From Tepidimonas alkaliphilus (GTDB lineage Bacteria > Pseudomonadota > Gammaproteobacteria > Burkholderiales > Burkholderiaceae_C): a stretch of 64,000 nucleotides of DNA. The notes under the pieces are model-generated. The model was not told the DNA's origin and ran no database searches. It worked only from the letters and a program-made list of their open reading frames with translations. Positions within the stretch are counted from its first letter, which is position 1. Each line of letters begins with the position of its first letter. The translations under genes were made by a program, and so were the position numbers. Below are positions 1-64,000 of this stretch, piece after piece. The stretch is taken from NCBI RefSeq assembly GCF_007556595.1, contig NZ_VJNB01000002.1, forward strand, positions 124,001-188,000. Direction: 5' to 3'.

Positions 1-1772
1 GCCAAGCCATGCACGGCCACCGGAATGATTTTCTCCCACGACAAGAAATACGAGGTCTCCATGTCATCCAGCCGGATACCGCGATCGCGCAACAGCGCCA
101 GCGCCTGCGGCACATCGGGGTCGTTTTTAAAGCCAAAATGCAACACCACCTGCCAACAGTCGCGCCCGAGCGGCTCGACCTCCACGCGCTTGTCAAAGCC
201 AATCCACGGCACTTCATGATGGCGCACGGTAACAAACAAATTGGTTTCGTGCAGCACTTTGTTGTGCTTGAGGTTGTGCAGCAAAGCGTGGGGGGTGCTG
301 CCTTTTTCGGCGTGGAGAAACACCGCGGTGCCCGGCACCCGCACCGGCGGGCTTAAAAAGACGGAGTCCAAGAAGGCCGGCAGATCGATCGTCTCCTGGC
401 GCAACCGCTGGCTGAGCAGCTCGCGTCCCCGCTTCCAGGTTGTCATGAGACCCAACATCAACGCGCCGATGACCAGCGGAAACCAACCTCCATCCAACAC
501 TTTGACGGCGTTGGCCGCCAGCAGCGCGCCATCCAACGCCAGAAAGCAGCCGGTGGCGGCGACGCACAGCAGCCAAGGATAGCGCCAGGCATACCGGATG
601 ACAAAAAAGGCCATCACGGTGGTGATGAACATGTTGAGGGTCACGGCAATGCCGTAAGCGGACGCCAACTCGCTGCTGGAGCCAAACACCGCCACCGCCA
701 CCACCACGCCGGCGTAAAGCGCCCAATTGACCAGCGGCAGATAAATCTGGCCTGCCGCGCGCGCCGAGGTGTGGATGATGCGCAGCCGCGGCAGGTAGCC
801 CAATTGAATCACCTGCTTGGTAACCGAAAAAGCCGCCGAAATCAACGCCTGCGAGGCAATGACGGTGGCCACGGTAGCCAGCAACACCAGCGGCGCCAAC
901 GCCCATCGCGGGGCCAGCTCGAAAAACGGGTTATCGATGTCTTGCGGATGGGCCAGCAGCAACGCGCCCTGGCCAAAATAATTCAGCACCAGCGCCGGCA
1001 TGACCCAACCAAACCAAGCCAGCCGGATCGGACGGCGCCCAAAATGGCCCATGTCGGCGTAGAGGGCCTCCGCGCCGGTGACGCACAGCACGATGGCCGC
1101 CAGCGCTGCAAACGCCACCGCCGGCTGCTCAATGACAAACCGCCACGCATGATGCGGACTGAGCGCCGCCAGCACCTGCGGGTGCTGCACGATGGGGCCC
1201 AACCCCAGCGCCGCCAGCACCGCAAACCACAGCAACATCACCGGCCCGAACAAGGCCCCTACGCGGGCGGTGCCGTGTTTTTGCAGCGCAAACAGCGCCG
1301 TCAGCACCGCCAGTGTCAGCGGCACCACGAAGGGTTGTAGCCCCGGGGCCGCCACCTCCAGTCCCTCCACCGCCGACAGCACCGAGATGGCCGGCGTGAT
1401 CACCCCATCGCCAAAAAAGATGGCGGTGCCCAGCATCCCCAACCCCAGCAGCGCGCGCCGCAGCACGGGCCGATCTTGCACAGCCATGGAAGCCAGCGCC
1501 AGCATCGCCACCAAGCCGCCTTCGCCGTGGTTGTCGGCCCGCAGAATCAGCGTGACGTATTTCAGCGACACCACCAGCGTCAGCAGCCAAAACATCAGCG
1601 ACAAGATGCCCAGAATGTGCTCCGGCGTGGCGGGCACGCGGCCCGTGGCAAACACCTCTTTGAGGGCATACAGCGGGCTGGTGCCGATGTCCCCATAGAC
1701 GACGCCGAGGGCCGCCAGCGTCAAGGCGGCCAGCCTGCCACCCCGCGGCGCAGGCGTTGTGCCGTGAGCCAC
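1..1772 (-). CDS. kup: Kup low-affinity potassium transporter (partial, C-terminus beyond window)
   Basis: Inner-membrane K+ uptake protein of the KUP/HAK family, probably a K+:H+ symporter. 590 codons are visible and the 3' end runs off the window; the family is usually about 620 residues, so only a short tail is missing. The N-terminal [15 protein letters not shown] block is diagnostic, followed by many hydrophobic helices and a soluble C-terminal domain with [11 protein letters not shown] and the ETSYFLSRE block near the visible end. The start is a GTG at 1772, four bases after the gshA stop, so the two genes are probably co-transcribed and translationally coupled. No alternative function fits. 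Confidence 0.93.
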
Positions 1773-1776
1773 GGCG

Positions 1777-3072
1777 TCAAACCTCGGCTTCCGCCTCAGG
1801 GTCGGTGGCCTCCAGCTCGTAAGCCGCCGCCAGCATCGCCAGCCGCGCCACCACGCCGTACATGTAGAAGCGGTTGGGGACGCTGGCCCCCGGCGGGCTG
1901 CCCGGCTGCGGCTGCAGCGCGCTCTTCTCGAACGCCAGCGGCACAAAGCTCGCCCCGGGGGCGTTGAGGTTCTCGTCGACGCCGCGCTCAGCGTGCACGC
2001 GGTAGAAGCCCCCCACCACGTAGCGGTCCATCATGTAAACCACCGGCTCGGCCACGGCATCGTTGATCTGTTCGTGCGTGATGACCCCCTCCTGGATCAG
2101 TACGCCGGTGACCTGGCGGCCGTCCTTGATGATGTTCATCTTGTTCTTGGTGCGGCGGTTGAGCTGGGCCAGCTCGGCGGCGTCGCGCACCATCATGACG
2201 CCCATGCCGTAGGTGCCGTTGTCGGCCTTGACGACGACGAACGGGCGCTCCTGGATGCCGTATTCCTTGTATTTACGCCGGATGCGCGCCAGCAGCGCGT
2301 CCACCTGCGTCTGCAGGCATTCCAGCCCCTGCCCCTCGGCGAAGTTGACCTCGCCGCAGTGCGTGAACATCGGGTTGATCAGCCATGGATCGATGCCGAT
2401 CAGCTTGCCGAAGCGCTTGGCCACCTCCTCGTAGGCGCGGAAGTGGTTGCTCTTGCGCCGCACGTGCCAGCCGGCGTGCAGCGGCGGCAGCAGATATTGC
2501 TCGTGCAGATCCTCCAGGATACCCGGCACGCCGGCGGAGAGGTCGTTGTTGAGCAGGATGGTGCAGGGGTCGAAGTGCTTCAGCCCAATGCGCCGCCCCT
2601 CGCGCACGATCGGCTCCAGCACGATGCGCTCGCCGCCGGGCAGGTCGATCGTGGTCGGCTCCTTGATCTCCGGGTTGAGCGAGCCGATGCGCACGTTGAG
2701 CCCCGCCGAATAGAAGATGCGCTGCAGCTGCGCCACGTTCATCAGGTAGAACGTGTTGCGCGTGTGGTTCTCCGGCACCAGCAGCAGGTTCTTGGCCTCC
2801 GGGCAGATCTTTTCGATCGCGGCCATGGCGGCCTGCACCGCCAGCGGCAGCATCTCGGCCGTCAGGTTGTTCCAGCCGCCGGGAAACAGGTTGGTGTCCA
2901 CCGGCGCCAGCTTGAAGCCGGCGTTGCGGATGTCCACCGAGGTGTAGAACGGCGGCGTGTGCTCCATCCACTCCAGCCGGAACCAGCGCTCGATGACCGG
3001 GGTAGATTCGAGGATGCGCTGCTCCAGCTCGTTGATCGGGCCGGTCAGCGCGGTGACCAGGTGCGGAACCAT
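1777..3072 (-). CDS. gshA: Glutamate-cysteine ligase, proteobacterial GshA type
   Basis: Catalyses the first step of glutathione synthesis, joining glutamate and cysteine with ATP. The 431-residue protein belongs to the GshA family found mainly in betaproteobacteria, not the E. coli-type ligase. Typical blocks include the N-terminal [15 protein letters not shown], the RNTFYLMN segment and a central [12 protein letters not shown] glycine-rich segment. The ATG at 3072 is chosen because GGAGGG lies 7 bases upstream; a longer reading to 3174 has no such site. gshB, often found downstream in relatives, is absent and kup follows instead. It is divergent from the MFS gene, with a 151-base shared region. 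Confidence 0.94.
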
Positions 3073-3133
3073 GGGGTTGCCCTCCGCGACGGAATGCGAA
3101 GCGCCGGGCCAGCCAGCCCCGCGCGATGCGCCG

Positions 3134-3139
3134 ATTGTA
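3134..3139 (-). promoter_or_regulatory. Candidate -10 box of gshA-kup
   Basis: On the minus strand the hexamer reads TACAAT, five of six matches to the sigma-70 consensus, about 60 bases upstream of the gshA ATG. No convincing -35 element is seen 16-18 bases further upstream, so this is a -10-only prediction. Confidence 0.35.
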
Positions 3140-3223
3140 GAAAGCTCCCGTGGCCATGCCGGCGCCGCTGTCACTTCGGGTCAGCCAGGTAGCCCGGCGC
3201 GGGGCTGCGGTATAACCCATACG

Positions 3224-4417
3224 ATGAACCGGAATCTTTGGCTGCTGGCCGCCGCGCAAGGCCTGTTTCTAACCAACAACGTCGTCTTCATCGCCATCAA
3301 CGGCTTGGTGGGCCTGAGCCTGGCGCCAGCCGGCTGGATGGCCACGCTGCCGGTGATGGGCTACGTGGTCGGCGGGGCGCTGTCCACCGGGCTGGTGGCG
3401 CGCTCGCAGGCGCGCTGGGGGCGGCAGGTGGCATTCCAGCTGGGCCTGGCGGTGGCGTTCGTCTCGGCGTTGCTGGCGGCGCTGGCGCTGTGGCTGGGCA
3501 GCTTCGCGCTGCTGGTGACGGCCACGGTGGTGGCGGGCTACTACAGCGCCAACGGGCAGCTCTACCGCTTCGCCGCCGGGGAACTGGCCGCGCCGTCGCA
3601 GCGCGAGAAGGCCGTCTCGCTGGTGCTGGCCGGCGGGCTGATCGGCGCCATCGTCGGGCCGAACCTGGCCAACCACACGCGCGACGTGCTTGGCACGCCG
3701 TTCCTCGGCGCCTACCTGGCGCTGGCGCTGTTGGCGCTGCTGTCGATGGCGGTGATGGCCGGCATCCGCTTTCCGGCCGAGCCGCCGCGCCCCGCCGGGG
3801 CGGCCGCGGGCGGCCGCAGCGTGCTTGAGCTGCTGCGCGAGCCACGCTTCGCGGTGGCGGCGCTGGGCGCGGCGCTGGGCTACGGCGTCATGAACCTGCT
3901 GATGGCCGCCACCCCGCTGGCGATGCAGACCTGCGGCATGCCGTTTTCGGATGCGGCGCTGGTGCTGGAGTGGCACGTGATCGGCATGTTCGCGCCGGGC
4001 TTCGTCACCGGGCACCTGATCCAGCGCTTCGGCGTGCTGCGCATCATGGGCGTGGGCGTGCTGCTGAACGCCGCCTGCATCGCGATTGCGCTGTCGGGGC
4101 AGGATCTGCACCAGTTCCTGATCGCGCTGTTCCTGCTCGGCGTCGGCTGGAACTTCCTGTTCACCGGCAGCACGACGCTGGCGATGCAGGCCTACCGCCC
4201 GGAGGAGAAGGACCGCGCGCAGGCAGCGATCAACTTCGGGGTCTTTGCGACGATGGCGCTGACGTCGTTCGCCTCCGGCGCGCTGGTGACGACGCAGGGC
4301 TGGTGGTGGCTCAACCTCGGCTCCACGGTGCCGGTGGCGATCACCGGCCTGGCGCTGCTGGCGCTGGCGTGGCGGCAGCGCAGCCGTGGCGCGGCAGCGA
4401 CGGTTTCGCTACGATAG
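3224..4417 (+). CDS. MFS transporter
   Basis: Twelve-helix major facilitator superfamily permease of 397 residues; the substrate cannot be read from the sequence. The N-terminus starts directly in a membrane helix (LWLLAAAQGLFLTNN), with alternating hydrophobic stretches throughout and a charged central loop around residues 195-210. The ATG at 3224 has no Shine-Dalgarno site; instead TATAAC lies at 3211-3216, seven bases upstream, suggesting a leaderless transcript. A longer in-frame reading from 2957 overlaps divergent gshA and is rejected. The MNT nucleotidyltransferase gene follows 25 bases after the stop. Confidence 0.85.
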   Translation: MNRNLWLLAAAQGLFLTNNVVFIAINGLVGLSLAPAGWMATLPVMGYVVGGALSTGLVARSQARWGRQVAFQLGLAVAFVSALLAALALWLGSFALLVTATVVAGYYSANGQLYRFAAGELAAPSQREKAVSLVLAGGLIGAIVGPNLANHTRDVLGTPFLGAYLALALLALLSMAVMAGIRFPAEPPRPAGAAAGGRSVLELLREPRFAVAALGAALGYGVMNLLMAATPLAMQTCGMPFSDAALVLEWHVIGMFAPGFVTGHLIQRFGVLRIMGVGVLLNAACIAIALSGQDLHQFLIALFLLGVGWNFLFTGSTTLAMQAYRPEEKDRAQAAINFGVFATMALTSFASGALVTTQGWWWLNLGSTVPVAITGLALLALAWRQRSRGAAATVSLR

Positions 4418-4442
4418 AACGCCCGCAAACCCCGTCCAGACC

Positions 4443-4829
4443 ATGCCCGCCGTCGTGCTCACGCCCCCCGTCCGTGCCGACACGACGCTCGACGCGCCGA
4501 CGGCGCGCGCCGTGCACGCCTTTCTGGCACGGGTCGCGCCCCGTCACCCGCTGCAGGCCGCGTGGGTGTACGGCAGCCGGGCACGGGGCGATCACCGTCC
4601 CGACAGCGACGTGGACGTGGCGCTGCTGCTGCCGCGTCAGCCGCGCCGCGCGCCGGTGGCGCTCGATCTGGCCGATGCCGCGTTCGACGTCCTGCTGGAG
4701 CACGGGGTGCGCATCTCGCCGCTGCCCGTGTGGCAGGATGAGTGGCTGCAGCCGCAGCGCCACCCCAACCCGGCGCTGCTGAAGCGCATCGCCGACGAAG
4801 GCCGCGCGGTCTGGCCCCTCGAACCATGA
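4443..4829 (+). CDS. MNT-type nucleotidyltransferase (MntA-like, HEPN partner)
   Basis: Small soluble nucleotidyltransferase of 128 residues, minimal (MNT) class. The fold signature GS-x10-DxD is complete: G44-S45, then D56 and D58 as metal ligands. In known HEPN/MNT pairs the MNT protein acts as antitoxin, in some systems by adenylylating the HEPN toxin. Here the stop overlaps the start of the HEPN gene by ATGA (4826-4829), the usual coupling of such modules. Function as an antitoxin is inferred from family and context only. The ATG at 4443 leaves a compact domain; an upstream in-frame start at 4386 overlaps the MFS gene. Confidence 0.85.
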   Translation: MPAVVLTPPVRADTTLDAPTARAVHAFLARVAPRHPLQAAWVYGSRARGDHRPDSDVDVALLLPRQPRRAPVALDLADAAFDVLLEHGVRISPLPVWQDEWLQPQRHPNPALLKRIADEGRAVWPLEP

Positions 4830-5224
4830 ACGCCGCCGCCCTGCTGGCCAAGTCCGAGGTGGCGGCGGCTTCGGCGCAAGCCCTGCTGGAACGCGGCGAT
4901 GCCGACGGCGCCGTCAACCGCGCCTACGATGCGATGTTCGATGCCGCGCGCGCGATCCTGACGGCGGCCTTGGGAGAGATGGAAGCGGGGGCCGCGGCAC
5001 GCACCCACAGCGGCCTGATCGCCGCATTCGGCCTGCATATCGTCAAACCAGGCCGCATGCCGCGCGAGTACGGACGCCAGCTCAACCGCGCGCTGGAACT
5101 GCGCCAGCTGGCGGACTACACCGGGGAATCGATCGACATGGCCGAGGCCGCGGAGCTGGTGCAGCAGGCACGGCGCTTCGTGCAGGCGGTGCGACAGGCC
5201 GTGCCGAAAACGGACGAGGTCTGA
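4826..5224 (+). CDS. HEPN domain protein (HepT-like, MNT partner)
   Basis: All-helical HEPN protein of 132 residues. The core helix reads NRAYDAMFDAARAIL (from N31). Catalytic HEPN RNases carry R-x4-6-H; here R32 is followed after six residues by D39 in place of the histidine. The second helix pair (THSGLIAAF, then REYGRQLNRALELRQLADYT) is typical of the family. It overlaps the MNT gene by four bases and probably forms a complex with its product. Whether it is an active toxin, a nucleotide-binding protein or an inactivated toxin is uncertain because of the Asp substitution, which also occurs in some other proteins of this subfamily. Confidence 0.82.
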   Translation: MNAAALLAKSEVAAASAQALLERGDADGAVNRAYDAMFDAARAILTAALGEMEAGAAARTHSGLIAAFGLHIVKPGRMPREYGRQLNRALELRQLADYTGESIDMAEAAELVQQARRFVQAVRQAVPKTDEV

Positions 5225-5261
5225 ATCCGAGCCGCCAAAGCCGAGACCCCGCCGCGTGCCG

Positions 5262-6767
<1,506 letters not shown>

Positions 6768-6805
6768 GATGGATGCATCAAACGCAAGGGGGTGCGACAA
6801 CAGGT

Positions 6806-8983
6806 TCAACCCGCGGGTTGGGCTGGCGCCGCGGCGGGCGGGTCGGCCGGCTCCAGCGGCGCGGGCCGGCCGAAATGGTAGCCCTGGAACAGCCGGCAGC
6901 CCATCGCGCGCAGCACTTCGTATTGACCAACCGTCTCCACGCCCTCGGCCACCACCTCCATCTCCAGGCTCTGCGCCAGCTGCAGGATGGTGCGGGCGAT
7001 CGCCGCGTCGTTGGGGTCGCTCAGCAGGTCGCGCACAAAGCTGCGGTCGATCTTGAGCTGCGTCAGCGGCAGGCGCTTGAGGTAGGCAAGCGACGAGTAG
7101 CCGGTGCCGAAGTCGTCCAGCGCGAACTGGATGCCGAGGCTGGCGAGCGCCTCCATCTTCGCGATGGTGTCCTCCACGTCGTGCAGCAGCAGGCTTTCGG
7201 TCAGCTCCAGCTTCAGCCGGCGCGGGTCGGCGCCGGCATCCGCCAGCGCGGCCTGCACGCTGGCCACGAAGTCCGGCTGGCGCAGCTGGCGCGCGCTCAG
7301 GTTGACCGCCAGCGTCCAGCCGGCGCGCGCCGGGTCGGCGGCCCAGCGCGCCAGCACGCGGCAGGCCTCGCGCAGCACCCATTGGCCGATCGGCAGGATC
7401 AGCCCGGTCTGCTCCGCCACCGGGATGAACTCCGCCGGCGGCACCATGCCGCGCACCGGGTGGCGCCAACGCAGCAAGGCCTCTTGCCCGCAAGTCTGCG
7501 CTTGAGCATCGACGATGGGCTGGCCAAACAGCGCCAGCTCGCCGTCGCGCAGGCCATGGCGCAGCTCGCGCTGCAGCGTGGCGCGCTGCACAACGCGCGC
7601 CTGCATGGCGGGGTCGAAAAAGCGCACCGCGTTGCGCCCAGCCGCCTTGGAGTGATACATCGCCAAGTCGGCGCGGCCCAAAATCTCTTCGATCTTGTCG
7701 GCTTGCCCGCGAAACAGCGTGATGCCGATGCTGGGCGTGGCCTGCAGATCGTGCCCGCCGATGACGGCAGGCCGCTCCAGCGCCTGGCGCAGCTTTTCAG
7801 CGACCTGTTGGGCGCGCCAGGCCGCTTGCTCTTCGTCGGCGTGCAAATCCTCCAACAGCACCACAAACTCATCGCCGCCGAGCCGTCCAACGGTATCGTC
7901 GGCGCGCACCGCCTCGCGCAAGCGCTGCGCCATCTCGCGCAGCAACGCATCGCCGGCGGCGTGGCCAAACGCGTCGTTGATGTCCTTGAAATCGTCCAGG
8001 TCGATGAAGCACAAGGCGGCCCAGCGCCCGCTGCGCGCGCTGCTGGCCTGCGCTTGCAGCAGGCGATCCTGGAAGGCTCGGCGGTTGCACAACCCAGTCA
8101 GCCCATCGTAAAAAGCCAGTCGTTGAATGGTGGCCTCGGCCTCTTTGCGCGCGGTGATGTCACGTCCGATGCCGCGGTAGCCCCGAAACACCCCCTGCGC
8201 GTCATACACCGGCTCGCCGCTGAGCGCAAACCAGTGGCTGCGCCCGTTGGGCAGGATGCGCTGCACTTCAAAATGCTGAAACGGCTCGCGCCGCCGAACC
8301 GCTTGCAGCAACGCGTTCCAATCCTCGGGGCGAGGACGGTTCAGCGCCGCCACCTCCCAAGGCCGCCGCCCGAGGAACAGCGGCGCGATATCGTGCTCGC
8401 GCACCACCCGCCCTTCCATGCGGGTGTAGCGGCCCTCCTCATCCCATTCCCAGAACCAGTCGGCTGACAGCTCGGTCAAGCTGCGCAGGCGGGCTTCGCT
8501 TTCACGCAGCGCGGCCAGCGTCTGCGCGTGGCGCGTAACGTCGGTATAGATGCGCACCCAACCGCCGCCCGGCAAGGCAATGGTCGAGCCTTGCAGCGTG
8601 CGCCCGCTGGCGGTGGTGTAGCTGTAAACGTGCGGCTCGCCGCTGGCCTGCGTGGCGCGCAGATGGTGCCATACCCGCTCGATCAGGCGCTCAGGCTGGC
8701 CTTTGAGGTCGCCGCGCTCAACCTGCCAACGCACCACTTCGTCGATGAGCGGCGCGCGCGCCATCAGGTCTTCGGGCAGCTCCAGCAACGTCAGCGCGCT
8801 GCGGTTGTAGCCGACCACATGCCCGCACCCATCGAGCACCACCAGCGCGTGTTGCAGATGATCGAGCAGCTCCGCCAGCGACAACCGGCCCGAGCGCGCG
8901 GCCTCATCGGCCGCCACACTGGCCAAACCTGGCAAAACGGAAGGAATGAGAGGAGCGCCCATCGGTTCGGCGGCTGAATCCAC
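6806..8983 (-). CDS. PAS-GGDEF-EAL cyclic-di-GMP signalling protein
   Basis: Soluble 725-residue protein with an N-terminal PAS-like region (about 35-160), a second PAS/PAC (about 165-290, WFWEWDEEGRYTRMEG to YRGIGRDITARKEAE), a GGDEF domain and an EAL domain. Both enzyme signatures look intact: GGDEF at 369-373 with an inhibitory-site RxxD (R360, D363) five residues before it, and EAL at E501 with NLSARQ, ELTESLLL, DDFGTGYSS, LKIDRSFV and AEGVET. It may therefore both make and break c-di-GMP. The first start is a GTG at 8983 preceded by TAGACT at 8990-8995 (possible leaderless start); an ATG at 8962 is the alternative. It lies beside the chemoreceptor cluster. Confidence 0.93.
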   Translation of the reverse strand: MDSAAEPMGAPLIPSVLPGLASVAADEAARSGRLSLAELLDHLQHALVVLDGCGHVVGYNRSALTLLELPEDLMARAPLIDEVVRWQVERGDLKGQPERLIERVWHHLRATQASGEPHVYSYTTASGRTLQGSTIALPGGGWVRIYTDVTRHAQTLAALRESEARLRSLTELSADWFWEWDEEGRYTRMEGRVVREHDIAPLFLGRRPWEVAALNRPRPEDWNALLQAVRRREPFQHFEVQRILPNGRSHWFALSGEPVYDAQGVFRGYRGIGRDITARKEAEATIQRLAFYDGLTGLCNRRAFQDRLLQAQASSARSGRWAALCFIDLDDFKDINDAFGHAAGDALLREMAQRLREAVRADDTVGRLGGDEFVVLLEDLHADEEQAAWRAQQVAEKLRQALERPAVIGGHDLQATPSIGITLFRGQADKIEEILGRADLAMYHSKAAGRNAVRFFDPAMQARVVQRATLQRELRHGLRDGELALFGQPIVDAQAQTCGQEALLRWRHPVRGMVPPAEFIPVAEQTGLILPIGQWVLREACRVLARWAADPARAGWTLAVNLSARQLRQPDFVASVQAALADAGADPRRLKLELTESLLLHDVEDTIAKMEALASLGIQFALDDFGTGYSSLAYLKRLPLTQLKIDRSFVRDLLSDPNDAAIARTILQLAQSLEMEVVAEGVETVGQYEVLRAMGCRLFQGYHFGRPAPLEPADPPAAAPAQPAG

Positions 8984-9068
8984 CGCACTAGTCTAAACAA
9001 GCCGCCGCCGCGCTCCGCAGCCGGGACAACCCTGAGGTGTCGCGCCTGCGCCGCCCGCTCTGCCTTTT

Positions 9069-11018
9069 TCAGCCGCGGGCGGACTCGGCCAGCCGGAACC
9101 GCGCCACCGCTTGCAGCAGGTCTTGCGCCTGCTGCCGCAAGCTCTCCGCCGCCGCCGTCATCTGCTCCACCAGCGCCGCATTCTGCTGCGTGGCTTGATC
9201 CAGCTGCCCCACCGCCGTGTTGACCTCGCTTAAGCTCTGGCTCTGCTCGCTGGCCGCCGCCGTCACCTCCCCGATCACCCCCACCACCCGCTCGATGGCC
9301 CGCACAATCTCGCCCATCGTCTGCCCAGCTTGCTGCACCTCCTGCCCCCCAGCCTTGACCCGCGCCACGCTTTGCTCAATCAGCTCCTTGATCTCCTTGG
9401 CCGCCTGCGCACTCCTCTGCGCCAGCGCCCGCACCTCCGCAGCCACCACCGCAAAGCCACGCCCCGCCTCGCCTGCGCGCGCCGCCTCCACCGCCGCATT
9501 CAGCGCCAAGATGTTGGTCTGAAACGCTATCCCATCAATCACGCCAATGATGTCGGCCATCTTCTGGCTGGCTTGCTCGATGCTGCCCATGGTGGCCACC
9601 ACTTGCCCCACGCGCTGCCCGCCTTGCTGCGCCGCCGCCGCCGCTTGCTGCGCCAGCTCGCTGGCCGTGCGCGCCGCTTGCGCACTGTGACGCACGCCTT
9701 CGGTGAGATGCTGCACGCTGGCCGCCGTCTGCTGCAGGCTGGCCGCCGCGCTTTCCGTGCGCGCCGACAAATCCCGGTTGCCTTGCGCAATTTCTTGCGC
9801 CGCCGCCGTGACTTGCTCCGAGCCTTGCCGAATCTGGCGAATGGTCTGCGCCAGCCGCTCTTCCATGTCGCGCACCGCCCGCACCACGCTGCCCGGCGCC
9901 AGCTCGTGACCACGCCAGTCCGCCCCGCTCAAGTCCCCTTCGGCCACCCGCGTGACGTGCCGCGCCACTTCGTGCGGGTCATCGCCCAGCGGACCCAGCA
10001 CCGAGCGCTTCAGCTCCCAGCCCATCGCCCCCAGCACCAGCAGCAGCGCCACCAAGCCCAGCCCCGCCCCCAGCCACGCATCGCGCCGCAGCGGCGCCAC
10101 CACCTCCGCCTTGGGCACCACACTGACCACCGCCCAGCTCTGCCCCGTCTGCGCCACCTCCAGCGACTCCACCGCATACAGCTGGCCCCCAACCTCCCAC
10201 ACCCCATCGCGACCCTGCCGCACCGCCTCCACCACCTCCTGCGGATAACCTGCCTGCTGCAGCGTCTGACCATTGCGCTCCGCTTGCGGGTGAGCAACGA
10301 TGGCGGCTTGGTCTGACACCAGCATCATGTGGCCGCTGTCATACAGGCGTTGCCGCGCCACGCGGTCGGACAGGGTATCCAACGGCACATCGACGGTGGT
10401 CAAACCCAAAAAACGCTCGCCCTCCAGAATCGGCTGGCTGATCGTGACCATCAGCACATCCTTGCCCTCGACAGGGTATGGGTAGGGCTCGCTGATGACC
10501 TGGCGCTTTTTTTGCCGCGGCACCACATACCAATCCCCCGCGCCAGGTTTTTCGTAATCGATCAGTTTTTCGCTGCCGATTTTGCTGCCGCTGCGAAACC
10601 ACCATGGAATCAGGCGCCCGGTTTCGTCGTGCAGGGCGTCGGCGTTGACAAATTCGGCGTCCTTGCCATCAAAAGCGTTGGGCTCCCAGGCCGTGGAAGC
10701 GCCAATGATCAGCGGGTTGCTGATCAGGCCGCCGCGCACGATGTCGTTGGCCACCTTGCGGTCGGCGTGCCCGCTGCGGCGCAGCTCATCCAGCGCCGAG
10801 GCCATCGCCGCGGCGGTGGCTGCCGCGCTCTCAAACAGCCGCTGCGCCTCGCGCGCATATTGCTGCGTCTGCAATTGCAGACTGGCCTTGCGGTCGGCCA
10901 GCATCGTGGCTTGCTGGCTCCACAAGCGCACCCCGAGCAGCGCCACCACGACTGCGGCAATCACCGCCCCCAAGCGGAACAGCACGCGCCACTCGAAACT
11001 CCATCGCACTTGCGCCAT
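9069..11018 (-). CDS. Methyl-accepting chemotaxis protein with dCache sensor
   Basis: Transmembrane chemoreceptor of 649 residues: TM1 (about 12-32), a large periplasmic double-Cache-like domain (about 35-310, with [17 protein letters not shown] and [13 protein letters not shown]), TM2 (about 315-335), HAMP and a cytoplasmic signalling rod. The hairpin tip ([16 protein letters not shown]) is intact. The ATG at 11018 is chosen because GGAGGG lies eight bases upstream; a start at 11051 lacks this. The C-terminus (AESARG) has no CheR/CheB-docking pentapeptide. The ligand is not predictable; dCache sensors often bind amino or organic acids. It is separated by 211 bases from the next receptor. Confidence 0.93.
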
Positions 11019-11229
11019 GGCCAGTTCCCTCCTACGTCCTGCGTCAACCAACGGGATCGCACTGGGCAGCGGGCACGCCTTGGCGGGGCCGCGGGCGGGA
11101 CACCGCCACCGCTTAAGGCCTTCAGCCCCGGTTGCAAGCCGGCCCGAGGCCAGTTTGAGACGATGCTATATCAAGTCAGTGACACGCCAAGCGCCTTGGG
11201 TCAGGCTGCCACGGCGCAAACGGTTCCGA

Positions 11230-13035
11230 TTAAAACGTCTCCCAATCGCCTTCGTCGGCCCCGGAACGGGCCGAAGCTGCGCCGGGGCCGCTCGGCGCCG
11301 GCGAAGAGGTCGTTGTCGGCCCAGAGCCAGAGCCGCGCGGGGATGACGCTGCTGCAGGCTTGGGCAAGGTTGGCTCTCGGCGGGACGGCGTCGGCAGCGG
11401 CTTGGGCGCGGCGGCTGGCTTGCGCACAACGCCGCGCGGCAGACTGGGCCGCACGGCAGACGCTGGGGCGCCGGCCGGTACCGGCAGCTGCTCACCGGTG
11501 CGAAATTGCGCCACCACCCGCAGCAGCTCGTCGGCCTGCTGGCGCAGGCTGTCGGCTGCTGCCGTCGCCTGCTCCACCAGGGCAGCGTTTTGCTGCGTGG
11601 TTTGATCCAGCTGCGCCACCGCCGCGTTGACCTGCACGATGCTGTCGCTCTGCTCGGTGGTGGCGGCGGTCACTTCCCCGATCATGTCGGCGACGCGCTG
11701 GATCGCTTGCACGATCTCCTCCACCGTGCGGCCAGCGGCGTCCACCTGCTGGCTGCCTTGTTGCACGCGCGCCACGCTTTCTTCGATCAGCGCCTTGATT
11801 TCCTTGGCGGCCTGGGCGCTGCGTTGCGCCAGCGCGCGCACTTCGCCGGCCACCACCGCAAAGCCGCGGCCCGCCTCGCCGGCGCGCGCGGCCTCCACCG
11901 CGGCGTTGAGCGCAAGGATATTCGTCTGAAACGCGATGCCGTCGATGACCTGGATGATGTCGGCGATCTTTTGGCTGCTGCTTTCGATGCCTTGCATGGT
12001 GCCGATCACCTCGCGCACCGCCGCGCCGCCGCGCTGGGCGGCGTCGGACGCCTGCTGCGCCACTTGATTGGCGGTGCGGGCGGCTTCGGCACTGTGCCGC
12101 ACGGCGTCGGTCAGCTGCTGCATGCTGGCCGAGGTCTGCTCCAAGCTGGCGGCGGCGCTTTCCGTGCGCGCCGACAAATCCTGATTGCCTTGCGCGATCT
12201 GCACCGCCGCGGTGGCCACGCTGTCGGCCGAGCCGCGGATGCGGCCCACGGCCTGGCGCAACGCGCTCTGCATCGCCTCCAGCGCGCGCAGCAGCTCGCC
12301 GACCTCGTCGCCGCGGCCGGTGTGCAGTCGCTGCGTCAGGTCACCCTGGGCGATGGCCCCGGCCACCGTCACCGCTTCGCGCAGCGGGCGGGTGATGCCG
12401 CGCGTGAGCGACACCGCCACCAGCGTGCCCACCACCAGGGCCAGCGCGGTGATGATGAGTTCCAGCTTTTCGCCCAGCTCAGCGGCCTCGCGCGCTTCGT
12501 CGATGACGGTGTTGGCTTCGGCCACCAGCGCATCGGCCAGCTCCTGCTGGGCTTTCAGGTAAGCTTCCGCCGCCGGCTCGTAGCGCGAGGCCGTCAGCGC
12601 CCGCGCGCGCTCCATGTCGCCGGCACGCACCGCGGCCATCACCTCGTCGCGCGCGGCGATCTGCGCGGCGCGCAATTGACGCACGCGTTCAAACGCCGCG
12701 ACCTGGCCGCTGATTTGAATCCGCTCAGCCAGCTGCTTTTCAAGCTGGCTCACCAGTTCGCTGGTGCCGGCGATCTGCTGTTGAAAGTGGTTCAGCAGCT
12801 CGGGGTTGTCGCCAAAGCGGGCCACCGCCTGGGTGCGGGTGACTTGCAGCCGGGTCAACGCCGGCCATTTTTCGGCGATGCGCGCCAGCTCCGTCAGCGC
12901 ATCGGACCGCCGCACGTGCTCATCCACATGCCGCGCCGACCATACCGCGGTGCCCAGCACCACCAGCAGCGCCAGCATCATGAAGCCAAAGCCCAGGCTC
13001 AATCGGATGCCAATTTTCCAGTCGCGTATCGCCAT
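11230..13035 (-). CDS. Methyl-accepting chemotaxis protein with four-helix sensor and C-terminal DWETF
   Basis: 601-residue receptor: TM1 (about 10-32), a periplasmic helical domain of about 155 residues of the four-helix-bundle type, TM2 (about 193-213), HAMP ([13 protein letters not shown] onward) and a signalling rod with an intact hairpin tip. After the rod comes a linker of about 65 residues rich in Pro, Ala and Ser, ending in DWETF. This matches the xWxxF pentapeptide that tethers CheR and CheB in enterobacterial Tar/Tsr, so this receptor is probably the high-abundance one that helps methylate its neighbours. An AGGAG site precedes the ATG at 13035. The stop of the upstream receptor gene is 21 bases away. 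Confidence 0.94.
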
Positions 13036-13056
13036 CGGGGTGCTCCTCGTTGGGTC

Positions 13057-14385
13057 TCAATGGGTCAGGCGGGGGCGCGGCAGCGCCGCCGGATGGGTGG
13101 GGACGGCGTCCGTCGCGTCGAGGGCTGGCCTTGGCTGGGACAACCCGCCGCTCGAGTCCGAGGGCAGGCGAAACACCGCCACGGTTTGGGCCAAACGCTC
13201 CGCCTGCGCTCGCAGGTCCGAGGCGGTCTCGGTGCTGCGCGCCACGAGCGCCGTGTTCTGCTGCGTCATCTGATCGACTTCGGCCACGGCGTCGTTGATC
13301 TGCGCCAAGCCCTGCGCCTGCTGTTGCGTGGCCGCGCTAATTTCGCGGATGAAGGCCGAGACCTGCTCGGCGTTGGCGACGATGTCGCCAATGGTCGCCC
13401 CCGCAGCGTGAACTTGGGCGGTGCCAGCGCCGACCTGGGCCACGCTGGCTTCGATCAGCGTTTTGATTTCCTTGGCCGCCTGAGCGCTTCGTTGCGCCAG
13501 CTGGCGCACCTCGCCAGCCACCACCGCAAAGCCCCGGCCCGCCTCACCGGCGCGCGCCGCTTCCACCGCGGCGTTGAGCGCAAGGATGTTCGTCTGAAAC
13601 GCGATGCCGTCGATGACGCCAATGATGTCGGCGATCTTGCGGCTGGCGGCCTGAATGCCCTCCATGGTGGCCACCACCTGCCCAACCGCTTGGCCGCCGC
13701 GCTCGGCCACCTCAGCGTTGCGCCGCGCCAGGTCAATGGCGGCCTGCGCCGCTTCGCTGCTGGCGGCGACGTGGCGCGTCAGGTCATCGATGCGGGTCAC
13801 GCTTTGGCGCAGATGCTCGGCGGTCTGCTCGGTGCGCTGCGCCAGGTCTTGGCTGCCGCCGGCCACCGAGGCCGCGGCGGCGCGCAGACCCTCGGCGCTG
13901 GCGCGCACCTCGCCAACAGTGTGCGCCAAGGCGGCCTGCATGTCGGCCAGGCTGCGCATCAGCGCGGCCAGCTCGTCACGGCCCTGCGTGTCTGCGGGGG
14001 TGGTGAGGTCGCCGCGCGCAATGGCCTGAGCCAGCGCCTGCGCTTGCTGCACCGGGCGCACGATGCTGCGCAAATTCATCCAGGTGGTGGGGGCCACGAT
14101 GGCCATCGCCACCACCAGCGCCGCCGCCAGCGCCCACAGCGCCTGCGCCCGGATCTGCTCGCCATGCTCGGTGAGCTGAATCATCTGCTGCGCAAACGCC
14201 TCGTTGCCGCCGTCGCCGGCGGCGATCCACGCCAGGGTCAACGCCTCGTGCTGCGCGATCTGCATATGGTGCACCGCCCACACGCCCACGCCGGCCAACG
14301 CCGACAGCAGCGCCAGCACCACCGCAATCGCCCCCAGCATGCGCGCCCGCACGCTAAAGGCGCGCATCCAGTCCAGTCCACCCAT
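13057..14385 (-). CDS. Methyl-accepting chemotaxis protein with minimal periplasmic loop
   Basis: Chemoreceptor of 442 residues. TM1 (about 18-38) and TM2 (about 84-104) enclose only about 45 periplasmic residues, too few for a Cache or full four-helix sensor, so input may come through the membrane, a partner receptor or the cytoplasm. HAMP-like segment and signalling rod follow, with an intact hairpin ([16 protein letters not shown]). The tail ends PRPRLTH and lacks a docking pentapeptide. It lies between cheW (37 bases upstream) and the DWETF receptor (21 bases downstream), on one strand, so the three are likely one operon. Confidence 0.92.
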
Positions 14386-14422
14386 GCCAGACCCCCTGGG
14401 GCGGCGCGCGCCCCGCGCCGGT

Positions 14423-14914
14423 TCAAACCTCGATGAGGCCCATGTCGGGCGCCGACATCAGCGCTTCAATGTCCATCAGGATCAGCATGCGCTCGCCGAC
14501 GCTGGCAATCCCGGTGATGAAAGCGGTATCGACGGTGCTGGAGGCCATTTCGGGCGCCGGGCGGATTTGGTCGCGCGGCAGCTCCAGCACGTCAGAGACC
14601 GAATCGACCACCGCGCCGACCACACGCCCTTTGACGTTGAGCACGATGACCACCGTCAGCCCGTTGTATTCCGCTTGGGCGCAGCCCAGCTTGAGGCGCA
14701 GATCGACCACCGGCACGATGACGCCGCGCAGGTTGACCACGCCCAGCATGTGCGCCGGCGCATTGGCGATGCGGGTGGGAGGTTCGAAGGAGCGGATTTC
14801 CTGCACGCGCAGGATGTCGATGCCGTATTCCTCAGCGCCCAGGCGAAAGGTGAGGTATTCCGCGCTGGCGCGCGCGGCCTGGGCATGGGGTTCGTGAGCG
14901 GCGGTTGCGGTCAT
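14423..14914 (-). CDS. cheW: CheW chemotaxis coupling protein
   Basis: Soluble 163-residue adaptor linking chemoreceptors to the CheA kinase. The two-subdomain CheW fold is visible: [21 protein letters not shown], then [28 protein letters not shown] and a C-terminal [14 protein letters not shown]. The ATG at 14914 is chosen because AGGAG lies about seven bases upstream; an upstream in-frame ATG at 14932 comes before that site. No cheA, cheY, cheR or cheB is present in the window, so this is an outlying receptor/coupler cluster serving a kinase encoded elsewhere. Confidence 0.95.
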
Positions 14915-15027
14915 GCTCGGACTCCTCGTCATCGGCGTGAGTGCCAAGTATCCGCCAAAACGGTGACAGGGGTGCAACCTCGCCGCGGGGCCTTCGGGTG
15001 CGTTTTGATGAACATCAAGAGCGCGCC

Positions 15028-15573
15028 TCAGTGCCCGCTGAAGCTGACCAAGGTGTAGAGGGACAGCCCGGCCTCGCGCAGGCGCTGCTCGCCGCCCAGC
15101 TCCGGCAGCGTGACGATGGCCGCGCCCTCCATCACCGTGGCGCCGAGCTTTTCCAGCAGCTTCTTGCCGGCCATCATCGTGCCGCCGGTGGCGATCAGGT
15201 CGTCGATCAGCAGCACGCGGTCGCCGGGCTTGACCGCGTCGGTGTGCAGCTCGACGGTGGCGCTGCCGTACTCCAGCTCGTAAGTCTCCTCCACCGTGGT
15301 GAACGGCAGCTTGCCCTTCTTGCGGATCGGCACGAAGCCGACGCCGAGCTCGTAGGCCACCACCGAGCCGATGATGAAGCCGCGCGCGTCCAACCCCGCC
15401 ACCACGTCCGGGCGCAGCGCGCGGTCCATGTAGCGGTGCACGAAGGCGTCGATCAGCACGCGAAAGACCTTGGGATCCTGCAGCAGCGGCGTGATGTCGC
15501 GGAACTGCACGCCCGGCGCGGGCCAGTCGGGCACGGTGCGGATGTGCGAGCGGAGGTAAGCGGCGGTGTCCAT
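15028..15573 (-). CDS. apt: Adenine phosphoribosyltransferase
   Basis: Purine salvage enzyme converting adenine and PRPP to AMP, cytosolic homodimer. The 181-residue length is typical. The PRPP-binding signature [13 protein letters not shown] is intact, as are the N-terminal [12 protein letters not shown] and the [10 protein letters not shown] and RKKGKLPF segments. It follows the Kef-type gene by 11 bases on the same strand. GATAAT (minus strand, 15584-15589) lies ten bases before the ATG and overlaps the Kef stop codon, so the gene may also have its own nearly leaderless promoter. Confidence 0.96.
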
Positions 15574-15584
15574 GGCGTGCGCGA

Positions 15585-17567
15585 TTATCCCGCCAGCAGC
15601 CGGCTTTCGGCCAGCGCCAGCGCCTCCGGCACGCCATAGAGCACCACCGCGTCGCCGCCCTGCAGCATCAGGTCATCGGCGGGTTGGGCGCGGCGGCCGT
15701 CGGCGCGGCGCACGTCCATCACCTGCACGCCCACCGCGTGCAGCGCCAGATCGCCCAGCCGTGCGCCGACCGTGGGGCCGCCCGGCGGCAGCACCACCGT
15801 GGCCAGACGCGCCTGCGCCTGCTCGTCGAGGTCGTCGTCAGCGCCGTGGAAGTAGCCGCGCAGCAGCTGGTAGCGCGCCGCGCGCTGCTCCTGCACCAGC
15901 CGCACCACGCGCCGCAGCGGCACGCCCACCAGCGCCAGCGCGTGGCTGGCCAGCATCAGGCTGGCTTCGATGGCCTCCGGCACCACCTCGGCGGCACCGG
16001 CGGCCTGCAGCCGGGCCAGATCCGTGTCATCCACCGTGCGCACCACCACCGGCACGTGCGGCGCGTGCTCGCGCACGTGGTGCAACACCTTCAGCGCGCT
16101 GGGCGTATCCAGGTAGGTGACCGCCACCGCGCTGGCGCGCGCCAGCCCGGCGGCCATCAGCGCCTGCAGCCGCGCCGCATCGCCGAACACCACCGAGTGG
16201 CCGGCCGCGGCGGCTTGGCGCACGCGGTCGGGGTCGAGGTCCAGCGCCATGTAGGGGATGCCCTCGGTCTCCAGCATGCGCGCCAGGTTCTGCCCGCAGC
16301 GGCCGTAGCCGCAGATGATGACGTGCTTGTCGGCGGCCATCGCCTTGCGCGCGATCTGCGTCATCTGCACCGACTGCAGCAGCCAGTCGCTGCCGACCAG
16401 GCGCGTGACGATCGCGTTGCTGTGCTGGATCACCAGCGGCGTCAGCAACATCGACAGGATCATCGACGCCAGCGTCGGGTTGAACAGCGCCGGCGGCACC
16501 AGCCCGTGCTGGTTGGCCAGCTGCAGCAGCACCAGCCCGAACTCGCCGGCCTGCATCAGGTACAGCCCAGTGCGCAGCGCCGTGCCGGGGCTGGCGCCGA
16601 ACGCGCGCGCCAGCAGCGCGATCAGCGCCGTCTTGAACGCCAGCGACAGCACCAGCAGCAGCAACACCAGCGGCCAGCGCTCCAGCACGATGCGCCAGTC
16701 CAGCATCATGCCGATGGTGATGAAGAACAGCCCGAGCAGCACGTCGTGGAACGGTCGGATGTCGGTCTCGACCTGATGGCGGTACTCGGTCTCGGCGATC
16801 AGCATGCCGGCCACGAACGCGCCCAGCGCCAGCGACAGCCCGGCATGCTCGGTCAGCCACGCCAGCCCCAGCGTCACCAGCAGCAGGTTCAGCATGAACA
16901 GCTCCTGGCTCTTGCGCCGCGCCACCAGGGTCAGCCACCAGCGCATCAGCCGCTGCCCGCCGGTCAGCAGCAGCGCCAGCAGCGCCGCCGCCTTTAGCAG
17001 CGCCAGCAGCAGCGCCCAGGCCAGCTCCTCGCCCGGCGCGCCCAGCGCCGGAATCAGCACCAGCAGCGGCACCACCGCCAAGTCCTGGAACAGCAGGATG
17101 CCGACGATGCGCTGGCCGTGCTCGGTCTCCAGCTCCAGCCGGTCGGCCATCAGCTTCATCACGATGGCGGTGCTGCTCATCGCCATCACGCCGCCCATCG
17201 CCACCGCCATCGGCCACTGCAGGCCCCACCAGCCGGGCAGCAGCCAGCCCAGCGCGAGCGAGGCCAGCGTCGTCAGCAGCACCGTCAGGCTCACCTGCGC
17301 CGTGCCGAGCCCGAAGACGAAGCGCTTCATCGCGCGCAGCTTCGGCAGGCTGAACTCCAGCCCGATCGCGAACATCAGGAACACGACGCCGAACTCCGCC
17401 AGATAGCGCAGCCCGGCGGAGTTCTGCGCCAGCGCCAGCGCATGCGGCCCGATCAGCACCCCCACCGCCAGGTAGCCGATCAGCGGCGGCAGCTTCAGCA
17501 GCCGGCACCCCACCACGCCCAGCACGGCGGCGAGCAGGAACAGCAGGGCGAGGTCGAGGGCGTTCAC
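15585..17567 (-). CDS. Kef-type K+/H+ antiporter (CPA2) with TrkA domains
   Basis: CPA2-family cation:proton antiporter of 660 residues: about twelve membrane helices (1-385), then a TrkA-N/RCK domain beginning [18 protein letters not shown] (about 415) with the Rossmann GxGxxG, and a TrkA-C domain at the end (from about 560). KefB/KefC of E. coli are K+ efflux systems gated by glutathione and its adducts; this protein is in that superfamily but has the extra TrkA-C, so glutathione gating is not assured. The start is a GTG at 17567 with TAAGAT eight bases upstream and no Shine-Dalgarno site, suggesting a leaderless transcript. apt follows. Confidence 0.88.
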
Positions 17568-17727
17568 GGCCTACGATCTTATCGGGGTCTAGCCACGGCC
17601 CGACAGCCCAACCCAGCCGGTCGGGCGAAGACGCGCCGCCCCCTGTTCATGCTAGGCTAAACATTGGCATGTTCGCATCAGTGGTGCGCACCTCCCACGC
17701 GGACTGCGTGACAGCCTCGATCCCGCC

Positions 17728-19374
17728 ATGACGCTCTTGCGCCGCAAACTGCCGATCGGCATCCAGACCCTGCGCGACATCCGCGAGGGCGGCTATTACT
17801 ACGTGGACAAGACGCCGCTCGTCGCGCGCCTGGCGGACAGCGGCAAGTTCTACTTTCTCTCCCGCCCGCGCCGCTTCGGCAAGAGCCTGCTGCTGGACAC
17901 CATCGCCTGCGCGTTCGAGGGCAAGCGGCAGCTGTTCGACGCGCACGACGGCGCGGACGGCACCGCCCCGCGCGAGCGGCTCTTCCTGGCCGACCGCTGG
18001 GACTGGGCCAAGCCCCACCCGGTGATTCGGCTGAGCTTTGCCGCCGGGCGGCTGCAGCGGCGCGAACAGCTGGAAGAGCACATCCACGCGCAGCTGGAGG
18101 CCAACGCCCGTCATCTGGGCGTGGAGCTTCCGCCGCCGCAGACCGACATCCCGCTGCGCTTCGATGCGCTGATCGAGCGCGCCGCTGAGACCCACCACCG
18201 CCAGGCCGTGGTGCTGGTCGATGAATACGACAAGCCGATCCTCGACAACCTCGAAGCCCCTGAGATCGCCCGCGCCATGCGCGAGGGCTTGAGAAACCTC
18301 TACAGCGTCATCAAGGGAAGAGACGCCGACCTGCGCTTCGTGCTGCTGACGGGGGTGTCCAAGTTCAGCAAGGTCTCGATCTTTTCAGGCCTCAACAACC
18401 TCTACGACCTGACGCTGGATCCCGAATACGGCACCATCTGCGGCTACACCGAGGAGGATATCGACACGGTGTTTGCGCCGGAGCTGGAGGCTGCCAAGCA
18501 AGAGGGCCAGCCGCTGGACCGCGAGGAGATCCGGCGCTGGTACAACGGCTACCGCTGGGGCCCCACCAGCGTTTACAACCCGTTTGACGTGCTGCTGCTG
18601 CTGCGCAATCGGCAGTTTCGCGCGCACTGGTTTGAGACCGGCACGCCGACGTTTCTCGTGGAGTGGCTAAAGCGCCGGGGTTTCTACACCCCGCAGCTGG
18701 AGCGGCTGCTGGCGGATGATGACTTGCTGGGCGCTTTTGATGTGGAGCGCATCGAGCCCGAGGCGCTGCTGTGGCAAACGGGATACTTGACGATTGACAG
18801 CCAGCAACGCAAAGCCAGCCGCACCGTCTACACCCTGCGGGTGCCGAACCAGGAGGTGCGCTACGCGCTCAACGACCGGCTGTTGAAGGCTTGGATGCCC
18901 GACGCCTCGCTGGTTAGCCGTCTGGCCAACGATCTGTATGACCTGCTGACCGACGGCGATGCCGAGGGCTTGCGCGCGCACTTCGAGCGGCTCTACGCCA
19001 GCATCCCGCACGATTGGGTGCGCGCCAACCCCATCGCCCAGTATGAGGGCTACTACGCCAGCGTCTTCTACAGCCACTTGGCAAGCCTCGGGCTCGACAT
19101 CGTGCCGGAGGAAGTCTCCAACCCGGGGCAGTGCGACCTCGTCATCCGCCATGCGGGCCGCGCGTGGGTGATCGAGTTCAAGGTCATCGACGGCGACGCC
19201 CCCACCGGCGAGGCGATGCGCCAGCTCAAGGCCAAGGATTACGCCGCCAAGCACCGCGGCGCGCCGGGCATCGAGGAGGTGATCGAACTCGGCGTGGAGT
19301 TCAGCCCCACGAAGCGCCAGATCGTCGGGTGGGAGGTGGCGCGGTGGCGGCACCCGATGGGGGAAACTGAGTGA
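17728..19374 (+). CDS. AAA-ATPase-like protein with C-terminal PD-(D/E)XK domain
   Basis: 548-residue protein of the AAA-ATPase-like (DUF1703-type) family. The N-terminal domain begins PIGIQTLRDIREGGYYYVDKT, with a degenerate Walker A (RPRRFGKSLL, about 50-59) and Walker B VVLVDEYDKPILD (about 161-173). The C-terminal domain carries a nuclease-fold signature GQCDLVIRH then WVIEFKV, i.e. the D...ExK of PD-(D/E)XK enzymes. The family is widespread, often multi-copy and of unknown function, possibly defence- or mobile-element-linked. Its TGA overlaps the GTG of kdsD by four bases, coupling it to the LPS operon. No good Shine-Dalgarno site is seen before the ATG at 17728. Confidence 0.88.
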   Translation: MTLLRRKLPIGIQTLRDIREGGYYYVDKTPLVARLADSGKFYFLSRPRRFGKSLLLDTIACAFEGKRQLFDAHDGADGTAPRERLFLADRWDWAKPHPVIRLSFAAGRLQRREQLEEHIHAQLEANARHLGVELPPPQTDIPLRFDALIERAAETHHRQAVVLVDEYDKPILDNLEAPEIARAMREGLRNLYSVIKGRDADLRFVLLTGVSKFSKVSIFSGLNNLYDLTLDPEYGTICGYTEEDIDTVFAPELEAAKQEGQPLDREEIRRWYNGYRWGPTSVYNPFDVLLLLRNRQFRAHWFETGTPTFLVEWLKRRGFYTPQLERLLADDDLLGAFDVERIEPEALLWQTGYLTIDSQQRKASRTVYTLRVPNQEVRYALNDRLLKAWMPDASLVSRLANDLYDLLTDGDAEGLRAHFERLYASIPHDWVRANPIAQYEGYYASVFYSHLASLGLDIVPEEVSNPGQCDLVIRHAGRAWVIEFKVIDGDAPTGEAMRQLKAKDYAAKHRGAPGIEEVIELGVEFSPTKRQIVGWEVARWRHPMGETE

Positions 19375-20381
19375 CCACGTCCAACCTGTCTTCGTCCTCC
19401 ACCCCCGACGACGCCCGCCTGATCGCGCTGGCCCGCGAGGCGCTGGCCACCGAGATCGCCGGGCTGCAGGCGATGGCCGCGCGGCTCGATGGCCGCTTCG
19501 CGCAGGCGGTGCGGCTGCTGCTCGGCTGCCGCGGGCGCGTCGTCGTCACTGGCATGGGCAAGAGCGGCCACGTCGGCCGCAAGATCGCCGCGACGCTGGC
19601 CTCCACCGGCACGCCGGCGCTGTTCGTGCACCCGGCCGAGGCCAGCCACGGCGACCTCGGCATGATCACGGCGGCCGATGCGGTGCTGGCGATCAGCAAC
19701 AGCGGCGAAAGCGACGAGCTGACGGTCATCCTGCCGCTGATCAAGCGCATGGGCGTGCCGCTGGTGGCCCTGACCGGGCGCGCCGACTCCACGCTGGCGC
19801 GGCACGCCGACGTGGTGCTCGACACCGGCGTGGAGCGCGAGGCGTGTCCGCACAACCTGGCGCCGACGGCCAGCACCACGGCGCAGCTGGCGATGGGCGA
19901 CGCGCTGGCGGTGGCGCTGCTGAGCGCGCGCGGCTTTCAGCCGGACGATTTCGCGCGCTCGCACCCCGGCGGCGCGCTGGGCCGGCGGCTGCTGACGCGG
20001 GTGCAGGACGTGATGCGACCGCTGGAGCAAACGCCCTGCGTGGCGCCGGCGGCGACGCTACCCGAAATGATGCGCGCCATGAGCGCCGGCGGGCTCGGTG
20101 CGGTGGCGCTCACCGACGACGATGGCCGCCCGGTGGGCATCTTCACCGACGGCGACCTGCGCCGCCTGATCGAGGGACGCCCAGGCGCCGACCTGAGGCA
20201 GCTGACCGCCGCCGAGGTGATGCACCGCGACCCGCGCAGCGTGCGCGCGCAGGCGCTGGCGGTGGAGGCCGCCGAGCTGATGGAGCGCCACCGCATCCAC
20301 TGCGTGTTGGTGGTCGATGACGACGGGCGGCTCGCCGGCGCGGTCAATTCCCATGACCTGATGCGCGCCAAGGTGATCTGA
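19371..20381 (+). CDS. kdsD: D-arabinose 5-phosphate isomerase
   Basis: Interconverts ribulose 5-phosphate and arabinose 5-phosphate, the first committed step of Kdo synthesis for LPS. The 336-residue KpsF/GutQ-type protein has an N-terminal SIS domain (VVTGMGKSGHVGRKIA, SHGDLGMI, NSGESDEL) and two C-terminal CBS domains (from about 215, VMRPLEQTPCVAP; and VMHRDPRSV). The start is GTG at 19371, inside the stop of the upstream AAA gene; its own stop overlaps the kdsC start (TGATG). The translational coupling means the AAA gene is co-transcribed with it. Confidence 0.95.
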   Translation: MTTSNLSSSSTPDDARLIALAREALATEIAGLQAMAARLDGRFAQAVRLLLGCRGRVVVTGMGKSGHVGRKIAATLASTGTPALFVHPAEASHGDLGMITAADAVLAISNSGESDELTVILPLIKRMGVPLVALTGRADSTLARHADVVLDTGVEREACPHNLAPTASTTAQLAMGDALAVALLSARGFQPDDFARSHPGGALGRRLLTRVQDVMRPLEQTPCVAPAATLPEMMRAMSAGGLGAVALTDDDGRPVGIFTDGDLRRLIEGRPGADLRQLTAAEVMHRDPRSVRAQALAVEAAELMERHRIHCVLVVDDDGRLAGAVNSHDLMRAKVI

Positions 20382-20929
20382 TGGACACGCCGGTGCTGAC
20401 CTTCGCTCCCGAATTGCTGCTGCGCGCGCAGGAGGTGCGCGTGGCCTTCTTCGACGTTGACGGCGTGCTGACCGACGGCGGGCTGTTCTACGGCCCCGCC
20501 GGCGAGCAGCTCAAGCGCTTCCACACGCTGGACGGCCACGGCCTGAAGCTGCTGCGCCGCGCGGGCATCGAGCCAGCGGTCGTCACCGGCCGCGACGCGC
20601 CGGCGCTGCGCGCCCGGCTGCAGGCGCTGGGCGTGCGCCACGCGCGCTTCGGCGCCGAGGACAAGCGCCCCGCGGCTGAGGCCATCCTGGCCGAGCTCGG
20701 GCTGGACTGGAGTCAGGCCGCCGCCATCGGCGACGACTGGCCGGACCTGCCGCTGCTGCGCCGCTGCGCCTTCAGCGCCGCGCCGCCTTCGGCGCACGCC
20801 GAGGTGCGCGCGCGCGTGCACCACGTCACCGCCGCGCCCGCCGGCGGCGGCGCTGCGCGCGAGTTCTGCGACCTGCTGCTGGTGGCCGCCGGATGCTACC
20901 GCGCCCTCCTGGAAGAAGCATGGACATGA
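20381..20929 (+). CDS. kdsC: Kdo-8-phosphate phosphatase (KdsC)
   Basis: HAD-superfamily C0 phosphatase releasing Kdo from Kdo-8-phosphate. The 182-residue protein has the catalytic DxD motif in FFDVDGVLTDG, the Thr/Gly block VVTGRDAPALRARL, and the metal-binding IGDDWPDLPLL; these are typical of the tetrameric KdsC family. It overlaps kdsD by one base and lptC by several bases, and lies between the two genes as in other beta- and gammaproteobacteria. Confidence 0.95.
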   Translation: MDTPVLTFAPELLLRAQEVRVAFFDVDGVLTDGGLFYGPAGEQLKRFHTLDGHGLKLLRRAGIEPAVVTGRDAPALRARLQALGVRHARFGAEDKRPAAEAILAELGLDWSQAAAIGDDWPDLPLLRRCAFSAAPPSAHAEVRARVHHVTAAPAGGGAAREFCDLLLVAAGCYRALLEEAWT

Positions 20930-21573
20930 AAGCCAAGGGCTTGCCGTGGTGGGTGCGCGCATGGGATGCGCTGTCGCTGTCCTTGCCGCTGCTGTTGATG
21001 GGCGCCTTGGCGTTGGCCACCTGGGTGGTTGTGCAGCGTCAAGCGGGCAGCGAGCCGCCCTCCGCACGCGCCTTGCGCCCGGGCGAGCCAGATAACGTGC
21101 TGCACGGTTTTACCCTGCGCCGCTACGACGCGCACGGGCGGCTTAGCGCCGAGTGGCGTGGTGCTGCAATGCTGCACTACCCGGCTGAGGGCCGCACCGA
21201 AATGCACCATGTGCGCTGGATGCAACTCAATCCAACCACTGCGCAGCGCAGCGAAGGACAGGCGCGGCGCGTCACGATCGACGACGCGCGCCGGCTGCAT
21301 GTGCTCGAAGGCCAGGTGATTTACCGCCGCCAGCCGCTGCCGGGCCACCCGGGGGCGCGGCTCGAGCTGCGCGGCGAGCATTTGACCTGGGACGCCGAAA
21401 CCGGTCTTTGGGTCTCGGAGATGCCGCTGCGCCTGACCCGCGACGGCGACACCCTGTCCGCTTTGCGCGGGCGTTACGACGAACGCCAACAGCAGGGAGA
21501 GCTGACTGGACAAATCCGCGCCACGCTCACCCCGCGCGGGCCAGCCGTGCTAAGAAGCCAAGCAACTCAATAG
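20920..21573 (+). CDS. lptC: LPS export protein LptC
   Basis: Inner-membrane-anchored periplasmic component of the Lpt LPS transport bridge, receiving LPS from LptB2FG and passing it to LptA. 217 residues: one N-terminal membrane anchor (about 17-40, LSLPLLLMGALALATWVVV) followed by a beta-jellyroll domain with the LptC-typical YDAHGRLSAEWRGAAMLHYP region. GGAAGAAG precedes the ATG at 20920; an ATG at 20926 overlapping the kdsC stop is the alternative. lptA and lptB, normally next in this operon, are missing: a convergent RRM gene follows and even overlaps the lptC end by seven bases. Confidence 0.88.
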   Translation: MDMKAKGLPWWVRAWDALSLSLPLLLMGALALATWVVVQRQAGSEPPSARALRPGEPDNVLHGFTLRRYDAHGRLSAEWRGAAMLHYPAEGRTEMHHVRWMQLNPTTAQRSEGQARRVTIDDARRLHVLEGQVIYRRQPLPGHPGARLELRGEHLTWDAETGLWVSEMPLRLTRDGDTLSALRGRYDERQQQGELTGQIRATLTPRGPAVLRSQATQ

Positions 21574-21941
21574 CCGCCGTAGCCGCCGCCCTCGCGCCGA
21601 CGCGGGCCGCCGTAGGGACTGCGAAACTGTCCCTCGCCGAAGCCGCCTTCGCGCCGACCGCCGCCGAAGCCGCCGCCGCGCGGCGGGCGCGGCTCCATCG
21701 GACGCGCTTCGTTGACCACGAGGTTGCGCCCGCCGAACGACTGGCCGTTCATGCCGGCGATCGCAGCCTGCGCTTCGGCGTCGCTGCCCATCTCGACAAA
21801 CCCAAAACCCTTGGAGCGGCCCGTGTCGCGCTCCATCATCACCTTGGCGCTGGTGACCTGACCGTAAGCGCTGAACGCCTGCTGCAAATCGCCGTCACGC
21901 ACCGAATACGGCAGGTTGCCGACATACAACTTGTTGCCCAT
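21567..21941 (-). CDS. RRM RNA-binding protein, glycine-rich tail
   Basis: Single RNA-recognition-motif protein of 124 residues. RNP2 is LYVGNLP near the N-terminus and RNP1 is SKGFGFVEM (about 44-52), both intact. The last 40 residues are a Gly/Arg-rich disordered tail ending GGGYGGY, as in bacterial Rbp proteins related to cold-inducible glycine-rich RNA-binding proteins. Such genes are often cold- or stress-induced; here the long upstream region with a stem-loop fits regulated expression but does not prove it. AAGGAGC precedes the ATG. Confidence 0.92.
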   Translation of the reverse strand: MGNKLYVGNLPYSVRDGDLQQAFSAYGQVTSAKVMMERDTGRSKGFGFVEMGSDAEAQAAIAGMNGQSFGGRNLVVNEARPMEPRPPRGGGFGGGRREGGFGEGQFRSPYGGPRRREGGGYGGY

Positions 21942-22040
21942 CTCAAGGCTCCTTCTGACAAAACCAACACACTCAAGCGACGGAGCCCCGACGGCAAACC
22001 TGCTGCGCGCGAAACCAACCGATCACTTTCTCAACTCGGC

Positions 22041-22064
22041 GCAAGCGTCCACGCGAACGCTTGC
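22041..22064 (-). promoter_or_regulatory. Stem-loop in the RRM gene 5' leader
   Basis: Perfect 8-bp inverted repeat GCAAGCGT / ACGCTTGC with an 8-base loop, about 100 bases upstream of the RRM ATG. The likely -10 (TATGAT on the minus strand, 22075-22080) would place it right at the 5' end of the transcript. It could stabilise the mRNA or act in cold or stress control; function not shown. Confidence 0.5.
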
Positions 22065-22192
22065 CCGTGCCTGCATCATACGCCGATTGCGCGGCGGCAG
22101 GAAAGCCTGACCTGCGCTGCCGACCCAGCAAGCCGCTTTATCCGCGTGAAAAACAACACCCATCAACACCGATGCCCAGCCAGCGACCGGGT

Positions 22193-22198
22193 TATACT
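22193..22198 (+). promoter_or_regulatory. Candidate -10 box of metX
   Basis: TATACT (five of six consensus matches) sits about seven bases before the start of the SAM-II aptamer, so transcription would begin just ahead of the riboswitch. No good -35 is visible. The TTGACA at 22234-22239 is inside the aptamer and is not taken as a promoter. Confidence 0.45.
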
Positions 22199-22202
22199 GA
22201 AG

Positions 22203-22256
22203 TTGGCGCCGATTTGAACCCGCTTGCGGGCGCTTGACAAATGCCGCTAAAGAGGA
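22203..22256 (+). promoter_or_regulatory. SAM-II (SAM-alpha) riboswitch upstream of metX
   Basis: Binds S-adenosylmethionine as a compact pseudoknot and lowers expression of the methionine gene downstream. The sequence carries the conserved blocks in order: GATTTGAAC (22211-22219), TTGC (22224-22227), GACAAATGC (22236-22244) and GCTAAAGAGG (22246-22255). P1 can form between GCGCC (22206-22210) and GGCGC (22229-22233), with the conserved purine-rich 3' strand folding back to include a Shine-Dalgarno-like AGAGG. This class is best known from alphaproteobacterial metX/metA leaders. Placement before metX fits exactly. Confidence 0.88.
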
Positions 22257-22348
22257 ACGCGACGGCCCAGGCTGTTGCGGCGCAAGCCCCCCTCGATCAC
22301 GGCGCCATCTGGATAGCCAACGGCGCCTTAGGCGCAAGGAACCCGTCC

Positions 22349-23554
22349 GTGATCGTCCGCCCCGAACGCATGGTGTTCAACGCGCCGCTGCGTCTGCGCA
22401 GCGGCGCGCAGTTGCCCAGCTTCGAGCTGGTTTACGAAACGTATGGCCAACTCAACGCCGCGCGCGACAACGCGGTGCTGATCTGCCACGCCCTCAACGC
22501 CAGCCACCACGTCACCGGGCAGTATGCCGATGAGCGCGGCCAGCCACTGCCCAAGAGCGAGGGCTGGTGGCACAACATGGTCGGCCCGGGCAAGCCGGTG
22601 GACACGCGCCGCTTTTTCGTCATCGGCGTCAACAACGTCGGCTCGTGCTTCGGCTCCACCGGGCCGACGCACCTCAACCCCGCCACCGGCCAGCCGTGGG
22701 GCGCGGATTTCCCCGTCGTGACGGTGGAGGACTGGGTCGAGGCGCAGGCGCGGCTGCTGGACGCACTCGGCATCGAGCGGCTGGCCGCCGTCATGGGCGG
22801 CAGCTTGGGTGGCATGCAGGCGCTCAGCTGGACGCTGCAGTATCCGCAGCGCGTGCGCCACGCGGTCGTCATTGCCAGCGCCCCCAACCTAACGGCGGAA
22901 AACATCGCCTTCAACGAGGTGGCGCGCCGCGCCATCGTCAGCGACCCGGACTTCCACGGCGGGCACTATCTGCGCCACGGCACCAAGCCGCGCCGGGGGC
23001 TGCGCATCGCGCGCATGATCGGCCACATCACCTACCTGAGCGACGACGTGATGAACAGCAAGTTCGGCCGCCGCCTGCGCCCGCTCGCGCAGGCGCTGCG
23101 CGCCGGCGACGCGGAAGCCGCCGAGCGACTGGCCTACCGCTACACGACGCAGGACATCGAGTTCGAGATCGAGAGCTATCTGCGCCACCAGGGCGACAAG
23201 TTCAGCGAATACTTCGACGCCAACACCTATCTGCTGATCACGCGCGCGCTGGACTACTTCGACCCGGCGCGCGAGTTCGACGGCGACCTGTCGGCGGCGC
23301 TGGCGCGCGCGCAGGCCGACTTCCTGGTCGTCTCGTTCAGCACCGACTGGCGCTTTTCGCCGGCGCGCAGCCGCGAGATCGTCAAGGCCCTGCTGGACAA
23401 CCGCCGCGCCGTCAGCTACGCCGAGATCGACGCGCCGCACGGGCACGACGCCTTCCTGCTCGACGACGCGCGCTACCACGCCGCCGTGCGCGCCTACTTC
23501 GAGCACCGCGTCGGCGCCGGTCTGCAGCTACCCACCGATGGAGGCGCCGCATGA
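22349..23554 (+). CDS. metX: Homoserine O-acyltransferase MetX
   Basis: Acylates homoserine (acetyl-CoA or succinyl-CoA donor; betaproteobacterial members may use succinyl) for methionine synthesis. Alpha/beta-hydrolase fold: nucleophile in [11 protein letters not shown], catalytic Asp in STDWRFSP and His in [11 protein letters not shown] place the start at GTG 22349 ([14 protein letters not shown]), giving 401 residues, because AAGGA lies eight bases upstream and family homology begins there. The earlier ATG at 22241 lies inside the riboswitch and would add 36 unconserved residues. The stop overlaps metW by ATGA. Likely repressed by SAM through the riboswitch. Confidence 0.94.
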
Positions 23555-24138
23555 GCGACCGCCAGATCCAGCACCTGATCGCGGGCCTGGTGCCGCACGG
23601 CGCGCGCGTGCTCGACCTCGGCTGCGGCGACGGCGCGCTGCTGGCGCACCTGCGCGAGGCGCGCGGCTGCCACGGCTACGGCATCGAGCTGGACGACGCC
23701 CAGGTGCTCGCGTGCCTCAAGCGCGGGCTGGACGTGCTGCAGTTCAACCTCGAGGAAGGCCTGTCGATGTTCGCCGATGGCAGCTTCGACGTCGTGCTGC
23801 AGATCGACACGCTGCCGCACCTGCGCAACGCCGAGACGATGCTGCGCGAGACTGCGCGCGTGGGCCGCAGCGCCATCGTGGCCTTCCCCAACTTCGCGCA
23901 CTGGCCCAACCGCCTGCGCGTGCTGGCCGGGCGCATGCCGGTGACCAAGCGGCTGCCGTATCAGTGGTACGACACGCCCAACATCCGCGTCGGCACGTTT
24001 GCGGACTTCGAGGTGCTGGCGCAGCGCCTGGGCCTGCACGTGGAAGACGCCTTCGGCATCGACGACCACGGGCGCGTGGTGCGGCGCTGGCCGAACCTGC
24101 TGGCCAGCACCGCGGTGTTCAAGCTGACGCAGCGCTAA
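23551..24138 (+). CDS. metW: Methionine biosynthesis protein MetW
   Basis: 195-residue SAM-dependent methyltransferase-like protein found with metX in many proteobacteria; recent views treat it as a partner required for MetX activity rather than a proven methyltransferase. The SAM-binding motif I is [12 protein letters not shown]; motif IV region [15 protein letters not shown]; and the MetW-specific [14 protein letters not shown] and [11 protein letters not shown] blocks are present. ATG overlaps the metX stop, so the two are translationally coupled. Confidence 0.93.
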
Positions 24139-24154
24139 AAAGCCGCCGCGCCTC

Positions 24155-25576
24155 TTACGGCAGCGTGCGCAGCGCCTCGCCCAGCGCATCGATGAGGCGG
24201 TCGATCTCCGCCTCGGTGCTGATGAACGGCGGGGCCAGCTGCACCGTGTCGCCGCCGTAGCGCACGTAGAAGCCCTTGGCCCACATCCGCATCGCCAGCT
24301 CGAACGGGCGCTTGAGCGGCTCGCCCGGCGCGGCGGCCAGCGTCAGCCCCGCCGCCAGCCCGTAGTTGCGGATGTCGAGCAGATGGGGGCTGGCCCCGCG
24401 CAGGCCGTGCACCTTGGCCTCGAAGACGGGGGCGAGCGCCCGCACGCGCTCGATCGCCGCATCCTGCTGCAGCAGGTGCAGCGACGCCAGGCCCGCCGCG
24501 CACGCCACCGGGTGGGCCGAGTAGGTGTAGCCGTGCGGCAGCTCCAGCGCGTACTCGGGCCCGCCGGCGGCCATGAAGGTGTCGTAAATCTCGCGCCGAA
24601 CCGCCACGCCGCCCAGCGGCTGCACGCCGTTGGTGACCTGCTTGGCGAAGTTGATCATGTCCGGCACGACGCCGAACGCCTCCGCTCCGGTCCAAGCGCC
24701 GCAGCGCCCGAAGCCGGTGATGACCTCATCAAAGATCAGCAAGATGTCGTGCCGGGTGCAGATCTCGCGCAGCCGCTGCAGGTAGCCCGCCGGCGGCACC
24801 ACCACGCCGGCCGAGCCGGAAAATGGCTCGACGATCACCGCGGCGATCGTCGAGGCGTCGTGCAGCTCGATCAGGCGCAGCAGCTCGTCGGCCAGCGCCG
24901 CGCCGGGGTAAAGTCCGCCGCCGTCCGCGGGCGGCTGGCCGCGGAAGAACGCCCCCGCCGGCGGCTGCGTGTGCGGCAGGTGGTCGGTCTCCAGCGTCGC
25001 GCCGAAGAGCTTGCGGTTGCCGACGATACCGCCGACCGCAATGCCGCCGAAGTTGACGCCGTGGTAGCCCTTGGCGCGGCCGATCAGGCGCGTCTTGCTG
25101 GCCTGGCCGCGCAGCCGCCAGTAGGCGCGCGCGATCTTGAGCGCCGTGTCCGCCGCCTCCGAGCCCGAGGCGGTGAACAGCACGCGCTCCAGCCCGGCCG
25201 GCAACCGCTCGACGATGCGGTTGGCCAGCTCGAACGACAGCGGGTGGCCGAACTGGAACGCCGGCGAGTAGTCCAGCGTGGCGACCTGGCGCTGCACCGC
25301 CTCGACGATCTCGCGCCGCCCGTGGCCCAGCCCCGTGCACCACAGGCCCGACAGGCCGTCGAAGACGCGCCGCCCGTCGCGGTCGATCAGGTAGGCGCCG
25401 TCGGCGGCGACGATCAGGCGCGGGTCGGCCTTGAACTGGCGGTTGCCGGTGAAGGGCATCCAGTGCGCCGCCATCCATTCGGCGCCGCCGGGCTGCAGCT
25501 CGGCGCTGGTGGGAACAGGGCGCGCGGCGGGCACGCCGCCAGACAGCTCGGAAAGATCCACGGCAACCTCACACAT
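24155..25576 (-). CDS. Class III aminotransferase (beta-alanine/omega-amino acid:pyruvate type)
   Basis: PLP enzyme of 473 residues transferring an amino group from an omega-amino acid or amine to pyruvate. Features: WMPFTGNRQFKADPR near the N-terminus typical of omega-amino acid:pyruvate transaminases, SGSEAADTALKIAR, the PLP-contacting IFDEVITGFGR, and the Schiff-base lysine in NFAKQVTNG. Start taken at 25576, the first ATG, with no clear Shine-Dalgarno site; the first 35 residues are poorly conserved, so a later start is possible. Convergent with metW and divergent from cbiX. Exact substrate unproven. Confidence 0.88.
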   Translation of the reverse strand: MCEVAVDLSELSGGVPAARPVPTSAELQPGGAEWMAAHWMPFTGNRQFKADPRLIVAADGAYLIDRDGRRVFDGLSGLWCTGLGHGRREIVEAVQRQVATLDYSPAFQFGHPLSFELANRIVERLPAGLERVLFTASGSEAADTALKIARAYWRLRGQASKTRLIGRAKGYHGVNFGGIAVGGIVGNRKLFGATLETDHLPHTQPPAGAFFRGQPPADGGGLYPGAALADELLRLIELHDASTIAAVIVEPFSGSAGVVVPPAGYLQRLREICTRHDILLIFDEVITGFGRCGAWTGAEAFGVVPDMINFAKQVTNGVQPLGGVAVRREIYDTFMAAGGPEYALELPHGYTYSAHPVACAAGLASLHLLQQDAAIERVRALAPVFEAKVHGLRGASPHLLDIRNYGLAAGLTLAAAPGEPLKRPFELAMRMWAKGFYVRYGGDTVQLAPPFISTEAEIDRLIDALGEALRTLP

Positions 25577-25655
25577 CAGGAATGCGGACGTCCGCGCAGG
25601 GGGAAAAGCCCACGCCGCGGCCCGCTGGCTTCAGCGCCGTGTCATTATCCGTCCC

Positions 25656-26099
25656 ATGCCCGTCGTGATGGAACCATCCGCCCGCATGCAGACCGCACCA
25701 CCTGCAGCCGACGGCTTGCTGCTGCTGGCGCATGGCGCACGCGACCCAGCCTGGGCGGCGCCGTTTGAACGCGTGGTCGCGCACGTGCGCGCCGCTCAAC
25801 CCGCCCTGGCGGTGCAGCTGGCGTTTTTGGAACGGCTGACGCCCAACCCAGCTCAGGCCGGCGCGACGCTGGCTGCAGCCGGCTGCCGCCACGTGGTGGT
25901 GCTGCCACTGTTCCTGGGCAGCGGCGGGCACGTGCAGCGCGACGTTCCGCAGCGCGTGGCTGCTTTGGTGTCGGCGCACCCCGGCGTGCGCTGGACGTTG
26001 GCGCCAACCGTCGGCAACGATGAGCTGTTGGTGCAGGCGCTGGCCTCCATCGCCCTGCGTCACCTGAATGCCCCTCCTCGGTTAGACCCGGGCTCATGA
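25656..26099 (+). CDS. Small CbiX-type sirohydrochlorin chelatase
   Basis: Inserts Fe2+ or Co2+ into sirohydrochlorin. 147 residues, the size of the one-domain CbiX(S)/SirB class. Metal-ligand histidines are visible in LLLLAHGARDPAW and LFLGSGGHVQRDVP. It precedes the siroheme-dependent reductase gene, and cobA (uroporphyrinogen methyltransferase) lies at the other end of the same cluster, so iron for siroheme is the likely role. CATTAT lies seven bases before the ATG at 25656 without a Shine-Dalgarno site, suggesting a leaderless transcript. Confidence 0.87.
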   Translation: MPVVMEPSARMQTAPPAADGLLLLAHGARDPAWAAPFERVVAHVRAAQPALAVQLAFLERLTPNPAQAGATLAAAGCRHVVVLPLFLGSGGHVQRDVPQRVAALVSAHPGVRWTLAPTVGNDELLVQALASIALRHLNAPPRLDPGS

Positions 26100-26100
26100 C

Positions 26101-26148
26101 CTGGGGTTATAGATATAAAACCATCTTTTCGTTTGTTTTTTCATAACC
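26101..26148 (+). promoter_or_regulatory. AT-rich promoter/operator region of the cys cluster
   Basis: An unusually AT-rich block in a GC-rich setting, bounded by the inverted repeat GGTTAT (26105-26110) and ATAACC (26143-26148) with the run TAGATATAAAA between. It lies 50-100 bases before the cysI ATG. In proteobacteria this position is normally bound by the LysR-type activator CysB (or Cbl), whose sites are AT-rich and weakly conserved. CysB binding is inferred from context. Confidence 0.45.
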
Positions 26149-26200
26149 AAGACTCACAATTCGGGGCGTGTCGTGACGAAATCGTTGCCAGCCCGCCCCG

Positions 26201-27934
26201 ATGAAGCACCCTTCTGAAGCCGACCTGATCTTGTTGCGCCAGCGCGCCGCGCAGTTTCGCGACCAGCTGCAACGCCACTTACGCGGTGAGCTCAGCGCCG
26301 ATGACTTCAAGCCGCTGCGGCTGCAAAACGGTTGGTATCTGCAGCGCCACGCGCCGATGCTGCGCGTGGCCATCCCGTATGGCGAGCTCAACAGCCGCCA
26401 ATTGCGCACGCTGGCGCGCGTGGCACGCGAGTTCGACCGCGCCACCGACGGCCCCCATGCCGGCCGCGGCGGCTACGGCCACTTCACCACCCGGCAAAAC
26501 ATTCAGTTCAACTGGATCCCGCTGGAGCGCGCCGCCGACGTCATGGACGTACTGGCCGAAGCCGGCCTGCACGGCATTCAAACCAGCGGCAACTGCATCC
26601 GCAACATCACCAGCGACGCGCTGGCCGGCATCGCCCCGGACGAGGAGGTCGATCCGCGGCCGTATTGCGAGCTGTTGCGGCGCTGGAGCACGCTGCACCC
26701 GGAATTCGCCTATTTGCCGCGCAAATTCAAGATCGCCGTCACCGGCAGCCCGGACGACCGCGCCGCCCTTGCCTGGCACGACATCGGCCTGCAGCTGCAC
26801 CGCAATGCCGAAGGCGCGGTGGGCTTTCGCGTGCGCGCCGGCGGTGGCATGGGGCGCACGCCGCTGATTGCGCCTGTCTTGGCCGAGTTCGTGCCGTGGG
26901 CCGAGATCGTGCGGTTTCTCGAAGCCATCGTGCGCATCTACAACCTCTACGGTCGGCGCGACAACCTCTACAAGGCGCGCTTGAAGATTCTCGTCAAGGC
27001 TGAGGGCCAAGCGTTCATCGACGCCGTGCGCACCGAATACGAGGCGCTGCGCCGCGACGACGCGCTAGGACCTGCGCTGCGTCTGCGCGAGCAGGATCTG
27101 GCCGCCGAGGCGGCGCGGTTCGAGCCGCCGCACGACTGGATCGCCTCCGCCGCCATCGAAGAGACCCGCAGCGACCCCGCCTACGTGCGCTGGCGCGCCC
27201 GCCAGGTGCATGCGCATCGCTGGCCGAACATGGCCGCGGTGACGCTGTCGCTCAAGCGCCCCGGCTGGGCGCCCGGCGACGTCAGCGCCGAGCAGCTCGA
27301 CGCCGTGGCCGACCTCGCCGAGCGCTTCAGCGCCGGACAGGCGCGCGTCACGCACGAGCAGAACCTGCTGCTGCCGTGGGTGCGCCTGCAAGACCTGCCG
27401 CAGCTATGGCAAGCCGCGCGGGCGCTGGGCATGGCGCAGCCGCACCGCGGGCTGCTCACCGATTTGATCGCGTGCCCCGGCGGCGACTTGTGCGCGCTGG
27501 CCAATGCGCGCACCACGCCGATCGCGCTGCAGGTGCTGCAGCGCTACCAGGATCCCGACGAGCTGGAAGCACTGGGCGACCTTGCCCTGCACATCAGCGG
27601 CTGCATGAATTCCTGCGGCCACCACCACAGCGGCCACATCGGCATCCTCGGCGTGGATAAGGATGGCCAAGAGTGGTATCAGCTCACGCTCGGCGGCTCC
27701 GACGGCCAGACGCGTCACGGCCCGCCGCGCCCCGGGCGCGTGGTCGGCCCGGCGTTTGCCGCCGACGAAATCGCCGATGCGCTGCAGGCGGTGCTCGACA
27801 CCTACCTGGCGTTGCGGCAGCCGCACGAGCGGCTGCTGGACACAGTGCAACGGGTGGGCTTGGCGCCGTTTCGCGCCGCCACCGACGCGGTGCGCCAGCG
27901 CAGCGCCGCCCCGCTGGAGGAGGTGGCTCCATGA
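26201..27934 (+). CDS. cysI: Assimilatory sulfite (nitrite/sulfite) reductase hemoprotein
   Basis: Six-electron reduction of sulfite to sulfide on coupled siroheme and [4Fe-4S]. 577 residues with two NIR_SIR ferredoxin-like half domains and heme domains. All four cluster ligands are present: C425-x5-C431 (in IACPGGDLC) and C468-x3-C472 (in SGCMNSCGHHHSGHIG). The sequence resembles the ferredoxin/NirA-like CysI used in Burkholderiales without a CysJ partner. It heads the run cysI-DUF934-cysH-cysD, each joined by a 4-base overlap. Nitrite reduction is a less likely alternative given the neighbours. Confidence 0.93.
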   Translation: MKHPSEADLILLRQRAAQFRDQLQRHLRGELSADDFKPLRLQNGWYLQRHAPMLRVAIPYGELNSRQLRTLARVAREFDRATDGPHAGRGGYGHFTTRQNIQFNWIPLERAADVMDVLAEAGLHGIQTSGNCIRNITSDALAGIAPDEEVDPRPYCELLRRWSTLHPEFAYLPRKFKIAVTGSPDDRAALAWHDIGLQLHRNAEGAVGFRVRAGGGMGRTPLIAPVLAEFVPWAEIVRFLEAIVRIYNLYGRRDNLYKARLKILVKAEGQAFIDAVRTEYEALRRDDALGPALRLREQDLAAEAARFEPPHDWIASAAIEETRSDPAYVRWRARQVHAHRWPNMAAVTLSLKRPGWAPGDVSAEQLDAVADLAERFSAGQARVTHEQNLLLPWVRLQDLPQLWQAARALGMAQPHRGLLTDLIACPGGDLCALANARTTPIALQVLQRYQDPDELEALGDLALHISGCMNSCGHHHSGHIGILGVDKDGQEWYQLTLGGSDGQTRHGPPRPGRVVGPAFAADEIADALQAVLDTYLALRQPHERLLDTVQRVGLAPFRAATDAVRQRSAAPLEEVAP

Positions 27935-28419
27935 ACGCCATGCCCCGGTTTCACCTCATCGACCCCAGCCGCGACCCGTGGCGCCGCGCCGATCCCCATG
28001 ACCCCGCCCCCGCGCCGCGCGCCGGCCTGCTGCTGCGGGCTGAGCAATGGCGGGCGGTGCGCGCCCATTGGCCAGCCGAACTGCCGGTCGGAGTGCTGTG
28101 GCCCAACGATCAGCCGCTGGACGCGTTGCGCCGCGACCTGCCGCGGCTGGAGCTGGTGGCGCTGAACTTTCCGATCTGGACCGATGGGCGCGCCTACAGC
28201 CAGGCGCGGCTGCTGCGCGCGCGCCACGGTTTTGGCGGGCAAATCCGCGCGGTTGGCGACATCTTGGCCGATCAAGTGCTGCAACTGTGGCGCTGCGGCT
28301 TCGACGCCGCGGAGCTACGCCCCGGGCAATCGGCTGCGGTGGCGCAGCAAGCGCTGCGCTGGTTCGCCGCCTTTGCCCAACCCGACGTTCGCCACCTGAG
28401 AGTGTCAGGCCGACCATGA
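27931..28419 (+). CDS. DUF934 protein of the sulfate assimilation operon
   Basis: 162-residue protein of family DUF934, almost always encoded next to cysI in proteobacteria; proposed to be an electron-transfer or assembly partner of sulfite reductase, but not established. Conserved region VALNFPIWTDGRAYSQARLLR then GGQIRAVGDILADQVLQLWRCGFDA is clearly present. No cofactor motif or membrane segment is seen. ATG overlaps the cysI stop; the stop overlaps the cysH start. Confidence 0.9.
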   Translation: MNAMPRFHLIDPSRDPWRRADPHDPAPAPRAGLLLRAEQWRAVRAHWPAELPVGVLWPNDQPLDALRRDLPRLELVALNFPIWTDGRAYSQARLLRARHGFGGQIRAVGDILADQVLQLWRCGFDAAELRPGQSAAVAQQALRWFAAFAQPDVRHLRVSGRP

Positions 28420-29222
28420 GCGAGGCATCCATCCCCACGATCCGCATCGAGCCGCCGCAGCCAGGGCGGGCGTTTGCGCTTTACGCACGCCGGCTGGACG
28501 GTTTCGACGAGCGACTGCAGGCCACCTTGGCGCTGCTGCGCCAAGCCGCTCAGACCCACGCCGGCCGCATCGTGCAGGCCAGCAGCCTCGGCGCCGAAGA
28601 CATGGTCATCACCGACCTGATCGCGCGCCACGGTCTGCCGGTGGCGGTGGCCCTGATCGACACCGGACGGCTGCACAACGAAACCCACGATCTGCGCCAG
28701 CGCGCCGAAGTGCACTGGGACTTGCGGTTTGAGGTCTGGCGGCCCGATCCGGAGGCGGTGCGGGCATTCGAGGCCGAACACGGCCCGCACGCCATGTATC
28801 GCAGCCAGGCTTTGCGCCACGCCTGCTGCGGCCTGCGCAAGGTGGAGCCGCTGCGCCGCATGCTGGCGGGCCGCACCGCCTGGATCACCGGGCTGCGGCG
28901 CGAGCAGTCGGACGCACGCGCGGCGGTGGAGAAGGTGGCCCTGGACGAGGCGGGCCGCGCCAAATACAGCCCCCTGGCCGACTGGCGCTGGGCCGACGTG
29001 TGGCACTACCTGCAAACCCATGGCGTGCCTTACCACCCGCTGCACGACGCTTTCATGCCCAGCATCGGCTGCGCGCCGTGCACGCGTCCGATCGCCGTTG
29101 GCGAGGATCTGCGCGCCGGTCGCTGGTGGTGGGAACGCGACGCCCTGCGCGAATGCGGCCTGCACCTCAGCGGCGCCGCTGCCCTGCCGTCAAACCCTCC
29201 CATGGCCCGGAGCCAGCCGTGA
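28416..29222 (+). CDS. cysH: Adenylyl-sulfate (APS) reductase, iron-sulfur CysH
   Basis: Reduces activated sulfate to sulfite with thioredoxin or glutathione. 268 residues with the PP-loop-like SSLGAEDMVITDLI and substrate region (LIDTGRLHNETHDL). The cysteine pairs in HACCGLRKVEPL and IGCAPCTRP are the [4Fe-4S] ligands that mark APS-type reductases rather than PAPS-only enzymes. A C-terminal catalytic cysteine appears in LRECGLHL. No cysC (APS kinase) is seen in the cluster, consistent with direct use of APS. Confidence 0.94.
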   Translation: MSEASIPTIRIEPPQPGRAFALYARRLDGFDERLQATLALLRQAAQTHAGRIVQASSLGAEDMVITDLIARHGLPVAVALIDTGRLHNETHDLRQRAEVHWDLRFEVWRPDPEAVRAFEAEHGPHAMYRSQALRHACCGLRKVEPLRRMLAGRTAWITGLRREQSDARAAVEKVALDEAGRAKYSPLADWRWADVWHYLQTHGVPYHPLHDAFMPSIGCAPCTRPIAVGEDLRAGRWWWERDALRECGLHLSGAAALPSNPPMARSQP

Positions 29223-30178
29223 ACGCCCCTGTCCTTCCTCAAACCTTGCAACCTATCCTGCACTGGCCCCACCTTGACGCGCTGGAGGAGGAGGCCATCT
29301 TCATCCTGCGCGAGGCGGTGGCGGCCTTCGAACGCCCGGCGCTGCTGTTTTCCGGCGGCAAGGATTCCTGCGTCGTGCTGCATCTGGCGCGCAAGGCGTT
29401 TCAGCGCCGTGGCGCCGACGGCCGCTGGCGGGGCCGGCTGCCGCTGCCGCTGCTGCACATCGACACCGGGCACAACTTCCCGGAGGTCATCGCCTTTCGC
29501 GACGCGCTGGTGGCCGAGCACGGCGATGCGCTCCTCATCGGCCACGTGGAGGACTCCATCCGCCGCGGCAGCGTGCGCCTGGCCGATGCGCACGCCTCGC
29601 GCAACGCCGCGCAAAGCGTCACCCTGCTGGAAACGATCGAGGCGCACCGCCTCGACGTGCTCATCGGCGGGGCGCGCCGCGACGAAGAGAAGGCGCGCGC
29701 CAAGGAGCGGCTGTTCAGTCACCGCGACGCCTTCGGCCAGTGGCAGCCCAAGGCCCAGCGGCCCGAACTGTGGACGCTGTTCAACACCCGGCTGCACCCG
29801 GGCGAGCACATGCGCGCCTTTCCGATCAGCAACTGGACCGAGCTGGACGTGTGGGCCTACATCGCGCGCGAGCGCATCGCGCTGCCCAGCCTGTACTGGG
29901 CGCACGAGCGCGCCGTGGTGCGCCGCGGCGGCCTGCTGGTGCCGGTCACCCCCCTGACCCCGCCGCAGCCCGATGAACGGGTGGAGACGCTGTCGGTGCG
30001 CTTTCGCACCGTCGGCGACATGAGCTGCACCTGCCCGGTGGAAAGCCATGCCGCAGATGCCGAAGCCATCGTGCGCGAAACGCTGGCCAGCCGCATCAGC
30101 GAACGCGGCGCCACTCGCATCGACGACCGCGCCAGCGACGCCGCCATGGAGCGGCGCAAGCGCGAAGGCTACTTCTGA
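29219..30178 (+). CDS. cysD: Sulfate adenylyltransferase subunit 2
   Basis: Catalytic subunit of ATP sulfurylase, making APS from sulfate and ATP together with the CysN GTPase. 319 residues. PP-loop LLFSGGKDSCVVLHLARKA, HIDTGHNFPEVI, GGARRDEEKARAKER and the C-terminal RRKREGYF are all standard. Start GTG at 29219 overlaps the cysH stop (GTGA). cysN follows after 28 bases. Confidence 0.96.
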   Translation: MNAPVLPQTLQPILHWPHLDALEEEAIFILREAVAAFERPALLFSGGKDSCVVLHLARKAFQRRGADGRWRGRLPLPLLHIDTGHNFPEVIAFRDALVAEHGDALLIGHVEDSIRRGSVRLADAHASRNAAQSVTLLETIEAHRLDVLIGGARRDEEKARAKERLFSHRDAFGQWQPKAQRPELWTLFNTRLHPGEHMRAFPISNWTELDVWAYIARERIALPSLYWAHERAVVRRGGLLVPVTPLTPPQPDERVETLSVRFRTVGDMSCTCPVESHAADAEAIVRETLASRISERGATRIDDRASDAAMERRKREGYF

Positions 30179-30206
30179 ACCCTCATCGCTGAGAACGCTG
30201 ACCGCC

Positions 30207-31490
30207 ATGCCCCAGGAACCGACCCCTGCCACCCACGCCGCGCTGCGCGTGCTGACTGCCGGCAGCGTCGATGACGGCAAAAGCACCCTGATCGGGCGCC
30301 TGTTGCTGGATGCGCAGGCGCTCATGACTGACCAGCTCGACGCGCTGCGCCAGCGCAGCGCCACCGGCGACACGCTGGAACTGGCCCTGCTGACCGACGG
30401 CCTGGAGGCCGAGCGCGAGCAGGGCATCACCATCGACGTGGCGCACCGCTACTTCGCCACCCCGCGGCGCAAGTTCATCCTGGCCGATGCGCCGGGCCAC
30501 GAGCAGTACACGCGCAACATGGTCACCGCCGCCGCCGGCAGCCACGCCGCCATCGTGCTGGTGGATCCCACCAAGCTGGATCTGCGGCGCCGCCCGCTGC
30601 AGCTGCTGCCGCAGACGCGGCGCCACCTGCTGCTGGCGCATCGGCTGGGGGTGGCGCACCTGATCCTGGCGGTCAACAAGATCGACGCCGTGGCTGACGC
30701 CGCCGCCACCTTCGGCGCCGTGGCCGAAGCGCTGCAGACTTTCAGCGCCCAAGCGGGGCTAAAACCCACCGCGGTGCTGCCGATCTCGGCGCTGCACGGC
30801 CACAACGTCACCCAGCGGCTGGGGGTTCCCTGGTATCAGGGCCCGTCCTTGCTGGAGCTGCTGGAGACGCTGCCGGTGCCGAAACCGCCGCGCGAGGAGC
30901 CCTGGAGCCTGCCGGTGCAGTGGGTGCAGCGCGACGGCGACGGCACCGGGCACCAGCCCCGCATCCACTGGGGTCGGCTGACCGCCGGCCGGGTGCGCGT
31001 CGGTGAGGAGGTGCAGGTTCACCCCAGCGGCCAGCGGGCGCGCGTGGCCGCCATCCGGCATCACGGCGGCACTGAACTGGCGCAGGCGCAGGCGGGCCAG
31101 TCGGTCGGCCTCGTGCTGGATCGAGCGCTGGACGTCTCGCGCGGCGACTGGCTCGGCGCGCCGCAGACGCTGCTCGGCCAGCGGCGCTTTGCCGCCACCG
31201 CGGCGTGGCTGGACGAAGAGCCGGCCATCGTCGGCCAGCGCGCGTGGCTGCGCCACGGCCACCGCTGGGTGCAGGCGCGCTTGGCAGCCATCGAGCACCG
31301 GCTTGATCTGGACACGCTGCAGCCCGCCGGCGACGCGCAGCTTGCGCCCAACGACCTGGGCCGCGTGGTCATCGAAGCCGCCGAGCCGCTGCCGCTGCGC
31401 CCCTTTGCCAGCGCTGGGCCCGAGCGCGGCGCGCTGTTGATGGTCGATCCTGGCACGCACCGCACGCTGGCGGCGCTGCTGGTGGCATAA
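30207..31490 (+). CDS. cysN: Sulfate adenylyltransferase subunit 1 (GTPase)
   Basis: GTPase that drives APS synthesis by CysD. 427 residues, somewhat shorter than E. coli CysN (about 475), with no C-terminal APS kinase fusion. G motifs: AGSVDDGKST (G1), REQGITIDVAHRYF (G2), ADAPGHEQY (G3), VNKID (G4) and PISAL (G5), followed by EF-Tu-like beta-barrel domains. The ATG at 30207 begins at family homology; cobA starts four bases after the stop. Confidence 0.95.
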   Translation: MPQEPTPATHAALRVLTAGSVDDGKSTLIGRLLLDAQALMTDQLDALRQRSATGDTLELALLTDGLEAEREQGITIDVAHRYFATPRRKFILADAPGHEQYTRNMVTAAAGSHAAIVLVDPTKLDLRRRPLQLLPQTRRHLLLAHRLGVAHLILAVNKIDAVADAAATFGAVAEALQTFSAQAGLKPTAVLPISALHGHNVTQRLGVPWYQGPSLLELLETLPVPKPPREEPWSLPVQWVQRDGDGTGHQPRIHWGRLTAGRVRVGEEVQVHPSGQRARVAAIRHHGGTELAQAQAGQSVGLVLDRALDVSRGDWLGAPQTLLGQRRFAATAAWLDEEPAIVGQRAWLRHGHRWVQARLAAIEHRLDLDTLQPAGDAQLAPNDLGRVVIEAAEPLPLRPFASAGPERGALLMVDPGTHRTLAALLVA

Positions 31491-31494
31491 GCCC

Positions 31495-32256
31495 ATGGGC
31501 ACCGTCGCGTTTGTGGGCGCGGGCGCCGGCGCTGCCGACCTGATCACGCTGCGCGGCGCGCGGCTGCTGGCGCAAGCCGACGTGGTGTTGGCCGATGCGC
31601 TGACCGACCCGGCGCTGCGCGCGCTGGCACCCCAAGCGCGCTGGCTGGGGGTCGGCAAACGCGGCTTTGGCCGCGCCACCGCGCAAGAAGTGATCCACGC
31701 TCTACTGCTGCGTCACGCGGCGCGCTGCCGGCTGGTGGTGCGGCTCAAGGGCGGCGACCCAAGCATCTTCGGACGGCTGGAGGAGGAGCTGGCGGTGGTG
31801 CGCACCGCCGGGCACGAGACCGTGGTGGTGCCCGGCGTCACCGCGGCGTTGGCCGCCGCCGCCGATGCGCAGCGTCCGCTGACGCGCCGCGGCCACGGTC
31901 GCAGCGTGGCCCTCACGACTGCCATGACCCGCGAGCACAAGCTGCAAGCCGGCCAGCACGCCGACACCGAAGTGTTCTACATGGCCGGACGACAACTGCC
32001 GGCGCTGGCGCGGCAGCTGCAAGCTGCAGGCTGGCACGCCGACACCCCGGTGCAGGTGGTCTCGCGGGCGGGCTGGCCGGATGCGATCGTCACCGCGCAT
32101 ACGCTGGCCACCCTTGCGCAGGCCAGCGTGCTGCACAGCGGACGGCCCACCGTGGTGACCGTGGGCGCTGGAGCGGCTGAGCTTGCGTCCGACGCCATCG
32201 GCGCCGCCCTGACACTGGACAGCCGTCCTGCCGCGCTTAAAGCGACACCAGCTTGA
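31495..32256 (+). CDS. cobA: Uroporphyrinogen-III C-methyltransferase
   Basis: SAM-dependent double methylation of uroporphyrinogen III to precorrin-2, the branch point to siroheme for CysI. 253 residues, so the stand-alone SUMT form, not the trifunctional CysG. Motifs: FVGAGAGAADLITLRGARLL, RLKGGDPSIFGR, PGVTAALAAAA and PLTRRG. Last gene of the cys run; its 3' end overlaps the convergent TSUP gene by 20 bases. Confidence 0.93.
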   Translation: MGTVAFVGAGAGAADLITLRGARLLAQADVVLADALTDPALRALAPQARWLGVGKRGFGRATAQEVIHALLLRHAARCRLVVRLKGGDPSIFGRLEEELAVVRTAGHETVVVPGVTAALAAAADAQRPLTRRGHGRSVALTTAMTREHKLQAGQHADTEVFYMAGRQLPALARQLQAAGWHADTPVQVVSRAGWPDAIVTAHTLATLAQASVLHSGRPTVVTVGAGAAELASDAIGAALTLDSRPAALKATPA

Positions 32257-33064
32257 AGCCGACCCACGCCAGCAGCAGCGACAGCAGCGAGCGCACCAGC
32301 GTCACCGGCGCTTTCGACACCAGCCGGCTGCCGAGCCAGATGCCCGGCAGCGAGCCGGTCAACAGCCACGCCAGCAACCCCCAGTCCACCGACCCCAGCG
32401 CGGCGTGACCCAGGCCCGCCACCAGCGTCAGCGGCACCGCGTAGGTGACGTCGGCGGCCACCAGGCGCGCCAGCGGGAGCTGGGGATACAGCAGCATCAG
32501 CACCGCCACCCCGACGGCGCCCGCTCCGACCGATGTCAACGTCACCAAGGCTCCAATGGTCGCTCCCATCAGCCACGGCCCCCAAGCCCAACGGGGACGC
32601 TGCTGCTCCTCGAGCGATACGGACGCGTGCGCCACGGCGCGCGCCGCGGCGGTGTCGGCGCGGCTGCGCCACCACCACCCGGCCCGGATGACCTTGTAGG
32701 CGGTGGCCGCCGCCGTCAGCCACAGCATGATGCCCAGCGTCACTTTCATCGCTGCGTGCACCGCCGGGTTGGCAGCGCCCCAGTGCGCCAACGCCACCAG
32801 CATCACGGCAGCCCCAAGGAGCCCACCGCCAGTGAGCTGCGCCACCACGCGCCATGGCACCAGACGGTGCCGCGCAAACGACACGGCGCCGGCGCTTTTG
32901 GTCAGCGCGGCAAACAGCAAGTCGGTGCCGACCGCCAGGTGCGGCTGCACGCCAAAGCCATAGATCAGCAGCGGGGTCATCAACGAGCCGCCGCCGACGC
33001 CCGTGAGGCCGACCACCAGCCCCACCGCCGCGCCGCCCACCACATAAGCCCATTCGATCGTCAT
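32237..33064 (-). CDS. TSUP family (TauE/SafE) sulfur-compound transporter
   Basis: Inner-membrane protein of 275 residues with about eight hydrophobic helices, belonging to the TSUP/DUF81 family. The N-terminal GGAAVGLVVGLTGVGGGSLMTPLL and the repeat ATIGALVTLTSVGAGAVGVAVL in the second half are the two family signatures. Members move sulfite, sulfonates, sulfate or thiosulfate; its position beside the cys cluster suggests sulfate/sulfite transport. ATG at 33064 begins the first helix. The AT-rich upstream region (about 33095-33145) could carry a CysB-type site. Confidence 0.86.
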   Translation of the reverse strand: MTIEWAYVVGGAAVGLVVGLTGVGGGSLMTPLLIYGFGVQPHLAVGTDLLFAALTKSAGAVSFARHRLVPWRVVAQLTGGGLLGAAVMLVALAHWGAANPAVHAAMKVTLGIMLWLTAAATAYKVIRAGWWWRSRADTAAARAVAHASVSLEEQQRPRWAWGPWLMGATIGALVTLTSVGAGAVGVAVLMLLYPQLPLARLVAADVTYAVPLTLVAGLGHAALGSVDWGLLAWLLTGSLPGIWLGSRLVSKAPVTLVRSLLSLLLAWVGFKLVSL

Positions 33065-33196
33065 GGGGCGCACTCTAGAGCCGACGCATCGAAACTCCAA
33101 CGACTTTTTTGTCTTTTTCTTATCAATTCAAGAAATAAAGAGGGCAGGGGAAAATCCAGCGGCGCAACCATCGCGAGCGCATGGCCATGCCGGGTT

Positions 33197-34507
33197 TCAA
33201 CTTAGCGGCAACACCAGCAACGCACGGAAGTCGTTGACGTTGGTGTAGGTCGGCCCCGTCACCAGCAGGTCGCCCAGCTGCGCGAAGAAGGTGTAGGCGT
33301 CGTGGCCGTCCAGGTGCGCGCGCGCCGACACGCCCAGCGCCTGCGCGCGCGCAAGCGTATCCGGCGCGACGAACGCGCCGGCGTTGTCCTCGCTGCCGTC
33401 GATGCCGTCGGTGTCGGCCGCCAGCGCCCACACGCCCGGCTCGCCGCGCAGCGCCAGCGCGGCGCCGAGCAAGAATTCGGTGGCGCGCCCGCCGCGGCCC
33501 GCCGCACCGCCCACCGTCACCGTCGTCTCGCCGCCCGACAGCAGCACGCACGGCGCCGCCCACGGCGTGCCGTGGCGCGCCACCGAGCGCGCCAGCGCCG
33601 CGTGCAGCTGGCCGACGACGCGGCTTTCGCCCTCCAGGTCGTCCGCCAGCACGTGCGCGGCCAGTCCGGCCGCGCGGGCGGCCTCCGCCGCGGCCTGCAG
33701 GCTGGCGCGCGGGGTGGCGATCACGTGCACCTCGTGCCCGCGCAGGCGCGCGTCACCCGGCTTGGGGGTCTCCCACGCGCCGCTGATGAGCCCCTGCTCG
33801 GCCGCCGGCGGCAGCGTCACGCCGTAGCGCCGCGCCACGGCCAACGCGTCGGCGCAGGTGGTGGGGTCCGGCACCGTGGGGCCGCTGGCGATCACCGCCG
33901 GGTCGTCGCCCGGCACGTCGCTGATGGCCAGCGTCACCACCTTGGCCGGCGCGCACGCCGCCGCCAGCCGCCCGCCCTGGATCGCCGACAGGTGCTTGCG
34001 CACGCCGTTCATCTCGTCGATGGTGGCGCCGCTGCGCAGCAGCGCGCGGGCGATGGCCTGCACGTCCGCCAGCGTCACGCCCGGCTGCGCCAGCGGCAGC
34101 AGCGCCGAGCCGCCGCCCGACATCAGCGCGATGACGAGATCGTCGGCGGTCAGCCCCTGCACCAGCGCGAGCATGCGCTGCGCCGCTTGCCAGCCGGCTT
34201 CGTCCGGCACCGGGTGCGCGGCCTCCACGATCTCGATGCGCCCGCCCGCGGCGCCGGGCGGCGTGTGGCCATAGCGCGTCACCACCAGCCCTTGCAGTGG
34301 CCGATCCGCCGGCCAGTGCGCCTGCAGCGCCGCGGCCATCGCCGCGCTGGCCTTGCCGGCCCCCACCACCACCGTGCGGCCGCGCGGCGGCGCCGGCAGC
34401 CAGGACGGCAGCAGCGCCTGCGGCTGCGCGCGCCGCACCGCGGCGTCGAACAACCGCCGCAGCAGCGCGCGCGCCTGCGCGTCGCTCAGGCCCAGCGCGC
34501 CCGCCAT
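33197..34507 (-). CDS. ttuD: Glycerate 2-kinase / hydroxypyruvate reductase family (MOFRL)
   Basis: 436-residue protein of the MOFRL/DUF4147 family, variously annotated as glycerate 2-kinase or hydroxypyruvate reductase (TtuD); biochemistry favours D-glycerate 2-kinase. Visible blocks: VVVGAGKASAAMAAAL, ALMSGGGSALLPLP-like loop, DEMNGVRKHLSAIQGGRLA, AISDVPGDDPAVIASGP, LLSGGETTVTV and the C-terminal ALAADTDGIDGSEDNAGAF. ATG at 34507 lies inside the end of hyi (22-base overlap), so the two are translationally coupled at the end of the glpR-glpK-hyi-ttuD run. Confidence 0.9.
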   Translation of the reverse strand: MAGALGLSDAQARALLRRLFDAAVRRAQPQALLPSWLPAPPRGRTVVVGAGKASAAMAAALQAHWPADRPLQGLVVTRYGHTPPGAAGGRIEIVEAAHPVPDEAGWQAAQRMLALVQGLTADDLVIALMSGGGSALLPLAQPGVTLADVQAIARALLRSGATIDEMNGVRKHLSAIQGGRLAAACAPAKVVTLAISDVPGDDPAVIASGPTVPDPTTCADALAVARRYGVTLPPAAEQGLISGAWETPKPGDARLRGHEVHVIATPRASLQAAAEAARAAGLAAHVLADDLEGESRVVGQLHAALARSVARHGTPWAAPCVLLSGGETTVTVGGAAGRGGRATEFLLGAALALRGEPGVWALAADTDGIDGSEDNAGAFVAPDTLARAQALGVSARAHLDGHDAYTFFAQLGDLLVTGPTYTNVNDFRALLVLPLS

Positions 34508-35262
34508 CCCAGCCCCTCCTCGGTCGTCGTGCGCGGGTGGTATTCGCAGCCAACCCAGCCGTCGTAGCCCAGCCGGTCCAGCTCGCCGAGCACCGCCTCC
34601 CAGGCGATCTCGCCGCTGCCGGGCTCGTGCCGGCCCGGGTTGTCGGCGATCTGCACGTGGCCGATGCGCGCCCAATGGCGCCGCAGCGTGCCGATCAGCT
34701 CACCTTCCATGCGTTGCGCATGATAGATGTCGTAAAGCAGCGCAACGTTGGGGGCGCCCGCAGCGTCGAGCACCTCCAGCGCCTGCGCCGTGCGGTGGAT
34801 GAAGAAGCCGGGCACGTCGAAGGTGTTGATCGGCTCCAGCAGCAGCTGGATGCCGTGCGGCTGCAGCGCGCGCGCCGCCCAGCGCAGGTTGTCCACCAGC
34901 ACCTGGCGCGCCTCCACCGCCGGCACGTGCGGCGGGGCAAGGCCGGCGATGACGTTGAGGCGCGGCACCGCCAGCGCCCGTGCGTAGTCCAGCGCGCGCG
35001 CCACGCCGTCGCGGAACTCGGCCACGCGGTCCGGGTGGCAGGCGATGCCGCGCTCGCCGCCGGCCCAGTCGCCAGCCGGCAGGTTGTGCAGCACCAGCGG
35101 CACGCCAGCCTCGCGCAGCGCGGCGCGCCAGTCCTCCACCGGCGCGTCGTAGGGGAACTGCACCTCCACCGCCGCAAAGCCCGCGCGCGCCGCCGCCGTC
35201 GGTCGCTCCAACAATGGCCGCTCGGTAAACAACATCGTAAGATTGGCCGCCCAACGCAACAT
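34486..35262 (-). CDS. hyi: Hydroxypyruvate isomerase
   Basis: TIM-barrel sugar-isomerase-like enzyme interconverting hydroxypyruvate and tartronate semialdehyde. The 258-residue protein matches E. coli Hyi closely by eye: RWAANLTMLFTE at the start, LHNLPAGDWAGGERGIAC, LLEPINTFDVPGF, YDIYHAQRMEGEL, IGHVQIADNPGRHEPG and WVGCEYHPRTTTEEGL. The metal-binding Glu, Asp, His and Glu positions are kept. It starts 11 bases after the glpK stop. gcl and glxR, usual neighbours of hyi, are absent here. Confidence 0.93.
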   Translation of the reverse strand: MLRWAANLTMLFTERPLLERPTAAARAGFAAVEVQFPYDAPVEDWRAALREAGVPLVLHNLPAGDWAGGERGIACHPDRVAEFRDGVARALDYARALAVPRLNVIAGLAPPHVPAVEARQVLVDNLRWAARALQPHGIQLLLEPINTFDVPGFFIHRTAQALEVLDAAGAPNVALLYDIYHAQRMEGELIGTLRRHWARIGHVQIADNPGRHEPGSGEIAWEAVLGELDRLGYDGWVGCEYHPRTTTEEGLGWRARWA

Positions 35263-35273
35263 GGCGTCCGCTC

Positions 35274-36812
<1,539 letters not shown>

Positions 36813-36820
36813 GGCGGCGT

Positions 36821-37615
36821 TCACTCCCCGGCCACAACGCAGGCCACGTCGGCCTCGCGCAGCAAAGCGTCAAACGGCGGCGGCGGCGCGCGGTCGGTGT
36901 AGAGGCGCGTCAACTCGCCGATGTGGCCAACCTCTACCATGGCCGGGCGGCCAAACTTGCTGTGGTCGGCGCACAGCCACACCTGGCGGGCATGCTCGAT
37001 GATGGTGCGCGCCGCCTTGACTTCGCGCACGTCGTAATCGCGCAGCGTGCCGTCGGCTTCGATGGCCGAAATGCCAATGAGCGCGATATCCACGCGAAAC
37101 TGTCGCAGAAAATCAATCGTGACCTCGCCGACAATCCCGCGATCGCGTGCGCGCACCACACCGCCGGCGATGATGACCTCGCAATCAGGGTTGTCGGCCA
37201 AAATGGCCGCCACGTTGAGGTTGTTGGTGATGACGCGCAACCCCCGATGCTGCAGCAGCGCGCGCGCCACCGCCTCGGTGGTGGTGCCGATGTTGAGAAT
37301 CAACGAGCAGCCCGCCGGCACGTCGCGCGCGACCGCGCGCGCAATCGCCTCCTTGGCCGCGGCGTTGAGCCCCTGGCGCTGCTGGTAGCCGAGGTTTTCC
37401 ACCGTCGAAACCGGCGTGCGCACGCCGCCATGGTAGCGCGCCAGCAACCCGCGCTGCTCCAGCTCGCGCACGTCGCGACGCACCGTCTGCAGCGTCACGC
37501 CAAAGCGCTGCGCCAGCGCTTCAATGGTTAGTGCGCCGGCTTGTCGCACGGCAGCCAGCAGCTCGCTTTGACGCGGGTTGAGGGCGCGCCGACGCGGCGC
37601 GGCAGAAGCAGCCAT
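36821..37615 (-). CDS. glpR: DeoR/GlpR family repressor of glycerol metabolism
   Basis: DNA-binding repressor of 264 residues: DeoR winged HTH ([46 protein letters not shown] is the span 16-60) and a sugar-phosphate-sensing C-terminal domain ([32 protein letters not shown], and [10 protein letters not shown]). The class normally releases DNA on binding glycerol 3-phosphate. ATG at 37615 is selected as the start; 24 upstream in-frame residues are unconserved. It is the first gene of glpR-glpK-hyi-ttuD and divergent from glpD, placing the operator in the 112-base gap. Confidence 0.93.
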
Positions 37616-37649
37616 GCCGAAATGGTAGCGCAGCCCCTGGGGATGAAGG

Positions 37650-37700
37650 GCTTTGGATCGAATTCGAACAGAAACGATCAAACTCAACTATCATCGAAAA
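37650..37700. promoter_or_regulatory. Candidate GlpR operator between glpR and glpD
   Basis: The divergent region holds the perfect palindrome TCGAATTCGA (37658-37667) followed by related ATCGA/CGATC elements (AACGATCAA around 37673-37681 and CATCGAAAA around 37692-37700). E. coli GlpR half-sites also centre on TTCG/CGAA. The block is AT-rich against its surroundings. Binding is inferred from position and motif resemblance only. Confidence 0.4.
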
Positions 37701-37727
37701 AGTATTGTTGTTCGCCCTCGCCCTACC

Positions 37728-39266
37728 ATGCTGCCCTCTATGGCCCCTGCGACCTTGCCCGCTGACGTCGATGTGCTGATCGTCGGCGGCGGCATCAACG
37801 GCTGCGGCATCGCGCGCGATTTGGCGGGCCGCGGCGTGCGCGTGCTGCTGTGCGAGCAGCATGATCTGGCCGCGCACACGTCGTCCGCCTCCACCAAGCT
37901 GATCCACGGCGGCTTGCGCTACCTCGAATACGGCGAGTTGGGTTTGGTGCGCAAAGCCTTGGCGGAACGCGAGGTCTTGCTGCGCATCGCGCCCCACGTG
38001 ATCGAGCCGCTGCGCCTGGTCATGCCGCACGACGCCGGCATGCGCCCGATGTGGATGATTCGGCTCGGCTTGTGGCTTTACGACCACCTGGCCCGGCGCG
38101 AGCTGCTGCCCGCCTCGCAAGCGCTGGATCTGCAGCTTCATCCTGCCGGCGCGGCGTTGCAGCCCCAGTGGCGGCAAGCGTTCGCCTACAGCGACGGCTG
38201 GGTGGACGACGCGCGCCTGGTGGTGCTCAACGCACTGGATGCGGCGCAACGTGGCGCCACCGTGCTGACGCACACCCGCTGTGAGCAGCTGCAGCGCCTG
38301 CCGCAGCATTGGCGCGCACGCCTGCGCGGCACGGACGGCCGGCTGCACGAAGTGCGCGCGCGCGTGGTGGTCAATGCCGCAGGCCCCTGGGCAGAGGCGT
38401 TTTTGCAAGGGCAGGCGGGCTTGCGCCCCGGCTGTCACTTGCGGCTGGTGCGCGGCAGCCACATCGTGGTGCCGCGCCTGCCGCAGCACGAGACGGCGTA
38501 TTTGTTACAAGCCACCGACCGCCGGGTGCTGTTCGCCATTCCTTATGAAGAACGCTACACCCTGATCGGCACCACGGATGTGGAGCACCACGGCGACCCG
38601 GGGCAAGCGATCGCCGATACGCAGGAAATCGCCTACCTGTGCCGCGAGGCCAGCCGTTACCTGCGGCACCCGGTACACCCCGACGACGTGGTCTGGCACT
38701 ACAGCGGCGTGCGCCCGCTGCTGGACGACGGCGCCGACGCCTCCGCGGTCACGCGCGACTACCGGCTCGAATGGGACGTCGAACCCGGGGCGCCCCTTTT
38801 GACTGTCTGGGGTGGCAAGCTCACCACCTACCGCACGTTGGCGCTGGAAGCGGCGCAACGCCTCGCTCCTCATTTGGGACTGGGGAAAGTCGCGGACTGG
38901 ACGCGCCGCGTCGCGCTGCCGGGCGGTGACTTCGACGACCTCATTGGCCCCAGCGCCACGCCGATGCAAGCCCGCCAACGCTTCACGGAGCATTTGCAAC
39001 AGCGTTACCCCTGGCTGCCAACCGCGGTGGCCAAGCGCTGGGCGCGCAGCTACGGCACCCTGGCGCTGAAGTGGCTGCGCGACACGCAAGGGCCGGCCGA
39101 CCTTGGACGCGAAGTGGCGCCAGGACTGTTTGAAGCCGAGCTGCGCCACCTCGTGCGGCAGGAGTGGGCGCGCAGCGCCGACGACGTGTTGTGGCGCCGC
39201 AGCAAGCTGGGCTTGCACCTGGATGCCACGGCGCGCGCGCGCGTGGCCGCCTGGTTTCAAACCTGA
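37728..39266 (+). CDS. glpD: Aerobic glycerol-3-phosphate dehydrogenase
   Basis: FAD enzyme at the inner membrane oxidising glycerol 3-phosphate to dihydroxyacetone phosphate and passing electrons to quinone. 512 residues from ATG 37728. FAD-binding motif [23 protein letters not shown] near the N-terminus is spread over residues 12-34; [40 protein letters not shown] and the C-terminal domain are typical. No Shine-Dalgarno site precedes the ATG. The 3' end overlaps the convergent PAS chemoreceptor gene by ten bases. Confidence 0.95.
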
Positions 39267-40582
39267 GCGTCGCGCTCGGCCTGTTCGAATTCGTTTTGCA
39301 AGGCCGTGATCGAGCTGGCGTAGTCGCGCGCCATGTGCTTGATGACGCGCATGGTCTCTTGAGCCTGACGGGCCAGTTGCACCACTTCATCCACTCGCTG
39401 CAAGCCCTGCTGCACCGCTTGCACCGTGTGACCCGTATGGACGCGAAACTGCTCGATCGTGCGCGCAATGTCCACGGTAGCCTCGCGCGTATTCTCCGCC
39501 AGACGGCGCACCGCATCGGCCACCACCGCGAAACCCCGACCCGCTTCCCCGGCGCGGGCGGCTTCGATCGCGGCGTTGAGCGCCAAGATATTGGTCTGAA
39601 ACGCAATATCCTGGATTTGCTGCACGATGCCCGAGATGCGCTGGATCTGGCCGTCCATTTGCGCCGTGTCCTGGGCGGTGCCTTGCAGGGCGGCAGCCAT
39701 CTCGGCGATGCGCTGCGCGGTCTCTTGCACAATGCTCTGGGCCTGCGCGGCCTGCTCGTCGGAGCGCTGCGCGATGCCATGCGCCTGCTGGACCGATTGC
39801 ACCAACCGCTGCGAGCGCAACACCCGCTCGGTAATGTCGTAGGCCAGCTTGACCACCCCCACCACACGCCCGTGCGCGTCGGTAATCGGGTTGTAAGATG
39901 CCTGCAGCCAGACCACGCTGCCGTCCTTGCGACGGCGCTCGATGCGATCGACGAACGGGCGCCCTTCGCGCAGCCGCTGCCAAAACGCCGCATACTGAGG
40001 GCTGGCGGCGTAGTCCGGCGCGCAAAAAATGCGGTGATGCTGGCCCACCACTTCGGCCGCGCTGGCGTAACCCATGGTGCGCACAAACGCCTCGTTGGCG
40101 TAGCGCACCGTGCCTTGGGTGTCAAACTCGATGATGGCGGTGGTGCGCTGCAACGCCGCTTCCAAGTCATGCGCCCGTTGCTGGGCATCCAGCCGCTCGG
40201 TCACGTCGGCCTCAATGGCATAGACCCCCTGCAAGCGACCGCGCCGGTCGCGCACCGGGTTGTAGGACACCCCTACCACAATGGCCCGCCCGTGCACGCA
40301 GCAGCGGCGGAAAATATCCTTGACCGTGCGGCCCTCCTGCAGTGTGGCCCAAACGCGCTGCCAGTGCGCTTGCTCTGACGATCCCTGTCCGTGCCAGGCA
40401 GCCACCGATTGGCCGCACAACGCGGCTGGATCCGCGGCGTCATACAGCTCGGCATAGCGCGCATTGCAGCGCACGATACGGGCGCGCTCATCCAACCACG
40501 CCACGGCATTGCCGGCTTCCAACGACGTCAACACACGGCGGGCCGCCCCCGCAGGCCAAACGGTTGTTCTCCTCCAGCGCAT
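39257..40582 (-). CDS. Soluble PAS-PAS methyl-accepting chemotaxis protein
   Basis: 441-residue cytoplasmic receptor without membrane helices. Two PAS/PAC units (about 18-130 and 140-255; the second with [22 protein letters not shown] and [18 protein letters not shown]) are followed by a short signalling module (about 270-425) with hairpin [18 protein letters not shown]. It resembles soluble Aer/BdlA-like receptors that sense redox, energy state or intracellular metabolites. No C-terminal pentapeptide. AAAGG lies about six bases before ATG 40582. It sits between glpD and the ugp operon, so a link to glycerol or energy sensing is possible but unproven. Confidence 0.9.
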
Positions 40583-40699
40583 CACAGCCTTTCGATGAAA
40601 AAGAGGGAATGGGTCGATCGAGCCCGCGATGCTGCCATACCACCCTGGGTAGGGTTCAATGGGGAAAACCTGGAGGCGCCGTGCCGCCGTTCAAATTTT

Positions 40700-40765
40700 T
40701 GTCATAAAACGCGCGGATGATTGCGCTCTTGATAGAATGTTTTCGCTCCCGTTCACCCTCAACCC
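40700..40765 (+). promoter_or_regulatory. Promoter region of the ugp operon
   Basis: An AT-rich patch before ugpB contains TAGAAT (40733-40738), a good -10 candidate, followed by ATGTTTTCGCTCCCG (40738-40752), which resembles the TGTTGTTCGCCCTCG stretch just before glpD. The similarity could reflect a shared GlpR-type site. No clear -35 is visible. Confidence 0.35.
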
Positions 40766-40785
40766 CTTTTGACAGGAGTCACGTT

Positions 40786-42105
40786 ATGGCCTTCCGCCTT
40801 CGGCACTGGCTGGCCGCCACCGCTGCGGCTCTGGGCGTCACCGCCGTCCACGCGCAAACCGAAATCGTCTGGTGGCACTCGATGGGCGGAGCCCTGGGCG
40901 AATGGGTCAATGACCTGGCCAACGAGTTCAACGCCAGCCAAAAGGACTACAAGGTGGTGCCTGTCTTCAAGGGCAGCTACGACGAGTCGATGACGGCCGC
41001 CATCGCCGCGTTTCGCGCCGGCAACGCGCCGCACATCCTGCAAGTGTTTGAAGTCGGCACCGCCACCATGATGGCCAGCCGCAACGCCATCGTGCCGGTG
41101 GCCGAGGTGATGAAAAAAGCCGGCGTGACCTTCGACCCCAACGCCTACGTCGATGCGGTCAAGGGCTACTACACGGCGCCCAACGGTCAAATGCTGAGCT
41201 TTCCGTTCAACAGCTCCACCACGGTGCTGCACTACAACAAGGACGCCTTCAAAGCCGCTGGCCTGGACCCCAACAAACCGCCAAAGAGCTGGCCGGAAGT
41301 GGCGCTGGCGGCGGCCAAGCTGAAAGCATCCGGGCACAAATGCCCGTTCACCACCAGCTGGCAAGGCTGGACGCAGCTCGAAAGCTTTTCGACCTGGCAC
41401 AACGTGGAGTTCGCCACCAAGAACAACGGCTTTGGCGGCCTGGACGCGCGGCTGGCGTTCAACAGCCCGCTGCACGTGCGTCACATTGAAAACCTGGCCA
41501 ACATGGCGCAGCAGGGCTTGTTCGTTTACAAGGGGCGCGGCAACGCGGCGGACGCCACCTACGTGTCGGGCGAATGCGCGATGATGACCGGCTCGTCGGC
41601 GCTGTATGGCAACGTCAAGCGCAACGCCAAGTTCGATTTTGGCATCTCCACCCTGCCGTATTACCCCGACGTGCCCGGCGCGCCGCAAAACACCATCATT
41701 GGCGGCGCCAGCCTCTGGGTGATGGCTGGCAAAAAAGAGTCGGACTACAAGGGCGTGGCGCAATTTTTCGCTTACCTGTCCAAGCCGGAGGTGGCGGCCA
41801 AGAGCCACCAGCGCACCGGCTACCTGCCGGTCACCAAAGCGGCTTATGAGCTGACCGAAAAATCGGGCTTTTACAAGCAAAACCCCGGCACCGATGTGTC
41901 GGTGGAGCAAATGATTCGCAAGACCACCGACAAGTCGCGCGGTATCCGCTTGGGCAATTTTGTGCAGATCCGCACCATCGTGGACGAAGAGCTGGAGCAG
42001 GTGTGGGCCGGCAAGAAAAGCGCCAAACAAGCGCTGGATGATGCGGTGCGCCGCGGCAATGAGCAGTTGGAGCGGTTCCAGCGCGCCAATCAGGGCCGCC
42101 TGTGA
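40786..42105 (+). CDS. ugpB: sn-Glycerol-3-phosphate ABC transporter, substrate-binding protein
   Basis: Periplasmic binding protein of 439 residues. Signal peptide of 23-24 residues (MAFRLRHWLAATAAALGVTA start, cleavage after VHA). The mature start TEIVWWHSMGGALGEWVNDLANEFN and SYDESMTAAIAAFRAGNAPHI are typical of UgpB and its G3P/glycerophosphodiester-binding fold. AGGAG lies nine bases before ATG 40786. First gene of ugpB-A-E-C-Q, all on one strand with gaps of 9-32 bases. Confidence 0.94.
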   Translation: MAFRLRHWLAATAAALGVTAVHAQTEIVWWHSMGGALGEWVNDLANEFNASQKDYKVVPVFKGSYDESMTAAIAAFRAGNAPHILQVFEVGTATMMASRNAIVPVAEVMKKAGVTFDPNAYVDAVKGYYTAPNGQMLSFPFNSSTTVLHYNKDAFKAAGLDPNKPPKSWPEVALAAAKLKASGHKCPFTTSWQGWTQLESFSTWHNVEFATKNNGFGGLDARLAFNSPLHVRHIENLANMAQQGLFVYKGRGNAADATYVSGECAMMTGSSALYGNVKRNAKFDFGISTLPYYPDVPGAPQNTIIGGASLWVMAGKKESDYKGVAQFFAYLSKPEVAAKSHQRTGYLPVTKAAYELTEKSGFYKQNPGTDVSVEQMIRKTTDKSRGIRLGNFVQIRTIVDEELEQVWAGKKSAKQALDDAVRRGNEQLERFQRANQGRL

Positions 42106-42137
42106 CGACGGTTGAGTGAGCTGAGTCACGCGCCACG

Positions 42138-43019
42138 ATGGAAAAACGCGTTCGTTTTCAGGGCCGCTGGCTGCCATGGCTGCTGGTGGCCCCGCAGTTG
42201 GCCATCGTGGCCATCTTTTTCTTTTGGCCGGCGGGCCAGGCGCTGCTGCAAAGCGTGTTGGAGCAAGACGCATTCGGCCAATCGGTCACCTTTGTCGGAC
42301 TGGAAAACTTCCGCCGTCTTTGGAGCGACCCCACCTACGTGCAGTCGTTTCAGGTGACGGCGATCTTTTCCCTGTTGGTGGCAGCCATTGGCCTGTCGGT
42401 GTCGCTGCTGCTGGCGGTGATGGCTGACCGCGTGGTGCGCGGCGCGCGTTGGTATAAAACGCTGCTGATTTGGCCGTACGCGGTGGCGCCGGCGGTGGCG
42501 GGCGTGCTGTGGATGTTCATGTTTGCCTCGCCGATGGGCGTGGTGGCGTGGGCGTTGCAGGGCGTGGGCATCGATTGGAACCACCGGCTCAACAGCCAGC
42601 ACGCGCTGGCCTTGATCGTGCTGGCCGCCGTGTGGAAGCAAATTTCCTACAACTTTTTGTTTTTTCTGGCTGGCTTGCAAGCGATCCCGCGCTCGCTGAT
42701 CGAGGCCGCCACGCTCGATGGCGCCAGCCCATGGCGGCGCTTTTGGACGATCGTCTTTCCGCTGCTGTCGCCCACCACGTTCTTTTTGTTGGTCATCAAC
42801 GTCGTTTATGCCTTTTTCGATACCTTTGCCATTGTGGATGCCACCACCCAAGGAGGCCCAGGCAAAGACACCGCCATCCTGGTTTACAAGGTGTATCACG
42901 ACGGCTTTAAAGCGCTGGACATGGGCGGCTCGGCGGCTCAGTCGGTCATTTTGATGGCTATTGTGATCGGTCTGACCGTGATCCAATTCCGCTACATCGA
43001 ACGACGCGTCCAATATTGA
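42138..43019 (+). CDS. ugpA: sn-Glycerol-3-phosphate ABC transporter permease UgpA
   Basis: Inner-membrane permease of 293 residues with six helices. The EAA loop that docks with UgpC reads [21 protein letters not shown]-terminal region begins [20 protein letters not shown]. Pairs with UgpE to form the translocation path for G3P and glycerophosphodiesters. Confidence 0.94.
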
Positions 43020-43028
43020 GCAACGCCC

Positions 43029-43883
43029 ATGGTTGAACGACGCCCTTGGCTTGACGCGCTGGCTCACGCCGTTTTGATTCTGGGTGTGGCCATCGTGGCC
43101 TTTCCCGTCTTGCTGACGCTGGTGGCCAGCACCCAAAGCGCCGAGCAAATCGCCACCAGCCGCCCCTTGTCGCTGCTGCCAGGCGCCCACGCGCTGGAAA
43201 ATTACCGTCTGGCCCTGTTCGGCGGCGAAACCAGCGCCGGCAGCCGCTTTGCGCCGGCGCTGCCGATGTTGGGCGTCAGCCTCATCATGGCGCTGTCGAT
43301 CGCCATCGGCAAGATCATCATTTCGCTGCTGTCGGCGTTTGCCATCGTCTATTTCCGTTTTCCGCTGCGGGGGCTGGTGTTTTGGGCGATCTTTGTCACG
43401 CTGATGCTGCCGGTGGAAGTGCGCATCGGCCCCACCTACGAAGTGATCGCCGGCCTTGGCATGCTCAACAGCTACGCCGGCTTGACCATTCCGCTGATCG
43501 CCTCGGCGACCGCCACTTTTCTGTTCCGGCAGTTTTTTCTGACGGTGCCTGACGAATTGGTGGAAGCCGCGCGCGTCGATGGCGCTGGGCCGCTGCGCTT
43601 CTTTTGGGACGTGCTGCTGCCGATGTCGCGTACCAGCATCGCGGCGCTGTTCGTCATTCAGTTCATTTACGGCTGGAACCAATACTTGTGGCCGCTGCTG
43701 GTGACCACCGACGAGTCAATGTACCCGATCGTGCTCGGCATCAAACGCCTGATCGCCGGCGAAGCCTACACCGAATGGAACATCGTGATGGCCACCGCCA
43801 TGCTGGCGATGCTGCCCCCGGCCGTGGTCGTGCTGGCGATGCAACGCTGGTTCGTCAAGGGCCTCGTCGATAGCGAAAAATAA
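43029..43883 (+). CDS. ugpE: sn-Glycerol-3-phosphate ABC transporter permease UgpE
   Basis: Second permease, 284 residues, six helices. EAA loop [20 protein letters not shown]. Typical blocks [19 protein letters not shown] and [13 protein letters not shown] are present. It starts nine bases after the ugpA stop and is followed by ugpC after 18 bases. Confidence 0.94.
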
Positions 43884-43901
43884 CGTCTGACCCCTATCCG
43901 C

Positions 43902-44918
43902 ATGGCCAGTTTGCATTTCGACCGTGTCGTCAAGCGCTACGACACCGCACGCCACCCAAGCTTCACCGCCATCCATGGCCTCAGCGCCGATGTCCACGAT
44001 GGCGAGTTCGTCGTCATCGTCGGGCCGTCCGGCTGCGGCAAATCGACGTTGCTGCGCATGGTGGCAGGGCTGGAGACCGTCACCGACGGCACCATTCGGA
44101 TCGGCACCCGTGTGGTCAACAACCTGGAGCCTGCGCAGCGCGACATCGCGATGGTGTTCCAGAATTACGCGCTGTATCCGCACATGTCGGTGTTCGACAA
44201 CATGGCCTATGGCCTGAAGCTGCGCGGCGTGCCCAAAGATGAGATCCGCCGCCGCGTCGAGCAAGCCGCGCGCATTCTGGAGCTGGATGCGCTGCTGACG
44301 CGCAAGCCGCGCCAACTCTCGGGCGGGCAGCGCCAGCGCGTGGCGATGGGGCGCGCCATCGTGCGCCAGCCACAGGTGTTCCTGTTCGACGAGCCACTGT
44401 CCAACCTCGACGCCAAGCTGCGCGTGCAGACGCGGCTGGAAATCCAAAAGCTGCATCGAGACTTGGGCATCACCAGCCTGTTTGTGACGCACGACCAGGT
44501 GGAGGCCATGACGCTGGCGCAGCGCGTCATGGTCATGAACGCCGGTCGCATGGAGCAGTTCGACACGCCCGAGGAGGTGTATCACCGCCCCGCCACCACG
44601 TTTGTGGCCACCTTCATTGGCTCGCCGGCGATGAATCTGTTGCGTGACGTGCCGGGCAGCGCGCCGGGGCGGCTGCTTGGCGTGCGGCCCGAGCACTTGT
44701 TGGTGGACGAAACCGGCCAAGGCTGGCCGGTGACGGTGGAGGCACTGGAGCTGCTCGGCGCGGAGCGGCTCATCCATGGGCGCACCCACGGCCAGCCGAT
44801 CACCGTGCGCGTAGCCGAAAGCCACCCCTGCCACCCGCAGGTGGGTGACACGCTGCATGTGCGCCCCATGGATGACAGGCTGCACCACTTCGACGCCGCC
44901 ACCGGCCAGCGCATCTAA
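43902..44918 (+). CDS. ugpC: sn-Glycerol-3-phosphate ABC transporter ATP-binding protein
   Basis: ATPase subunit of 338 residues. Walker [11 protein letters not shown]-loop in [14 protein letters not shown], signature [14 protein letters not shown], Walker [16 protein letters not shown] and H-loop TSLFVTHDQ are complete. The C-terminal OB-like regulatory domain (from about 240) is of the MalK/UgpC kind. In E. coli this subunit is inhibited by phosphate; conservation of that control is not testable here. Confidence 0.95.
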
Positions 44919-44934
44919 GGTAAGGGACGGGACG

Positions 44935-45729
44935 ATGCACCTCACCCCAGCACACGCTGAAGGCGCATGGCCCTTGCCGCGCTGGATCGCGCACCGTGGC
45001 GCCGGCAAAAAGGCGCCTGAAAACACGCTGGCGGCGTTTGAACTGGGCTGGCGGTCGGGCTGGCGCGCGTTTGAATGCGACGTCAAGCTCTCCGCCGACG
45101 GCGTGCCATTTTTGCTGCACGACGCGACGTTGGAGCGCACCACCAACGGGCGCGGCCCAGCCGGCGCGTTGCCATGGGCCGAGCTGGCGCAGCTGGATGC
45201 GGGGCGCTGGCACAGTCCTGCCTTTGCGGGCGAGCCGCTGCTGCGCTTGGATCGCCTGGCCGCATGGGCGCTGGAGCGTGGGGCCTGGCTCAACCTGGAA
45301 ATCAAGCCGTCGCCCGGTACGGAAACGCGCACCGGCGCCGAAGTGGCGCGCGCCGCAGGGGCGCTGTGGCGCGCGCACGGCGCCGGCCAGCCCGGTGGGC
45401 CGGCTTGGCCGCTGTTGACCTCGTTTCAGCCCGCCGCCTTGCAAGCGGCGCAAGAGGCAGCCCCGCAGCTGCCGCGCGGCCTGCTGCTGGATCGTTTGTG
45501 GCCCGGCTGCTGGGCCGTGGCGCGCAGTCTGGGCTGCGTGGCGGTGGTGTTGAACCACCGTCTCTGCAACGCCGGGCTGCTGGCTCAGCTGCGCTCGATG
45601 GGCTGGTGCACGCTGGCCTACACCGTCAACGATGCCGTCCGCGCCGAAACGCTGCTCGGCTGGGGGCTGGATGCGATCATCACCGATGAGGTGGAAACCC
45701 TGGGGCCGGGCCGGCCCGCCAACGCTTGA
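44935..45729 (+). CDS. ugpQ: Glycerophosphodiester phosphodiesterase (UgpQ type)
   Basis: Cytosolic TIM-barrel GDPD hydrolysing glycerophosphodiesters brought in by the Ugp transporter to G3P and an alcohol. 264 residues from ATG 44935. Catalytic blocks: IAHRGAGKKAPENTLAAF, FECDVKLSADGVPFLLHD, LERTTNG, LNLEIKPS, and the C-terminal AYTVND and DAIITDEVE. No signal peptide. Last gene of the ugp run; its stop codon overlaps an FNR-type box belonging to the next gene. Confidence 0.94.
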   Translation: MHLTPAHAEGAWPLPRWIAHRGAGKKAPENTLAAFELGWRSGWRAFECDVKLSADGVPFLLHDATLERTTNGRGPAGALPWAELAQLDAGRWHSPAFAGEPLLRLDRLAAWALERGAWLNLEIKPSPGTETRTGAEVARAAGALWRAHGAGQPGGPAWPLLTSFQPAALQAAQEAAPQLPRGLLLDRLWPGCWAVARSLGCVAVVLNHRLCNAGLLAQLRSMGWCTLAYTVNDAVRAETLLGWGLDAIITDEVETLGPGRPANA

Positions 45730-45739
45730 TCAAAATCAA
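45726..45739 (+). promoter_or_regulatory. Perfect FNR/Anr/Dnr-type box upstream of the copper receptor
   Basis: TTGAT-CAAA-ATCAA matches the palindromic FNR-family consensus TTGATN4ATCAA at all ten fixed positions. It is centred about 88 bases before the GTG of the TonB-dependent receptor, leaving room for a class II promoter (site at about -41) and a leader of about 45 bases. It overlaps the ugpQ stop codon. Activation under oxygen limitation or by NO is inferred from the motif. Confidence 0.75.
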
Positions 45740-45820
45740 CGGGTTTGACCCGACGGCACGGTCGCCGCACACTCGCACGCCAAACGTTCAACCCTCGGTG
45801 TTGCGAAGAAGGAGACCCAG

Positions 45821-48109
45821 GTGCCGACGAAGTCCAACGCCATCCGCCGGCCCGCCCCACATGGGGCCTTGGTGATGTCCGCCGTTGCCACCGCCGCGCT
45901 GGCCTGGAGCCCCGCCGCTGCAGCGCAGGCGCAGGCCGATGCGGCGCTGCCGGACGTGCAGGTTCATGCGCCGCGCGAGACCGACCTGCCCCGTGGACAG
46001 GCAGTGCAACCCCGCCGCGCGCGCCCGGTCAGCGCCGACGTCAGCGAAGCGCTCGCGGAAGTGCCCGGCGCCTACACGCTGGAAGCCGGCGGCCTGTCAC
46101 GCTTGCCCGTCCTGCGTGGCCTGGGCGATGAGCGGCTGCGGCTGCAAATCGATGGCATGGATTTGTATGCCGCTTGCCCCAACCACATGAACACGCCGCT
46201 GTCCTACCTCGACCCCAGCCAGGTGGAACGCTTGCAAGTCTGGGCCGGCCTGGCGCCGGTGTCGGCGGGGGGCGATGCCATCGGCGGCGTGGTGGCGGCG
46301 CAGACGCCAGCGCCGACGTTTGCCGCTGCAGGCCAAACGCAAACCCAGGGCGACCTTGGACTGTACGCCCGCAGCAATGGCCACGCCTGGGGCCTGCGCC
46401 TGGGAGCGCAGCACGCCACGCAGCATTGGAGCCTCAGCTACCGTTTGGCCGCGGCTGAAGCGGACAACTACCGCGCCGGCGCAGCGTTCAAGACGTATGA
46501 TTTCACCGGGCGCGCGGGCCATGCCCTGCCGCGCGATGAAGTCGGCTCCAGCGCCTACCGCACGCGCAACCATATCCTTGGCTTGGCTTGGCAGGACGGC
46601 GCGCACCTGTGGGAAGCCAAGCTGTATGCGCAAGACATGCCGTATCAGCTGTATCCCAACCAGCGCATGGATCTGTTGGGCAATGACAGCACGAAGTTGA
46701 ACCTACGGTATCAGCAACGCACGGCGTGGGGCCAGTGGCAAGCCCGCCTGTGGCACGACAAGGTGCAGCACGCCATGGACTTTGGCCCCGACAAGCGCTA
46801 CTGGTATGGCATGGCCTCGGGCGGCGGCTCCAGCGTGGACGGTCGCCCATGCAGCCCGTTGGGACCGCAGTGCGCCGCGGGCATGCCGATGCTGACCGAC
46901 AGCGCCACCACCGGCGCCAAGGTGCAGGCCGAATGGGCTGTGAGCGAGCAGACGGTCGTGCGCGCCGGCGCCGAGCTGCACCGCTTCCGGTTGGACGACT
47001 ATTGGCCGCCGTCGGGCGGCGGCATGTGGCCCGGCACCTTCTGGAACATCCGCGATGGCCAGCGCGACCGCCACGCGCTCTACGCCGAGGTTCAGTGGAG
47101 CCCTGCACCGCTGTGGAGCGCGCAAGCCGGTCTGCGCGTCGAGCGCGTGCGCACCGATGCCGGGCCGGTGCAAGGCTACAGCGACGCGCCCAATGCCATG
47201 GGCCGGCAAACGCAAGACGCGCAGGCGTTCAACGCGTTGGATCGACGGCGGCGTTTCACCACGCACGACGTGGTGTTGTCGGCGCGCCACCAGCCGCGCT
47301 CCACGTTTGAGCTCGAGTTCGGCTTGGCACGTCGAGAGCGCGCCCCGGGCCTGTATGAGCTCTACCCATGGTCCACGTGGCAGATGGCAGCGCTGATGAA
47401 CAACTTCGTCGGCGACGGCAACGGCTACGTCGGCAACCCGAACCTGCGCTCTGAGCGGGCTTACACCGCCTCGGCCAGCGCTCAGTGGAAGGCAGCCAAC
47501 GACGCTTGGGCGATCAAGGTCGAGCCCCATGTCACCCAGGTGCGCGACTTCATTGACGCCGAGCGGCTGCCAGGTCAGTCCGGTGAGCGGCGTTTCGTGC
47601 TGCTGCGCTACGCCAACGTGCCGGCACGCTTGTATGGACTGGATCTCTCGGGCCGCGCGCTGCTGGCCCACGACCCTGCCAACCGCTGGGAACTGCGCGG
47701 CCAGCTCAGCCACCTCAAGGGCCGCAACCGCCGCAGCGGCGACGGACTCTACGCCATCATGCCGCTCAACGCCCGCCTGAGCCTGACGCACCAAACGGGC
47801 GCATGGGAAAGCACCGTGGAATGGGTGGCGGTCAAGGCCAAGACAGATGTTTCGAGCGTGCGCAACGAAGTGCCGACGCCTGGCTACGGGCTGATGAACG
47901 TGCGCGCCGCTTACCGCCTGGGCCGAGGCAAGCTGGAGTTTGGCATCGACAACGTGTTCGACCGTCTCTACGCCTTGCCCACCGGCGGGGCGTATGTGGG
48001 GCAAGGCACGACGATGACCAACCCGTCGCCGCCCAATGTGCCGCAATGGGGCATCGCGGTGCCTGGGCCAGGCCGCTCGCTTTGGCTGGCGTATCAGGTG
48101 GCGTTCTAA
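45821..48109 (+). CDS. TonB-dependent copper receptor, OprC/NosA-like
   Basis: Outer-membrane beta-barrel receptor of 762 residues with signal peptide, plug (about 60-165, GLGDERLRLQIDGMDLYAAC to GGDAIGGVVAA) and 22-strand barrel ending in aromatic-terminated LWLAYQVAF. The plug has CPNHM (C119-x3-M123) and the barrel has HAM (H317-x-M319); OprC binds copper through a CxxxM...HxM arrangement, so copper is the likely substrate. GTG start at 45821 with AAGGAGA upstream. NosA/OprC proteins are known from anaerobic, denitrifying growth, which fits the FNR box upstream. Another metal or chelate remains possible. Confidence 0.83.
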   Translation: MPTKSNAIRRPAPHGALVMSAVATAALAWSPAAAAQAQADAALPDVQVHAPRETDLPRGQAVQPRRARPVSADVSEALAEVPGAYTLEAGGLSRLPVLRGLGDERLRLQIDGMDLYAACPNHMNTPLSYLDPSQVERLQVWAGLAPVSAGGDAIGGVVAAQTPAPTFAAAGQTQTQGDLGLYARSNGHAWGLRLGAQHATQHWSLSYRLAAAEADNYRAGAAFKTYDFTGRAGHALPRDEVGSSAYRTRNHILGLAWQDGAHLWEAKLYAQDMPYQLYPNQRMDLLGNDSTKLNLRYQQRTAWGQWQARLWHDKVQHAMDFGPDKRYWYGMASGGGSSVDGRPCSPLGPQCAAGMPMLTDSATTGAKVQAEWAVSEQTVVRAGAELHRFRLDDYWPPSGGGMWPGTFWNIRDGQRDRHALYAEVQWSPAPLWSAQAGLRVERVRTDAGPVQGYSDAPNAMGRQTQDAQAFNALDRRRRFTTHDVVLSARHQPRSTFELEFGLARRERAPGLYELYPWSTWQMAALMNNFVGDGNGYVGNPNLRSERAYTASASAQWKAANDAWAIKVEPHVTQVRDFIDAERLPGQSGERRFVLLRYANVPARLYGLDLSGRALLAHDPANRWELRGQLSHLKGRNRRSGDGLYAIMPLNARLSLTHQTGAWESTVEWVAVKAKTDVSSVRNEVPTPGYGLMNVRAAYRLGRGKLEFGIDNVFDRLYALPTGGAYVGQGTTMTNPSPPNVPQWGIAVPGPGRSLWLAYQVAF

Positions 48110-48119
48110 ACGCCCCGGC

Positions 48120-49184
48120 TTAAGACCCGACCCGCGCCAGGCCGCCGGCCAGCAGCTGCGCCGCGGCCTGCGCCAGCGTGGCCTCATCCAGCCCCGGCAG
48201 CACCAGCATCGTGGCGCGCGCATCGTCGGCGCGCAGGTGGCGCTGGTACAGCGGGTCGTAGTGCCGCGTCATCAGGTCGGCGAACAGCTCCGGCAGCCGG
48301 CCCTGCCGCGCCCAGACCTGCCAGCGCTGCAGCACCTCGCCCGGCTGCAACCCGCGCAGCGCCTGCAGCCGCCGCGCCAGCGCCTGCGGGTCGCGGCCCA
48401 GCCACGCGTAGTCCTGCAGCACCAGCGCCAGCCGCGCCTCGAACGGCACCTGCAGCTGCACGCGCGGGGCCTGCTGCAGGGCCTGATGCAGCGCCTCGGG
48501 CAGCTGCACCAGGCCGATCTTGCGGCTTTCGGCCTCCACCCACACCGGGCGCGCCGGATCCAGCCGGCGCAGCGCCGCCACCAGCGCCGTGTCGAACGCC
48601 TTCTGGCTCGGCTGCGGCTGGCCGTCCGGCCAGGCGCCCAGGATCGAGCCGCGGTGGCGCGCCAGTCCCTCCAAGTCCAGCACCTGCGCGCCGGCGGCGG
48701 CCAGCGCGTGCAGCAGCCGCGTCTTGCCGCTGCCGGTGGGGCCGGCCAGCACGCGCCAGGCCAGGCGCGGCGGCAGCTCGGCCAGCTGCTGCACCACCCA
48801 GCGGCGGTACGCCTTGTAGCCGCCCTGCAGCTGCGCCGCCGCCCAGCCGATCTGGCGCAGCCACAGCACGAACGAGCCGCTGCGCTGCCCGCCGCGCCAG
48901 CAATACACCAGCGGGCGCCAGTGGGCCGGCTTGTCCTGCATCCACGCCTCGACGTGGCGCGCGATGTTGCGCGCCACCCAGACGCCGCCGATGCGGCGCG
49001 CCTCGAACGGGCCGCGCTGCTTGTAGAGCGTGCCGACGAGGCGGCGCTGGTCGTCGTCCAGCACCGGGCAGCTGACGGCGCCGGGCAGGTGGTCCTCGGC
49101 GTACTCGCTCGGGCTGCGCGCGTCGATCAGGGCGTCGAAGGCGTCCAGCGCCTCCAGCGTGACAATATCGGGCTTGGTGGCCAT
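48120..49184 (-). CDS. mnmH: tRNA 2-selenouridine synthase
   Basis: Converts 2-thiouridine to 2-selenouridine at tRNA wobble position 34 using selenophosphate (also called SelU/YbbB). 354 residues: N-terminal rhodanese domain with active cysteine in VYCWRGGQRSGS, then a P-loop domain with Walker A AGPTGSGKTRLL and the VEAESRKIG block. ATG at 49184 is chosen because homology begins MATKPDIVTLEALDAFDALIDARSP (first 20 residues conserved); the longer frame to 49232 overlaps the selD leader. It is divergent from selD with only 29 bases between starts. Confidence 0.94.
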   Translation of the reverse strand: MATKPDIVTLEALDAFDALIDARSPSEYAEDHLPGAVSCPVLDDDQRRLVGTLYKQRGPFEARRIGGVWVARNIARHVEAWMQDKPAHWRPLVYCWRGGQRSGSFVLWLRQIGWAAAQLQGGYKAYRRWVVQQLAELPPRLAWRVLAGPTGSGKTRLLHALAAAGAQVLDLEGLARHRGSILGAWPDGQPQPSQKAFDTALVAALRRLDPARPVWVEAESRKIGLVQLPEALHQALQQAPRVQLQVPFEARLALVLQDYAWLGRDPQALARRLQALRGLQPGEVLQRWQVWARQGRLPELFADLMTRHYDPLYQRHLRADDARATMLVLPGLDEATLAQAAAQLLAGGLARVGS

Positions 49185-49213
49185 GATTTTTAAAACTGTA
49201 ACGGGAATCCAGC

Positions 49214-50290
49214 ATGAGCTCCGACCTTGCACGCGATCCGCATCGGCTGACCCAGTGGGCCCACGGCGGCGGCTGCGGCTGCAAGATCGCCCCGGCGGTG
49301 CTGCAGCGCCTGCTGGCGCAGGTGCCGCCGCACCTGGCGCCGCCGCAGCTGCTGGTCGGCACCGCCACCAGCGACGATGCGGCCGTCTGGCAGCTGCGCG
49401 ACGACCTGGCGCTGGTGGCCACCACCGACTTCTTCACGCCGGTGGTGGACGATGCGTTCGACTTCGGCGCCATCGCCGCCACCAACGCGCTGTCGGACGT
49501 CTATGCGATGGGCGGCCAGCCGTTGCTGGCGCTGGCGCTGGTGGGCATGCCGGTCAACCAGCTGCCGCACGAGGTGATCGCGCGCGTGCTGGAAGGCGGT
49601 GCGGCGGCCTGCCGCGACGCCGGCGTGGCGCTGGCCGGCGGGCACTCGATCGACACCGTGGAGCCGATCTACGGGTTGGCGGCCATCGGCACCGTGCACC
49701 CGCGGCAGGTCAAGACCAACGCCGGCGCGCAGCCCGGCGACGTGCTGGTGCTGGGCAAGCCGCTGGGCATTGGCGTGCTGTCGGCCGCGCTCAAGAAGGG
49801 GTTGCTGGACGCGGACGGCTACGCGCCGATGCGGCGCTGGACGACGCTGCTGAACCGCGCCGGCGCGGCGCTGGCGGCGCTGCCGCAGGTGCACGCCATG
49901 ACCGACGTCACCGGCTTCGGGCTGGCCGGCCATCTGCTGGAGATGGCGCGCGCGGCGCGGCTGGACGCGCACGTGCAGGCCGCGGCGGTGCCGGTGCTGG
50001 AGCTTAGCCGCGCCTTCGTCGCGCAGGGCATCGCCACCGGGGCATCCGCACGCAACTGGGCCAGCTACGGGCACGAGGTCGATCTGACGGCGCTGCCCGA
50101 ATCCGAACGCGCAACGTGGCAGACGCTGCTGACCGACCCGCAGACCAGCGGCGGGCTGCTGGTGGCCTGCGCGCCGCCGGCGCTGGAGGCGGTGCAGGCC
50201 GCCTTTACGCAGGCGCAGGGCCAGCCCGGCTGGGTGATCGGGCGCATGACCGCGCCCGCCGCGGCGAAGCCGACGCTGCGCGTGCATTAA
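49214..50290 (+). CDS. selD: Selenide, water dikinase (selenophosphate synthetase)
   Basis: Makes selenophosphate from selenide and ATP, the selenium donor for MnmH (and for selenocysteine if present). 358 residues. The N-terminal catalytic loop reads HGGGCGCKIAP, with cysteine at the position where some organisms have selenocysteine, and no in-frame TGA. DFFTPVVDDAFDFG and the AIR-synthase-like GGHSIDTVEPIYG and MTDVTGFGLAGHLLEM blocks are intact. Paired with mnmH. No selA, selB or tRNA-Sec was seen in this window. Confidence 0.95.
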   Translation: MSSDLARDPHRLTQWAHGGGCGCKIAPAVLQRLLAQVPPHLAPPQLLVGTATSDDAAVWQLRDDLALVATTDFFTPVVDDAFDFGAIAATNALSDVYAMGGQPLLALALVGMPVNQLPHEVIARVLEGGAAACRDAGVALAGGHSIDTVEPIYGLAAIGTVHPRQVKTNAGAQPGDVLVLGKPLGIGVLSAALKKGLLDADGYAPMRRWTTLLNRAGAALAALPQVHAMTDVTGFGLAGHLLEMARAARLDAHVQAAAVPVLELSRAFVAQGIATGASARNWASYGHEVDLTALPESERATWQTLLTDPQTSGGLLVACAPPALEAVQAAFTQAQGQPGWVIGRMTAPAAAKPTLRVH

Positions 50291-50317
50291 GAGGCGGCGC
50301 ACGCTGCCGCCCGCGCC

Positions 50318-51283
50318 TCACTGGCCGCGGATGGCCTGCACCATCGCGCGGGTGTTGTGGCGCATCAGGCTGAGGTAGTCGGGCGCCGGGCCGTCGGCCT
50401 TGGACAGCGCATCGGAATACAGCGGCACCGGGGAGGGGCGCACGCCGGCCTCGCGCGCCACGCGCTCCACCAGCCGCGGGTCGGTCAGGCGCTCGACGAA
50501 CACCGCGCGCACGCCCTCGGCCTGGATCTGGCGGATCAGCCGCGCCACGCCGGCGGCGGACGGCTCGCTGGCGGTGCTGACGCCCTGCGCCGCGAGGAAC
50601 GTCACGCCGTAGGCGCGCCCGTAGTAGCGGAACGCCTCGTGCGAGGTGACGACCTTGCGCTGCGCCGGCGCAATCGGCTCCCAGGCGGCGCGGATCTCGG
50701 CATCCAGCGCCTGCAGCTCGCGCACGTAGCGCGCCGCGCGCTCGCGGTAGAGCTCGCAGCCGGCCGGGTCGGCGGCGCACAGCGCCTGCTCGATGCGCCC
50801 GACGTAGTGCACCACGTTGCGCGCGTCCTGCCAGGCGTGCGGGTCGAAAGCGCCATGGTCGTGTCCCCCGTGGCCATGACCGTGGCTGTGGCGGTGATCA
50901 GCCTTGAGCGGCTCGGGCAAGCCGTCGGCCACCCGCACCACCTGGCCTCGATAGGCGGCGTTGCGCAGCAGCCGTTCCATCCAACCCTCATAACCCAGGC
51001 CGTGGGCGAACACCAGCCGAGCGGCGGCGACGCGGCGCGCGTCCGCCGGGCTCGGCTGGAACACGTGCGCGTCGGCCTCCGGGCCGACCAGCGCGTGCAC
51101 CGCGACGCGCTCGCCGCCAACCTGGCGCACCCAGTCGGCCAGCAGGCTGAAACTGGCCACCACCGGCAGCGGCACGGGGTTTTCCGCGCGCGCGGCTGGC
51201 ACGCCCGCCGCCAGCGCGCTGGCGGCCAGCAGAGTCAGCCAGGCCCGGCGTGGGTTCAAACGGATCGTGGTGGATCGTGGCAT
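50318..51283 (-). CDS. znuA: Zinc/manganese ABC transporter substrate-binding protein (ZnuA-like)
   Basis: Cluster 9 periplasmic metal-binding protein of 321 residues with a signal peptide (cleavage near ARA-EN at about 33-34). Metal-ligand histidines appear in DAHVFQPSPAD, FDPHAWQD and VTSHEAFRYYG, with a closing acidic site near LYSDALSK. A His-rich loop (HRHSHGHGHGGHDHG, about 131-145) before the second ligand is typical of zinc-specific ZnuA. GAGGAGGG precedes the ATG at 51283. The partner znuB, znuC and zur genes are not adjacent, so the permease must be encoded elsewhere. Convergent with selD, 27 bases away. Confidence 0.87.
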   Translation of the reverse strand: MPRSTTIRLNPRRAWLTLLAASALAAGVPAARAENPVPLPVVASFSLLADWVRQVGGERVAVHALVGPEADAHVFQPSPADARRVAAARLVFAHGLGYEGWMERLLRNAAYRGQVVRVADGLPEPLKADHRHSHGHGHGGHDHGAFDPHAWQDARNVVHYVGRIEQALCAADPAGCELYRERAARYVRELQALDAEIRAAWEPIAPAQRKVVTSHEAFRYYGRAYGVTFLAAQGVSTASEPSAAGVARLIRQIQAEGVRAVFVERLTDPRLVERVAREAGVRPSPVPLYSDALSKADGPAPDYLSLMRHNTRAMVQAIRGQ

Positions 51284-51482
51284 CGCAGGAACCCTCCTCT
51301 GGTGTGACGGTTCGGGGCTGGCCAGCCGACGTCAGACGCAGCGGCGGCAGCCCCTTTTTCAGCATAGCCAAGCCGTCAAGCCCCCTGCCGCGGCCCAAGC
51401 CACGGCGCGCTTTCCGCGGCTTGCCCCGCACGCGCAGGGCCGCCGCCTGCCCTGCTGGCGTTGCGGTAGAACAGGCGCTGCG

Positions 51483-53399
51483 TTACTCCACGGTGACGCT
51501 TTTGGCCAGGTTGCGCGGCTTGTCCACGTCGGTGCCGCGCAGGCAGGCGGTGTGGTAGGCCAGCAGTTGCAGCGGCGCCACGTGCAGGATCGGGCTCAAG
51601 TCGCCGTAGTGCTCCGGCATGCGGATGACGTGCAGGCCCTCGCCGCTGACGATGCGCGTGTCGGCATCGGCCAACACGTAGAGCACGCCGCCGCGCGCGC
51701 GCACCTCCTGCATGTTGCTCTTGAGCTTTTCCAGCAGCGCATCGTTGGGCGCCACCGTGACCACCGGCATCGCGCCGGTCACCAGCGCCAGCGGCCCGTG
51801 CTTGAGCTCGCCGGCCGGGTAGCCCTCGGCGTGGATGTAGCTGATTTCCTTGAGCTTGAGCGCCCCCTCCAGCGCGATCGGGTAGTGCGGCCCGCGGCCG
51901 AGGAACAGCGCGTGCTCCTTGGCGGCGAAGTCCTCGGCCCAGCGGATGACCTGCGGCTCCAGCGCCAGCACCGCCTGCAGCGCCGCCGGCAGGTGGCGCA
52001 GCGCGCGCAGGTGGCGCGCCTCGTCCTCGGGGCTCAGGCGCCCCTTGGCCTGCGCCAGCACGAGCGTCAGCAGGAACAGCGCCGCCAGCTGCGTCGTGAA
52101 CGCCTTGGTGCTGGCCACGCCGATCTCCACGCCCGCGCGCGTGACGTAAGCCAGCTCGCACTCGCGCACCATGGCACTGGTGGCGACGTTGCAGATCGCC
52201 AGCGTCTGGCGCATGCCCAGCGCCTGCGCGTGCCGCAGGGCGGCCAGCGTGTCGGCGGTCTCGCCGCTCTGGCTGACCCCCACCACCAGCGTGCGCGGGT
52301 CGGCCACGCTCGTGCGGTAACGGTATTCGCTGGCGATCTCCACCACGGTGGGCACGCCGGCGATCGCCTCCAGCCAGTAGCGCGCCACGCAACCGGCGTA
52401 GTGGCTGGTGCCGCAGGCCACGATCAGCACGCGGTCGATGTCGGCGAACACGCGCCAGGCCGCGCGCGAGCGGATGCCGTGGTCGTCGAACAGCTCCGGC
52501 ACGATGCCCTCCACGCCCTCCAGCGTGTCGGCCAGCGCGCGCGGCTGCTCAAAGATTTCCTTCTGCATGTAGTGGCGGTAGGGGCCGAGCGTCACGTCCT
52601 GGCTGCCGAGCTCCAGCGTGCGCACCGGGCGCGCGTCCTCCGGCAGCGGCCGGCCGCCGGCGTCGAGGATGCGCCAGCGCCCCAGCTGCACGTCGATCAC
52701 GTCGCCCTCGGCGAGGAAGACGAAGCGCTCGGCCACGCCGGTCAGCGCCAGCGCATCGCTGGCCAGAAACAGCGGCGTCGGCGCGCCGTCCGCCGCCGCC
52801 CCGACGCCCAGCACCAGCGGGGAGCCGGCGCGCGCACCGACCAGCCGCTGCGGCTCGTCGTGATGCAGCACCGCGATCGCGTAGGCGCCCTGCAGCCGCT
52901 GCGCAGCGCGCCGCACGGCTTCGGCCAGGTCGCCGTCGTAGAGGCTGTCGATCAGGTGCGCGATGACCTCGGTGTCGGTCTGACTCTCGAACGCGTAGCC
53001 GCGCGCCTGCAGCTCGGCGCGCAGCTCGTCGTGGTTCTCGATGATGCCGTTGTGCACCAGCGCCACGCGCGGCGGCCGCCCGGCGCCCGGCGCGCCGGGC
53101 CCGTGGCTGACGTGCGGGTGGGCGTTGGCGGGGGTCGGCGCGCCGTGCGTGGCCCAGCGCGTGTGCGCGATGCCGGTGGCGCCGCGCTTGCCCTGCACCT
53201 GGGTGGCCAGTTCGGCCACGCGCGCGGTGCTGCGCGCGCGCCACAGGCCGCCGCCGGGCGGCAGCGCGCCGTCCACCGGCGCGCCCAGGTGCAGCGCCAG
53301 GCCGCACGAGTCGTAGCCACGGTATTCCAGCCGCTGCAGCCCCTGCAGCAGCACGCTGACGATGTCGGTGGAGGCCACCGCGCCGACGATGCCGCACAT
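51483..53399 (-). CDS. glmS: Glutamine-fructose-6-phosphate aminotransferase (isomerizing)
   Basis: Makes glucosamine 6-phosphate, the entry to UDP-GlcNAc for peptidoglycan and LPS. 638 residues. Cys2 is the Ntn nucleophile (MCGIVGAV); glutaminase blocks HTRWATHG and [12 protein letters not shown]; two SIS domains ([40 protein letters not shown]) and the C-terminal [11 protein letters not shown]. The ATG at 53399 must be the start because Cys2 becomes N-terminal. 131 bases from the divergent Lrp-type regulator. Confidence 0.97.
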
Positions 53400-53403
53400 G
53401 ATC

Positions 53404-53533
53404 GCAAACCCTTTCGCTTTGGATGACGAGGCAGCCATCAGCCTAGCGTGGCGTGCATGCAAACGGATTTCGTTTCGTTGACTTTAATGAACATCTTGTG
53501 CAAACTGGACCTTGTTTGCCCTTTCTTTGCATG
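53404..53533. promoter_or_regulatory. Nested inverted repeats between glmS and the Lrp-type gene
   Basis: The intergenic region has GCAAAC at 53404-53409, 53459-53464 and 53500-53505, and its complement GTTTGC at 53514-53519 (a dyad with 8-base spacer). A larger 8-bp dyad, CATGCAAA (53456-53463) and TTTGCATG (53526-53533), encloses it and includes the ATG of the regulator. Multiple spaced dyads suit an Lrp/AsnC octamer wrapping DNA and autoregulating; this is inference. Confidence 0.45.
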
Positions 53534-54067
53534 ACATCGAGCTCGACGAACGATTCTTCCATCGACGCCGTGGACTTGGCGCTGCTGGCCGCGCTGCAGG
53601 ACGACGCCAGCCTGTCCTGGGCGGCGCTCGGGCGGCGCGCGGGCGTCTCCGCGCCGACCGCGCTGCGGCGCGTGCGCCGGCTCGAGAACGCCGGGCTGAT
53701 CGAGCGGCGCGTGGCGATCCTGCGGCCCGAGGCGCTGGCCGCCGCGCTCGGCCACGGCCTGACGGCGATCGTCGAGGTGGCGCTGGAGCGCCAGGACGCC
53801 GCCGCGCTGCAGGCGTTCGAGCGCCACGCCTGCGCCGAGGACGCGGTACAGCAGTGCTACCGCACCAGCGCCGGGCCGGACTTCGTGCTCGTCGTCACGG
53901 TGGCCGACATGCCGGCCTACCACGCACTCGCCCAGCGGCTGTTCACCGCGGCGCTGCAGGTGCGCGCCGTCAAGGCCTACTTCAGCGTGCGGCGCGCCAA
54001 ATTCCATCCTCGCCTGCCGCTGCCAACCGCGCAGCAGGCCGCGCTCCCCGTCCCAACGCGCTTCTAA
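53531..54067 (+). CDS. Lrp/AsnC family transcriptional regulator
   Basis: 178-residue regulator with an N-terminal HTH (VDLALLAALQDDASLSWAAL then RRAGVSAPTALRRVRRLENAGLI) and a C-terminal RAM domain (about 75-155, GPDFVLVVTVADMPAYHAL). Members sense amino acids and often control their neighbour. Start ATG at 53531 lacks a Shine-Dalgarno site. It is divergent from glmS and convergent with glmU, which together make UDP-GlcNAc, so a link to amino-sugar supply is possible; the effector is not predictable. Confidence 0.9.
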   Translation: MTSSSTNDSSIDAVDLALLAALQDDASLSWAALGRRAGVSAPTALRRVRRLENAGLIERRVAILRPEALAAALGHGLTAIVEVALERQDAAALQAFERHACAEDAVQQCYRTSAGPDFVLVVTVADMPAYHALAQRLFTAALQVRAVKAYFSVRRAKFHPRLPLPTAQQAALPVPTRF

Positions 54068-54075
54068 AAACCAGC

Positions 54076-55578
54076 TTACCCCGCGCTGCGCGGGTCGGCA
54101 GGCTCAGGGTGGGCTTGCGGATTCGGGGCCAGGGCGGACGCCTTGGATGATGCCGTCGCTTGGGTCGGGCGCGTCCAGCCCGTCACGCTCATCTGCCGGG
54201 CACGCGCCACCGTCAGCGCCCCGGGCGGCGTGTCCTTGGTGACGACGCTGCCGGCGCCGATGGTGCCGCCCGCCCCCAGCGTCACCGGCGCCACCAGCAC
54301 GCAGTTGCTGCCCACGTGCACGTCGTCGCCGATCACGGTGCGGTGCTTGCGTGCCCCATCGTAGTTGGCGGTGATGCTGCCCGCGCCGTAGTTGACGCGC
54401 GCGCCCACCGTGGCATCGCCGAGGTAGGCCAGGTGGTTGGCCTTGGCGCCGGCGCCCAGCGTGCTGTTCTTGACCTCGACGAAGTTGCCGACGTGCACCT
54501 CGGGCCCGAGCACCGCGCCCGGGCGCAGGCGCGCGAACGGCCCAACGCGCGCCTGCGCGCCGACGACCACCGCGCCGCCGGCCCCGTCGATGTGCGTGAA
54601 CGGGTGGATCTGCGCCCCGGCCTCGATGCGGGCCTCGCCGATGACGCAGTAGGCGCCGATGCGCACCCCGTCGCCAAGCTCGACGCGGCCCTCGAACACG
54701 CAGCCGACGTCGATCTCGACGTCCTGCCCGCAGACCAGCTCGCCGCGCACGTCGAGCCGGTCGGGGTCCGCCAGCCGCACGCCCTGCGCCAGCAGCGCCT
54801 CGGCCAGCCGGCGTTGGTGCGCGCGCTCCAGCGCCGCCAGCTGCGCCGGGCTGTTGACGCCGGCCACCTGCAGCGCGTCGTCGATGCAGTGCGCCATCAC
54901 CGGCACGCCGTCAGCCACCGCGTGCGCCACCACGTCGGTCAGGTAGTACTCGCCCTGCGCGTTGGCGTTGGACAGGCGCGCCAGCCACCCCCGCAGCCGG
55001 CGCGCCGGCGCCGCCAGGATGCCGCTGTAAACCTCCTTCAGCGCGCGCTGCGCGTCGGTGGCGTCCTTCTCCTCGACGATGGCGCGGATGGCGCCGTCGT
55101 CTGCGCGCAGCACGCGGCCGTAGCCGGTGGGATCGGCCAGCGTGACGGTCAGCAGCGCCAGCGCGTCTGGCCCGGCGGCGGCGCGCGCCGCCAAGAGCGC
55201 GCGCAGCGTCGCGTCCTCGGTCAGCGGCACGTCGCCGCTGAGCACCAGCACCACCGCGTCGTCGCCGACGTGCGGCAGGGCCTGCTGCACCGCGTGCCCG
55301 GTGCCGAGCTGCGGCTGCTGGCGCACCGGCCGCACCGCCAGGCCAGGCGCCAGCGCCGGCAGCGCAGCCTCCACCGCCTCGGCCTCGTGGCCGGTCACCA
55401 CCCACACGGCCCGCGCCCCCAGCCGGGCGGCGCGCGCCAGCACGTGCTCGAGCAGCGGCCGCCCCGCCAGCCGGTGCAGCACCTTCGGCGTGCGGCTCTT
55501 CATCCGCGTGCCCTTGCCGGCGGCCAGCACCACCACCTCCAGCGGCGTGGCGGGGTTTGCGGTTGCGGTCGCGTCCAA
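54076..55578 (-). CDS. glmU: Bifunctional N-acetylglucosamine-1-phosphate uridyltransferase/acetyltransferase
   Basis: Makes UDP-GlcNAc from GlcN-1-P, acetyl-CoA and UTP. N-terminal uridyltransferase (VVVLAAGKGTRMKSRTPKVLH, QPQLGTGHAVQQAL) and C-terminal left-handed beta-helix acetyltransferase (from about 260; NFVEVKNSTLGAGAKANHLAYLG spans the active region, VNYGAGSITANYDG). The start is read as TTG at 55578: GGAGGA lies eight bases upstream and there is no ATG or GTG before homology begins. That gives 500 residues against about 456 usual, with about 35 extra C-terminal residues. Much of the longer frame to 56535 is antisense to purU. Confidence 0.94.
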   Translation of the reverse strand: MDATATANPATPLEVVVLAAGKGTRMKSRTPKVLHRLAGRPLLEHVLARAARLGARAVWVVTGHEAEAVEAALPALAPGLAVRPVRQQPQLGTGHAVQQALPHVGDDAVVLVLSGDVPLTEDATLRALLAARAAAGPDALALLTVTLADPTGYGRVLRADDGAIRAIVEEKDATDAQRALKEVYSGILAAPARRLRGWLARLSNANAQGEYYLTDVVAHAVADGVPVMAHCIDDALQVAGVNSPAQLAALERAHQRRLAEALLAQGVRLADPDRLDVRGELVCGQDVEIDVGCVFEGRVELGDGVRIGAYCVIGEARIEAGAQIHPFTHIDGAGGAVVVGAQARVGPFARLRPGAVLGPEVHVGNFVEVKNSTLGAGAKANHLAYLGDATVGARVNYGAGSITANYDGARKHRTVIGDDVHVGSNCVLVAPVTLGAGGTIGAGSVVTKDTPPGALTVARARQMSVTGWTRPTQATASSKASALAPNPQAHPEPADPRSAG

Positions 55579-55647
55579 CGTCGTTTCCTCCAACACTGGG
55601 CTTGGTCGCGTGGTCGCCCAGCCACGCCACCTCGAGGTCTGGGCGCA

Positions 55648-55653
55648 ATTATC
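55648..55653 (-). promoter_or_regulatory. Candidate -10 box of glmU
   Basis: GATAAT on the minus strand, about 70 bases before the glmU TTG, in the 105-base divergent gap with purU. Five of six matches to consensus; -35 unclear. Confidence 0.4.
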
Positions 55654-55683
55654 AGGCCGGCACGCCTGCGACAATCGCGTCCC

Positions 55684-56532
55684 ATGCAAGACACCTACGT
55701 GCTCACCCTGTCGTGCCGGGACCGCCCGGGCATCGTGCACGCCGTCTCCGGGTTCCTGCTGGAGCTGGGCGGCAACATCGAGGAGGCCGCCCAGTTCAAC
55801 GACCGCGACAGCGGCCGCTTCTTCATGCGCGTGCAGTTCACCTGCCCGGGGCGCGACACCGCGGGCCTGCGCGCGCGCACCGGCGAGTTCGCGCAGGCGC
55901 ACGGCATGGCGTGCAGCCTGCACCCGTGGCACGAGCCGATGCGCACCGTCATCTTCGTCAGCCAGCAGGGCCACTGCCTGAACGACCTGCTGTTTCGCTG
56001 GAAGAGCGGCCTGCTGCGGCTGGACATCTGCGCCATCATCAGCAACCACCGCGACTTCTACCAGCTCGCCGCCAGCTACGACATCCCGTTCCACCACATT
56101 CCGGTGACGGCCGCCACCAAGCCGCAGGCCGAGGCGCGCCAGCTCGAGATCATCGAGCAGGAAGGCGCCGAGCTGGTGGTGCTGGCGCGCTACATGCAGA
56201 TCCTGTCGGACGGCATGTGCGAGCGGCTGGCCGGGCGCGCCATCAACATCCACCACAGCTTCCTGCCGAGCTTCAAGGGCGCGCGCCCCTACCACCAGGC
56301 GCACGAGCGCGGCGTCAAGCTGATCGGCGCCACCGCGCACTACGTCACCGCCGACCTCGACGAAGGCCCGATCATCGAGCAGGACGTGGCGCGCGTCGAT
56401 CACGCGATGACGGTGGAGGACCTCACCGCCATCGGCCGCGACACCGAAAGCCAGGTGCTGGCGCGCGCCGTCAAGTGGCACAGCGAGCACCGCGTGCTGC
56501 TCAACGGCCAGCGCACGGTGGTGTTCCGCTGA
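55684..56532 (+). CDS. purU: Formyltetrahydrofolate deformylase
   Basis: Hydrolyses 10-formyl-THF to formate and THF, balancing one-carbon pools. 282 residues: N-terminal ACT domain (about 5-80, LSCRDRPGIVHAVSGFLLE) and a formyltransferase-fold catalytic domain with NIHHSFLPSFKGARPYHQA and ADLDEGPIIEQD, which hold the catalytic Asn, His and Asp. No Shine-Dalgarno site; GACAAT at 55670-55675 is eight bases before the ATG, suggesting a leaderless transcript. Confidence 0.96.
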   Translation: MQDTYVLTLSCRDRPGIVHAVSGFLLELGGNIEEAAQFNDRDSGRFFMRVQFTCPGRDTAGLRARTGEFAQAHGMACSLHPWHEPMRTVIFVSQQGHCLNDLLFRWKSGLLRLDICAIISNHRDFYQLAASYDIPFHHIPVTAATKPQAEARQLEIIEQEGAELVVLARYMQILSDGMCERLAGRAINIHHSFLPSFKGARPYHQAHERGVKLIGATAHYVTADLDEGPIIEQDVARVDHAMTVEDLTAIGRDTESQVLARAVKWHSEHRVLLNGQRTVVFR

Positions 56533-56534
56533 CA

Positions 56535-56586
56535 TTTAGTGCAATCACAGTTGCACTAAAAAGCGTCTGCAAGCAAAATTTCGAGC
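56535..56586 (+). promoter_or_regulatory. Palindromic operator overlapping the promoter of the DUF4143 ATPase gene
   Basis: Perfect 10-bp inverted repeat TTTAGTGCAA (56535-56544) and TTGCACTAAA (56551-56560) with a 6-base spacer. Its right arm contains TTGCAC (56551-56556), which with CAAAAT (56574-56579) forms a 17-base-spaced promoter. The -10 ends seven bases before the ATG at 56587, so the mRNA is probably leaderless. A repressor on the palindrome would block the -35. It could also act as a stem-loop behind purU, but no T-tract follows. Confidence 0.65.
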
Positions 56587-58053
56587 ATGAAGGTCACGGA
56601 AGCCGAGATTGGCGCCGTGCTGGCGCAGTTCAACCCGTGGTGGCACGGCGAGCCGCCGGCGGAGCTGCCGGCTTGGCGCCGGGCCGCGTTCGGGGAACTG
56701 CTCGGATGGCTGCGCAGCCCCCCGGCGCCGCGCGCCGTGCTGCTCAGCGGCGCCCGCCAGGTCGGCAAGACGACGCTGCTGCTGCAGGCCGTGCAGGCCC
56801 TGCTGCAGGACGGGGTTCCCGCCGCCAACATCCTGTACGCCACGTTCGATCACCCGATCCTGAAGCTGGCGGGCGTGGAAGCCACCCTGCAGGCGTGGCG
56901 CGAACGCGAGCCGCGGGCCGACGGCCCCGAGATCCTGCTGCTGGACGAGGCCCAGTTCATCCGGGATTGGGGTACATGGATCAAGCATCAGGTGGACTTC
57001 CGCCGCGACCGCCGCATCGCCTTCACCGGCTCGGCCATGCCGCTGCAGGCGGGCGAAGGCGTGGAATCCGGCGTCGGCCGCTGGCACACCATCCGCCTGA
57101 CCACCCTGTCGTTCCATGAGTACCTCCAAATCAAGCGGCTGGCGCTGCCGGAGTTGCCGATGCCGCCGTCGCTGCAAAGCCTGTTCGATTGGGATGCGGC
57201 CGAATTCCGGCGCATCGGCCAGCGCGCCGCGCCTTACGTCGGGCACTTTCACGAGTACCTGGTGCGCGGCGGCTTTCCGCAGACGGCGCTGATCGACAGC
57301 GTCACGCAGGCCCAGCGCCTGCTGCGCGAGGACATCATCGACAAGGTGCTCAAGCGCGACATGACCGCGCTGTTCGGCGTGCGCCGCGTGCTGGATCTGG
57401 AGCACACCTTCCTCTATTTGTGTCTGCACGACGGTGGCCTGCTGGACATGACCGACCTGTGCAACAACCTGCAGGTCAAGCGACCGACGGCGCAGCACTT
57501 CATCGAGCTGCTGCAGGCCACGCACCTGATCCACCGCCTGCCGCCGTTCGGCTACGGCAAGGACGTGCTGCGCGGGCGCTTCAAGGTCTATCTGGCCGAT
57601 CCGGCCATCGCCCCGGCGGTCATGCTGCGCGGCAAGGCGATGCTGGAAGACCCCGCCGCGCTGGGCGTGGCCACCGAGACGGCGGTGCTGAATCACCTGG
57701 TCGGCCGGCAGCACGGACAAGGGATCCGGTTCAGCTACTGGCGCGGCCGGCGCGACCCGGAGGTCGATCTGCTGGCGCAAGCCGGCCACGAGCTGCTGGC
57801 CTTCGAGGTGAAGTACCGCGCCCGGCACACCGGCGCCCGCGAACTGCGCGGCTTGCGGGAGCTGTGCCAGAGCCGTCCGGTGGCGCGCGCCTACGTGGTC
57901 ACCAAGGCGCTGGACGACTTCGGCCCCGCCGAAGGGGTGCCAGCCGCTGGCGCCGACCGCCCCACCCCCGTCATGCGCGTACCGGCGCCCCTGCTGTGCC
58001 TCTGGCTGGGCGCCGCCGAGGCGCTCGCCGGCGACGGCCCCTTGTTCGCCTGA
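56587..58053 (+). CDS. AAA ATPase with DUF4143 C-terminal domain
   Basis: 488-residue protein: P-loop ATPase N-terminal half (Walker A LLSGARQVGKTTLL, Walker B EILLLDEAQFI, sensor AFTGSAMPLQ) and a DUF4143 C-terminal half with a winged-helix-like middle (VKRPTAQHFIELLQATHLIHRL around 297-318) and a nuclease-fold-like DPEVDLLAQ...LAFEVKYRA. The family is abundant in bacteria and archaea, often scattered and multi-copy, with no settled function. A perfect palindrome overlaps its promoter. It lies between purU and a LysR gene, 16 bases before the latter. Autoregulation through its own wHTH is a speculation. Confidence 0.87.
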   Translation: MKVTEAEIGAVLAQFNPWWHGEPPAELPAWRRAAFGELLGWLRSPPAPRAVLLSGARQVGKTTLLLQAVQALLQDGVPAANILYATFDHPILKLAGVEATLQAWREREPRADGPEILLLDEAQFIRDWGTWIKHQVDFRRDRRIAFTGSAMPLQAGEGVESGVGRWHTIRLTTLSFHEYLQIKRLALPELPMPPSLQSLFDWDAAEFRRIGQRAAPYVGHFHEYLVRGGFPQTALIDSVTQAQRLLREDIIDKVLKRDMTALFGVRRVLDLEHTFLYLCLHDGGLLDMTDLCNNLQVKRPTAQHFIELLQATHLIHRLPPFGYGKDVLRGRFKVYLADPAIAPAVMLRGKAMLEDPAALGVATETAVLNHLVGRQHGQGIRFSYWRGRRDPEVDLLAQAGHELLAFEVKYRARHTGARELRGLRELCQSRPVARAYVVTKALDDFGPAEGVPAAGADRPTPVMRVPAPLLCLWLGAAEALAGDGPLFA

Positions 58054-58069
58054 TTTCGGTTCCCCTGCC

Positions 58070-58942
58070 ATGCCCGCGCCGCGCATCCCCCCGATCCAGT
58101 GCCTGCTGACGTTCGAGGCGCTGGCGCGCCTGCGCAGCGTCACGCAGGCCGCCGACGAGCTGTGTGTCACCCCCAGCGCCGTCAGCCACCGCATCCGCCA
58201 GCTGGAGCAGCAGCTCGGCGTCAAGCTGTTCGGGCGCGCGGACTTTTCGCTCACCACCGAGGGCAGCGAATACCTGGCGCAGGTGCGCGAGGCGCTGGCC
58301 TGCCTGCAGCGCTTTCCGAGCCGCGGCGCCACGCCCGGGCGGCGCAAGCTGCGGCTGGCGGTCACGCCGACCTTTGCGCGCTCGATCCTGATGCCGCGGC
58401 TGCGCCAGTTCGCCGAGGCCTATCCGGAGATCGACCTGACGCTGCAGGTCAGCATCCCGCTGCTGGACGTGGTGGCCGAGGATGCCGACCTCACGATCCG
58501 CTTCGGCACCGGGCGCTACCAGGACGTCGAGTTCATGTGCATCCTGAAGGACGAGGTCACGCCGCTGGCCTCGCCCGCGTTCGCCCGCGAGCACGGGCCG
58601 TTCGACAAGCCCGAGGACCTGCAGGGCGTGCCGCTGCTGCGCAGCCCGCTGGAGCCGTGGCGCACCTGGTTCGCCGCGCACCACCTGGACTGGCCGGAGC
58701 CGGCCGACGGCTCGCAATTCAACGACATCGGGCTGATGTGCGACGGCGCCGCCGCCGGCATGGGCGTGGCGCTGGTGCGCTTGAAGCTCGGCGCGCCGTG
58801 GCTGGACAACGGCACGCTGGTGCGGCTGTACCCGCACAACGTGCCCAGCCCCCACGCGCACTACCTGTGCTGGCGCGCGGGGGCGATGGAGCGCTGGGAG
58901 TGCGCGACGTTTGCCGCCTGGCTGCGCCAGGCGATGCCCTGA
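58070..58942 (+). CDS. LysR family transcriptional regulator (GcvA-like)
   Basis: 290-residue LTTR. HTH at about 8-66 (LTFEALARLRSVTQAADELC, then VTPSAVSHRIRQLEQQLGVK), followed by a substrate-binding domain of the GcvA subgroup (LRLAVTPTFARSILMPRL, DLTIRFGTGRYQ, FNDIGLMCDGAAAGMGVAL). The effector is unknown. It starts 16 bases after the ATPase stop and may be co-transcribed with it; downstream the convergent hsp20 gene ends 56 bases away. Confidence 0.9.
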   Translation: MPAPRIPPIQCLLTFEALARLRSVTQAADELCVTPSAVSHRIRQLEQQLGVKLFGRADFSLTTEGSEYLAQVREALACLQRFPSRGATPGRRKLRLAVTPTFARSILMPRLRQFAEAYPEIDLTLQVSIPLLDVVAEDADLTIRFGTGRYQDVEFMCILKDEVTPLASPAFAREHGPFDKPEDLQGVPLLRSPLEPWRTWFAAHHLDWPEPADGSQFNDIGLMCDGAAAGMGVALVRLKLGAPWLDNGTLVRLYPHNVPSPHAHYLCWRAGAMERWECATFAAWLRQAMP

Positions 58943-58998
58943 ATCCGCGGGTGTGCGGGCATCGGCCCGCGCCCGCAGGGCCGTCACGCCACCGCCTT

Positions 58999-59424
58999 TT
59001 ACTCGATGCGGATGCGCTTGCCAGCCACCGCGGTTTTCTTCGGCAGCGTCAGCGTCAAGACGCCGTTTTCGTATTTGGCACTGGCGGCGGACTCATCCAC
59101 ATCGCTGGGCAGCGCGAAGCTGCGCGACACCTGGCCGTAATAGCGCTCGCTGTGCAGCACTTTTTCGCCGTCGCGCTTGGCGTCCTCCTGCTTGATTTCC
59201 GCCCCGATCGTCACGACGTTGTTTTCCACCGTAACGTGGATGTTGTCCTTGCCAACCCCGGGCATTTCAGCCGAGATGACATACGCCTGATCGTTTTCTT
59301 TCACATCCACCTTGATCTGCTGCGGCAGCGGATCGCCATGCAGCGGACGGATGTAGAAGCCCGGCGCCAAATCGCGGAAAAACTCGTCAAACAGACTCAT
59401 GCGGCGTGGAAGCAGATTGCTCAT
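58999..59424 (-). CDS. Small heat-shock protein Hsp20
   Basis: 141-residue ATP-independent holdase chaperone of the alpha-crystallin family. Alpha-crystallin domain about 35-130 with VDVKENDQAYVISAEMPGV, NVVTIGAEI, and the C-terminal YENGVLTLTLPKK; the tail has an IRIE end (I-x-I-like anchor). ATG at 59424 is set by GAGGAGA seven bases upstream. A strong sigma-32 promoter lies about 110 bases upstream, so heat-shock induction is expected. Confidence 0.95.
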   Translation of the reverse strand: MSNLLPRRMSLFDEFFRDLAPGFYIRPLHGDPLPQQIKVDVKENDQAYVISAEMPGVGKDNIHVTVENNVVTIGAEIKQEDAKRDGEKVLHSERYYGQVSRSFALPSDVDESAASAKYENGVLTLTLPKKTAVAGKRIRIE

Positions 59425-59431
59425 ATCCAGA

Positions 59432-59463
59432 TCTCCTCTTGACCATTCAAAGCGTGGAGGAAA
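59432..59463 (-). promoter_or_regulatory. Possible RNA thermometer hairpin over the hsp20 ribosome-binding site
   Basis: In the hsp20 leader UUUCCUC (minus strand, 59463-59457) can pair with GAGGAGA (59438-59432), the Shine-Dalgarno sequence, as a 7-bp helix with one G-U pair and an 18-base loop. A U-rich strand masking AGGA recalls ROSE and fourU thermometers. The fold has not been computed. Confidence 0.4.
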
Positions 59464-59529
59464 AACCGGCCGGCAGCGACGCGTTGCCTCCACTTCAACG
59501 AGCCGCGCCGATTTCAACGTCTGCACAAG

Positions 59530-59559
59530 AGAATGGGGCTTTGATGCGCCTCTTTCAAG
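59530..59559 (-). promoter_or_regulatory. Sigma-32 heat-shock promoter of hsp20
   Basis: Minus strand reads CTTGAAA (59559-59553), a 14-base spacer, then CCCCATTCT (59538-59530), matching the RpoH consensus CTTGAAA-N14-CCCCATnT almost perfectly. Transcription would start near 59522, giving a leader of about 98 bases before the hsp20 ATG. Confidence 0.88.
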
Positions 59560-59616
59560 TGGGCTTGCGTCAACTTTCACAACCGCCGGCGCGGCCTTGC
59601 CCTACACTGGCCGATC

Positions 59617-61116
59617 ATGAACGCGAAACTGCCCTTGCCCGCCGAAACCTCCGAACGCGCCGCGCGTCAAGCCGAAGTGGTGCGCGCGCTGGCCGCCGTG
59701 CTGCCCGCGCACGCCCTGCTGTGGACGCCGGAGGAAACCACCCCGTATGAATGCGACGGCCTGACCGCCTACCGCGAGCGGCCGCTGGCGGTGGCGCTGC
59801 CGGAAACCGAGGAGCAGGTGCAGGCGGTGCTGCGCACCTGCCATCTGCTGAAGGTGCCGGTGGTGGCGCGCGGCGCCGGCACCGGGCTGTCGGGCGGAGC
59901 GATGCCGCACCCGCTGGGCGTGACGCTGTCGCTGGCCAGGTTCAACCGCATCGTGGCCATCGACCCGCTGACGCAGACCGCCACCGTGCAGGCCGGCGTG
60001 CGCAACCTGGCCATCAGCGAGGCCGCCGCGCCCCACGGCCTCTACTACGCGCCGGACCCGAGCAGCCAGATCGCCTGCACCATCGGCGGCAACGTTGCCG
60101 AAAATTCCGGCGGCGTGCATTGCTTGAAATACGGCCTGACGCTGCACAATGTGCTGCAGGTGCGCGGCTTCACGGTGGAAGGCGAGCCGGTCACCTTCGG
60201 CAGCCGGGCGCCGGACGCCCCGGGACTGGATCTGCTGCCGCTGGTGATCGGCTCGGAGGGGATGCTGGCGGTGGTCGTCGAGGTGGTGGTGCGCCTCATC
60301 CCGCGCCCCCCGCTGGCGCGCTGCATCATGGCCAGCTTTGCCAGCGTGCGCGCCGCCGGCGACGCGGTGGCCGCGGTGATCGCGGCCGGCATCATCCCGG
60401 CGGGGCTGGAGATGATGGACAAGCCGATGATCGCGGCGGTGGAGGACTTCGTCCACGCCGGCTACGACCTGGAGGCCGAGGCCATCCTGCTGTGCGAGTC
60501 CGACGGCACGCCCGAAGAGGTGGCCGAGGAGATCGAGCGCATGAGCGCGGTGCTGCGCCAGGCGGGCGCCACCCGCATTGCCGTCAGCCGCGACGAGGCC
60601 GAGCGGCTGCGCTTCTGGAGCGGGCGCAAGAACGCCTTTCCGGCCAGCGGGCGCATCAGCCCGGACTACATGTGCATGGACTCCACCATCCCGCGCAAGC
60701 GCCTGGCCGACATCCTGGAGGCCATCGCGGCGATGGAAGGCAAATATGGGCTGCGCTGCGTCAACGTGTTCCACGCCGGCGACGGCAACCTGCACCCGCT
60801 GATCCTGTTCGACGCCAACGACCCGGATCAGCTGCGCCGCGCGGAAGCCTTTGGCGCGGAGATTCTGGAAACCAGCGTGGCCATAGGCGGCACCATCACC
60901 GGCGAGCACGGCGTCGGCGTCGAAAAGCTCAACAGCATGTGCGTGCAGTTCAGTCCGGAGGAGCGCGAGCAGATGCTGGCCGTCAAGCGCGCGTTCGACC
61001 CGCACGGGCTGCTCAACCCCGGCAAGGTCATCCCCACACTGCACCGCTGCGCCGAGTACGGCAAGATGCTGGTGCGCGGCGGGCGGCTGCCGCACCCGGA
61101 ACTGCCGCGGTTTTGA
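59617..61116 (+). CDS. FAD-linked oxidase, GlcD/D-lactate dehydrogenase family
   Basis: 499-residue flavoprotein closest to the glycolate oxidase subunit GlcD. FAD-binding domain (GAGTGLSGGAMPHPLGVTLSL as residues 87-107, IGGNVAENSGG) and C-terminal FAD-oxidase domain (NVFHAGDGNLHPLILFD, GGTITGEHGVGVEKL). glcE and glcF are not adjacent, though they may follow elsewhere. 2-hydroxy acid (glycolate or lactate) oxidation is expected, which could feed the glyoxylate/hydroxypyruvate enzymes near 34 kb. TACACT (59603-59608) is eight bases before the ATG, with no Shine-Dalgarno site: probable leaderless start. Confidence 0.9.
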   Translation: MNAKLPLPAETSERAARQAEVVRALAAVLPAHALLWTPEETTPYECDGLTAYRERPLAVALPETEEQVQAVLRTCHLLKVPVVARGAGTGLSGGAMPHPLGVTLSLARFNRIVAIDPLTQTATVQAGVRNLAISEAAAPHGLYYAPDPSSQIACTIGGNVAENSGGVHCLKYGLTLHNVLQVRGFTVEGEPVTFGSRAPDAPGLDLLPLVIGSEGMLAVVVEVVVRLIPRPPLARCIMASFASVRAAGDAVAAVIAAGIIPAGLEMMDKPMIAAVEDFVHAGYDLEAEAILLCESDGTPEEVAEEIERMSAVLRQAGATRIAVSRDEAERLRFWSGRKNAFPASGRISPDYMCMDSTIPRKRLADILEAIAAMEGKYGLRCVNVFHAGDGNLHPLILFDANDPDQLRRAEAFGAEILETSVAIGGTITGEHGVGVEKLNSMCVQFSPEEREQMLAVKRAFDPHGLLNPGKVIPTLHRCAEYGKMLVRGGRLPHPELPRF

Positions 61117-61185
61117 ACGTGACATCCCGCCCCACACCCTCCATGCGGCGGGAGCCGCGCAGCGTTGAGCCCGAGGCGGGTCGCG

Positions 61186-61560
61186 TCAGCGGCGCGACGG
61201 CACCACTTTGCCTTGCGCCTCGTAATAAGCGGCGATGTTGACGATATCCCGATCGGTCAAAGGCTTGGCCATGGCTGTCATCGTGGGATCTTGGCGCGAT
61301 CCATCACGATAGGCCAGCAGCGCCTTTTGCAGGTAATCGGCAGGTTGACCCGCCAGGTGAGGCGTTGCTGGCAACACCGAGATCCCCTGCTCGCCATGGC
61401 AGGCAAAACAGACCGCAGCGCGTTTTTTACCGGCCCCAATATCGGCCGGCCCTACGCCAGCCAACGGGGTTTGGGCCTGGGTGGAAGCCCACAAGCCCCA
61501 ACCCAGCGCCACGACAACGAACCGGCGCCAACCTTTGCCGCACGTGCTTGTTTGCGTCAT
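61186..61560 (-). CDS. Small monoheme cytochrome c
   Basis: 124-residue secreted c-type cytochrome. A signal peptide ends near TQAQ (about 27-30); heme motif VCFACHG (CxxCH, about 50-54) and a distal methionine candidate in PTMTAMAKPLTDRDIVNIAAYY fit a class I, c553/c554-like fold. It is the last gene of a three-gene run after two CydA-superfamily membrane proteins and probably carries electrons to or from that complex. GAGGAG precedes the ATG at 61560; the run is more AT-rich than the rest of the window. Confidence 0.9.
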   Translation of the reverse strand: MTQTSTCGKGWRRFVVVALGWGLWASTQAQTPLAGVGPADIGAGKKRAAVCFACHGEQGISVLPATPHLAGQPADYLQKALLAYRDGSRQDPTMTAMAKPLTDRDIVNIAAYYEAQGKVVPSRR

Positions 61561-61571
61561 CCTTGCACTCC

Positions 61572-62792
61572 TCACAGAAACGAATTTCGTAACCAAATCA
61601 CGATGCCGTAAAGAAAGAAAACGGCAATCCAGAGCACCAACACCGCCACCGCCGCCGTGCCCAGGCGCGCCACCACCGGCTCCGCCCGATATAGGCCCAC
61701 CGTGCGACCGGCTCGATACAGCAGCGTCAAATAAAAGCCGCCCACCAGCCCTCCGATCCCCAGCAGCGTGCTGAAGAACAACCACGTGGAGGGCTCATCC
61801 GGGTGCACGGGGTAGTCCAGAATCGAGTAGCCATGCTGCCCTAGCAGCGCCACCCGCACAACCTCGCGCCAGACGGCCAGCAACAGCAACACCGCCACCC
61901 CTGCGGCCAAGGGCCCCCACCCAGCGCGGCCCGGCGCCCAGCGCCAAAGCCACAGCCCCATCGCCACCAAGGATGCCCCCAGCGCCCAACCGACGGGGTG
62001 TCCGCGCAGAAGCTCCGGCTGCGACCACTGCCAGATCAGCCAGGTCAGTGCGCTCAATCCCCAACCGGCTACAGCGAGCCGCCGCCCCAAACGCGCCACC
62101 CACTCACGCTCCTCAGAGGTTCGGTCGGATCGCGCCCCGACATACTGGGCGTACGCCAAAAGAAACACCCCCACCGCCGGCAACGACAAGCTGATCATGA
62201 AAACAAATCGCGGCCAGTCAATAGCGTGCAAACGGCTGCCGCTGGTGTCCACGATTCCACCGGGGGCATACCACGACACCCAGTCCTGTGGGCGCAGCGC
62301 CTGATAGGCCAAGGCATGCATGATGAGCCCATCCAGCACAAACAACGCCAAGGCCAGCCAAGCCCACATCACCACATGCCGGCGCGCCCCCTCTCGGTTG
62401 GCGTAATAAAACACAAACCAAGCACAGTAGCCCACAATCAATGTGGCAATAAAAGCGATTACCCAGGCGCCTGATAAGACATTCGAGACGTACCATTGAG
62501 GGTCATAAATCACCTGTGTGAACAGCAACGGAGCCACCCCGAGCACGATCAACAAGGACACCCCCACTTTGGCAACCTTGGTCATGGTCCATGACAGCCG
62601 CAACCATGAATCTTGAGGACCTCGAGATCGGTGGAACGCCACAATGGCCACCCCAGCAGATCCCAAAGTAAGATGCACAAAAGCAATGTGCAGCGCCCAG
62701 GTGATTACCATCAGTATTTGAAACAATACGGGAGGCGCCGGCAATCCAGCAGGATCGCGCAGCGCCTGCATGATCATTCCAGTGTCCATCAT
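61572..62792 (-). CDS. CydA-superfamily membrane protein (bd-like oxidase partner subunit)
   Basis: 406-residue integral membrane protein with about nine helices. The first helix region ALHIAFVHLTLG aligns with the CydA segment MYHFLFVPLTLG, whose His19 ligates a high-spin heme; the equivalent here is H35. A following block (VSLLIVLGVAPLLFTQVIYD about 75-94, then GAWVIAFIATL) resembles the CydA GVxTGxxxEFQFG region but lacks its glutamates. No Q-loop is seen. AGGAGGAG lies six bases before ATG 62792, and the stop of the upstream subunit is three bases before, so the two are coupled. CydA-type heme ligation is my reading by eye. Confidence 0.7.
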   Translation of the reverse strand: MMDTGMIMQALRDPAGLPAPPVLFQILMVITWALHIAFVHLTLGSAGVAIVAFHRSRGPQDSWLRLSWTMTKVAKVGVSLLIVLGVAPLLFTQVIYDPQWYVSNVLSGAWVIAFIATLIVGYCAWFVFYYANREGARRHVVMWAWLALALFVLDGLIMHALAYQALRPQDWVSWYAPGGIVDTSGSRLHAIDWPRFVFMISLSLPAVGVFLLAYAQYVGARSDRTSEEREWVARLGRRLAVAGWGLSALTWLIWQWSQPELLRGHPVGWALGASLVAMGLWLWRWAPGRAGWGPLAAGVAVLLLLAVWREVVRVALLGQHGYSILDYPVHPDEPSTWLFFSTLLGIGGLVGGFYLTLLYRAGRTVGLYRAEPVVARLGTAAVAVLVLWIAVFFLYGIVIWLRNSFL

Positions 62793-62795
62793 GGG

Positions 62796-64000
62796 TCACT
62801 CCTCCTGAGCCGAAGTCCATTGCGCCGAAACCTGGCGGCGCTGCTGCGCAATCAGCCGCTCTACGTTGTCACCACGGTTAACGGCAGCCAAATAATGCGC
62901 CACGGCTCGCGCCTCTTCCTCGGGCAAATCAATACGCGGCATATAGGGCTGTGTGCCGTGCTTGAGCGGGCCCTGTAAAAAAGCCAAGATCAAATCCTCA
63001 TCAACAGCGCGGTGCAGTTTGTCCGGGATGTTACGCAGCGGCGCACCGGGCTCCAACGCGTGGCAATTGGCGCAAGCGATTTTAGTCAGCAGTTGACCAA
63101 CCTCCAGTCGATTTTGATCAGTCACGGTACGCAACCGCTCGGGCACAAAGGGGTGCAGCTTCAAATACCCGTGCTCAGCTAGACGATCCACTTCCGCTTC
63201 AATGCCCTTGCCGGGCACGTCGCGCGCAATCACCTGATTGCTGTAGATGTATTGCCCTGCCACATAGGGCTTGCGCATGGATTCGCGCATGCGCTCTTCG
63301 GGCCAGACCCCGACGATTGCCACAAAAAGAAACACCGCAGCCGCCAAGGAAGCATGAATGCGCTGCGGTTGCCACCACGCAAACAGCAACCACAACGTTG
63401 CCACCGCAAAAACGGCGACCATGCCTTGCGCATAGACGGGCTTGAGGTGCGCATGCAGCATCACGATGGCGTTTTGCGGCAGGGTCTGCAGATAGTAAAA
63501 AAACATCATCACTGCGAACAAGCCGCCCACCAGGCCTATGGGCGCCAAAAAGCGCACCACTTCGCGGCGCAACTCCAAATCCCGCATGCGACTGGCCACC
63601 ATCAGTCCGACCACCACCGCCATGACGAACATCGATCCGGTGCGAGTACCCAAATGAGCAAAGAAGTTTAAGTTGTAGAACGCGTCGTTGGTGGAGCCGG
63701 TCAGGTACCACCCGTCATGCCCGGGCCACATCATGAAAGAAAGGATCCCCACAATCAACAACATGGTCGCCCACGACGCCAGCGCAAACGACCAGGTCAG
63801 CTTCAAATGGGTTTTCGCATCCACTTTACCAATCAGGTAAACCAGCGCATAAACGCCGATCACCTCCACGGTGAAGTAAACCCATTCCGCCGCCCATACC
63901 CATACAAAGTTATGAATCAATCCACCAACACCGCGCGGACTGGCCACCGTGATGGCATACCAGATGCCGGGCCCAGTGATCGATCCAATAATGTAGGAAA
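62796..64000 (-). CDS. CydA-like membrane subunit fused to a C-terminal cytochrome c domain (partial, N-terminus beyond window)
   Basis: About 400 codons are visible; the 5' end is cut by the window edge. The visible N-terminal part has five or six helices with CydA-like features: two Glu residues (63885-63887 and 63864-63866) in AAEWVYFTVEV, matching the CydA proton-path pair spaced 7-8 apart, and a His at 63655-63657 in FFAHLGTRTGSMF, matching FVHTVASGYVTGA where CydA ligates heme b558. No quinol Q-loop is seen. The C-terminal 110 residues form a cytochrome c with CANCH (about 63058-63074). This layout fits proposed cytochrome-c-linked (OR-C type) members of the bd superfamily. Confidence 0.72.
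   Translation of the reverse strand, partial: SYIIGSITGPGIWYAITVASPRGVGGLIHNFVWVWAAEWVYFTVEVIGVYALVYLIGKVDAKTHLKLTWSFALASWATMLLIVGILSFMMWPGHDGWYLTGSTNDAFYNLNFFAHLGTRTGSMFVMAVVVGLMVASRMRDLELRREVVRFLAPIGLVGGLFAVMMFFYYLQTLPQNAIVMLHAHLKPVYAQGMVAVFAVATLWLLFAWWQPQRIHASLAAAVFLFVAIVGVWPEERMRESMRKPYVAGQYIYSNQVIARDVPGKGIEAEVDRLAEHGYLKLHPFVPERLRTVTDQNRLEVGQLLTKIACANCHALEPGAPLRNIPDKLHRAVDEDLILAFLQGPLKHGTQPYMPRIDLPEEEARAVAHYLAAVNRGDNVERLIAQQRRQVSAQWTSAQEE

Follow-up and report, generated by a model that had tools for sequence, protein, structure and literature searches.

A CruR-like leader ORF heads an operon for a candidate copper-free, cytochrome c-linked bd-family oxidase in Tepidimonas alkaliphilus

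The end of the window, as we call the whole 64,000-nucleotide stretch of Tepidimonas alkaliphilus DNA that was analysed (G000:C12:124001-188000), carries three minus-strand genes with gaps of 11 nt (cytochrome c/subunit II) and 3 nt (subunit II/subunit I) (Table 1). A preliminary description made from the window had called these genes coupled and had recognized a separate monoheme cytochrome c next to two membrane proteins, which the open reading frames bear out. It had also proposed following the contig past position 64000. The start codon of subunit I is an ATG at window coordinate 64214; 214 bases of the 5' end thus lie beyond the window, and the complete protein has 472 residues. A further open reading frame (ORF), which we refer to as the leader, precedes subunit I at a distance of 259 nt. 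Lying beyond the window, it could not figure in the preliminary description. Calling genes by GC bias gave antisense artefacts, and neighboring genes were judged by conservation, similarity, and family scans.

Table 1. Genes of the operon and its leader, in window coordinates
Feature	Position	Strand	Basis
Monoheme cytochrome c, 124 aa, gene 3	61186..61560	-	ORF; one CxxCH; Pfam Cytochrom_C 1.9e-7 (computed on the longer open frame of the gene)
Second CydA-like membrane protein (OR-C subunit II), 406 aa, no heme c motif	61572..62792	-	ORF; model; alignment
OR-C subunit I, CydA-like, 8 TM helices and C-terminal CxxCH domain	62796..64000, runs past window end	-	
DUF2946/CruR-like leader ORF, outside window, upstream of subunit I	64474-64884	-	Pfam DUF2946

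Subunit I matches the Pfam CydA family (PF01654) weakly, at 23.7 bits (E 1.5e-5) against a cut-off of 26.2, and this below-threshold match is the only one to the family in the genome. Comparison with a profile of 17 CydA sequences by hhalign gives E 5e-5 at 68% probability, and a sequence search against PDB chains finds no relative (best E 0.81, as expected by chance). The AlphaFold model of subunit I has cytochrome bd chains as its best PDB matches, and all seven matches at E<=0.001 are chains of bd oxidases. Subunit II, modeled with a pLDDT of 94, also matches cytochrome bd chains best; Pfam and NCBIfam hold no family for it at E up to 1, and hhalign relates it to CydA at 18% probability. 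The TM-scores of the fold matches are about 0.4-0.6, and chains of alternative complex III match both models more weakly than bd chains do. Aligned with each other, the profiles of the two subunits give E 3.1e-6 (hhalign, probability 88%). These data are consistent with two proteins of the CydA superfamily, as had been described, and the models place both in the bd fold rather than in another. Across the 93 loci counted, which leave out L023 (a fragment) and L028 (a second Thermus plasmid), a subunit II match adjoins subunit I in every one, so the pairing is not due to chance. A small cytochrome c ORF also follows subunit II in relatives within the clade of the window copy.

Conservation was assessed on 45 sequences for subunit I and 44 for subunit II. 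H29, E110, and E117 of subunit I are invariant, and in the hhalign comparison H29 falls on H19 and E117 on E107 of CydA. E110 was left unpaired with E99; it lies seven residues before E117, as compared with eight between E99 and E107, and is probably the counterpart of E99 by position only. A 12-column local match (E 0.019) aligns E311/R314 with E445/R448, which are thus probably kept. The position of H186 is H187 in the Tepidimonas protein and is occupied by His in 28 sequences and by Gln in the other 17. Conserved methionines occur only at 161, 162, 195, and 425 of the 45 sequences, none of them in TM7, the helix in which M393 would lie. The preliminary expectation of CydA-type ligands therefore stands for H19 and E107, and probably for E99, but not for H186 and M393; the ligands of heme b558 are not conserved. 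The C-terminal CxxCH domain noted earlier is a fixed feature, with C381, C384, and H385 present in all 45 sequences and M425, a candidate second ligand of this heme c, in 43. In subunit II, H35, H159, R195, E310, and R313 are found in 44 of 44 rows and H189 in 43.

Cytochrome bd oxidases are textbook quinol oxidases. The Tepidimonas operon resembles canonical CydAB in fold and active-site residues. However, the TM6-TM7 link in the subunit I model spans just 15 residues (244-258) and holds no quinol-binding Q-loop, in agreement with the preliminary description; the b558 ligands H186 and M393 have no conserved counterparts; and a heme c has been added. The suspected absence of CydB holds for the entire genome, where a profile search finds no match to PF02322. 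The bd fold, active-site residues, missing Q-loop, unconserved b558 ligands, and invariant heme c motif, as judged by alignment and model, support the reading advanced from the window, in which a bd-family, OR-C-like complex would be fed by cytochrome c.

The OR-C group of Murali, Gennis, and Hemp (2021) is said to consist of bd-superfamily members that have a heme c and no quinol site. The Tepidimonas operon is alike on both counts, as compared with that description of the group. OR-C is cited as a family of the cytochrome bd superfamily in the available text of PMC10839748, PMC13189123, and PMC11707229. The idea of a bd-family enzyme fed by cytochrome c was in print before OR-C, for MCA1187 of Methylococcus capsulatus: in the portions available, PMC4831470 proposes a 'cytochrome cbd' encoded by MCA1187-MCA1185, whose cytochrome c oxidase activity was postulated by the authors. 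MCA1187 is described there as a CydA-like protein with eight TM helices, a C-terminal CxxCH, H19 and the Glu pair kept, and no Q-loop, all of which Tepidimonas subunit I shares, and as lacking H186/M393. It is strongly upregulated under copper limitation (listed at 28.3), its peptides were found in the inner membrane of copper-limited cells only, and the authors see it as a possible primary terminal oxidase under these conditions, where cytochrome caa3 falls (PMC4831470). MCA1187 is probably a homolog of Tepidimonas subunit I; it was placed in the family by the gene order it has in common with L018. L018 encodes subunit I (46.9% identical to the window protein), subunit II, a diheme-type cytochrome c, a pyrophosphatase, SCO, PCuAC, and a methane/phenol hydroxylase gene. 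This MCA1187-like locus differs from the window copy in that it sits in the clade of a second Tepidimonas copy and has no CruR-type leader in our scan.

The leader matches Pfam DUF2946 at 36.4 bits (cut-off 23.7) and contains CxxC at 79 and RAPP at 130, a spacing of 51. CruR of Bordetella pertussis is a nascent-peptide copper sensor encoded by a DUF2946 leader (PMC9426467). As far as the available text of that paper goes, the two are alike in family, in the CxxC, in an RAPP near the C-terminus, and in standing first in the operon. The CxxC-RAPP spacing in CruR is 49 (C90, R139), and a long gap follows in both cases, 162 nt after CruR and 259 nt in Tepidimonas. CruR controls a copper-uptake receptor, whereas the Tepidimonas leader precedes genes for a presumed copper-free oxidase. 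CruR-type neighborhoods in the same text comprise receptors, PepSY, SCO, PCuAC, YcnI, CopC, methanobactin-related genes, and AhpC, with no bd-type oxidase mentioned there. In the literature, as far as its text was available, we have not met such a leader at the head of an OR-C operon.

A DUF2946 leader with a spacing of 49-51 occurs in 12 of the 19 loci of the window copy's clade and in none of 66 other loci whose upstream sequence reaches 850 nt or more (Fisher 3.8e-10, a value that treats related loci as independent and concerns a pattern noticed before counting). The 'others' exclude loci with shorter upstream stretches as well as L083 and L090, whose subunit I is the same as in L015 and L016; L149 has a leader identical to that of L032 and was not counted. 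Among the seven clade loci in which the scan found no leader, three have less than 1.3 kb upstream and four more than 5 kb. The leader label requires seven changes on the tree. One other DUF2946 match exists in the genome, and it precedes an SCO1/SenC copper chaperone.

C exceeds G at leader nt 160-280 and by a small margin in the gap at 520-600 (no control was used), which gives no clear Rho site in leader plus gap. The gap is not unusually structured as RNA (z 0.19; of 200 shuffled sequences, 119 fold as well), so a stem-loop of the CutF type is disfavored. In the accessible text of PMC9973294, CutF, also a DUF2946 protein, has the opposite sense, with copper switching the downstream gene on; the leader polarity proposed below is therefore tentative. 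A perfect FNR-type box immediately ahead of the leader (L002 5888-5901) was not built upon because it abuts the predicted leader start and could serve a divergent kinase gene, and because sites of this kind, with at most one mismatch within 2.2 kb upstream, occur in just 2 of the 19 loci of the clade. The genome has five perfect sites of this type and the reversed control none. A small ORF right in front of the copy of the operon on the Agrobacterium plasmid proved to be no leader.

The copper-sensor-like switch at the head of the operon suggests that the enzyme may stand in for copper-dependent oxidases. The genome has two COX1-family matches: one is ccoN of a cbb3 oxidase (over cut-off), and the other follows a coxB-like gene and is by our reading an aa3-type oxidase. 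We propose, with a probability of roughly 0.6, that the product of the operon is a cytochrome c oxidase free of copper, made when copper is scarce and replacing the heme-copper oxidases. Sequence and model show the genes, the fold, the residues, the missing Q-loop, and the leader motifs with their restriction to one clade among the loci examined, and the copper repression of MCA1187 was observed by others (PMC4831470); O2 as the substrate, cytochrome c as the donor, the leader polarity, and the heme type are inferred. The small cytochrome c would pass an electron to the C-terminal heme c of subunit I (C381-x-x-C384-H385, candidate ligand M425), from which it would go on to two high-spin hemes in a CydA-type core (H29 for H19, E110 probably for E99, E117 for E107, E311/R314 for E445/R448), where O2 would be converted to water. 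The role of CydB would fall to subunit II as a duplicated CydA-like protein. At low copper, ribosomes should stall on the C-terminal RAPP of the leader, and transcription would continue into the oxidase genes; copper bound to the CxxC would end the stall, and Rho would terminate transcription. The bd-type enzyme would thereby swap in for the aa3-type and cbb3 oxidases at the cytochrome c entry point. If this is true, the CruR mechanism extends from copper uptake to the exchange of a respiratory enzyme, and a bd branch fed by cytochrome c would alter the range of substrates open to respiration when copper is lacking or sulfide is present.

Sulfide enters through the second copy (C1:389835-391169), which is 48.5% identical to the window copy and is followed by a cytochrome c, fccB, and fccA; its neighbor carries the domains FCSD_central (2.1e-36) and FCSD-flav_bind (1.3e-16). 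Of the 93 loci, 23 have an fccB match next to the operon, and every one of these belongs to the second copy's clade (23 of its 25 loci). The pairing with a flavocytochrome c sulfide dehydrogenase is one we have not met in the literature, so far as its text was available. The flavocytochrome c operon suggests that sulfur bacteria from several families have a compact sulfide-oxidizing chain. Respiration amid sulfide could be the main purpose of the enzyme, with electrons passing from flavocytochrome c through cytochrome c to a sulfide-resistant oxidase and the copper genes being incidental; sulfide does not poison canonical cytochrome bd, according to the available part of PMC6096048. However, in the stretches available, several of them short, no fccB match lies at any of the 19 loci of the window copy's clade, and 12 have the leader instead. 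This explanation is therefore unlikely for the window copy; it fits the sister better, and a sulfide-coupled sister is our best reading of the second copy. The chance is about even that both hold, that is, that a CruR-type sensor directly turns on this cytochrome c oxidase once copper is exhausted and that the sister copy and flavocytochrome c together make up a self-contained module from sulfide to oxygen.

Reduction of another acceptor, such as nitric oxide or peroxide, in which the bd-type di-heme site would serve detoxification, seems improbable. The literature, in the text available, connects bd enzymes with NO and peroxide handling, and we found no biochemical assay, with O2 or otherwise, for the OR-C-like clade of the window copy. 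The view that MCA1187 may be the primary terminal oxidase when copper is limiting (PMC4831470) argues for oxygen, as do RegB/RegA-like genes beside four relatives (L026, L029, L047, and L048; in L026 the best NCBIfam matches, ActS/PrrB and ActR/PrrA, are below cut-off). A complex joining cytochrome c and quinone in the manner of alternative complex III, once suggested for Nitrospina bd-like oxidases without a Q-loop (PMC3578206, in the text available) and echoed by the weaker complex III fold matches, is very improbable given the missing Q-loop, the better scores of bd chains, and the invariance of H29, E110, and E117.

Copper-related genes (PCuAC, methanobactin, and sMMO genes) near some relatives favor the copper reading. 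PCuAC matches occur in only 8 of 93 loci, and Pfam confirms those of L036, L041, L018, and L039. A link between the operon and a TonB receptor in the window was dropped, as the receptor reaches 126 bits where the copper-receptor cut-off is 472, and among the 93 loci only L047 has a close match and L089 a weak one. Methanobactin genes lie near L026 and sMMO genes near L018 and L022. A MarR-family gene precedes four loci of the window copy's clade, and that of L032 has the GbsR-type CudC as its best NCBIfam match, below cut-off; in the available text of PMC6096048, a GbsR-type regulator governs cytochrome bd in Alishewanella.

The window operon encodes a cytochrome c and two membrane proteins, subunit I with a C-terminal CxxCH motif and subunit II (see the table below). 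The proposed kinship of subunit I to CydA finds a Pfam match only below the cut-off, but it is upheld by profile and fold comparisons. When an alignment of 46 subunit I sequences was compared by hhalign with an alignment of 17 CydA sequences, the match had E 5e-5 at 68% probability; H29 fell opposite H19 of CydA, and E117 opposite E107. Compared as profiles, subunit II scores E 3.1e-6 (probability 88%) with subunit I and E 0.0013 (probability 18%) with CydA. The structural model of subunit I (pLDDT 78) contains eight membrane helices and the C-terminal domain. In keeping with the preliminary description, all PDB matches at E <=0.001 are bd oxidase chains, seven of seven for subunit I and four of four for subunit II (model pLDDT 94). 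Judged from the chain letter, both bd subunits are represented among the chains matched by subunit II. TM-scores of the fold matches are about 0.4-0.6 for both models.

Features of the two operons in the 2.46-Mb genome (positions without a contig are window coordinates; window, G000:C12:124001-188000)
Feature	Position	Strand	Remark
Cytochrome c	61186-61560	minus	ORF
Subunit II	61572-62792	minus	ORF
Subunit I	62796-64214	minus	ORF; gene's first 214 bases beyond window
Leader ORF, 136 aa	64474-64884		outside window, 259 nt upstream of subunit I; Pfam DUF2946 match over cut-off
Second OR-C operon (L014), then cytochrome c, fccB, fccA	G000:C1:386706-391169		

Residues H29, E110, E117, R191, E311, R314, C381, C384 and H385 of subunit I are invariant in 45/45 sequences; M425 is methionine in 43 and H34 histidine in 44. 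H34 is an extra histidine five residues past H29; where the profiles are aligned, E. coli CydA has a proline opposite it. When the C-terminal helices were compared separately, RESMRKP was set against AEYGRQP, so that E311/R314 fall on E445/R448, in a match of 12 columns at E 0.019. The heme ligands first suggested are retained only in part. H29 is paired with H19, whereas residue 187, paired with H186, is histidine in 28 of the 45 sequences and glutamine in 17. The conserved methionines in these sequences are 161, 162, 195 and 425, none of them in TM7, the helix expected to hold M393. The absence of a Q-loop is borne out by the model, where the TM6-TM7 link that occupies its place comprises residues 244-258. 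We read this as a bd-type core that retains its di-heme site, has lost both heme b558 and quinol binding, and has gained a heme c. Electrons from cytochrome c would enter subunit I at its heme c and from there reach the di-heme site, all catalytic steps being presumptive. The enzyme family and the idea of cytochrome c as donor are already known.

Subunit I is present in 10/369 genomes of a broad class sample (E <=1e-10) and in 16/399 of a family sample (E <=1e-30), its own genome included in each. In another genome of this family, the match is split in two, ~2.8 kb apart (G518:C1:2589897-2593907). A subunit II match adjoins subunit I in all 93 loci assembled, namely the best 80 of at least 580 relatives in named genomes plus 13 loci from other searches. 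A quick tree (LG+G4, SH-aLRT support only) places the window copy in a 19-row clade (support 100). In a 25-row clade, in which two pairs of rows share identical subunit I, fccB matches next to the operon in all but two rows (23 of 25); the two exceptions are L100, whose sequence ends inside subunit II, and L018, with ~7 kb and more on each side. A 34-row clade, mainly Campylobacterota, has neither fccB nor leader, and 15 other rows complete the tree. Tepidimonas sp. MAG_5 carries one copy of each kind (L030, L106). A distant relative, L029, lies on the Agrobacterium plasmid pLN1-183666, typed conjugative, between a DUF1775 gene and RegB/RegA-like genes. The locus in Thiomicrorhabdus cannonii (L047) has GTPase-like and Fur-like genes (by reading), PCuAC and RegBA matches, and a TonB receptor 39% identical to that of the window; its surroundings are perhaps a metal-responsive neighbourhood.

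The leader was found in 12/19 window-clade loci as a small same-strand ORF immediately upstream, with CxxC and R[AG]PP 49-51 residues apart and R[AG]PP 2-7 residues from the C-terminal end; the count is not blind, because leaders were first spotted by similarity. Over all loci, both motifs occur in 13/247 upstream ORFs versus 7/5,636 other ORFs. In the other clades, none of the 66 loci whose upstream sequence reaches 850 nt or more showed a leader (3.8e-10 by Fisher's test, kinship among loci uncorrected). Pfam confirms DUF2946 in both beta-proteobacterial leaders tested (window, L030) and gives no match in the sole alpha-proteobacterial one tested (L044). The genome's other DUF2946 match precedes a SCO1/SenC gene. 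Among the seven leaderless window-clade loci, two, L039 and L040, carry a PCuAC match immediately 5' of the operon (L039's confirmed by Pfam), and L026 has methanobactin genes within ~9 kb; no copper-related gene was recognised near L033, L034, L037 or L042. Upstream sequence is <1.3 kb in L033, L039 and L040. Excerpts of the literature describe the same motifs in CruR (C90 to R139), which when copper-bound halts transcription of downstream copper-uptake genes (PMC9426467), and an opposite action, via a stem-loop, for CutF (PMC9973294). The window leader shares with CruR the CxxC/RAPP-type motifs and a long gap before the next gene, and RNA folding of the 259-nt gap shows nothing unusual. Because the gap is long as in CruR and has no unusual fold, we favour, by analogy, induction of the window operon via the leader when copper is scarce, not by copper. 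The literature searched, covered in part (including PMC10205796, PMC12403661 and PMC5733100), yielded no DUF2946 leader before a bd-type oxidase. A perfect FNR-type palindrome, one of five in the genome, lies at 64888-64901, outside the window (L002 5888-5901), between the leader and a divergent histidine kinase gene. The stretch 45726-48106 of the window has another, 5' of a TonB-dependent receptor resembling the copper-receptor family below cut-off, and a further one (15005-15018) has neighbours that, by reading, are apt-like and cheW-like genes.

The window copy would be an enzyme that works under copper scarcity. According to excerpts of PMC4831470, MCA1187 of M. capsulatus resembles CydA, has eight helices and a CxxCH motif, and belongs to a gene cluster that responds to copper and also includes a diheme cytochrome, a pyrophosphatase and sMMO genes. 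In copper-limited cells its expression is up dramatically (listed at 28.3, the column label lying outside the excerpt), and in the inner membrane it was detected in those cells only; the authors postulate a copper-independent cytochrome c oxidase, named 'cytochrome cbd'. L018, whose subunit I is 46.9% identical to that of the window, matches this gene order; therefore, going by these excerpts, copper repression has been reported for one probable member of the family. In B. pertussis, copper-free CydAB is required for copper-less growth, according to part of PMC12914433. The lack of CydB noted earlier holds for matches in the whole genome, which also has no CydA over cut-off and two COX1-family matches, copper enzymes by family. 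By sequence, the two OR-C operons are its only copper-free oxidases within the CydA, CydB and COX1 families.

The second copy (C1:389835-391169) belongs to the fccB clade, and its subunit I is 97.8% identical to that of Tepidimonas aquatica. The adjacent FccB has both FCSD domains. Electrons would here come from sulfide via FccAB and cytochrome c, and the operon with cytochrome c, fccB and fccA possibly forms a self-contained sulfide-to-oxygen chain. No prior mention of an fcc-OR-C operon was found in the literature searched, of partial coverage. A further FCSD gene match lies at C3:2699-2896 of the same genome.
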